Shown here piece by piece: positions 1 through 34,027 of a DNA stretch of 34,027 bases. How positions within the stretch are numbered: the first letter of the stretch is position 1; each line of letters opens with the position of its first letter. A program made the position numbers and the translations under genes. The notes under the pieces were generated by a model. The model had not been told where the DNA came from. It did no database searches and saw only the letters and a program-made list of their open reading frames with translations. The DNA is from Muribaculaceae bacterium (GTDB taxonomy: Bacteria; Bacteroidota; Bacteroidia; Bacteroidales; Muribaculaceae), in assembly GCA_016281825.1 (NCBI GenBank), contig JAEEJI010000053.1, positions 1 through 34,027 of the forward strand, read 5' to 3'.

Positions 1-30
1 AAAAAACTCTTTAGTTTAATTTTTTCTAAC

Positions 31-38
31 TAATTTTG
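31..38 (+). promoter_or_regulatory. Bacteroidota -7 element for hemW
   Basis: TAATTTTG matches the Bacteroidota -7 consensus TAnnTTTG and lies 28 bases before the hemW start codon. No TTTG is seen at the expected -33 position, which would fall at bases 7-10, so the call rests on one box only. Confidence 0.5.
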
Positions 39-66
39 CCCCTGAAATAAGGTCTTACATGGTTTT

Positions 67-1188
67 ATGGCTGGAGTATATGTACATATTCCGTTCTGTA
101 AGCAACGCTGCGTCTATTGTGATTTTTATTCCACAATCGATGCCGCGTGGCAGGATACGTATGTCGATACGCTCATCGATGAGGCAAGACATCGTCAATG
201 TGAGGTTCGTCAATGTTTCAAAACACTCTATATCGGGGGTGGTACGCCGTCGCAACTGAAAACTGACCTGATGAGCAGACTTGTTGTTGGCTTGCGCGAG
301 GCATTGCCCCTCAATGCCGTGGAGGAATTCACGGTCGAGGTCAATCCTGATGATGTGACCGAACGTTACGTCCACATGCTCGCTGCTTGTGGTGTCGACC
401 GTGTGAGCATGGGTGTCCAGAGTTTTGTAGATGACGAACTGCGCTTCATCCGTCGTAGGCATGATGCGCAGGGGGCGCGACAGGCAGTGCTGACGTTGCG
501 TCACGCGGGCATTAACAATGTCAGTGTCGATTTGATATATGGCATCCCCAGCCAGACGTTGGACACTTGGCGGTATTCGGTCGACCAAGCCATTGCATTG
601 GACGTACAGCACATATCGGCCTACAACCTGAGCTACGAGAGAGGTGCGCCGTTGTGGGCCATGCGAGAGCGAGGAGAGGTTACCGAGCTGGACGATGACA
701 CATGCGTCGAGATGTATCAACTGCTGGTCAGGCGATTGGAGGCGGCTGGATATGAGCACTATGAGATTTCCAATTTCGCAAAGCCTGGTTTCTATTCCCG
801 CCACAACTCCTCCTACTGGGACGGCACCCCTTATTTGGGACTAGGTGCCGCGGCACATAGCTTCGATGGCGAGGTGCGTCGATACAATCCGGCTGACCTG
901 CAAGAATACCTCGACCGCATCAATGAACAAGGCATCGCTTACGACGAAGAGCGTCTGACGGCCGAAGAACAATACGACGAGACCGTGATGCTGGCGTTGC
1001 GCACCGCGCGCGGACTGGACACCGCCATCATCCACGACCGCTTCGGCCAGGACACCTACGATTACCTCATGCGCCAGGCGCGTCAGCACATCGATGAGGG
1101 GCGGCTCACCGCTCTCGGAGGCCAGTTGAGGCTTGCCCCCGAGGCCGTAATGCTTGCCGACGCCATCATCCGCGATTTATTTCTTTAG
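67..1188 (+). CDS. hemW: HemW-type radical SAM protein (heme chaperone)
   Basis: This 373-residue protein belongs to the HemN/HemW radical SAM family. Cys11, Cys15 and Cys18 form the CX3CX2C motif that binds the [4Fe-4S] cluster, and GGGTPS at residues 57-62 is the SAM-binding glycine motif. The fourth cysteine found in true coproporphyrinogen dehydrogenase HemN (CX3CX2CXC) is missing: Cys18 is followed by Asp-Phe. The length also fits HemW, so a cytoplasmic heme-trafficking role is more likely than coproporphyrinogen oxidation. The ATG at 67 places the typical family opening (VYVHIPFC) at the N-terminus, and a -7 promoter box lies just upstream. The next gene follows after 76 bases on the same strand. 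Confidence 0.9.
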   Translation: MAGVYVHIPFCKQRCVYCDFYSTIDAAWQDTYVDTLIDEARHRQCEVRQCFKTLYIGGGTPSQLKTDLMSRLVVGLREALPLNAVEEFTVEVNPDDVTERYVHMLAACGVDRVSMGVQSFVDDELRFIRRRHDAQGARQAVLTLRHAGINNVSVDLIYGIPSQTLDTWRYSVDQAIALDVQHISAYNLSYERGAPLWAMRERGEVTELDDDTCVEMYQLLVRRLEAAGYEHYEISNFAKPGFYSRHNSSYWDGTPYLGLGAAAHSFDGEVRRYNPADLQEYLDRINEQGIAYDEERLTAEEQYDETVMLALRTARGLDTAIIHDRFGQDTYDYLMRQARQHIDEGRLTALGGQLRLAPEAVMLADAIIRDLFL

Positions 1189-1200
1189 CCTGTCAAGTAT

Positions 1201-1219
1201 TGCGAGCCACTGGCTCGCA
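1201..1219. other. Hairpin between hemW and the nitroreductase gene
   Basis: Two perfect 9-base arms (TGCGAGCCA and TGGCTCGCA) flank a single C. The + strand continues with a run of A rather than T, so this is not a standard intrinsic terminator for hemW. It may be an RNA stability or processing element within a shared transcript. Confidence 0.5.
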
Positions 1220-1264
1220 CAAAAAAATGAGAAGCAACAACTGAAAACTGACAACTAAAACCTA

Positions 1265-1939
1265 ATGATAACAATCCAAGAAGCAATCGAACAGCGCCAC
1301 AGCGTGCGCCGTTACACACTGCAACCCATTGAGGCCGACAAGGTCATCGCGCTGAAAGAGTTGGTAGACCAGTGCAACCGAGAGAGCAGGATGCACATCC
1401 AACTGGTGATTGACGAACCCAAGGCGTTCGCTAGTCCGTTGGTGCATTACGGCACATTCTCGGGGGTGATGAACTACCTTGCCATGATTGGCCCGGCCGA
1501 TGACCCCTTGCTCGACGAGAAGCTGGGATACTATGGCGAGAAAATAGTCCTGGAGGCACAGCGCATGGGGCTCAACACCTGCTGGGTGGCGCTCACCTTC
1601 CGCAAGAACCGCAAGGCTTTCACGGTCAACGCAGGTGAGAAACTGCGCTGCGTCGTCGCCATTGGCTATGGTCAAACACAAGGTGCTGGGCACAAGATAA
1701 AGACCGTCGAACAAGTGTCGAAATGCGATGGACCCATGCCCGATTGGTTCCGCCGTGGTGTCGAGGCTGCATTGTTGGCCCCCACTGCCATCAACCAGCA
1801 GAAGTTCATCTTCACCTTGCACGAGGGCAATAAGGTCGAGGCGCAGGCTCGATGGGGCTTTTACGAAATCATCGACCTCGGCATTGTCAAATATCATTTT
1901 GAGATTGGCGCAGGGCGCGAAAACTTTAGGTGGATATGA
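1265..1939 (+). CDS. Nitroreductase family protein
   Basis: This 224-residue protein has the nitroreductase-family N-terminal pattern: a helix ending in RHSVRRY (residues 11-17), which contributes phosphate contacts to FMN in this family. A central segment (GYYGEKIVLEAQRMGLNTCW) matches the conserved helix seen in these flavoproteins, and a second half carries APTAINQQ, another FMN-site pattern. It is probably a cytoplasmic FMN-dependent oxidoreductase, but the substrate cannot be told from sequence. No promoter box is seen between it and hemW, so the two may be co-transcribed. Its TGA stop overlaps the start region of the following galactanase gene, which suggests translational coupling. Confidence 0.82.
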   Translation: MITIQEAIEQRHSVRRYTLQPIEADKVIALKELVDQCNRESRMHIQLVIDEPKAFASPLVHYGTFSGVMNYLAMIGPADDPLLDEKLGYYGEKIVLEAQRMGLNTCWVALTFRKNRKAFTVNAGEKLRCVVAIGYGQTQGAGHKIKTVEQVSKCDGPMPDWFRRGVEAALLAPTAINQQKFIFTLHEGNKVEAQARWGFYEIIDLGIVKYHFEIGAGRENFRWI

Positions 1940-2934
1940 TGAAGAGATTCTTATTGACAATGATGGCTTGTGTGGTGTTGCAGGCCTATGGCACTGACTT
2001 TTGGCTCGGGGCCGACATCAGTGGAACAACCCAAATGGAGGCATGGGGCGTGCAACTCTATAATGCCCAGGGTGAGCCTCGAGAAAACACCGAACTGATG
2101 CGCGAGTTGGGGCTGAATGCCGTGCGGTTGCGCGTGTGGGTAAACCCCAAGGGCGGGTTTTGTGGTCCGGTAGATGTGTTGGCAATGGCCTTACGTGCCC
2201 AGCGCCTGGGCATGGCAGTGATGATTGACTTCCACTACAGCGACTGGTGGGCCGACCCGGGAAAACAGAACATCCCCGAGGCCTGGAAACACATGGTCTA
2301 TGAGCAGATGTGTGAAGCGCTAGCCAACCACACACGACACACTCTGCAATTGTTGCGTACTGCGGGCATTGATGTGCGATGGGTGCAAGTGGGCAACGAA
2401 ACCACGCACGGCTTCCTGTGGGACATGGGACGCGCCGAGACCAACATGGCGCAGTATGCTGGGCTGACCCAAGCGGGCTATGACGCGGTCAAGCAAGTAT
2501 ATCCCGACGCGCAAGTCATCGTCCATCTCGATGGAGGATGTGACCCCAAGCGATACCACTTTATCTTTGACGGTTTGAAGGCGCATGGCGCACGATGGGA
2601 TATGATTGGACTCAGTGTATATCCCTACTGGGACCAGGACGCGGGTTTGGAACAGGACGATGAGGGTACACTTCGCGACTGCATCGACAACATCAACGCG
2701 CTACATGATCGCTACGGCACAGAACTGATGATTGTCGAGACAGGCTACGAAGTCGCGCGACCCGAAGAGGGTAGGGCGTTCATGCAACGGCTCATCGATG
2801 CCTCACGCACCCAAACCAATGGCCATTGCCACGGAGTCTTCTACTGGGCACCTGAACTTGAAGGCCAATACCCGCTGGGAGCTTTCCGTGACCACCGCCC
2901 CACAATCATCATGGACGCATTCCGCTCTAAATGA
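1936..2934 (+). CDS. GH53 arabinogalactan endo-beta-1,4-galactanase, exported
   Basis: The product matches glycoside hydrolase family 53, which cuts beta-1,4-galactan side chains of pectin. The FHYSDWWADPGKQ block is a strong family signature. The likely acid/base Glu is in VGNETTHG (about residue 155) and the nucleophile Glu is in IVETGY (about residue 268). The roughly 110-residue spacing fits known galactanases. The N-terminus (Met-Met-Lys-Arg then a hydrophobic run ending near QAYG) is a signal peptide, so the enzyme acts outside the cytoplasm. A GTG at 1930 and an ATG at 1939 are also possible starts. ATG 1936 overlaps the previous stop (ATGA), which favours coupled translation. The protein is about 332 residues, close to single-domain family length. 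No SusC/SusD pair is nearby. Confidence 0.92.
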   Translation: MMKRFLLTMMACVVLQAYGTDFWLGADISGTTQMEAWGVQLYNAQGEPRENTELMRELGLNAVRLRVWVNPKGGFCGPVDVLAMALRAQRLGMAVMIDFHYSDWWADPGKQNIPEAWKHMVYEQMCEALANHTRHTLQLLRTAGIDVRWVQVGNETTHGFLWDMGRAETNMAQYAGLTQAGYDAVKQVYPDAQVIVHLDGGCDPKRYHFIFDGLKAHGARWDMIGLSVYPYWDQDAGLEQDDEGTLRDCIDNINALHDRYGTELMIVETGYEVARPEEGRAFMQRLIDASRTQTNGHCHGVFYWAPELEGQYPLGAFRDHRPTIIMDAFRSK

Positions 2935-2938
2935 AAAT

Positions 2939-2978
2939 TGCCCCGCAGTCGTTTTGAAGTGACTACGGGGCAGTTTTT
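2939..2978. terminator. Bidirectional intrinsic terminator between GH53 gene and tnaA
   Basis: Arms TGCCCCG (2939-2945) and CGGGGCA (2966-2972) pair, with an inner AGTC/GACT stem separated by one C-A mismatch and a 10-base loop. Five T follow on the + strand. On the - strand the stem is followed by a T-rich stretch. It sits between two convergent genes and could serve both. Confidence 0.85.
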
Positions 2979-2997
2979 GCTTATGTGCAGGGAATTA

Positions 2998-4371
2998 TCA
3001 CAGTCGGCGCAGCTGAACGGTGAAGTGCCGCATCAGCGGAGCTTCCCACTCAATGGCGACACCGCGCGTAATCTCGTTGCGGCGGTCGTACACGTTCTTC
3101 AACGCGGCGGCAATCACATCCATGTGATTGTCGGTATAGACGCGGCGGGGTATGCACAGGCGCAAAAGGTCGAGACCGCCGAAGCGGTTCTCACGAGTGA
3201 CTGGGTCGCGGTCGGCTAGGATGTAACCAATCTCGCAACCGCGGATTCCGGCCTCCAGATACAACTCGCAAGTCAACGTCTGGGCTGGGAACTCTTCTTT
3301 AGGAATGTTGCACAACACCTTGTCGGCATCGATGAACAGGGCATGTCCACCGGCAGGACGCTGGTAGGGGATGCCATAGTCATCGAGTTTCTTTGCCAGG
3401 TACTGAACTTGGTGGATGCGGGTCTCGAGCATGTCAAATTCGGTGTTCTCGTCCAGACCGACGGCCAGTGCGTTCAAGTCACGACCATTCAAACCACCGT
3501 ATGTGATAAAGCCTTCGAAGGGAATACAGAAGAGTTTGGCTCCCTCATACCAGTCCTCGTTATTGGTGGCAATAAAGCCGCCCATGTTCACCAGACCATC
3601 CTTCTTGGCAGACATGGTCATGGCATCAACGTAGCTGTACATCTCGCGGGCAATCTCCTTGATGGTTTTGTCTGCATAACCTTCCTCACGCGTCTTAATG
3701 AAGTAACTGTTTTCGGCGAAGCGAGCCGAGTCCATAACCACGGGTACGCCATACTTGTGGCACAGCTCGCAGGTCTCGCGGATGTTCTGCATCGAGACGG
3801 GCTGTCCACCAACGGTGTTGTTAGTGACGGTAAGAACCATGAATGGCACGTTGCCTGGGTTCTCGCGAAGCACTTTCTCAAGTTTCACAAGTGATACGTT
3901 GCCCTTGAAAGGCAGTTCAAGTTGGGTGTCCTTGGCCTCATCAATGGTCACATCGATGGCGTATGCCTTGCGGCTCTCGATATGCCCCTTCGTGGTGTCA
4001 AAGTGAGCATTCCCGGGGATGACATTGCCTTCTTTGACAAGATAAGAGAATAGCACGTTCTCGGCGGCGCGACCCTGATGGGTGGGAATGACATACTTGA
4101 AGCCAAAGAGGCGTTGCACGACCGACTGGAACTTATAGAACGACGTGGCACCGGCATAGCTCTCGTCGCCCAACATCAACTCGGCCCATTGGCGGTCGCT
4201 CATCGCACCGGTACCCGAGTCTGTCAGACAGTCGATGTAAACTTGCTCGGCTTTGAGCATGAACACGTTGTAATGGGCTTCTTTCAGCCACTGCTCTCTC
4301 TCCTCGCGAGTACTCTTGCGAAGAGGTTCAATCATCTTGATTTTCCAAGATTCAGCAAACGGTAATTCCAT
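2998..4371 (-). CDS. tnaA: Tryptophanase (tryptophan indole-lyase)
   Basis: This 457-residue PLP enzyme would split L-tryptophan into indole, pyruvate and ammonia in the cytoplasm. Length and N-terminus resemble tyrosine phenol-lyase, so the specificity residues matter. Asp125 in HFDTTKGH corresponds to E. coli TnaA Asp137 (Thr in tyrosine phenol-lyase). Ile381 sits where tyrosine phenol-lyase has its substrate-binding Arg381. His449 in MRHFT corresponds to TnaA His463 (Phe in tyrosine phenol-lyase). All three favour tryptophanase. Lys257 in SAKKD is the PLP lysine, and Tyr72 in DESYAG is the conserved active-site Tyr. The gene stands alone with its own promoter. No TnaC leader peptide or permease gene adjoins it, so the regulation differs from that of E. 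coli. Confidence 0.93.
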   Translation of the reverse strand: MELPFAESWKIKMIEPLRKSTREEREQWLKEAHYNVFMLKAEQVYIDCLTDSGTGAMSDRQWAELMLGDESYAGATSFYKFQSVVQRLFGFKYVIPTHQGRAAENVLFSYLVKEGNVIPGNAHFDTTKGHIESRKAYAIDVTIDEAKDTQLELPFKGNVSLVKLEKVLRENPGNVPFMVLTVTNNTVGGQPVSMQNIRETCELCHKYGVPVVMDSARFAENSYFIKTREEGYADKTIKEIAREMYSYVDAMTMSAKKDGLVNMGGFIATNNEDWYEGAKLFCIPFEGFITYGGLNGRDLNALAVGLDENTEFDMLETRIHQVQYLAKKLDDYGIPYQRPAGGHALFIDADKVLCNIPKEEFPAQTLTCELYLEAGIRGCEIGYILADRDPVTRENRFGGLDLLRLCIPRRVYTDNHMDVIAAALKNVYDRRNEITRGVAIEWEAPLMRHFTVQLRRL

Positions 4372-4423
4372 TGGTTTTACTGATACTATAGGGTTCTTTA
4401 GTTGTTAGGTTTGTAAAATTGCG

Positions 4424-4454
4424 CAAATATACAAAAAACTGCAATACACCACAA
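4424..4454 (-). promoter_or_regulatory. Bacteroidota promoter for tnaA
   Basis: Read on the - strand, CTTG (core TTG at 4452-4454) is followed by 20 bases and then TATATTTG (4424-4431), a perfect TAnnTTTG -7 box. It predicts a leader of about 45 bases before the tnaA ATG. Confidence 0.8.
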
Positions 4455-4475
4455 GAAAGTTGGCAATTTTTAACG

Positions 4476-5951
4476 TCAACGCATGATTTTTTCACCATTT
4501 GATGACACGATCACACCATGGCTGTCGGGCGTGGCAAGACGGCCATCAAGAGTGTAACTTATTGATTGTGTGCTTGGTAATTCGCTGGAAATAGACGAAA
4601 TGCCAGATTGGGAGTTGAATTCTTCACGGGCAGCGGTGAGCAAGGAGCGCATCGACGGATCGGACATCATATTGGCAAATACCATACCGCCGAGCAGTTG
4701 ACCGGCTTCAACATCGCTTTGCCAGTTGGTGCCCGCAATGACGCGGCTCTGGCCATACTCCCAACCGCGTTTAAGAATCGTGTCCTGGTTGCTTGGACAG
4801 ATGTCCATCAACAACAAGGCTGACAACCACCCGACAGCAGCGTGCTCTGAGGGGTAACTGCTAATGGGAGATGAGGTGATTGTTCCGTTCAAAGGGGACT
4901 CTCTAAGACGTTCATACGGAGGACGGCGATGGTTGACTGTCTGGAGCATATAGCAGTTGTCGGTCGCCTGAGTTATGCCAGTCTCGAGCAGTCGGTAGAT
5001 GGTTGGGGTTGTGGTGGCAGCGATGTTGATGCCAAGGATTGAGGCGAATGCATTGCTGATGCCCGCCACAGTCATGTCGGCATCGGCAATGGCTTGCTGG
5101 CCCAGAAGGTCATCGCGTTGGGATTTGCCAGAATAGAAGGCTGTCACGTCGTATGCATAAGCTGCACCCGTACTGTCAGGCTGCTCGGGAAGGAACTCAA
5201 TGGATGGATGGAGCTGATTAAGTGCGGTGGGGCGAGTGTTGTGGGTAGCGCTGTCATATTCGGCTTGGGCCTTGTCAACGGCGGCGAGATATGCTTCACT
5301 TACATGAAGACGGGCAAAATTGGCCGAGGTCATAAGTCGGGCGGCATTGACATCACTCTGCCAATGAGCGCCAATGATGAGACGGCTCTGACCATACTCG
5401 TAGCCACTATCGAATAAGTCATCTTGCACTTGGGGGTTTATCTCGGCTAGGATTAAAGCTCCGGCCCAGCCAAACATGGAATGAGCAGAGGGGTAAGAAC
5501 CTTGCTTACGCAAAGAACTGGCTTTCTCGGGACCGAAGACTGGGTCGTTAAAACGGTCAAATGGTCGCCGACGGTTATAGTATGTCTTGGCTGCGCCACA
5601 TGACTGGCCAATGTAGTTCATGGATGTGTAGAGTAACTCGCGGATGTCTGGGGTGCTGGTGCTAGAAGCAAGTAGACCAAAGATGTTTTTCATTCTTTCG
5701 GCTATATACATGGCGCCATAACCCACGTCGGTCAACGCTTGTTGGCCGCGATCACTGTCACGCAAACCCTTGTGGTACATATATTGATGAACATCATAGG
5801 CAAACGCCATGCTCAATGAGTCAGGGGGGGGAGGTAGATATTTCACGGCTGTGGGATAAGGCATGTCCATGACACTCGACAAGCCTTGGCCGCTAACTGC
5901 AAGAATGAGAAAGCATGAAAACAATAGGGTTATCGTTCTTTTCATAACCAA
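4476..5951 (-). CDS. Exported two-domain PAP2 (class A acid phosphatase-like) protein, C-terminal domain degenerate
   Basis: The 491-residue protein starts with a signal peptide and holds two PAP2/acid phosphatase domains in tandem. The first has the full KX6RP-PSxH-SRX5HX3D signature: Lys122, Arg129-Pro130, PSAH 154-157, Ser189-Arg190, His196 and Asp200. In the second the Lys position is Leu336 and the nucleophilic His is Asn409 (GTNWQSD), although PSEH 367-370 and Ser402-Arg403 remain. The second half is thus probably inactive or a binding domain. The C-terminal tail (DGR...GVIV...EKIMR) resembles the short C-terminal domains common on exported Bacteroidales proteins, perhaps a type IX secretion or anchoring signal. 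It is the last gene of a four-gene operon, 12 bases after the LRR gene. Met3 is an alternative start. The natural substrate is unknown. Confidence 0.85.
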   Translation of the reverse strand: MVMKRTITLLFSCFLILAVSGQGLSSVMDMPYPTAVKYLPPPPDSLSMAFAYDVHQYMYHKGLRDSDRGQQALTDVGYGAMYIAERMKNIFGLLASSTSTPDIRELLYTSMNYIGQSCGAAKTYYNRRRPFDRFNDPVFGPEKASSLRKQGSYPSAHSMFGWAGALILAEINPQVQDDLFDSGYEYGQSRLIIGAHWQSDVNAARLMTSANFARLHVSEAYLAAVDKAQAEYDSATHNTRPTALNQLHPSIEFLPEQPDSTGAAYAYDVTAFYSGKSQRDDLLGQQAIADADMTVAGISNAFASILGINIAATTTPTIYRLLETGITQATDNCYMLQTVNHRRPPYERLRESPLNGTITSSPISSYPSEHAAVGWLSALLLMDICPSNQDTILKRGWEYGQSRVIAGTNWQSDVEAGQLLGGMVFANMMSDPSMRSLLTAAREEFNSQSGISSISSELPSTQSISYTLDGRLATPDSHGVIVSSNGEKIMR

Positions 5952-5963
5952 AGATGTTAAATG

Positions 5964-6848
5964 TTAATACTTTCCTAACATGATATTAATTAATTGATTG
6001 ATGTCCGAAATATCAATTTTGCCATCCTGAGTAAGGTCGCCTATTGTCAAATCAACGTGCTCTCTGCCCAACATGTCGTTAATCAATAAGTTCACATCAG
6101 CAATGTCAACTAATCCATCGGCAGTCACATCGCCCTCTTCGGCACGTTCATCGAGATGACTGAAACGAGGCCATTCGGATGAAGCATCATAGGCTTGTTT
6201 CGAACCCAGGTGAACATACACCTGACAAGTGGTGTACCATGATGATTGGCTGTTCAACGGGCCATCGCATATTGCGGGTACAGGGTTGAGCAACGTGAGC
6301 GACTGAAGGGGGGTCTGGTCGAAAACACACCTCCCCAAGTATGACACCCCACGACCCAAGGTCAGCGAAGATAGGCTTGGGCATTCAGCAAAGGCGTACT
6401 CTTCAATCTCAGACAATCTGTTGTACATCTTCACCTCACGCAGTAATGGACAGTGATAGAAGCTATAAGCCTCAATGCATTCAAGTTTGCGACCTAGGAT
6501 GACCGACTCAAGCTGTGGGCAATTGCTGAATGATTCGACCGAAACACTCAAAGCATTATTGGGCAGCTGCACGGTGCGGACGTAGGTGTTGTTGATGAAT
6601 GGGGAACTGAACTCATCACCAATATATAATATGGTGTAAATGTTTCCTTCATATTCCACTGTCTCGGGGATTATGACATCAGGTGATGAACCGGTGTAAC
6701 GTAGGAGCGTTGCTGTCAGTTTGCCCCAGATGTAGTTGCAGTCAAACACAAAGTCACCCGACTGATAACGTACAGCGTAAGCTGATTGAAATATCAGAGC
6801 CATGGCTATGATAGCGAATAAACGATACGGAGATGTGATTCTAATCAT
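5964..6848 (-). CDS. Exported leucine-rich repeat (BspA/LRR_5-like) protein with dockerin-like C-terminus
   Basis: This 294-residue protein has a signal peptide ending near QSAYA, then several LRR_5-type repeats (patterns such as ESFSNCPQLESVIL, YSFYHCPLLREV and YAFAECPSLSSLTL, about residues 100-190). At residues 239-294 are two EF-hand-like dockerin type I repeats with calcium loops DVTADGLVDIAD and DLTQDGKIDISD. LRR_5 proteins of this kind are often surface-exposed adhesins. Dockerins normally bind cohesins, but no cohesin is visible in the window. Its ATG overlaps the previous gene's stop by four bases (ATGA, 6845-6848), so it is translated within the PAP2 operon. It may bring the phosphatase-like proteins to a surface or ligand, but that is inference. 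Confidence 0.85.
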   Translation of the reverse strand: MIRITSPYRLFAIIAMALIFQSAYAVRYQSGDFVFDCNYIWGKLTATLLRYTGSSPDVIIPETVEYEGNIYTILYIGDEFSSPFINNTYVRTVQLPNNALSVSVESFSNCPQLESVILGRKLECIEAYSFYHCPLLREVKMYNRLSEIEEYAFAECPSLSSLTLGRGVSYLGRCVFDQTPLQSLTLLNPVPAICDGPLNSQSSWYTTCQVYVHLGSKQAYDASSEWPRFSHLDERAEEGDVTADGLVDIADVNLLINDMLGREHVDLTIGDLTQDGKIDISDINQLINIMLGKY

Positions 6849-8440
6849 GGCTTAACAATCTTCTTTCCTTTGCTCACGAGCACACCACGGCTATGTGGGG
6901 TGGCGCGTCGGCCATCGATGGTGAAGAGTGGAGGCTCGCTCTGTGATGGGTCTACTTGGATTGACGGTGAGTCGGTGATAACGACATCTTGTATGATGCG
7001 GTACTCGTTTTGTGCGTGATCAAGCAGGTCGATAAAGTCGCTGCCCGAAGCAACAAGCGACAAGGCTATGCAGCCAATGACTCGACCAGCCTCGACGTCA
7101 CTGTGCCAGTTGGTGCCAGATATCACACGGTTCAACCCATATTGATATCCGGCCTGTAACAAGGTATCGCGCCGCTCGGGAGCAATCATCGTGAGGGCTA
7201 GGGCAGTTGCAAGACCCTTGCTGGCATGAGCAGAAGGGTAACTGTTGACATCAACCAACTCATCGGGACTCTCTAGCGTGAACGGAGCAGTGTTGAAAAC
7301 AACGAATGGCCGCCGTCGACTTTGGGAGCGCGACTTGACTTGATTACACAACACATCGCAACACGACTCAACCAATCTCAATAGTTCATAGATGTAGGGG
7401 GTGGATTCCGGACTGATTGCAAGTGGAATGATGGGTTGGAAGGCATCCATCGGGTTCTCGAAATCCATGTAGCTGGCTCCTAATAAGTCGTTTGATGACA
7501 AACTGTCGCGTAACGGAGACAATGCTAGATAACGACTCATGTCACTCTGAAAACTACCGTCACTCTCTCCTTGAATGGCAGGAATCAAGGACGATAGCTT
7601 GTGGGTTAGTGTGTCATTGGACAATAACTGGTCGATGGTGGAGGAATTGCGATCAATGTTAAGCAACTGAGACGTGTGTTGGCGCAAGGATATCAGTCGA
7701 TTGCGGAAACGAGGTAGAGACATCAGTTCGGCAAAGACAACAGTACCTAATTGGCGAGTCACGTCAACGTCGCTGCTCCAAGCAGCACCGCTCAAGATAT
7801 TGAACCAACCATGTTGGTAGGCGCGAGAGAGGATTGTATCGGCATGCCAGGGATTGAGGCAACTCATTACCATGCCCGTGAGCCAGCCCGAGACACCAAA
7901 GTGTGACGGAAACGAGTTGCTGGGAGAAGAAGAATAGTTTGATGCGTAGTTGCTGGAAGTGCGGAGCATGCCAAAGTTTGCCTCGCGCAGACGAACACAA
8001 GGACGTAACCGATACCAAGAGTTGGGAATCTTCTGGATCATGAGGTTCGAACTTCTTCGGCAGGAATCCAAAAACAGAAACAAGTCTTTGTTGACACTTG
8101 TGTTTACCTGAATGCCAAAAGCGGGCTGGAAAAAAACGACATGGTTATTGGCATAGTAGATCTGAAGCGACGCCTCACTAGTGGAGCGATAGTCAAACGT
8201 GGCGTGCTTTATATCGTCGACATAAGCTGAATCGCGCAGAGATTTGAACAGGAAGTGACAATACATATCCCTTGCCCAATGAGGATTATTCTCATCATTG
8301 ATGGTGGCAGGAAGAAATACTGTCGGGTTGGGTGCCTGAGAGGATGAGAAGAACTGGCCATAACAAGCTGTGGGCAACGAGAGAACGATGACCAGCAACA
8401 GGATGATGTGTGACACAAGCGACTTCATGGGAGTGGTCAT
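6845..8440 (-). CDS. Exported two-domain PAP2-like protein, both active sites degenerate
   Basis: The 531-residue protein has a signal peptide (hydrophobic residues about 10-27) and two PAP2-like halves related to its operon neighbours. In the first half the PSxH motif reads PSHF (178-181), SR is Phe213-Asn214, and the catalytic His is Ala220. In the second half PSAH (402-405) is kept, but SR is Asn437-Arg438 and His is Asn444 in GTNWHSD. Neither half is expected to have normal PAP2 phosphatase chemistry. The C-terminal tail (DGRRATPHSRGVLV then KKIVKP) matches that of the 4476-5951 product. Both ends overlap neighbours by ATGA, indicating coupled translation. It is a likely pseudoenzyme, kept intact with no frameshift, which suggests a binding or structural role. 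Met5 is an alternative start. Confidence 0.82.
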   Translation of the reverse strand: MTTPMKSLVSHIILLLVIVLSLPTACYGQFFSSSQAPNPTVFLPATINDENNPHWARDMYCHFLFKSLRDSAYVDDIKHATFDYRSTSEASLQIYYANNHVVFFQPAFGIQVNTSVNKDLFLFLDSCRRSSNLMIQKIPNSWYRLRPCVRLREANFGMLRTSSNYASNYSSSPSNSFPSHFGVSGWLTGMVMSCLNPWHADTILSRAYQHGWFNILSGAAWSSDVDVTRQLGTVVFAELMSLPRFRNRLISLRQHTSQLLNIDRNSSTIDQLLSNDTLTHKLSSLIPAIQGESDGSFQSDMSRYLALSPLRDSLSSNDLLGASYMDFENPMDAFQPIIPLAISPESTPYIYELLRLVESCCDVLCNQVKSRSQSRRRPFVVFNTAPFTLESPDELVDVNSYPSAHASKGLATALALTMIAPERRDTLLQAGYQYGLNRVISGTNWHSDVEAGRVIGCIALSLVASGSDFIDLLDHAQNEYRIIQDVVITDSPSIQVDPSQSEPPLFTIDGRRATPHSRGVLVSKGKKIVKP

Positions 8441-9834
8441 TGTGAATTGATTTCAGCCAAAGCGGCACGTACCATGTCGGTGTATTCGCGGCAAGATGTG
8501 ACATAGCCAAAGGCGATGCTTGCAACCAATCGACCCATCTCTACATCGCTGGGCCAACTGCATCCCGTTGCTACACGGTTCTCGCCGAAAGCGACACCTT
8601 GCTTGAGAATTGCGTTCTGATTACTGGGACGCATCATCATCAACACCAATGAAGCTGTCCACCCCAGCGCCGAATGCAATGAAGGATAACTGTCGGTATA
8701 TAGTGTGGATAAAGCCTCGTTTGTAAGGGGCTGCATGTGGAGGATGTCGTATGGAAGAGGTTTGTCATAACGGTCTTGCATCTGCTCACACATCTTGCGG
8801 CACATGCGCAGGTGCATATCGACCAGCGAATAGATGGCTGGATGGCTTTCCGAAGTGATGGTTTTGCCTACTTGGCTAGAGAAACATGACAGAATGTGGG
8901 TCGTGCTGAGATCTATCTGATTATTCGCGGCAGTGACAACCGATGATGTACACTTGGACATCTTGTCGGTGAGGACGGCCATGTCACAACTGCCTACAGG
9001 AGTAGACATGTCGTAGGGACCTGACAAACGCTGTGTCAATAACGATAAGGTGTCGTCATTGGCAAATAGGGACTCAAAGGACGGGTACTCTGTACGACCC
9101 AACTCAACAAGAGTCTGTGAACGGGCGATGTCAATCAAGTTTAGCAGACTGTCATAAGAAAAGATGCGAGCATAGTTGGCCGTACATAGGATCTTACCGG
9201 CATCTACATCACTCTGCCAGTGTACACCCCCGATAACACGGCTTTGACTATGCGCTAATCCACGGTTGATGATGGTGTCGGCTTTCCAAGGATTGACACA
9301 CATCAGTGTTAAGGCGATTCCCCATGAGGCACTGGCGTGGGACGAAGGAAACGAGTACTCCGAGCTGCCGCCAGGCCTGAAGCTGCTGGAATAGGCACTC
9401 TCTACGCCAAACGTCGCCTCACGAAAACGACGACAAGGACGGACACGCTTGACACTTGACTTGAAATTGCTGGCCCTACTGAATATGTTGTAACTCTCAC
9501 TCAAAAGAGTTGATAATTGAGGAGCATGGGAAGACGATGGAAGGAAACCGAAGCCTGGTACTTGCCGAATAAGCATACTATCAACGCCCCAACGCATATC
9601 TGATGTGAGCGATGACTTGATGCTGTCTGTTCGCAATTTCTTGGCCTCGTAATACTTATACACATCGGCAAGCCACATACTGGCACCTGTGGTATCATTG
9701 GGAAGTGGGTAAAAATAGTAACCATTTGGTGCTGATGCGTATGGGTAGATAAGACCATGGACCGACGGGAAGAAACTTGTCAACATCAAAACGATGATGA
9801 CTGTCTTGAGTAGTATGTCGCGGGTCGGTTGCAT
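8437..9834 (-). CDS. Exported two-domain PAP2 (class A acid phosphatase-like) protein, first gene of operon
   Basis: The product is about 465 residues. An in-frame ATG at 9876 lies within the promoter, so the ATG at 9834 is the better start. It directly gives a signal peptide (basic start, hydrophobic run, cleavage near SVHG). The first domain is complete: Lys125, Arg132-Pro133, PSSH 163-166, Ser198-Arg199, His205 and Asp209. The second domain keeps PSLH (384-387) and Asp430 but has Lys-Pro in place of Arg-Pro, Asn-Arg in place of Ser-Arg, and Ser426 in place of the catalytic His. Unlike the other two PAP2 proteins it lacks the C-terminal sorting-like tail, ending AALAEINSQ. It overlaps the next gene by four bases. 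It is a likely periplasmic or surface phosphomonoesterase; the substrate is unknown. Confidence 0.86.
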   Translation of the reverse strand: MQPTRDILLKTVIIVLMLTSFFPSVHGLIYPYASAPNGYYFYPLPNDTTGASMWLADVYKYYEAKKLRTDSIKSSLTSDMRWGVDSMLIRQVPGFGFLPSSSHAPQLSTLLSESYNIFSRASNFKSSVKRVRPCRRFREATFGVESAYSSSFRPGGSSEYSFPSSHASASWGIALTLMCVNPWKADTIINRGLAHSQSRVIGGVHWQSDVDAGKILCTANYARIFSYDSLLNLIDIARSQTLVELGRTEYPSFESLFANDDTLSLLTQRLSGPYDMSTPVGSCDMAVLTDKMSKCTSSVVTAANNQIDLSTTHILSCFSSQVGKTITSESHPAIYSLVDMHLRMCRKMCEQMQDRYDKPLPYDILHMQPLTNEALSTLYTDSYPSLHSALGWTASLVLMMMRPSNQNAILKQGVAFGENRVATGCSWPSDVEMGRLVASIAFGYVTSCREYTDMVRAALAEINSQ

Positions 9835-9850
9835 GGAAGAGTTTAATGTG

Positions 9851-9882
9851 CAAATATACGTATTATCTCGGCACAAAACAAA
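9851..9882 (-). promoter_or_regulatory. Strong Bacteroidota promoter for the PAP2/LRR operon
   Basis: On the - strand TTTG (9879-9882), exactly 20 bases, then TATATTTG (9851-9858): a perfect match to both boxes. Transcription should start near 9845, leaving a leader of roughly ten bases before the ATG at 9834 and ruling out the ATG at 9876. Confidence 0.88.
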
Positions 9883-9885
9883 TAA

Positions 9886-10731
9886 TTAACTGTTTTTAGC
9901 TTTAGACAGGAGAGTAGACTCAGATGACAGAAGGATAATCTGTTGCTTGTATAGCTGGCCTAGAGCCTTCTTGAAGTCTTTCTTGCTGCAGCCGAAAGTC
10001 TTAAAAATCTCTTCGGGGCTTGTTTTGTCGGTCAATGTCATGATACCGCCATGGCTGGACAGATAATCCACTATGACTGTCGTCAAGTCGTCGACACGAG
10101 CCTTCTCAATCTTGGCAAGCGTAACGTCAACCTTGTCATCGTCGCGTACCTGCTTGACATAGCCTGTCAGGCGGTCGCCTATGTTCACGTCGGTCATAAT
10201 CTCATTGTGATAGATCATCCCCCAGTGACTGTCGTTGACTATGACCTTGAAACCTAGTTCGGTGCGCTGAACAACAAGTAAGTCAACGCGCTGGCGGTGA
10301 TAGTAGTTAGGGCGTTCCCGACTCAAGAACTTGTCGAGTTTTGCGCTGGCGACAATGCGGCCGCTGGGCTCGTCAAGGTATACATGCACCACATAACTGC
10401 GCCCAACCTTCATGTCAACGCGCTGCTCACGGAACGGTACGAGCAGGTCCTTGGCTACCAACCCCCAGTCCATAAAAGCACCAACGGCATTCACGGCCTT
10501 GACACGCAACAACGCGGTCTCACCGACGATGGCCGTTGGAGTCTCGGTAGTTGCGACCGGGCGGTTCTCTGAGTCATTGTAGACAAACACGCGCAACCGT
10601 GTACCCACAGGCATACGGTTGGTCACATAACGCTTGGGCAACAATACCTCGTTGCCCTCGTCATCAATTAGATAGACGCCAAAGTCCAACTCGCGGTTAA
10701 CACGCAACTCGTTATATTTTCCTATCTCCAT
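9886..10731 (-). CDS. CvfB-like S1 RNA-binding protein
   Basis: The 281-residue protein has the layout of the CvfB/YitL family: several S1-like OB folds followed by a C-terminal winged-helix. An N-terminal beta-rich unit carries FGVYLIDDEGNEVLLPKRYV, and a second has VGAFMDWGLVAKDLLVPFREQ, both typical of these proteins. The segment after residue 210 (ILTDKTSPEEIF-like, then FGCSKKDFKKALGQLYKQ) forms the winged-helix. Family members bind RNA and have been linked to virulence-gene control in Gram-positives; the role in Bacteroidota is not established. It is read from its own promoter and ends just before the promoter of the PAP2 operon on the same strand. Confidence 0.82.
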   Translation of the reverse strand: MEIGKYNELRVNRELDFGVYLIDDEGNEVLLPKRYVTNRMPVGTRLRVFVYNDSENRPVATTETPTAIVGETALLRVKAVNAVGAFMDWGLVAKDLLVPFREQRVDMKVGRSYVVHVYLDEPSGRIVASAKLDKFLSRERPNYYHRQRVDLLVVQRTELGFKVIVNDSHWGMIYHNEIMTDVNIGDRLTGYVKQVRDDDKVDVTLAKIEKARVDDLTTVIVDYLSSHGGIMTLTDKTSPEEIFKTFGCSKKDFKKALGQLYKQQIILLSSESTLLSKAKNS

Positions 10732-10773
10732 TCAACACAATCAGTTTATAAGGTCAGCCTGACAGAGGTATAG

Positions 10774-10790
10774 CACCTCTAGAAAAAATC
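10774..10790 (-). other. Hairpin at the predicted 5' end of the cvfB-like mRNA
   Basis: AGAGGT and ACCTCT arms of six bases pair around a five-base loop. The promoter at 10795-10825 predicts a transcription start near 10788-10790, so the hairpin would form the extreme 5' end of the transcript. Such 5' stems can protect RNA from decay; that role is inference. Confidence 0.5.
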
Positions 10791-10794
10791 ACAA

Positions 10795-10825
10795 CAAAGA
10801 TACTAAAAAATACGTCTCAATTCAA
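10795..10825 (-). promoter_or_regulatory. Bacteroidota promoter for the cvfB-like gene
   Basis: On the - strand TTG (10823-10825), 20 bases, then TATCTTTG (10795-10802), matching TAnnTTTG. The predicted leader is about 57 bases and contains a hairpin. Confidence 0.8.
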
Positions 10826-10861
10826 TTTTTTTTAGTAATTTAGCAAAAAATTTCTGCAAAC

Positions 10862-11716
10862 ATGAGAAATCATCACAACCTACCAACCTTATTAATCGTG
10901 GCTATTGTGTTGACAGTCACTGTGATAGCGTGCAAAAACGGAACACAGAAGTCTTCATCGGAAGCCGGCGATGTCTTGCTTGACTCATGCCGCTTGACCG
11001 ACACAACCAGCTTTGTCAAGAGCAACGGAGAGCGATGCGCTATCTATGCCGATGCAAACATCGTCTATCCGAAATCGTTTCAAGACCATGCAGCTACCGA
11101 GCAACTGCAGCGACTGTTCGCCGCATTTGTCCTCAACGCACCCGACTCGCTGAATCTCGATGATGCCATGCATGCCACAGTGAGCAACACACTCCATCAG
11201 TATGACTTCGTCGAACAGTGGCCCAACGAGGAGGAGGCAGATGAGGAGACAGATGCCCAATTGATCTATAAGTACAACACACTCACCACGGTAAGGGTTT
11301 GTTATAACAACAATGGTGTTATCACCTTCTGCAAGAACGAGGTGGTCAAGAAGAACGACAAAACAACCTCTGAGACCAATCGATACTATAGCTTTGACCT
11401 CACAACGATGAGCTACATTGACTTGCACAAACTCTTCCGAGAGGATGCGCTGACCGATGTGACACAGCTCTTGAGGGCACAGCTGCTCAAGCAGAACAAT
11501 GCTAACAGCGATGACCAACTCAACGACTTGGGATACTTCAATGTTGATAACCTCACCGTAACACGCAATTTCTGCTTCTCCGACAAGGGCGTTACATGGA
11601 GCTACCTGCCAGGACAACTCGCCATCGATGCCGTGGGTGAACCCAAAATCCTGCTTTCATACGACCAGCTGAAACCGCTCGCATGTGATGCTTCTATACT
11701 TAATAGGCTCAACTAG
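10862..11716 (+). CDS. Lipoprotein with RsiV/DUF3298-like domain
   Basis: This 284-residue protein has a hydrophobic N-terminus ending in VIAC, a plausible lipobox that places Cys24 as the lipidated residue. The rest resembles the DUF3298/RsiV-type fold: YADANIVYPKSF near the start of the domain, then a beta-rich centre, FDLTTMSYIDLHKLF, and a final segment with FCFSDKGVTWSYLPGQLAIDAVGEPKILLSYDQLKP, where such proteins have 'F-x-Y-x-P-Y-E-I-A-Y' type sequence. RsiV itself is a lysozyme-sensing anti-sigma factor, but no sigma factor adjoins this gene, so only the domain resemblance is claimed. A weak -7-like box (TAATTTAG, 10836-10843) lies upstream. rsmG follows after five bases, so they are probably co-transcribed. 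Confidence 0.7.
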   Translation: MRNHHNLPTLLIVAIVLTVTVIACKNGTQKSSSEAGDVLLDSCRLTDTTSFVKSNGERCAIYADANIVYPKSFQDHAATEQLQRLFAAFVLNAPDSLNLDDAMHATVSNTLHQYDFVEQWPNEEEADEETDAQLIYKYNTLTTVRVCYNNNGVITFCKNEVVKKNDKTTSETNRYYSFDLTTMSYIDLHKLFREDALTDVTQLLRAQLLKQNNANSDDQLNDLGYFNVDNLTVTRNFCFSDKGVTWSYLPGQLAIDAVGEPKILLSYDQLKPLACDASILNRLN

Positions 11717-11721
11717 TTGTC

Positions 11722-12342
11722 ATGCAAAACATCAAGAAATACTTTAATCAACTCACCGAGGCTCAACTTGGGCAATTGGAGGTGATGTTCAAGCTATATC
11801 CTGAATGGAATGCTAAGGTTAATGTCATTTCGCGGAAGGATATCGACAACTTGGAGGTCAACCATATTTTGCACTCTCTGGCGATTGCGCTATTCGTGCA
11901 GTTCGCACCAGGCTCACGTGTGCTTGACTTGGGTACGGGAGGCGGATTTCCTGCGATTCCACTGGCGATGATGTTCCCCGACACTCATTTCCATCTGGTT
12001 GACCGCATTGGCAAGAAGTTGCGGGTAGCAGAGGATGTGGCGCGCAAGGCAGGGCTCAGCAACGTCACCCTACAGCATGGTGACATCAAGGAGGTTAAGG
12101 GTACATTTGACTATGTGGTCAGTCGTGCGGTCATGCCGTTGCCCGACATGGTTCCACTGGTAAGGCGACTCATCGACCGACAGCAGCGAAACGCCATTCC
12201 CAATGGAATTATCTGCCTCAAGGGCGGTAATCTGGACGATGAACTCAGGCCTTACGCGAAACAGGTCCTGGTCGAAGACCTTAGCACCTACTTCTCCGAA
12301 CCCTTCTTTGCCACCAAGAAACTCATCTTTTTGCCCATTTAA
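11722..12342 (+). CDS. rsmG: 16S rRNA (guanine-527-N7)-methyltransferase
   Basis: This 206-residue protein matches RsmG (GidB), which methylates N7 of G527 in 16S rRNA using SAM. The SAM-binding motif VLDLGTGGGFPAIPLA (residues 67-82) is diagnostic, followed by HLVDRIGKKLRV (motif II acidic Asp94) and the VVSRAV block near residue 132. The N-terminal WNAKVNVISRKD segment (residues 29-40) is also typical. The length equals that of other RsmG proteins. Loss of this enzyme gives low-level streptomycin resistance in other bacteria. Confidence 0.95.
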   Translation: MQNIKKYFNQLTEAQLGQLEVMFKLYPEWNAKVNVISRKDIDNLEVNHILHSLAIALFVQFAPGSRVLDLGTGGGFPAIPLAMMFPDTHFHLVDRIGKKLRVAEDVARKAGLSNVTLQHGDIKEVKGTFDYVVSRAVMPLPDMVPLVRRLIDRQQRNAIPNGIICLKGGNLDDELRPYAKQVLVEDLSTYFSEPFFATKKLIFLPI

Positions 12343-12352
12343 ATGTTATCTG

Positions 12353-12373
12353 GGCGATGGTATTGCCATCGCC
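12353..12373 (+). other. Hairpin in the rsmG to hydrolase gap
   Basis: GGCGATGG (12353-12360) and CCATCGCC (12366-12373) form a perfect 8-base stem with a five-base loop. No T-run follows, so it is not a clear terminator. It sits 18 bases before the GTG start of the next gene and could affect its translation or act as an RNA processing point. Confidence 0.55.
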
Positions 12374-12391
12374 AATTCTCAATTATTAAAA

Positions 12392-13030
12392 GTGAAAGCA
12401 ACAAAATTTACTGTCAACCCCTTTGGCGAGAACACCTACCTTGCCTGGGACGAAACGACACGTCATGCAATCATCATCGACCCGGGTATGATGCAAGAAC
12501 ATGAGCGCAATGTGGTCACCAAGTTCATCGACGACAACAACCTGATGATGCAGCAAGTGCTGATCACTCATGTCCACATCGACCATGTTACCTCGGCGCG
12601 GTGGATGGCCGACCGCTATGACATCACCGTGGCAGCCAGTCCGCTGGATGCACCCTATGCGCTCGCTCTCCCCGAACAAGCCGAACACTTCAGGCTGCGC
12701 CTGCCCGTTGAGGCGCTCACTATCGACCAACCGCTTGCTGACGGCGACACGCTCATGCTGGGCGATGAGACCATTCATGTTCTGGCCATGCCCGGACATT
12801 CGCCGGGAGGACTGGCATTCTATGCACCCGACAGCGAATTGGTGTTTACTGGCGACAGTATCTTTGAGGGAAGCATCGGACGTACCGACCTACCCGGAGG
12901 AGACTACAGCACACTCATCAATAGCATCAAGGAAAAAATCCTCACACTGCCCCCCCAAACACTGCTCATACCGGGGCACGGACCAACGACAACCGTTGCC
13001 AACGAACTCGAATACAATCCATTCTTCTGA
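12392..13030 (+). CDS. Metallo-beta-lactamase-fold hydrolase (glyoxalase II-like)
   Basis: The product is about 212 residues and belongs to the metallo-beta-lactamase superfamily, in the glyoxalase II/YcbL-like group of thioester hydrolases. The metal motif THVHIDHV (HxHxDH) is present, with later ligands in PGHSPGG, GDSIFEGSIGRTDLPGGD and PGHGPTTT. There is no ATG at the right place: the reading frame is open upstream through rsmG, but homology begins at the GTG at 12392, giving V/M-K-A-T-K-F-T-V-N-P-F-G-E-N-T-Y, a typical start for these proteins. The preferred substrate is not clear. It ends just before a hairpin shared with the convergent rpoZ. Confidence 0.88.
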   Translation: MKATKFTVNPFGENTYLAWDETTRHAIIIDPGMMQEHERNVVTKFIDDNNLMMQQVLITHVHIDHVTSARWMADRYDITVAASPLDAPYALALPEQAEHFRLRLPVEALTIDQPLADGDTLMLGDETIHVLAMPGHSPGGLAFYAPDSELVFTGDSIFEGSIGRTDLPGGDYSTLINSIKEKILTLPPQTLLIPGHGPTTTVANELEYNPFF

Positions 13031-13042
13031 CCATTACAACAA

Positions 13043-13070
13043 AAGCGCCATCCAATGAAGGGTGGCGCTT
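13043..13070. terminator. Hairpin terminator between convergent hydrolase gene and rpoZ
   Basis: AAGCGCCATCC and GGGTGGCGCTT pair over 11 bases (one G-T wobble) around a six-base loop. T content after the stem is low on both strands (AGTTTATG on +), so the call rests mostly on the strong stem and its place between convergent genes. Confidence 0.65.
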
Positions 13071-13098
13071 AGTTTATGACCAAACGAGGAGTTAATAA

Positions 13099-13434
13099 CT
13101 ACTCGTCGCTGTCCTTCTGCTTCGACAGATTGCGGAAGGCCAGTTTGCCGTCCTCATATTCCTGCGTGGCAATCAATGTGGGTTTCGGCAGCTTCTCGTA
13201 GTATCGAGAAATCTCAATCTGCTCACGGTTCTCCGAAATCTCCTCCAGGTTGTCGTTCTGGGTGGCGAAGTCCTGAAGTTTCTTCTCCAGGTCTCCCTTC
13301 ATCTCGGCGGCAATCTGGTTGGCACGCTTGCTGATGATGGCTACGGTCTCATAGATGTTGCCCGTCTGCTCTGACATCTCAACCAGGTCATGAACAGTCG
13401 TAGTCAATGGAGCATTGCTTTTCTTGTAATCCAT
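13099..13434 (-). CDS. rpoZ: DNA-directed RNA polymerase omega subunit, Bacteroidota type
   Basis: The 111-residue protein resembles the omega subunit form found in Bacteroidota. The IYETVAIISKRANQIA stretch (about residues 27-42) corresponds to the conserved omega helix (normally VxxAAKRARQL). The C-terminal part (YYEKLPKPTLIATQEYEDGKL) matches the region where omega contacts the beta-prime tail. It promotes RNA polymerase assembly. It lies downstream of bamD on the same strand, an order seen in related genomes, with a 160-base AT-rich gap that shows no clear promoter box. Confidence 0.85.
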   Translation of the reverse strand: MDYKKSNAPLTTTVHDLVEMSEQTGNIYETVAIISKRANQIAAEMKGDLEKKLQDFATQNDNLEEISENREQIEISRYYEKLPKPTLIATQEYEDGKLAFRNLSKQKDSDE

Positions 13435-13469
13435 GTCTTATTGTTTGAGTTTAATGTATTCTGATAAAA

Positions 13470-13545
13470 ATCGATAATTCGATAATTCGTGATAATGAGA
13501 AATACCTAAAAATCCTGACAAAAATATTCTAAAATTCGATAATTG
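13470..13545. repeat. Short GATAATTC direct repeats between rpoZ and bamD
   Basis: CGATAATT occurs twice in tandem near 13471-13487, is followed by a close variant (GTGATAAT), and recurs near 13536-13544. The spacer is otherwise AT-rich with no coding potential seen. Function is unknown. Confidence 0.4.
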
Positions 13546-13594
13546 CGCCCGTTCGGTTGCGAGCTGAAGGTTCGTGATAAAATAAAAATCGTGA

Positions 13595-14410
13595 CTAGTT
13601 GCCCGTGACAAACTTGTTGGCAACCTTGAAGATATTGTCCGCCTCCTTGCGGTGGTCACTGTCGGGATAGTCGTTGATAAACGTGTAATACTCGTCAATC
13701 ACCGTGCGGAAGCGCTCCTCCTTTTTCTCGTCGACACTCTCGCTCGCCTCGCGGTAGCGCGACTTCAGCACAAGCAACTCCAGTTCCTCTTTGTACTTGC
13801 TGTAAGGATACTCCTTGATGGCGTTTTTGGCAGTAATCACCGCCGACTCATAGTTGTTTCCCATGTAATTCCCCAGGTTGTAGTACAGCTGGGCATTCTC
13901 CAGCTCCTTCTTCACAAGCTTGTCCTGCAACTCGAAGATGGCACTTTGGGCTATCGACACCTTGTCGCTCTTGGGAAAGTAGTCCAGAAAGCCCTGAAGT
14001 TCCTCAATGGCCTTAAGTGTCTCGCTCTGGTCTAGCTGGGAGTCGGGAGAGTCAAGGTAGTAGCCATAACCTGCATAGTAGCGCGCCAACTCGGCATATT
14101 GTCCCTTGGGGTAGTGCGAATAGTAGTTCTTGAAGTAGGTACCCGAGGTCAGGTAGTCCTTGTTCTCATAGTAGCTCATCGCCAGCAGGAACAACGACTC
14201 CTCGGCCTTGTCGGTGCCCTTGAACACCGTAATCAGGTCCTCAAGGATGGTGTAGGCTTGGGCGTAACGCTTTTCCTCGAAGGCACGCTTGGCGTACTCA
14301 TACTTGTAATTTGCATCGGTGCTCTTGAGCACTTTGTTGTACTCGCCGCATGAACTCAAACCAGCCACGAAGGCTGTGAGTATCAGGGATATGATTAGGT
14401 TTCTTGACAT
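13595..14410 (-). CDS. bamD: Outer membrane assembly lipoprotein BamD
   Basis: The product is about 271 residues. The ATG at 14410 directly gives a lipoprotein signal peptide ending in LSSC; an in-frame ATG at 14476 lies upstream of the promoter box and is rejected. After the lipid Cys come tandem TPR helices: AKRAFEEKRYAQAYTILEDLI, then ESLFLLAMSYYENKDYLTSGTYFKNYYSHYPKG, then a longer inserted repeat, and a final TPR with FINDYPDSDHRKEA. This is the BamD/YfiO pattern: a periplasmic scaffold that works with BamA to fold outer membrane beta-barrels. A likely operon with rpoZ follows. Confidence 0.93.
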   Translation of the reverse strand: MSRNLIISLILTAFVAGLSSCGEYNKVLKSTDANYKYEYAKRAFEEKRYAQAYTILEDLITVFKGTDKAEESLFLLAMSYYENKDYLTSGTYFKNYYSHYPKGQYAELARYYAGYGYYLDSPDSQLDQSETLKAIEELQGFLDYFPKSDKVSIAQSAIFELQDKLVKKELENAQLYYNLGNYMGNNYESAVITAKNAIKEYPYSKYKEELELLVLKSRYREASESVDEKKEERFRTVIDEYYTFINDYPDSDHRKEADNIFKVANKFVTGN

Positions 14411-14442
14411 GTCGTTTTTATGCTTCGCTAGTTTGCAGCCGA

Positions 14443-14476
14443 CAAAGTTACTGCTTTTTTTGCAACCGACCATCAA
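14443..14476 (-). promoter_or_regulatory. Promoter for bamD
   Basis: TAACTTTG (- strand, 14443-14450) fits the TAnnTTTG -7 box. A TTG at 14474-14476 is 23 bases upstream, longer than the 20 seen at other promoters here, so the -33 part is uncertain. It excludes the ATG at 14476 as the start. Confidence 0.6.
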
Positions 14477-14616
14477 TTCTTGGGTTTATTTTTCTTAAAC
14501 CATGTGAAATACGCCTTTTCCTCCCGAAATAACACAATATATGTGCAGAACCCAAAAATTCTCAATTCTCCATTCTTAATTATGATCCCCATCACAAAAA
14601 TGACCCATAAACAAAA

Positions 14617-14648
14617 ATTCTTAATTCTTAATTCTTAATTCTTAATTA
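14617..14648. repeat. Tandem TTAATTC heptamer repeat before the U32 gene
   Basis: Three full copies of TTAATTC and one variant copy (TTAATTA) run from 14621 to 14648, preceded by ATTC. The array ends eight bases before the -7 box of the U32 gene, so it occupies the -33 region. The same unit, on the other strand, recurs at 25320-25344. Confidence 0.85.
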
Positions 14649-14655
14649 ATAATCG

Positions 14656-14663
14656 TACCTTTG
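14656..14663 (+). promoter_or_regulatory. -7 element for the U32 gene
   Basis: TACCTTTG fits TAnnTTTG and ends only five bases before the ATG at 14668. Transcription would begin at or next to the start codon, implying a leaderless mRNA. No TTTG lies 20 bases upstream, where the heptamer repeat sits. Confidence 0.6.
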
Positions 14664-14667
14664 CACC

Positions 14668-16524
14668 ATGACTCCTACACGTTACCCCATAGAACTCCTT
14701 GCACCGGCACGAGACCGTGAAATTGCCATCGAGGCCATCATGCATGGAGCCGATGCCGTCTACATGGGAGCCCCCATGTTTGGCGCACGTGCAGCAGCGA
14801 CCAACTCGATTGACGACATGGCGCAGGTGTGCCAATTTGCGCATCAATACGATGCGCGTGTCTATGCCACCGTCAACACCATCGTCTATGACCATGAACT
14901 GCGTCAGGTCGAGCGCATGATTTGGCAACTATGGGATGCGGGAGTCGACGCACTTATCGTGCAGGATTTGGGCATTTTGCGACTCAATTTGCCCCCCATT
15001 GCGTTGCATGCCAGTACGCAGTGCGACCTGCGCACTCCTGACAAGGCGCGTTTCCTCGAGGCTTTGGGATTCTCCCAACTGGTCATGGCCCGCGAACTGA
15101 CGTTCGATGAGATTGCCGACATCCGCCAGGCTGTCAAGGTGCCGCTTGAGGCCTTCGTCCATGGCGCACTCTGCGTGTGCTATAGCGGACGATGCCAGAT
15201 GAGCCAAGCCATTAAAGGACGCAGCGCCAATCGTGGAGAGTGTGCGCAGATGTGCCGATTGCCCTACGACTTGGTTGACGAGCAGGGTAGGGTGCTGGTC
15301 AATCAGAAGCACTTGCTCTCGTTGCGCGACATGAACCGAGCCAACCTGTTGCGGCAAATGATTGATGCCGGCGTGTCGTCGTTCAAGATTGAGGGGCGGC
15401 TCAAGGACATGAACTATGTCAAGAACGTGGTGGCACATTACCGGCAGACATTAGACGAAATCATAGCACAAAGTGACGGGCAGTTGCGGCGGTCCTCGTT
15501 CGGATCGACTGAACTGTCATTCTCTCCCGATGTGCGACGCAGCTTCAACCGCTCGTTCACCACTTATTTCATCGACCGCCGCAAGCCCAACAATGGTGAG
15601 CGCATGGCATCCATCGAAACCCCCAAGTCATTGGGGCAGTACGTGGGTAAGGTGGTGCGTGCCAAGGGGACCGAATTGCAAATAGACACGAAGTTGCGGT
15701 TGGCAAATGGTGACGGCTTGAGTTTCTTTAATGCCGACGGGCAATTCACGGGCATTCGCGTCAATGTGGCGAGCGGCAACCGCTTGAGTTTGCGTGAGGC
15801 GGTCTCCATCGCACGTGGGACCGACATCTACCGCACCTACGACAAGGTGATGGACGACATCCTGTCACGATCCACCGCCACGCGCCGCGTTGCTGTCGAT
15901 GCCACCCTGCGCTGTGTGGGAGAGCGTTTGGTGCTCACACTCGCTGACGAGCGTGGATGCAGCGTTACCCATGCCATCGACGATGCTGACCTCCAGCCCG
16001 CCAAGACCTCGCAGGAGCAACGCCAGTTGGACGTGTTGGCAAAGCTCGGTGACACCATCTACACCTTGCGTGAGGCGCAGGTGTTGCCCGACTGTTTTAT
16101 CCCCGCTTCGACGCTCACCCGTTTGCGCCGCGAGACCGTTCTCCTGCTCGACCGAACCTGGCGCATGAGTCGCAAGAAAGACCGCCGCCGTCCCGAAGAC
16201 CTCACCGCTTCCTGCCATACCGACACACTCACCAGTGCCGACAATGTCGCCAACCACCTCGCCGAGCAGCTCTATCGTGACCACGGTGTTACAACCATCA
16301 CTCCAGCCCTAGAATGTCAGATGGCAGAAGGAAAGACCGCCGAAGGAACCGAGGTCATGCACACACGCTACTGCCTGCGCCGTGAACTCGGTGTCTGCCT
16401 CAAGTCCAGCGGAACAGAAAAACTGCCCGCGCGCCTCTTCCTGCGCACGGGCAATCAAATAATCTCCATCTACTGCGACTGCACCCACTGTGAGATGCAC
16501 CTCAGCCTTCTGCCATGTAACTAA
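14668..16524 (+). CDS. Peptidase U32 family protein (RlhA/TrhP-like RNA hydroxylation type)
   Basis: The 618-residue protein has the U32 signature around residues 161-196: EAFVHGALCVCYSGRCQMS followed by RGECAQMC. The Cys residues there (169, 171, 176, 192, 196) are candidate iron-sulfur ligands, as in RlhA, which hydroxylates a 23S rRNA cytidine, and TrhP/TrhO-type enzymes acting on tRNA. The N-terminus ELLAPARDREIAIEAIMHGADAVYMG is typical. A long C-terminal part ends with a Cys-rich motif (YCDCTHCEM), as in the larger U32 members. Despite the family name, a role in RNA modification is more likely than proteolysis. Which RNA is modified cannot be read from sequence. The start codon lies almost on the promoter. 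Confidence 0.85.
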   Translation: MTPTRYPIELLAPARDREIAIEAIMHGADAVYMGAPMFGARAAATNSIDDMAQVCQFAHQYDARVYATVNTIVYDHELRQVERMIWQLWDAGVDALIVQDLGILRLNLPPIALHASTQCDLRTPDKARFLEALGFSQLVMARELTFDEIADIRQAVKVPLEAFVHGALCVCYSGRCQMSQAIKGRSANRGECAQMCRLPYDLVDEQGRVLVNQKHLLSLRDMNRANLLRQMIDAGVSSFKIEGRLKDMNYVKNVVAHYRQTLDEIIAQSDGQLRRSSFGSTELSFSPDVRRSFNRSFTTYFIDRRKPNNGERMASIETPKSLGQYVGKVVRAKGTELQIDTKLRLANGDGLSFFNADGQFTGIRVNVASGNRLSLREAVSIARGTDIYRTYDKVMDDILSRSTATRRVAVDATLRCVGERLVLTLADERGCSVTHAIDDADLQPAKTSQEQRQLDVLAKLGDTIYTLREAQVLPDCFIPASTLTRLRRETVLLLDRTWRMSRKKDRRRPEDLTASCHTDTLTSADNVANHLAEQLYRDHGVTTITPALECQMAEGKTAEGTEVMHTRYCLRRELGVCLKSSGTEKLPARLFLRTGNQIISIYCDCTHCEMHLSLLPCN

Positions 16525-16564
16525 CTATTAATGTGAGTTCGACGAATAAACTTGCTGACAAACA

Positions 16565-16610
16565 GCTCCTCCCCTAAGTTAGGGGAGGTGTCGCAAAGCG
16601 ACGGAGGAGT
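16565..16610. repeat. REP-like double-hairpin intergenic element
   Basis: Arms of ten bases (CCTCCCCTAA and TTAGGGGAGG, 16568-16588) surround one G. They are followed by a second hairpin GTCGC-AAA-GCGAC (16590-16602) and a GGAGGAG that can pair with the opening CTCCTCC. Similar G/C-rich hairpins are dispersed between genes in Bacteroidales. A related element is at 25346-25380. It may also end the U32 transcript, although no T-run follows. The rest of 16525-16677 shows no gene. Confidence 0.7.
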
Positions 16611-16677
16611 GTGTAGTTACTGCTTAGTTGGGCAATACGTTGCCAGTATAGGTGACCAAACTAATTAGCCAACCTCA

Positions 16678-17829
16678 TTACTTGTGGGGTGGCGCGGTGT
16701 TGCCACCTTGGTTTCCAGTGGGAATATCAAAGTTCGTTTTGCCTAACATGGTGTTGATAACATGATTCAGATCAGCAATGTCGACCGTTCCGTCACGATT
16801 GACGTCGTCAATCATGTTATCAACTTCTTTGACTGTCACATCGCATGTCGCCGAAGGAAATCCCGGCTCATTGCCAGTGACAGTAATAACAGCATTACCG
16901 GGAGCGATGGCTATAACGAGGCCGGTGTCATCGACAGTGGCTACCAACTCGTCGCTTGACGACCAGGACACTGCCATGTCGGCGGGATTGGTGAAAGCAG
17001 TCAACTGATGGGTGTTGCCTACATACATTCTAATGTGTAATGCCAGGTGAATCCATGGCTGGAAGTCGAAGTCTGGCTCCAAGTCATCCACAATGATCTC
17101 AAACTGGTTCCAGGGCTCACATGACAGATACAATTCTTTGGTGCCGTTGGGCACGTGAAGCGTACAGGTCGAGAAATCAGGACCCTCGTAGAAGATATCG
17201 GTATAAATTGTAGTGGCGGCTGGACTCATGATGTGACTATAGATGTTCTCAAGCCTGTGGCAGCCTATGAAAGCATTAGAACCTATTCTTTGCACATTCT
17301 TTCCGATTGTCACGGACTTAAGGTTGTTACAAGACTGAAACATAAAGTAGCCCAGGTCCGACAACTTGTCAGGAAGGACTATCGATTCAAGTGAATTGCA
17401 ATCACTGAAAGCGCCATCACCGATTTGCTCCACGTTTTCGCCCATGGTCACAGATTTGAAATTTTTCAAATCGCTGAACGCCCATGCTCCGATGCTGGTG
17501 ACAGTGCTGGGAATGACAACTTTTTGCAGCGGAGGATAAGCTGAGGACATCATTCCAGAGAAGGCATAATTCTCTATGGATGAGACTGTATAGTCAACAT
17601 TGTCGTAGGTGACGGTCTCGGGGATGATGGCTTCGAACAAGTCGGGATATACATTACCATTCACTTTGAGGCTGGTGACACCCACAGTCTTGCCATCGGT
17701 GTGTTTCTTATAGGCCAAGCCATCCACAATAAAGTCGTAAGAATTCGAGAAACACGTTAATACAGTCATGACTATCATAAAGATCAAACAAGCAGATCTA
17801 ATCCGGAGAGAATAATTTGTAGTTTTCAT
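16678..17829 (-). CDS. Exported LRR_5 / Big_2 / dockerin-like surface protein
   Basis: This 383-residue protein has a signal peptide (hydrophobic residues about 12-28), LRR_5 repeats with alternating 'NAF...C..L..I.L/V' units at about residues 80-200, a Big_2 immunoglobulin-like domain at about 258-334 (HQLTAF...WSSSDELVATVD...GNAVITVTG), and one dockerin-like repeat with loop DVNRDGTVDIAD (342-353). It then ends with a short Gly/Asn/Pro tail. It is probably a secreted or surface adhesin. It is a paralogue of the gene just upstream (17896-19794), which it follows after 66 bases with no clear promoter, so the two are probably co-transcribed. The last 14 residues (TGNQGGNTAPPHK) do not look like a known sorting domain. 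Confidence 0.82.
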   Translation of the reverse strand: MKTTNYSLRIRSACLIFMIVMTVLTCFSNSYDFIVDGLAYKKHTDGKTVGVTSLKVNGNVYPDLFEAIIPETVTYDNVDYTVSSIENYAFSGMMSSAYPPLQKVVIPSTVTSIGAWAFSDLKNFKSVTMGENVEQIGDGAFSDCNSLESIVLPDKLSDLGYFMFQSCNNLKSVTIGKNVQRIGSNAFIGCHRLENIYSHIMSPAATTIYTDIFYEGPDFSTCTLHVPNGTKELYLSCEPWNQFEIIVDDLEPDFDFQPWIHLALHIRMYVGNTHQLTAFTNPADMAVSWSSSDELVATVDDTGLVIAIAPGNAVITVTGNEPGFPSATCDVTVKEVDNMIDDVNRDGTVDIADLNHVINTMLGKTNFDIPTGNQGGNTAPPHK

Positions 17830-17895
17830 AATTTTGTGATTTTAAACAATATAATAACCAAGAACATACTTAATCTAATCGTATTTTAGAATGTT

Positions 17896-19794
17896 TTACA
17901 TCGCTAGCCGAAAGCCTAAGCATTTGATGCTGAATGATGGCAACCCGCTATCACGAGTCGTGATTAAACAATAATCTGCATAGTCAAAAATGCTTCCTCC
18001 ACGAATAACGCGGTATTCACCTGAGTCTGGTCCGGTAGGATTGGTCTCCTCATCACTACTATAACTACCGAACCAGTCTTGACACCATTCACTCACATTG
18101 CCGCTCATGTCATAGAGATCAAGTTCATTCGCTTTCTTGAGCGCGACAGGTCGAGGGGCGACGAAAGGATTGTCATTAGGGTTTGGTTTGCTGTACCAAG
18201 CCACATCGTTGATGTTGTTGCTGCCCGAGTAGATGTAGCCCTGGCTCTTGTTGCCCCCGCGGGCGGCATACTCCCATTCGGCCTCTGTCGGGAGGCGGAA
18301 GTTCAAACCAGTGAGCTCGTTCAGTTCGGCAATAAACGTTTGGCAAAGGTCCCAGTCTACTGATGAAATAGGCACTTTATCATTATTAGGATAATCAGGA
18401 TTACTATAATTAGGGGGTGTGCCGCCCATCACTGCCACCCATAATTCCTTGGTGACTTCGGTTTGGCCGATGTAGTAACTGCTCAAGGTGACTTGTTTAT
18501 TTGCGTTTTGACCCATAGTGAAAGTGCCTCCATCGACATGTATCATGTTGATCACAACATCATTGACCATGCATCTTAGGATTGGCTTGGGCTTGCCTAG
18601 CATCGTGTTGATGACTTGGTTCACGTCACTGATATCGACCCTACCATCACCGGTGACATCACAACTGCACGTTCCCTCTTGGGTGGAATCGGAGGATATG
18701 CCTCCCTTGCCCAGCATCATGTTGATGACTTGATTCACGTCACTGATGTCGACCTGTCCATCGCCATTGGCGTCATCATTCATGTTACCAGTATTCTTGA
18801 CCGTCACTTGGCAAGTGGCTGTTGGATTGTTAGATGCATTGCCAATGACTGTGATGACGGCATCGCCAGTGGCGACGCTCTTGACGATGCCGTTCTCGTC
18901 GACTGTGGCGACGCTCTCGTCACTTGACGACCAACTCAGATCCATGTCATAGGGATTGCTGAAGGCGGTCAACTGATGCGTGCGACCTGGAAATGTCGAC
19001 ACGTTAGACACGTTCAAGTGAATCCAACCGTGTGAGTCGTAGTCAGCCACAAGGTCTTCAACAATGTTCGCAAATGAATTCCAATACTCACACGACTCAT
19101 AGAATTCTTTGGTTCCGAGGGGGACATGTAACGAGCATAATGATTGGCGTACACCATAGAAAGGGTCATGTATTATTGTTGTGGCAATAGGATTCATGAG
19201 GTGAGTATAGATGTCCAAGAGATTGTGGCAAGAATAGAAAGCATTGACACCTATACTCTCAATATTCTTTCCGATAGTCACTGACTTCAAACTACTGCAC
19301 CCCCAAAAAGTATTACCCTCTATCTTCGTCAACTTAATAGGCAGTTCAATTGACTCAAGTGAACTGCATTGGTAAAATGCAGACGAGCCGATACTCTCCA
19401 CATTATCGCCAAACGTGACCGTTTTAAGATTCTGGCATTTCAAGAAAGCGTCATCACTGATTCTAGTCACAGTGTTGGGAATGACAACTTTTGTCAAAGG
19501 GATGGGGTTGTGTGAAACCCAACCCGAAAAAGCGAGACTCTCAATTGCAGTGACGGTATAAGTCATACCATTGTAGGTGACTGCCTCAGGGATATTGGCT
19601 TCAAGCAAGTTGGGATAGTTATTAAATATGTCAAGGCTCGTAACTCCCACAGTCTGGCCATCTGCGTGTTTCTTATAGGCTAGGCCATCCACAATAAAGT
19701 CGTAAGAATTCGAGAAACACGTTAATACAGTCATGACTATCATGAGAACCAAACAGGCATGCCTGCTCAGCTGAGTGTGGTTTGATGTTTTCAT
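17896..19794 (-). CDS. Exported LRR_5 / Big_2 / dockerin / FGE-like (SUMF1) fusion protein
   Basis: The start at 19794 gives a 632-residue protein with a signal peptide; an in-frame ATG at 19899 lies upstream of the promoter. Domains in order: LRR_5 repeats (about 80-200), Big_2 (258-333), two dockerin-like repeats with loops DANGDGQVDISD (341-352) and DVTGDGRVDISD (379-390), then a C-terminal formylglycine-generating-enzyme-like domain (410-632: GGTFTMGQN, LPTEAEWEYAARGG, DMSGNVSEWCQDW, RVIRGGS). The two closely spaced cysteines used by catalytic FGE are not seen in the last segment, only isolated Cys609 and Cys625, so this domain probably binds rather than generates formylglycine. Dockerin usually ends a protein; here it sits in the middle. 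Confidence 0.83.
   Translation of the reverse strand: MKTSNHTQLSRHACLVLMIVMTVLTCFSNSYDFIVDGLAYKKHADGQTVGVTSLDIFNNYPNLLEANIPEAVTYNGMTYTVTAIESLAFSGWVSHNPIPLTKVVIPNTVTRISDDAFLKCQNLKTVTFGDNVESIGSSAFYQCSSLESIELPIKLTKIEGNTFWGCSSLKSVTIGKNIESIGVNAFYSCHNLLDIYTHLMNPIATTIIHDPFYGVRQSLCSLHVPLGTKEFYESCEYWNSFANIVEDLVADYDSHGWIHLNVSNVSTFPGRTHQLTAFSNPYDMDLSWSSSDESVATVDENGIVKSVATGDAVITVIGNASNNPTATCQVTVKNTGNMNDDANGDGQVDISDVNQVINMMLGKGGISSDSTQEGTCSCDVTGDGRVDISDVNQVINTMLGKPKPILRCMVNDVVINMIHVDGGTFTMGQNANKQVTLSSYYIGQTEVTKELWVAVMGGTPPNYSNPDYPNNDKVPISSVDWDLCQTFIAELNELTGLNFRLPTEAEWEYAARGGNKSQGYIYSGSNNINDVAWYSKPNPNDNPFVAPRPVALKKANELDLYDMSGNVSEWCQDWFGSYSSDEETNPTGPDSGEYRVIRGGSIFDYADYCLITTRDSGLPSFSIKCLGFRLAM
18596..18767 (-). 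repeat. Direct repeat encoding the two dockerin-like units
   Basis: The segments around 18596-18650 and 18714-18767 are close copies: both read GTTGATGACTTG (one G/A difference follows), TTCACGTCACTGAT and a similar Asp-rich loop. This indicates a recent internal duplication of the dockerin unit within the gene. Confidence 0.7.
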
Positions 19795-19854
19795 ATTTAT
19801 GTGATTTTGTGATAGGCGCATAAATTTTGACACACATAGCGTTAATAATCTTTG

Positions 19855-19886
19855 CAAATTTACATGCTTTTGCCAAAATACGCAAA
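19855..19886 (-). promoter_or_regulatory. Bacteroidota promoter for the LRR/FGE-like gene pair
   Basis: On the - strand TTTG (19883-19886), 20 bases, then TAAATTTG (19855-19862). Transcription would start near 19849, about 55 bases before the ATG at 19794, and the ATG at 19899 would lie upstream of the promoter. Confidence 0.88.
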
Positions 19887-19967
19887 TGCTACTATGCAAT
19901 TTCGATATTTCTATGATTTATTGCACATGATAAGGTGAAGTAACGGAATAAATAATTAATAATAATA

Positions 19968-22124
19968 CTAAATGATTACGTTACCACTTTGGTTAATATT
20001 AGTAAGACAACCACTAGGCTGGTTGACAAATGAACTGCAATGAATGACATTTCTAAGGATACTGACATTCCCAGTGTCATCGGCATTGAGGTTCACAAAT
20101 ATTGCAGCAGACTTGAATATATTGTTCTCAAGTGAGACGATGAGGTCATATTGACCCACGAGATTGAAACATGAGAAGTTAATGTTGCCCAAAAGAATTG
20201 AGTCAGATATACTGATTGTCGGGGTGTCCTGAACAAAAACATGACTGGAAAAGTCCAGAATGCAAGATTTTAACGTTAGACTATTACACATTGGAAAGGC
20301 GTGAACGAAGGCAACAGATTGGATGTGTGAGTTCTCCGCCTCAAAATAAATCAAATCTCCATAGTGTGTGGCAAGATAGTAGGCACGTGAGTTGTTGACT
20401 ATATTGCAATTGACAAGTTTGAGGTGTGGAGTATAGAGGGCCTGTCCTGTGACTGGATCATCTGGAATAGTACCACCTGAGCAAAACAAAGCACCCAGTT
20501 TCCAATCGGCTCGAGGTGGGTCAATATTGAACTCAAAACTGCAATTTTCAAGAATCATGTTGTGGCAACGGCAGTAGACGGTTTTACCATATTCAAATTC
20601 TGAATTTATGATGAACTTACTATTACTGATTTTAAAGCTATCATTAGTCTTTCCTAAATTAGACGACAATGCATAACGTGCTGCGTTGATAAGATTGTAT
20701 CTATCGGTCATCTCAAACAAGCAGTTATCGATAGTGTTGTTGTAAGAGTATTCTTTTAAAATCATCTCTGGTGTCTCGGTATCTTGTTTTGGACCACTGG
20801 CATTGTTGAGAAAGATACAGTCTTTTACGATGGTGTCATGAGCACATGTGGATATATCCAGACCTTGCAAGCAATAGTTTGAGAACACTCTCTCAATGGT
20901 TGTGTTTGCGCAATGCGAACCGACTGGCTGAAAATAGATATGGTCGAAGCTGCAGTCGTTCACATTAAAAGTACTCATTTCTTTAATGTCGCTGATGTTG
21001 CTATAACTAGAGATACCACATACGCCACCTTCACGCATCTCAAAATGGCAGAACTCAATGTGAATACATCTGCATGTTTCGCTAGTATTTGATAATTTCA
21101 TTGCATGAATCCCAATACCAGCAAGACCACATGTAGCTTTGCCATCATGATAAATCTCATAACAACTGTTTGACAATTCGGGATGAGAAACAATATATGA
21201 AGATTTTTCATTACATACTGTTGGGAAATCATGTATTAAGTGATATCCAACAAACTTCATGTGGTGGATATGAATGTTGTTGCAGTCCTGCAATTCTAAA
21301 TAGAATAGAACCTTACCGCCATACAATTCTAATTGGTTCCCGTTTGTGACTAAAACCGTGTTTTCCCAAGTATAATCATAAGTAGTGTATATGTCATTAT
21401 ATGAATAGAAGGCACCATTAAACTCGAACTTTATGCCAACGGAATTGCTTAAAAAACCACCAATCATGCTCCAAATGGAGTAGTTGTTTGTACCGCTTCG
21501 TTCCTGAATATCACATGTTATGTCAAAGAAGGTCCAGCTATGGGGTTCTCCGACAATCATGTCAGGAACGGCACCGAAGTTGGTGGCACGAAGCCAAGAA
21601 GAACGTGGGGTAAGGTCATCAAATGTACATCCGGCTCCGAAGCACACATTGTCGCCGTCAGGAATAAACTGAATGTTGGTTCCCTGAATGGCGGCACCGG
21701 CAAATTTACCTATTCCATGAAAAACAACAGTACTGCCATTACCGATTGTCAAGGAGCTAGTAAGCTGATGGACAGTGGTGACGTGATAGACCATGCCGGG
21801 TTGGCTGAAGTTGGTGGTGTCATTGAACTGCTCCAAACCAAGGGTGGTATTCATCAGCTCCATCATGTTGTCTCCGTTCCACGAGTAGAGGCGATTGGTA
21901 AGTGCGTTCAGATACAAAGCATGAACATCAGGGGCCGAATCGGTGTGGGTCGTATTAAGAGAGTCAACGACATAATGTCGAATCACTGACGTGCTGGGGA
22001 CAAAGACCAGACAGTCCTCATCTGGCTGGAAAATAATCTGTGGCGATCCTGATGGGGTGTCGATGTTGTCGAGCGCAACACCCATCGATGCCAGTGTCAC
22101 AATTTTTGGATAGTTTAATGTCAT
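19968..22124 (-). CDS. Parallel beta-helix protein, phage tail-spike-like, function unknown
   Basis: I do not recognise a named family for this 718-residue protein. The first 150 residues contain LYLNALTNRLYSWNGDNMMEL, similar to a module in Bacteroidota phage tail and adhesin proteins, followed by a segment with HGIGKFAGAAIQGTNIQFIPDG. After that comes a long region rich in short beta-strand units with Asn/Cys/Ser (patterns such as 'NNTIDNCLFE', 'NMILENCSFEF', 'SLTLKSCILDF', 'TISISDSILLG'), as expected for right-handed parallel beta-helix (pectin-lyase-like) folds. There is no signal peptide, unlike the neighbouring surface genes. No other phage gene is visible. It has its own strong promoter and a leader of about 160 bases. 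Confidence 0.7.
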   Translation of the reverse strand: MTLNYPKIVTLASMGVALDNIDTPSGSPQIIFQPDEDCLVFVPSTSVIRHYVVDSLNTTHTDSAPDVHALYLNALTNRLYSWNGDNMMELMNTTLGLEQFNDTTNFSQPGMVYHVTTVHQLTSSLTIGNGSTVVFHGIGKFAGAAIQGTNIQFIPDGDNVCFGAGCTFDDLTPRSSWLRATNFGAVPDMIVGEPHSWTFFDITCDIQERSGTNNYSIWSMIGGFLSNSVGIKFEFNGAFYSYNDIYTTYDYTWENTVLVTNGNQLELYGGKVLFYLELQDCNNIHIHHMKFVGYHLIHDFPTVCNEKSSYIVSHPELSNSCYEIYHDGKATCGLAGIGIHAMKLSNTSETCRCIHIEFCHFEMREGGVCGISSYSNISDIKEMSTFNVNDCSFDHIYFQPVGSHCANTTIERVFSNYCLQGLDISTCAHDTIVKDCIFLNNASGPKQDTETPEMILKEYSYNNTIDNCLFEMTDRYNLINAARYALSSNLGKTNDSFKISNSKFIINSEFEYGKTVYCRCHNMILENCSFEFNIDPPRADWKLGALFCSGGTIPDDPVTGQALYTPHLKLVNCNIVNNSRAYYLATHYGDLIYFEAENSHIQSVAFVHAFPMCNSLTLKSCILDFSSHVFVQDTPTISISDSILLGNINFSCFNLVGQYDLIVSLENNIFKSAAIFVNLNADDTGNVSILRNVIHCSSFVNQPSGCLTNINQSGNVII

Positions 22125-22494
22125 AATCTTTGATGTTTAATATTGAATCACTATGGTAAAATTTCTTCGGACAGTAGTGTTACGATAAATAGAACAATGT
22201 TCGAAGCTCGCGAAAACTGGATAGCATGAGACGATTTCATAATTCTTAGTTTTTGAAATATATAATATTATACTCGATGCAAGTAATTGACTGCAAAGAT
22301 AATAAATAAAAATCAAATACACAAATAATACTACTAAAAATTGTCATTAAAAATCAATTGAAAATACTAGTTAGGAATTCTGTAGCAAAAGTAATATGTA
22401 AAGTCGATTCCTCCAAATATTTGAGCGTTGCATGAACTGGTGCATAACTAAACGAAAATCAATAATTTGCGCAATGATTTGAAGCGTTGCGAAG
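22125..22494. other. Gene-free region with long leader of the beta-helix gene
   Basis: This AT-rich stretch holds the promoter at 22294-22325. The part 22125-22288 would be a 5' leader of about 160 bases on the - strand; no clear hairpin, riboswitch or small gene was seen in it. The part 22326-22494 lies downstream of the TPR regulator and shows no clear terminator. Confidence 0.6.
22294..22325 (-). promoter_or_regulatory. Bacteroidota promoter for the beta-helix gene
   Basis: On the - strand TTTG (22322-22325), 20 bases, then TATCTTTG (22294-22301): a perfect fit to both boxes. The start codon is about 165 bases downstream, an unusually long leader compared with other genes here. Confidence 0.85.
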
Positions 22495-24180
22495 TCATAA
22501 AGTGGGGACATTTTTGATGATTTCTTTGAGATAATCGGCCAGTGGGACGGGTAAGGACAATTTGTCAGATAGCCTTTTCCGCATCCCGCGTATGGTGTTC
22601 TCGCTGGGGATGTCAAGGCAGACAGCAATATTGGCTGAACGCATTTGCCAGGCGGTCAAGATGATCAGGCCGCGTTCTTTGGAACTGAGGTCTGGGTGCT
22701 GTTTGAACAGTTTTTCCAGGGCATTGTCGTTGTGTTCGTCAATGTATTTCTGTAGTTCTTTCAGAAATTCTTCTCGTTGTGTAAACGATGAAATCTCTTC
22801 TTTGAACTTCTTCAGAAATACTTTTTCGGGCATCGAGGTGCTCATGTCGATGATGCGACCACAAAGGCCGTGATAGGCCGACAACAACTCGGTCAGACGC
22901 TTATTGAAAGTCATGCCTTTTTGCTGGATCCTGTCATTTGATTGCTGCAGTGATTCCCGTTCGTTGGCAAGCTCTTCAACATGTCTCATTAACGTACTGA
23001 CACGCTCTTGCTCGTGCCTTTTCATCAAATAAATGATGAATGATGCGGCTAGTATGATGAGAACCAAAACAATGAACAGTATCCCTCGCTTCATCTTCTG
23101 TTCGTAGAGTAGCGAATCGGTCATCTTATGGCTTTCTTGATAGTCGATGTCCAGGATGCGGTGCAGCACTTGGCTCTCGCGAAGAGAATCGTTCAAGTGC
23201 TCGCGCTGTTCATTTATTTGAACAGACTTTAGGAAATCTCCTTGATTCTCAGCGATGATCTTCATGCAAAACATTTTCAATGCCGAACGCTCAACGTCGT
23301 TTTTATCTGATTCTTGTTGGGATGCGGCATTGAGATAATACATTGCCGAATCATTGTTGCCAAGCAGGGCATAAGCGCAAGCGGCATCATAATGTGCATC
23401 GATAGTCCTTTCTTCGTTGGGATACTTGTTGATGCAGTGTAGAGCAATCTCTTTGCTGGTTTCGCAAAGCGAGTCTTTAAGGTAGCCCCGAGAAAGAAAC
23501 TCCAGGCTCCTGGCGCATAATTTAGTATTGTTGATTGCTTTTGACAGATGGTATGCTTCAAGAAGATTGTGTTTTGCGGAGTCGATGCCGTAATTACGAT
23601 AAAGCGCACCTGTCCCGAGCAGACAATAGATAATCTGCAAAGTGTCACCCACCTTATTATAGTAGTGCAATGCCTTTTCGTAACGGTGGAGCTCCTCGGT
23701 GTTTAAGAAATGGTTGTGCATTGCTATGGCCTCACCAATCCTTAAGTTGATTTGTCCTAAATTGCGATAGTCGGTGGTATCGGCCATGGATTCTGCTTTC
23801 TTGTACCATGACATGGCTGATTCTGAGTCTCCGTTATTCTCTTCTCTTAAACCCAGATAAATCATTGACCTGACGAGTTTCTCGCGGTCATTGCCATGCT
23901 GGCTATAGTAATCGTAGGCGGCACGGGCAAGGGAGTCACTCGCCAGGTCGAAATGGTTCGCACGGAAAGCGCTCTGCGTCCACATCAAGGCATAGTAGGC
24001 ACGAGATGACGGCGAACTCAGCGACGCTGTGTCTATCTGACGCAATAACGCCAACGAACTGTCGGGGTTGGTGTATACTAACTCATCGGCCAAACGAATG
24101 TTCCGTTCAGCCTCATGGTGGCATGCCATTATCATGCATATTAACACCCATGAAATCGCTACTAGAAACAATTTTCTCAT
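22495..24180 (-). CDS. Membrane-anchored TPR protein with C-terminal LuxR-like HTH
   Basis: The 561-residue protein starts with a hydrophobic segment ending in IMAC (Cys20, a weak lipobox or simple signal). Tetratricopeptide-like helices fill about residues 25-330. A transmembrane helix lies at 366-386, followed by a coiled-coil (about 390-420). The C-terminus (500-541: LSSKERGLIILTAWQMRSANIAVCLDIPSENTIRGMRKRLSDKL) is a helix-turn-helix of the LuxR-like type found in Bacteroidota TPR regulators. The layout suggests an outside or periplasmic sensing domain linked to cytoplasmic DNA binding. The target is unknown; the beta-helix gene immediately downstream on the same strand is a candidate. It has its own strong promoter. 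Confidence 0.82.
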   Translation of the reverse strand: MRKLFLVAISWVLICMIMACHHEAERNIRLADELVYTNPDSSLALLRQIDTASLSSPSSRAYYALMWTQSAFRANHFDLASDSLARAAYDYYSQHGNDREKLVRSMIYLGLREENNGDSESAMSWYKKAESMADTTDYRNLGQINLRIGEAIAMHNHFLNTEELHRYEKALHYYNKVGDTLQIIYCLLGTGALYRNYGIDSAKHNLLEAYHLSKAINNTKLCARSLEFLSRGYLKDSLCETSKEIALHCINKYPNEERTIDAHYDAACAYALLGNNDSAMYYLNAASQQESDKNDVERSALKMFCMKIIAENQGDFLKSVQINEQREHLNDSLRESQVLHRILDIDYQESHKMTDSLLYEQKMKRGILFIVLVLIILAASFIIYLMKRHEQERVSTLMRHVEELANERESLQQSNDRIQQKGMTFNKRLTELLSAYHGLCGRIIDMSTSMPEKVFLKKFKEEISSFTQREEFLKELQKYIDEHNDNALEKLFKQHPDLSSKERGLIILTAWQMRSANIAVCLDIPSENTIRGMRKRLSDKLSLPVPLADYLKEIIKNVPTL

Positions 24181-24199
24181 GGCTGGTCCATTTTGAGTG

Positions 24200-24231
24200 C
24201 AAAATTACATCTTCTTGTTGAATCCTGCAAA
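24200..24231 (-). promoter_or_regulatory. Bacteroidota promoter for the TPR/HTH regulator
   Basis: On the - strand TTTG (24228-24231), 20 bases, then TAATTTTG (24200-24207), a perfect fit. The leader to the ATG at 24180 would be about 14 bases. Confidence 0.88.
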
Positions 24232-24342
24232 TTCTTGTTCGTTTCATGGGTGCGGTATCAAGCGGCTGAAAATCAGCTGTTTGATGGTGTTTTTAATCCG
24301 TTGCATTGTCACAACAATGGCAAGAAAAACGCATCTATAACA

Positions 24343-24376
24343 ATGTAGTGCCACGCAACAGCACATGGCACTACAT
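24343..24376. repeat. 11-base inverted repeat
   Basis: ATGTAGTGCCA (24343-24353) and TGGCACTACAT (24366-24376) form a perfect 11-base stem with a 12-base loop. It lies downstream of the nitrilase-family gene on the - strand. No T-run follows on either strand, so it is either a weak terminator or a protein-binding or RNA-stability site. Confidence 0.75.
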
Positions 24377-24385
24377 CAAGAATAT

Positions 24386-24436
24386 CATTCGCGCTATTCG
24401 CGGTTCGAAAATGAAATTCGCGGTGCTTCGCGGTTC
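24386..24436. repeat. Short TTCGCGGT direct repeats
   Basis: ATTCGCGC, ATTCGCGGTTC, ATTCGCGGTGC and CTTCGCGGTTC occur within about 50 bases, ending just beyond the stop of the nitrilase-family gene. They look like a dispersed intergenic element rather than coding sequence. Confidence 0.55.
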
Positions 24437-24438
24437 AA

Positions 24439-25236
24439 TCACAACAGCCTGAACTCGTCGGCATCGCGCCAAGCGGGGAACTTCTCACGGAACTGCGCCA
24501 GCAGGGCGGGATTGAGTTCAGTGGTGATGATGGGACTGGTCATGCGTTGCGCGATGACCTTACCCTTGAAGTCGACCACAAGCGAACTGCCTTCGCCAAA
24601 TTCCACACCATTGGGGTCGGTGCCGCAACGGTTCACACCGATGACATAGCACTCATTCTCGAGAGCTCGCGCGATGAGCAACTGACGCCAGGCATACTCG
24701 CGGGCACGTGGCCAACTTGCCACCACCACCAGGATGTCATAGTTGTTTTTCACATTGCGGCAGAACACGGGGAATCGCAGGTCGTAGCATATCACCAACT
24801 TGATGTTGAAACCTCGGAACCTGATAATCGGCGCCTGAGTGTGGCCTGCGTTGAACACCAGTTGCTCATTGCCGAAAGTGAACAGGTGCTTCTTGTCATA
24901 GAATGTTTCCTCTCCGTTGGGCTCGATAAAGAACGCACGGTTATAAAGCTGCGCCGCCGTGCATGCCAGGAAACTGCCGCATATGGCAACGCGGTATTGC
25001 TGCGCCAGCTGGTGCAACAAGCGCATCGTGTCGCCTGTGTTGCGCTCGGCCAGCTCAGCGGCACGGTCAGGTTCGCTGGTGAGAATGCCCGTACTAAACT
25101 GCTCGGGCAGCACCACTAGGTCGGTGTCGTCGGCCATGTTCTGCATGCGTTGTTGCAGTTGGGCCAAATTGGCTGCTTTGTCACCCCACACGATATCCTC
25201 CTCGATGAGTGTGACTTTGAGATTGCGTGATAACAA
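24439..25236 (-). CDS. Nitrilase-family omega-amidase (YafV-like)
   Basis: This 265-residue protein belongs to the carbon-nitrogen hydrolase (nitrilase) family. The catalytic triad is Glu45 in LPEQFSTG, Lys115 in YDKKHLF and Cys150 in ICYDLRFP. The FSTG after the Glu and the ICYDLRFPVFCRN block are typical of YafV/omega-amidases, which clear alpha-keto-glutaramate in glutamine or methionine salvage. The start is a TTG at 25236: a stop codon lies just upstream in frame, no ATG is available, and this start places the family N-terminus (LKVTLIEEDIVWGDK) correctly. It is probably cytoplasmic. No promoter box of the usual type is obvious in the spacer upstream. Confidence 0.87.
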   Translation of the reverse strand: MLSRNLKVTLIEEDIVWGDKAANLAQLQQRMQNMADDTDLVVLPEQFSTGILTSEPDRAAELAERNTGDTMRLLHQLAQQYRVAICGSFLACTAAQLYNRAFFIEPNGEETFYDKKHLFTFGNEQLVFNAGHTQAPIIRFRGFNIKLVICYDLRFPVFCRNVKNNYDILVVVASWPRAREYAWRQLLIARALENECYVIGVNRCGTDPNGVEFGEGSSLVVDFKGKVIAQRMTSPIITTELNPALLAQFREKFPAWRDADEFRLL

Positions 25237-25319
25237 AACTAATTAAGAACCTTTAGCTCGCCAAACTCTGCGCTTGCGTGTCGGCGAAGCCGGGGCAAGC
25301 TATCATGCAGACCTTTGGC

Positions 25320-25344
25320 AATTAAGAATTAAGAATTAAGAATT
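25320..25344. repeat. Tandem AATTAAG heptamer repeat
   Basis: Three copies of AATTAAG plus a partial copy lie between the nitrilase-family and PlsC-like genes. This is the reverse complement of the CTTAATT/TTAATTC unit at 14617-14648, so the same element appears twice in opposite orientation, here directly next to a GC-rich hairpin element. Confidence 0.8.
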
Positions 25345-25345
25345 T

Positions 25346-25380
25346 AGCCTCCCCCTCTTTAGGGGGGACTGAGGGGGGCT
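25346..25380. repeat. REP-like G/C-rich inverted repeat at the end of the PlsC-like gene
   Basis: The inner hairpin CCCCCT-CTTT-AGGGGG (25351-25366) lies within outer arms AGCC...GGCT. The element touches the stop codon of the PlsC-like gene on the - strand and may terminate it. It is similar in type to the element at 16565-16610. Confidence 0.65.
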
Positions 25381-25921
25381 AAGCAAAGTTTTCAGGATAC
25401 TTCGCCGTGCGCCCCTGGTAGTATCGCTTGATTGCCGCCATGTCGGCATCGATATCGCCCGTGGTCTCGAAGATGCGGTCGATGCACACCTCCTTGAGGC
25501 CATAATCGATATAGCCCAGTACCACAGGAACACCCGCTGCTTGAGCAATGTGCAAGAAACCGCGGTGCCAGTGCGTGTTGCGGCTGCGAGTGCCTTCGGG
25601 AGTCACGGCCACCCACAAGCGCTCGCGGCGGTTGAACTCCGCCACTACACTGTCTGTGACATGGGTGTGCTTCCCGCGTTTGACAGGAATGCCGCCCAAC
25701 GCGCGCATCAGATAGCCCATCGGGAAGAAGAACCACGTGTCCTTCATTAGGAAACTCGCCTTCGTTCCAGCCGAGCGGCTCCCCAACTCACCCAGCACAA
25801 AGTCCCAGTTGCTCGTGTGAGGCGCCACGCAGATGACGCACTTCGGGGTAGGGGGGATGTTTAGCTTAAAGGTCCACCCAGCTCGGTCCAATAGCCATTT
25901 GGACAAGTTCATGGCTTTCAA
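25379..25921 (-). CDS. PlsC-like lysophospholipid acyltransferase
   Basis: This 180-residue protein has the acyltransferase motif HX4D at His35-Asp40 (APHTSNWDF) and the glycerophosphate-binding PEGTRSR at 108-114, plus GGIPVKRG (76-83), a further conserved block. It probably transfers an acyl chain to a lysophospholipid or similar acceptor at the inner face of the membrane. It is shorter than PlsC itself (about 240 residues), and fits the compact '1-acyl-sn-glycerol-3-phosphate acyltransferase-like' group. Starts at Met1 (25921) and Met4 (25912) are both possible. The gene follows the small gene 25928-26203 after six bases, so they share a transcript. Confidence 0.85.
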   Translation of the reverse strand: MKAMNLSKWLLDRAGWTFKLNIPPTPKCVICVAPHTSNWDFVLGELGSRSAGTKASFLMKDTWFFFPMGYLMRALGGIPVKRGKHTHVTDSVVAEFNRRERLWVAVTPEGTRSRNTHWHRGFLHIAQAAGVPVVLGYIDYGLKEVCIDRIFETTGDIDADMAAIKRYYQGRTAKYPENFA

Positions 25922-25927
25922 TCGAGG

Positions 25928-26203
25928 TTACTGCTTCTTGGGAAGCAACGCGTTCATCTTGGCGACAATCTTCTCGGCCTCGCCATGGAACCACTCGGTC
26001 AAGGCCTTCTCGTCGGCCTTGGTGAACTTGTTGCCCACACGCTTCACGCCCTGGGCTTGCAGCATCGCGATGTCGATGACAATCTCGTCCCACTGTGCGT
26101 AATTCTCCTCGGTGCTCAGCAAGTCCTGAGCCATAATGCACTCACCTGCCATCTCGCCACAGGCGCGCTGGATGGCTTTCTTCAATTGTCTCTTGTTTGC
26201 CAT
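25928..26203 (-). CDS. Small conserved protein of unknown function
   Basis: This 91-residue protein (start MANKRQLKK) is rich in charged residues and looks all-alpha, with no signal peptide or membrane segment. The N-terminus (ANKRQLKKAIQRACGEMAGECIM) resembles small conserved hypothetical proteins of Bacteroidales, but I cannot name a function. It has its own promoter and is the first gene of a pair with the PlsC-like gene. Confidence 0.75.
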   Translation of the reverse strand: MANKRQLKKAIQRACGEMAGECIMAQDLLSTEENYAQWDEIVIDIAMLQAQGVKRVGNKFTKADEKALTEWFHGEAEKIVAKMNALLPKKQ

Positions 26204-26267
26204 TGTACAATTCTGTTTTATGAGTTATACCTATTATTATATAAAAGTATCATACAATAAATTTCCG

Positions 26268-26299
26268 CTAAAGTACAAAAAAAACGTAGAACAAACAAA
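26268..26299 (-). promoter_or_regulatory. Bacteroidota promoter for the small gene/PlsC-like pair
   Basis: On the - strand TTTG (26296-26299), 20 bases, then TACTTTAG (26268-26275), one base off the TAnnTTTG consensus. The leader would be about 60 bases. Confidence 0.7.
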
Positions 26300-26400
26300 A
26301 ATGTTGGCAAAAATCATTGTCAAAGTACTCGATATTGTGAAAAATCAAAAAAAATCAACACTTTTTTGCTTTTCGACAATCTGATTTTTTCGATTTGTAG

Positions 26401-26408
26401 TACTTTTG
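26401..26408 (+). promoter_or_regulatory. -7 element for the membrane acyltransferase gene
   Basis: TACTTTTG fits the TAnnTTTG box. No TTTG is seen 20 bases upstream. It lies downstream of the ATG at 26366 and 27 bases before the ATG at 26435, so it favours the latter as the true start. Confidence 0.6.
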
Positions 26409-26434
26409 TGGAAATTTTGAGTTTATGTGTAATT

Positions 26435-27493
26435 ATGGCAAAAAATAGGATTAATTATATCGATGCTCTGAGAGGGTTCACGATGATAATGGTCGTGTTT
26501 GCACATGTTTTGACGTTTGGCTTCAAAATGAACGACTCGTTCATCAGCCAGCTGTTCGTGACATTCCGAATGCCCATGTTCTTCTTTATAAGCGGATACA
26601 TTGCTTATAAAGGAGTTGAACGATGGGATGGAGCCTTCTACAAAAAAATGCTAAAAAAGAAAGCTATAGTACAAATCATACCAGCAACGGTGTTCTGGCT
26701 GTTGTTTGTGCTTTGGCTATCCAATGACCAAATGTCGCCGTGGGACTATATAGCACAAAGAGGATTTATTGGCTACTGGTTTACGTATACATTGTTGGTG
26801 TTCTTTGTAATATACTATACCATCTCGTTGATTGCAAACAAAATGCCTTTGTCTGTTGGGGGGCGTTTCATGGATATAGCGTTGGTTCTCATAGCTTTAT
26901 TGGGTATTACGACCTATATTGTGTTGACAGCTGCCGTTCGAACACTATACCTTTACACGTTCTCGATTTTGAATGCATGCATCTATTTCCAGTTCTTCGT
27001 TTTCGGAATCCTGTCAAGGAAATATCTGGAAGGCTTCGAAAAAATGCTGAATAAGGATTGGGTCATAGCTGGAGCGATGGTAGTATTCGTGGCATGCTTG
27101 TTTATTTTGTTCCATCCAATTATTGCGGCAAGAACACCTGGGATATTAAGCAAATTATGCCAGCGTGAGATTGTTAGATATGCGGGGCTTATCATTGTGT
27201 TTGCTTTCTTTTTCAAACACGCATCATTCTTTAATCGAGATAATTGGTTTGTAAAGTCACTCTTGTTTGTGGGGCGACGAACGCTCGATATCTATCTTAT
27301 CCACTTCTTCTTCATGCCTTATGATAACCCAATCATTGGACTTGAATCACAAATGTTTGTCATTCAGTTATTGGTTGCCACTGCATTGTCTGTTGTTGTT
27401 GTTGCTGTTAGTCTGGCTATTAGCCGAATTATCAGGATGAGCAGTTTCTTGGGACATTATTTGCTGGGAGCAAAACGCGAGGAGAAGAACTAA
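26435..27493 (+). CDS. Acyltransferase 3 family integral membrane protein
   Basis: The product is about 352 residues, with roughly ten hydrophobic helices. The N-terminus INYIDALRGFTMIMVVFAHV carries the family motif: DALRG followed by an essential His in the first helix. FRMPMFFFISGY is another hallmark of these O-acyltransferases (OafA/WecH-like), which add acetyl or other acyl groups to sugars or lipids at the inner membrane. The ATG at 26435 is chosen because a -7 box lies at 26401-26408 and because the family normally starts just before this motif; a longer frame opens at 26366. The acceptor sugar is unknown. It is not near the polysaccharide genes at the right edge. Confidence 0.87.
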   Translation: MAKNRINYIDALRGFTMIMVVFAHVLTFGFKMNDSFISQLFVTFRMPMFFFISGYIAYKGVERWDGAFYKKMLKKKAIVQIIPATVFWLLFVLWLSNDQMSPWDYIAQRGFIGYWFTYTLLVFFVIYYTISLIANKMPLSVGGRFMDIALVLIALLGITTYIVLTAAVRTLYLYTFSILNACIYFQFFVFGILSRKYLEGFEKMLNKDWVIAGAMVVFVACLFILFHPIIAARTPGILSKLCQREIVRYAGLIIVFAFFFKHASFFNRDNWFVKSLLFVGRRTLDIYLIHFFFMPYDNPIIGLESQMFVIQLLVATALSVVVVAVSLAISRIIRMSSFLGHYLLGAKREEKN

Positions 27494-27635
27494 ATCGACA
27501 GTATAATAGATGCCTCTTTTGCTAGTAGACTCAAACATAAGACCTTGCAGTTCCTAAAATGACGACATGATGAGATTCGAGAAATAGTTACATTCAATCT
27601 AAAATTCTAAAAAAGATTAAAAAACAATGAGAAAA

Positions 27636-27667
27636 TTTGTCCACATAAAATTTTAGCAGTAATTTTG
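27636..27667 (+). promoter_or_regulatory. Bacteroidota promoter for the tRNA pair
   Basis: TTTG (27636-27639), exactly 20 bases, then TAATTTTG (27660-27667). It lies 11 bases before the first tRNA gene. Confidence 0.88.
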
Positions 27668-27678
27668 CACCGCAATAC

Positions 27679-27751
27679 GGTGATATCGTCTAGTGGTCTA
27701 GGACGCCGCCCTCTCACGGCGGAAACCAGGGTTCGAGTCCCTGTTTCACTA
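27679..27751 (+). tRNA. tRNA-Glu (anticodon CTC), copy 1
   Basis: A 73-base cloverleaf: acceptor GGTGATA pairs with TTTCACT except for a U6-U67 mismatch and a G1-U72 wobble, the D arm reads GTCTAGTGGTCTAGGAC, and the anticodon stem CCGCC/GGCGG encloses CTCTCAC, so the anticodon is CTC (Glu, GAG). The T arm CAGGG-TTCGAGT-CCCTG is perfect, the discriminator is A, and CCA is not encoded. An identical copy follows after 12 bases. Confidence 0.93.
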
Positions 27752-27763
27752 CAACAACAATTC

Positions 27764-27836
27764 GGTGATATCGTCTAGTGGTCTAGGACGCCGCCCTCTC
27801 ACGGCGGAAACCAGGGTTCGAGTCCCTGTTTCACTA
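27764..27836 (+). tRNA. tRNA-Glu (anticodon CTC), copy 2
   Basis: Identical over 73 bases to the copy at 27679-27751, with an 85-base period. The terminator begins two bases after the discriminator, so both copies form one transcript. Confidence 0.93.
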
Positions 27837-27837
27837 C

Positions 27838-27867
27838 AAAAAGGCTGACAGCAAGTCAGCCTTTTTT
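27838..27867 (+). terminator. Intrinsic terminator of the tRNA-Glu pair
   Basis: GGCTGAC (27843-27849) and GTCAGCC (27855-27861) form a 7-base stem, extended by A/T pairs, with a five-base loop and six T at the end. The A-run before the stem would make it usable on the other strand too. Confidence 0.92.
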
Positions 27868-27997
27868 GTCATTTCATTTAGCATTATCATGACACAACAT
27901 GTGACATTTTGGCGCATAAAGCAACATGGCACATTACTTGCCATAATACAAAAGGGTTTAATATTGAATTTACTAACAACAAAAACATAACTTAACA

Positions 27998-30008
<2,011 letters not shown>

Positions 30009-30028
30009 TTGTCACGACAATAAGTGTC

Positions 30029-30063
30029 AAGTGGCGGTTAGAGCAATCTGGCCGCCACTTTTT
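30029..30063 (+). terminator. Intrinsic terminator of groES-groEL
   Basis: AAGTGGCGG (30029-30037) and CCGCCACTT (30052-30060) pair over nine bases around a 14-base loop, followed by TTT and further T. Confidence 0.85.
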
Positions 30064-30360
30064 AGCTTTTAAAAAAGCTTAATCGGGCTATCGAACGATA
30101 ACATAGTGTGAGCGAAAGCGTTAAAATAGTTGTTGTTGATAGGGACGAATGACCATAAGGTGTAATTTGTGTGATTTGTTTCTTCATTGGGTTGATAAAC
30201 AAAAAAAAATTTGTGCAGATAAGAATTATTTACTAATTTTGCACGCTCTACCATTTTTAAACCATCCTTTTGAAGGGTTGAGAAGTGATAGAATGAAATG
30301 TTGATTTTTGGTAACAATTTGAGTTTCAATACATTATACGAGACTCGAAGCCCCCAATTT
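30064..30360. other. Gene-free region holding the upxY promoter and leader
   Basis: The region from the groEL terminator to the upxY start has no convincing gene. It contains the promoter at 30210-30241. The stretch 30248-30360 would be a leader of about 113 bases if ATG 30361 is used; an in-frame ATG at 30298 would shorten it to about 50. No clear riboswitch or stable stem was seen. Confidence 0.55.
30210..30241 (+). promoter_or_regulatory. Bacteroidota promoter for the polysaccharide locus
   Basis: TTTG (30210-30213), exactly 20 bases, then TAATTTTG (30234-30241). No inverted repeat flanks it, so an invertible capsule promoter is not indicated. Confidence 0.87.
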
Positions 30361-30918
30361 ATGTCCTTACTGTCGGCTGACATAAGCAATGATAATAACG
30401 AACAATGGTACGCTATGCGAGCAACCTACCACCGAGAAATGGTGGTAAGGGATGCGTTGAATTTGGCTGGCATAGAATGCTACCTGCCAACAACGCAGAA
30501 ATTGAAAAATCTCCATGGCCGTAAAGTACGAGTTACAACCCCATTGGTAAGCAGTCTTATCTTTGTCAAAAGCAGTAAGGAAAGATTACAACGTTTCAAG
30601 GTTAAGGTTCCGCATTTGCAGTACATGACCAGACCTGTTGGCGGCAAAAATGTCCCAATCATCGTCCCGAAGAAACAGATGGATGACTTTATAATGGTCA
30701 CAAAAGCTGATAGTGAGCGACTGATGTTCTTCAAACCGGGCGAACTAGATGTCAAGCATGGTAGTCTGGTCAGGCTTCATGGCGGAGCCTTTGATGGCCT
30801 CGAAGGAGCTGTAGTGAAGGTGACAGGCAAGCGTAATAAACGCTTTGTCCTCGAAGTAAATGATGTCATTGCTGTCGCACTAGAATGTACTGATTTCCAA
30901 TTTGTTGAGGTCTTATAA
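30361..30918 (+). CDS. UpxY-type NusG-like transcription antiterminator
   Basis: From ATG 30361 the product is 185 residues. It has a NusG N-terminal domain (EQWYAMRATYHREMVVRDAL through CYLPTTQKLKNLHGRKVRVTTPLVSSLIFVK) and a C-terminal KOW motif (GSLVRLHGGAFDGLEGAVVKVTGKRNKRFVLEV). Bacteroidales UpxY proteins begin their conserved part at the WYAMR segment and act as antiterminators for their own capsule operon. The frame is open from ATG 30298, which would add 21 residues; 30361 is favoured by family length. It heads the polysaccharide genes, but the usual partner gene upxZ is not next to it. Expression probably lets RNA polymerase read through into the Wza/Wzc-like genes. Confidence 0.87.
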   Translation: MSLLSADISNDNNEQWYAMRATYHREMVVRDALNLAGIECYLPTTQKLKNLHGRKVRVTTPLVSSLIFVKSSKERLQRFKVKVPHLQYMTRPVGGKNVPIIVPKKQMDDFIMVTKADSERLMFFKPGELDVKHGSLVRLHGGAFDGLEGAVVKVTGKRNKRFVLEVNDVIAVALECTDFQFVEVL

Positions 30919-31080
30919 CATTGGACTTGTACTATTACAATGTCAAATTGTCACAAATAAATAACGAAAACAAATCAAGATCTGATGAAAGGGTATTTAT
31001 GCCTTTTGTACCGAATGGTAAGAAACATAATTGAATGAAATTATTTTTTGTATATAGATTATATTAAATTCATTACAGAT

Positions 31081-31875
31081 ATGAAGTCGTTTTTAAATTT
31101 ATTGTTTGTCCTGATAGCTTTGTTGGTATCGTCTTGTTCGACACCTGAACTAGCTTATTTCAAAGACGTTCCGGCGGGACAGAAATTTACCCCAGAGAAA
31201 GTCTCCGCGCAGTTAATCCGAGTAGGAGACAGGTTGTCAATTATCGTTCATAGCAGAGACCAACAGTTGTCCAGGGTGTTTAATTTACAGATTTACACAA
31301 GTTATAACACTACCTCTGAATCATTTGGCAACCAAAGACTAGGCAAGTATCATGTGGACGAGAATGGATGCATTGATTTCCCTGTTCTAGGTAATCTTTA
31401 TGTCGTTGGGAAGACATGTGACCAGGTGGCAGATTCAATACAAAGTCTGCTTGTGTCGGGTGAATTGTTGAAAGATGCGATTGTCTCTGTGGACTTGCTT
31501 ACTCAGTATTATAGCGTGATGGGAGAGGTGGCTAGACCCGGAAGGTTCTCATTCGAAGAAGACCGAGTGACCATTCTTGATGCGCTTAGCAAAGCGGGAG
31601 ATTTGACCTTGTATGGACAACGTGATAACTTGTTGGTCGTCAGACAGACAGAAGGTGGCAAATACACCACTTATCGTATCGATCTCACTGATGCCAACCA
31701 AATCTACTCATCACCAGTATTTTACTTGCAAAAGAACGACATGGTCTATGTGTCACCAAATAAGCGACGCGCAAGAGATTCCTCAGAGTTCGGCTCGTCA
31801 TTCATGAATCCGTCGCTGTGGATCTCGGCCGCTTCTTTTCTCACATCAATCTGTGTCCTTGTTTTTAGAAATTAA
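31081..31875 (+). CDS. Wza-like polysaccharide export lipoprotein (OPX family)
   Basis: The product is 264 residues from ATG 31081. The N-terminus is a lipoprotein signal ending in LLVSSC (Cys19). Then comes the polysaccharide export domain (IRVGDRLSIIVHSRDQQLSRVFN; HVDENGCIDFPVLGNLYVVGKTCDQVADSIQSLL), an SLBB-like part (SVMGEVARPGRFSFEEDRVTILDALSKAGDLTLYGQRDNLLVVRQTEGGKYTTYRIDL), and a C-terminal hydrophobic segment (LWISAASFLTSICVLVF). This is the layout of outer membrane export channels. An in-frame ATG at 31048 is less likely because the signal peptide starts at 31081. The 162-base gap from upxY has no clear promoter. Confidence 0.88.
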   Translation: MKSFLNLLFVLIALLVSSCSTPELAYFKDVPAGQKFTPEKVSAQLIRVGDRLSIIVHSRDQQLSRVFNLQIYTSYNTTSESFGNQRLGKYHVDENGCIDFPVLGNLYVVGKTCDQVADSIQSLLVSGELLKDAIVSVDLLTQYYSVMGEVARPGRFSFEEDRVTILDALSKAGDLTLYGQRDNLLVVRQTEGGKYTTYRIDLTDANQIYSSPVFYLQKNDMVYVSPNKRRARDSSEFGSSFMNPSLWISAASFLTSICVLVFRN

Positions 31876-31886
31876 TTTTTAGAGTA

Positions 31887-34027
31887 ATGACCGAAGATAA
31901 TAACAACTCGTATTATGGCGGGGGAATCATCCAAAAACCAGTCGATGATTTTCAACAAATTCAAGAGTTTTTCGCTTTATGTGGCCGAAAATGGAGCTGG
32001 TTTGTCATCTCATTGTTAGTCGCCTTGTTTATTGGAGCGGTTTATATCCTTACCTCTCAACCTGTCTATGAGCGAAAGGCATCGATTTTGTTCAAGGACG
32101 AAAGTTCTTTGTCTAAGGACTTTGGTATGTTCGCTTCAATGGGAGTAAATAAAGGAAGAAGCAACCTATATGACGAGATGATTACGCTTAAGTCTCCAAT
32201 TTATATGGTTGATGTGGTTAGGGCATTGCACCTTGACATGAATTATACTGTTAATGGACGCTTCCACGACATTGTACTCTATGGAAAGAGTTTGCCCATT
32301 GATGTTACCATGGTAGACCTCGGTGATGAGGATTATGCCCAAATGAATGTCAGGATTCTTGATGGGAATATGCTGGAATTGAGCGATTTCAAAATGAATC
32401 AAGATAAGTTTGATAACAAAACCATTAAAACCAAACTCGGTTCTATTACGAAAACACCCATTGGCAGTGTGATGATCAAGCCCACAACTGCTTTTAAGGG
32501 AAAAACTGACAAACCCATACTGGTTTCGAAAAGCAAAATTGATGGAGTTACCAAGTCCTATGTCTCAAGACTAAAGGCTGATTTGCCTGAACGTAAGGCA
32601 TCCGTCATCGACCTTAGGTTTGTGGATACGTCTGTCAAACGTGCCGAGGATGTCTTGAATACACTCTTTAAAGTGTATAACAAGAAATGGATGGATGACA
32701 TCAATGAGCAGGCCATCAACACATCGCATTTCATTGATGAAGAACTTAAATTGATAGAAGCGGAGTTGAATGATGTTGACGCTGACATCTCGGCTTACAA
32801 AAGTCAGAATATGGTGCCGGATGTGGGGACGTCCACAATCATGAACATGAACAAGGCTGAGACAACAAATGCGCAGTTAATGGAACTGAGTAATCAGTTG
32901 TTTATGGCTCGATACATCAAGAAACAGCTGGCTGATGAGAATAGCAAGTATAAGGTGCTGCCTGCTAATTCGGGAATAGAAAGCAATTCGGTGTCACAGC
33001 AGATTCTTGCTTACAACGAAAAACTGTCTCAACGAAACGCAATGGCGGCTAACAGTAGCACCAATAATCCCCTTGTTGCAGAACTGGATCAGTCGCTAAA
33101 TGCGACTCGACAAGCCATCATTGCATCGCTGGACAACTCAATCGCTACCATCAGCAATCGTATGGCTGACTTGAAAACAACTGAAAACACTGCAAAAGGA
33201 CAAATTGCGGCAAGCCCAAATCAGGCCAAATATCTGCTAAGTGTTGAACGCCAGCAAAAAGTCAAGGAGCAACTTTATATTTTCTTACTGCAAAAACGCG
33301 AAGAGAACCAGTTGTCAAAAGTGTTTACTGCCTATAATACAAAACTCATTAATCCGCCTGCAGGAAGTCTTTCACCAGTAAAACCAATCAAGATCAATGT
33401 ATTATTGATAGCTTTGGCATTGGGACTACTGATTCCCATGATGTTGCTCTTCTTGATGAGCCACATGGACAATGTTGTGCATAACAGGAAAGATATTGAT
33501 GCGTTGTCCATTCCTTTCGTGGGTGAGATCCCTCTGGGATACAAGAAGCATTCTGGGCTTTTATCTTTCTTGAATAAACGTAAGGAAATTCGACAGATTG
33601 TCGTGAAAGAGAAAAGCGGCAACTCTATCAACGAAGCATTCCGTGTGCTTAGAACGAACTTGGAATTTATCATGGGTAAAGATGAGGCTTGCAGGACGAT
33701 GATGCTAACCTCCAGTTTCGCACATTCAGGAAAAACTTATATCACAGCTAACTTGGGTATGAGTTTTGCAATAAAGGACAAAAAAGTACTACTCGTCGAC
33801 CTGGATTTCCGTAAGGGATCGTTGTCTTCTTTTGTCGACAAGCCATCCATTGGTATAGCTGACTACTTGAGCGAGAACATTAATGTTATTGATGATGTAA
33901 TTATTAAGGGTAAGTTGCACGAAAACCTCGACATCATTCCTGTGGGAACAACTCCTCCCAATCCCACCGAGTTGCTTTTCAGCGACCGTTTGTCTGAGCT
34001 TGTGAATTCTATGCGTGAACAATATGA
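31887..34027 (+). CDS. Wzc-like tyrosine autokinase/chain length protein, cut by window end
   Basis: The frame is open from ATG 31887 to the right edge: 713 codons and two further bases, so the C-terminus is missing. It begins with a soluble segment, then TM helix 1 (about residues 37-56), a long periplasmic region containing Wzz-type sequence, then TM helix 2 (about 503-524, preceded by the Pro-rich PPAGSLSPVKPIKI), and a cytoplasmic BY-kinase domain. The Walker A motif reads SSFAHSGKT (about 608-616) and Walker A' is VLLVDLDFR (about 634-642). The C-terminal tyrosine cluster would lie beyond the window. Its ATG is 11 bases after the wza-like gene, so they are co-transcribed. It controls chain length and export of a surface polysaccharide. 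Confidence 0.9.
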   Translation, partial: MTEDNNNSYYGGGIIQKPVDDFQQIQEFFALCGRKWSWFVISLLVALFIGAVYILTSQPVYERKASILFKDESSLSKDFGMFASMGVNKGRSNLYDEMITLKSPIYMVDVVRALHLDMNYTVNGRFHDIVLYGKSLPIDVTMVDLGDEDYAQMNVRILDGNMLELSDFKMNQDKFDNKTIKTKLGSITKTPIGSVMIKPTTAFKGKTDKPILVSKSKIDGVTKSYVSRLKADLPERKASVIDLRFVDTSVKRAEDVLNTLFKVYNKKWMDDINEQAINTSHFIDEELKLIEAELNDVDADISAYKSQNMVPDVGTSTIMNMNKAETTNAQLMELSNQLFMARYIKKQLADENSKYKVLPANSGIESNSVSQQILAYNEKLSQRNAMAANSSTNNPLVAELDQSLNATRQAIIASLDNSIATISNRMADLKTTENTAKGQIAASPNQAKYLLSVERQQKVKEQLYIFLLQKREENQLSKVFTAYNTKLINPPAGSLSPVKPIKINVLLIALALGLLIPMMLLFLMSHMDNVVHNRKDIDALSIPFVGEIPLGYKKHSGLLSFLNKRKEIRQIVVKEKSGNSINEAFRVLRTNLEFIMGKDEACRTMMLTSSFAHSGKTYITANLGMSFAIKDKKVLLVDLDFRKGSLSSFVDKPSIGIADYLSENINVIDDVIIKGKLHENLDIIPVGTTPPNPTELLFSDRLSELVNSMREQY

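Follow-up and report, generated by a model that had tools for sequence, protein, structure and literature searches.

A conserved gene set of tandem class A acid phosphatase-like proteins with catalytically dead halves in a Muribaculaceae bacterium

Our analyses of a 34,027-nucleotide stretch of DNA from a Muribaculaceae bacterium (Bacteroidales; assembly GCA_016281825.1, contig JAEEJI010000053.1, positions 1–34,027; hereafter the window) have identified a tight cluster of four genes on the minus strand which encode, in reading order, the proteins A, B, an LRR/dockerin protein, and C (Table 1). Because only two of the six phosphatase domains of A, B, and C look able to work, yet the broken ones are conserved, our results suggest that the broken copies are built-in partners and not enzymes. 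The reading that we favor, with modest confidence, is that the exported phosphomonoesterases of this cluster are covalent pseudo-dimers, with B as an inactive partner and the LRR/dockerin protein as an accessory.

Gene cluster and promoters

The ATGA overlaps at 8437–8440 and 6845–6848 that a first-pass annotation of this DNA had reported are real, and the 12-base gap that it placed upstream of C holds if C begins at the TTG codon (5951), whereas the gap is 18 bases if the ATG is used. The promoter from which it had all four genes read is likewise present as an exact match to TTTG-N20-TATATTTG, which we take to be the Bacteroidetes-type promoter consensus; the general promoter pattern has 8 matches in the window, compared with 0.51 expected from shuffled sequences. 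A TTG codon at 9876 was considered as the start of A and rejected, as its frame would run into the promoter-like site and a downstream ATG gives a protein with a hydrophobic N-terminus. The presence of a separate promoter-like site ahead of the downstream tryptophanase gene suggests that the operon ends at C. Only one terminator-like site, lying within gene C, was found in positions 4200–10100, where shuffles yield 4.2.

Table 1. Coordinates of the genes, domains, and promoter-like sites of the cluster in the window
Feature	Position	Strand	Length	Characteristics
Promoter-like site upstream of operon, Bacteroidetes-type	9851..9882	-		TTTG-N20-TATATTTG, exact match
Gene A	8437..9834	-	465 aa	Tandem class A acid phosphatase-like; ATG start
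A N-half	9097..9756 (approximate)	-		Full catalytic set; best Pfam PAP2 stretch residues 122-219
A C-half	8440..9096 (approximate)	-		Dead; motif-1 Lys and Arg and nucleophilic His gone
Gene B	6845..8440	-	531 aa	Tandem class A-like; nucleophilic His missing from both halves
B N-half	7616..8350 (approximate)	-		Dead; motif-1 Lys, motif-2 His, motif-3 Arg and His gone
B C-half	6941..7615 (approximate)	-		Dead; nucleophile His to Asn, remaining six positions intact
LRR/dockerin gene	5964..6848	-	294 aa	LRR_5 then Dockerin_1
Dockerin type I domain of LRR protein	5979..6134	-		PF00404 residues 239-290, 27 bits (cut-off 22.9)
Gene C	4476..5945 (ATG) or to 5951 (TTG)	-	489 aa	Tandem class A acid phosphatase-like
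C N-half	5235..5885	-		Full catalytic set, PhoC/PhoN fold
C C-half	4581..5234	-		Dead; motif-1 Lys and Arg gone too; second Pfam PAP2 stretch
Promoter-like site ahead of downstream tryptophanase gene	4424..4454	-		TTG-N20-TATATTTG

Domain content and catalytic residues

The two-domain layout that had been ascribed to all three phosphatase-like proteins is supported by the NCBIfam PhoC model (NF045654), which has two matching stretches in A, in B, and in C, with scores (139.9, 132.4, and 289.7 bits, respectively) that are all below the equivalog cut-off of 430 bits; by Pfam PAP2, however, it holds for A and C (two stretches each) but not for B, where one stretch is found, in the C-half. The N-half of B, which has no Pfam PAP2 stretch, was located by a home-made profile itself built partly from this half. 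The structure of C, in one AlphaFold prediction from 7 sequences from which the placement of the two halves is entirely taken (pLDDT 87.7, pTM 0.85), consists of two helical domains and a short C-terminal tail of three short beta-strands, and its first domain matches class A phosphatases in a fold search and has their all-helical fold. Structure prediction of B (5 sequences) failed (pLDDT 50). None of A, B, and C matched TIGR04183, the type A sorting tail of T9SS cargo, at E-values up to 0.1. By eye, the tails of B and C resemble a T9SS sorting tail, and the genome has 8 matches to TIGR04183.

The N-halves of A and C are similar in fold, catalytic motif, and sequence to the class A acid phosphatases (viz. 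PhoC, PhoN, EB-NSAP, and M2-32). The class A motif given in the available excerpt of the source is KX6RP-(X12-54)-PSGH-(X31-54)-SRX5HX3D (PMC12356135), and both N-halves carry it, with spacings counted by eye, except that the Gly of PSGH is replaced by Ser or Ala. The motif is absent from the three C-halves and from the N-half of B, the nucleophile His being gone in all four and more catalytic residues in three of them. In terms of catalytic residues, the N-half and C-half read KRSHRHD and QLSHRSD in A (C-half nucleophile His to Ser), PRSFNAD and KRSHRND in B, and KRSHRHD and QPSHRND in C (C-half nucleophile His to Asn), so that, of the six domains, the N-halves of A and C alone keep the nucleophilic His. 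A reading of the three double-domain proteins as phosphatases in the sense of enzymes is not supported, since the full catalytic set is present in two of six domains and B is without any nucleophile. With the nucleophile gone from both of its halves, B looks, from its residues, like a complete pseudo-enzyme. Among kinases and tyrosine phosphatases, pseudo-enzymes are a familiar phenomenon; in the class A acid phosphatases, our searches of the open-licence literature listed none.

Distribution within Bacteroidales

The synteny of the four genes was examined in 101 congeneric genomes (own included), 5 of which contain the four-gene layout and 2 more a three-gene form. B is found in 5 of the 5 genomes having the four-gene layout, and an LRR/dockerin gene, both of whose domains score above their cut-offs in the window protein, keeps its position before C in all 7 genomes. 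Orthologous genes in the window and 6 relatives thus form a conserved set of PhoC/PhoN-like proteins, with the LRR_5/dockerin gene inside it as the first-pass annotation had placed it. One congener carries four single-domain genes together with an LRR gene, and at L085, a differently placed locus, the PAP2 set is followed by an LRR gene.

Proteins with tandem class A domains are frequent in Bacteroidales, 84 having been identified in 78 loci and the window (a count that omits the truncated A of L059, the motif reading being made without the L034 single domain). The tandem layout is hence not unique to the operon, and the dedicated extracellular phosphate-ester system proposed earlier is partly supported, in that the PhoC/PhoN-like genes form a conserved set. 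Both nucleophiles are kept in 53 of the 84 proteins, which rules out an invariably dead C-half as a rule of the family, and because these are the majority of the tandem relatives, a dead half appears dispensable for the tandem form. As doubling is so common, what is distinctive here, on the sequence evidence, is limited to the dead halves and the gene set. Solved class A members are single-domain chains that dimerize, whereas the operon proteins have two domains per chain, the second dead, and the operon, unlike those systems, also includes a paralogue that is dead throughout and an LRR/dockerin gene. The operon architecture differs from that of the single-domain members described in the excerpted text of PMC12356135, in keeping with the contrast drawn in the first-pass annotation.

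The pairing of an active tandem with a catalytically incomplete one recurs in a PafA-linked lineage, either as adjacent genes or as a single 950-residue protein. PafA, an alkaline phosphatase, belongs to another superfamily. Of the 98 Bacteroidetes loci examined, 17 (14 distinct proteins) have a PafA-like gene ahead of the tandem or four-domain PAP2 genes, its identity being checked against NCBIfam PafA for one of them (L058); the window genome has its PafA-like match on a different contig. This partner lineage is not clean as judged from its residues, given that in L046, L053, and L097 the first half of the second tandem keeps the motif-3 His but has lost other catalytic residues.

Conservation of the dead halves

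Across the 7 genomes, the nucleophile is lost from all 18 C-halves and all 5 B N-halves that were scored, although the 18 C-half losses fall in one group of the domain tree (107 domain rows, hand-picked from 193) and are not independent. The dN/dS values of three dead C-halves are near 0.1, with saturated dS (of the seven stretches compared, NG86 dS was undefined for two, the B N-half included, and YN00 gave rates for three). The dN of the B N-half is 0.22. Its stem branch in the tree is 1.68, a fast divergence that weak constraint could also explain.

The dead halves and B might instead be phosphate-ester binding modules, keeping phosphorylated material, whether a polymer or a surface (phosphoglycan, nucleic acid, or phytate), near the active halves in the manner of carbohydrate-binding modules on glycosidases. 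The 31 nucleophile-less C-halves retain the motif-3 Asp (31/31), motif-2 Ser (30/31), motif-3 Arg (24/31), and motif-2 His (23/31), the nucleophile is the sole difference of the B C-half from the active set, and in L050 and L097 a catalytically incomplete tandem bears a dockerin recognized by Pfam, all of which is consistent with binding; however, the motif-1 Lys is present in just 14 of the 31 (4 of 18 in the operon loci), and the Lys and both histidines are gone from 5 of 5 B N-halves, and we consider this explanation unlikely. Decay without function, in which one of the two sites became redundant through tandem duplication, leaving the C-halves and B to drift as relics, is improbable. Its consequences could be seen in the varied residues replacing the nucleophile (N, S, T, A), in at least seven changes of nucleophile state among C-halves, and in the fast-evolving B N-half, but the orthologues read have open frames, and the low dN/dS of the three dead C-halves, the retention of Asp and Ser in dead halves, and the constancy of B in the four-gene layout all argue against it.

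The LRR/dockerin protein

The LRR_5 domain (PF13306) of this protein scores 72.6 bits (cut-off 27.7) and is of the BspA type. The window genome (83% complete) contains at least 103 dockerin matches (150 candidates scored) and one cohesin match under the Pfam cut-off. At the loci compared, dockerins other than those of the window, L050, L058, and L097 are assigned by a home-made profile, which also flagged positions 16678–17829, where Pfam finds no dockerin. The incomplete genomes of the relatives yield one over-cut-off cohesin match each in G007, G065, G023, and G072 and none in G013 and G021. Set against this excess of dockerins over cohesins, the dockerin does not prove surface anchoring, which had been proposed earlier, and anchoring by cohesin and dockerin is weakly supported by these sequences. 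Type I dockerins occur on non-cellulosomal proteins of rumen Bacteroidetes, where their role is, in the available part of the source, "not yet defined" (PMC7480376); here, by comparison, it is an LRR protein within a phosphatase set that bears the dockerin, and a scaffoldin system is not evident.

The abundance of dockerins would also suit a set of ordinary redundant acid phosphatases, in which doubling serves dosage, with an unrelated passenger, the LRR/dockerin gene, in a genus rich in such proteins, as would the commonness of tandem proteins and a PhoC-like match in 85 of the 101 genus genomes, many in single-domain-sized frames. This is decidedly improbable: four of the six domains are unable to add dosage, an LRR/dockerin gene holds its place before C in 7 genomes, and an LRR gene comes after the PAP2 set of L085.

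Proposed roles of the proteins

Class A non-specific acid phosphatases have a homodimeric core. In the pseudo-dimer reading that we favor, two subunits of such a homodimer would have been fused into a single chain, whose N-half, with its His-nucleophile site, would act outside the cytoplasm to free phosphate from organic esters (export and activity both being predicted), and whose C-half, its nucleophile gone, would be retained as a structural (possibly phosphate-binding) partner, so that A and C would act as covalent pseudo-dimers of presumed geometry. B, apparently a duplicated member of the A lineage, would most likely serve as a scaffold or targeting subunit, presumably associating with A and/or C, and the LRR/dockerin protein may be a co-exported accessory that probably binds a surface or polymer. 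More tentatively, and as a possibility that we hold doubtful, these proteins may form a heteromeric extracellular assembly with fixed roles, in which the LRR/dockerin subunit positions the active tandems A and C and the dead tandem B, with four-domain fusions in a sister lineage and parallel evolution at least twice in Bacteroidales.

Vanadium haloperoxidases (fungal, algal, and bacterial) share the PAP2 superfamily and, in the excerpted text of PMC4859513, have a chain of one variable helix bundle and one conserved bundle with the site, for which duplication and fusion have been proposed. Haloperoxidase-like or other PAP2 chemistry is very improbable here. Haloperoxidases are in the fold-search list for C, some of them aligned to stretches of both halves; these matches do not show a whole-length haloperoxidase-like fold.

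Significance

The family presents a graded natural series of single genes, two-site fused pairs, one-site fused pairs, wholly dead pairs, and four-domain fusions, which makes the role of a dead subunit in a dimeric enzyme directly testable. The results also call for caution in annotation, as a summed domain score may label partly dead proteins as "PhoC". The heteromeric assembly, if true, would be an acid phosphatase complex founded on pseudophosphatase subunits, and these findings bear on the release of phosphate from organic esters by gut Bacteroidales.

Catalytic residues of the tandem proteins

Proteins A, B and C each contain two class A acid phosphatase (PhoC/PhoN-like, PAP2) domains, an N-half and a C-half, and four of these six domains look dead, the nucleophile (the motif-3 His) having been lost from them. 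The class A motif is described as KX6RP-(X12-54)-PSGH-(X31-54)-SRX5HX3D, and in M2-32 an Ala substitution at any one of four catalytic positions, which include the motif-3 His, lowers activity by more than 99% and affects the fold to a limited extent (PMC12356135). With the motif positions listed as K, R, S, H, R, H, D, the residues of the N- and C-halves are KRSHRHD and QLSHRSD in A, PRSFNAD and KRSHRND in B, and KRSHRHD and QPSHRND in C; hence, among the six domains compared, the complete catalytic set is retained only in the N-halves of A and C, and B lacks a nucleophile in both halves.

The nucleophile was scored in 18 complete tandem proteins from the window and six related loci with the operon (L059-L064, metagenome-assembled genomes labeled Muribaculaceae (3), Bacteroidales (2) and Porphyromonadaceae (1), two being from roe deer rumen according to their titles; A of L059, which is truncated, was excluded). 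It is missing from all 18 C-halves and from 5/5 B N-halves, and is present in the remaining 13 N-halves. The dead C-halves retain the motif-3 Asp (18), motif-2 Ser (17), motif-3 Arg (17) and motif-2 His (16), whereas no more than 4 of them have the motif-1 Lys. They cluster in the tree as a single group that also holds L129 and a single-domain protein of L085 (quick method, support 90), which is consistent with a single ancestral nucleophile loss. The dN/dS values between the window and L059 (NG86) were 0.170/1.55, 0.181/2.58 and 0.180/2.08 for the C-halves of A, B and C, while the N-half of C gave 0.116/1.65 and tryptophanase 0.019/1.02. For the B N-half and the LRR protein, with dN of 0.222 and 0.191, dS came out undefined. 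Though saturated and rough, these values do not look like neutral decay.

Organization and conservation of the gene cluster

Features of the window and of the four-domain loci
Feature	Position	Strand	Remarks
Gene A	8437-9834	minus
Gene B	6845-8440	minus
LRR_5/dockerin gene	5964-6848	minus
Gene C	4476-5945	minus
CvfB-type RNA-binding protein gene	9886-10731		flanks cluster on A side
Tryptophanase gene	2998-4371		flanks cluster on C side; 922.9 bits (cut-off 750)
Promoter-like site TTTG-N20-TATATTTG	9851-9882		ahead of A
Promoter-like site TTG-N20-TATATTTG	4424-4454		ahead of tryptophanase
LRR gene	16678-17829	minus	LRR_5 + Big_2
LRR gene	17896-19821	minus	PF00404 dockerin match, 18598-18774
Large ORF, 718 aa	19968-22124	minus	no Pfam match (E ≤0.001)
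Large ORF, 561 aa	22495-24180	minus	no Pfam match (E ≤0.001)
Four-domain PAP2	L058:4340-7198		directly after PafA-like gene
Four-domain PAP2	L106:7995-13663		directly after PafA-like gene
Four-domain PAP2	L119:8001-10850		directly after PafA-like gene
Four-domain PAP2	L125:7938-10778		directly after PafA-like gene

The A/B and B/LRR junctions are ATGA overlaps, and the LRR-to-C gap is 18 bases (ATG start) or 12 (TTG start). The pattern of the site ahead of A occurs 8 times in the window (0.51 expected), and the one terminator-like site in 4200-10100 lies within C. Since tryptophanase has its own promoter-like site, A, B, LRR/dockerin and C look like a single unit of which it is not part. The window's genome comprises 2.83 Mb in 281 contigs and is 83% complete.

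C was matched at E <1e-120 in 7 of 101 genus genomes, its own included. The order A-B-LRR/dockerin-C-tryptophanase is found in the window, L040, L041, L042 and L039 (where a contig end cuts A), and in L043 and L044 a single tandem gene is followed by LRR/dockerin, C and tryptophanase; the set was absent from the loci fetched from 14 of the other 94 genomes. Among 397 family genomes, B-like matches at E <1e-180 were listed only for G000 (the window's genome), G021, G072 and G007, and the match ranked after these had 1.8e-74; G013 was not in the list. The C-halves of A and B are sisters in the tree (support 87) and the N-halves encoded by the first gene in L063 and L064 fall with A and B, so that A and B look like the outcome of a later gene duplication. 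A short-chain dehydrogenase-like gene (L040:2879-3649, L041:2227-2997, L043:5265-6020, L044:8503-9264; Pfam-checked in L040 only) adjoins the first tandem gene upstream, and is missing in the window and L042.

Nucleophile loss in the wider family

The best 80 of at least 563 matches (78 loci) and the window together yielded 96 complete proteins, viz. 84 two-domain, 8 one-domain and 4 four-domain. Both nucleophiles are present in 53 of the two-domain proteins; that of the C-half alone is lost in 26 (including L097:9411-10973, whose N-half is otherwise incomplete), that of the N-half alone in none, and both in 5, all B orthologues (sign test for one-sided loss 3e-8, kinship uncorrected). Trees without the catalytic columns require at least 7 nucleophile state changes among C-halves and at least 2 among N-halves, gain and loss not being distinguished. 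Thus, the two-site doubled enzyme is the common form among these 84 proteins and one-sided nucleophile absence is recurrent.

PhoC-like frames of single-domain size are widespread, 85 of 101 genus genomes matching C (E ≤1e-5), in many cases across some 200 residues of a frame of about 300. An unfused set is found at another location in the same genus (L085:7120-11618, G068, sharing a contig with L143), where an LRR_5 gene follows four genes for single-domain class A phosphatases; in the second of the four, the nucleophile His is changed to Asn. By eye, the end of the LRR_5 gene resembles a sorting tail, and TIGR04183 was not among the matches reported for it. Next to this set lies a gene that was named by eye as a RarA-like ATPase.

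Active and incomplete tandems in a PafA-linked lineage

Of 98 loci picked for PAP2 matches, 17 (14 distinct proteins) have a gene with a PafA-like signature ahead of tandem or four-domain PAP2 genes; the one gene checked, from L058, scored 563.9 bits to NF042991, under the 650 cut-off. L046, L050, L053 and L097 each have two successive tandems, of which the first has an intact N-half and the second has the full set in neither half. In L046, L053 and L097, the first half of the second tandem retains the motif-3 His and has lost other catalytic residues; the second tandems of L050 and L097 carry a dockerin (Pfam). In L058, L106, L119 and L125, one chain of about 950 residues holds four domains, the third and fourth catalytically incomplete, with a C-terminal dockerin in L058 (Pfam) and in L119, L125 and one L106 protein (home-made profile). 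In the tree, the N-half of the L097 second tandem clusters with the third domains (98, starred), and its C-half falls in a larger starred group that also contains the fourth domains. The occurrence of active and incomplete tandems as neighboring genes in some loci and as one protein in others is a sign that they may be partners. B falls outside the group of incomplete PafA-linked tandems, and the pairing therefore seems to have arisen in parallel in the B operon and in this lineage. In five PafA-linked tandems (L117, L122, L124, L127 and L130), the N-halves group with the first domain of the four-domain proteins and the C-halves with the fourth, which suggests internal loss of domains 2-3.

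In the open-licence literature, searches for PAP2/class A phosphatases that are duplicated, tandem or pseudo-enzymes brought up no description of this architecture (passages of PMC6355987 and PMC8812569 included). The L058 four-domain protein (4340-7195) scores 486.7, above the cut-off of 430 for the PhoC equivalog, by summing its four domains; hence, score-based annotation can label multi-domain, partly dead proteins "PhoC".
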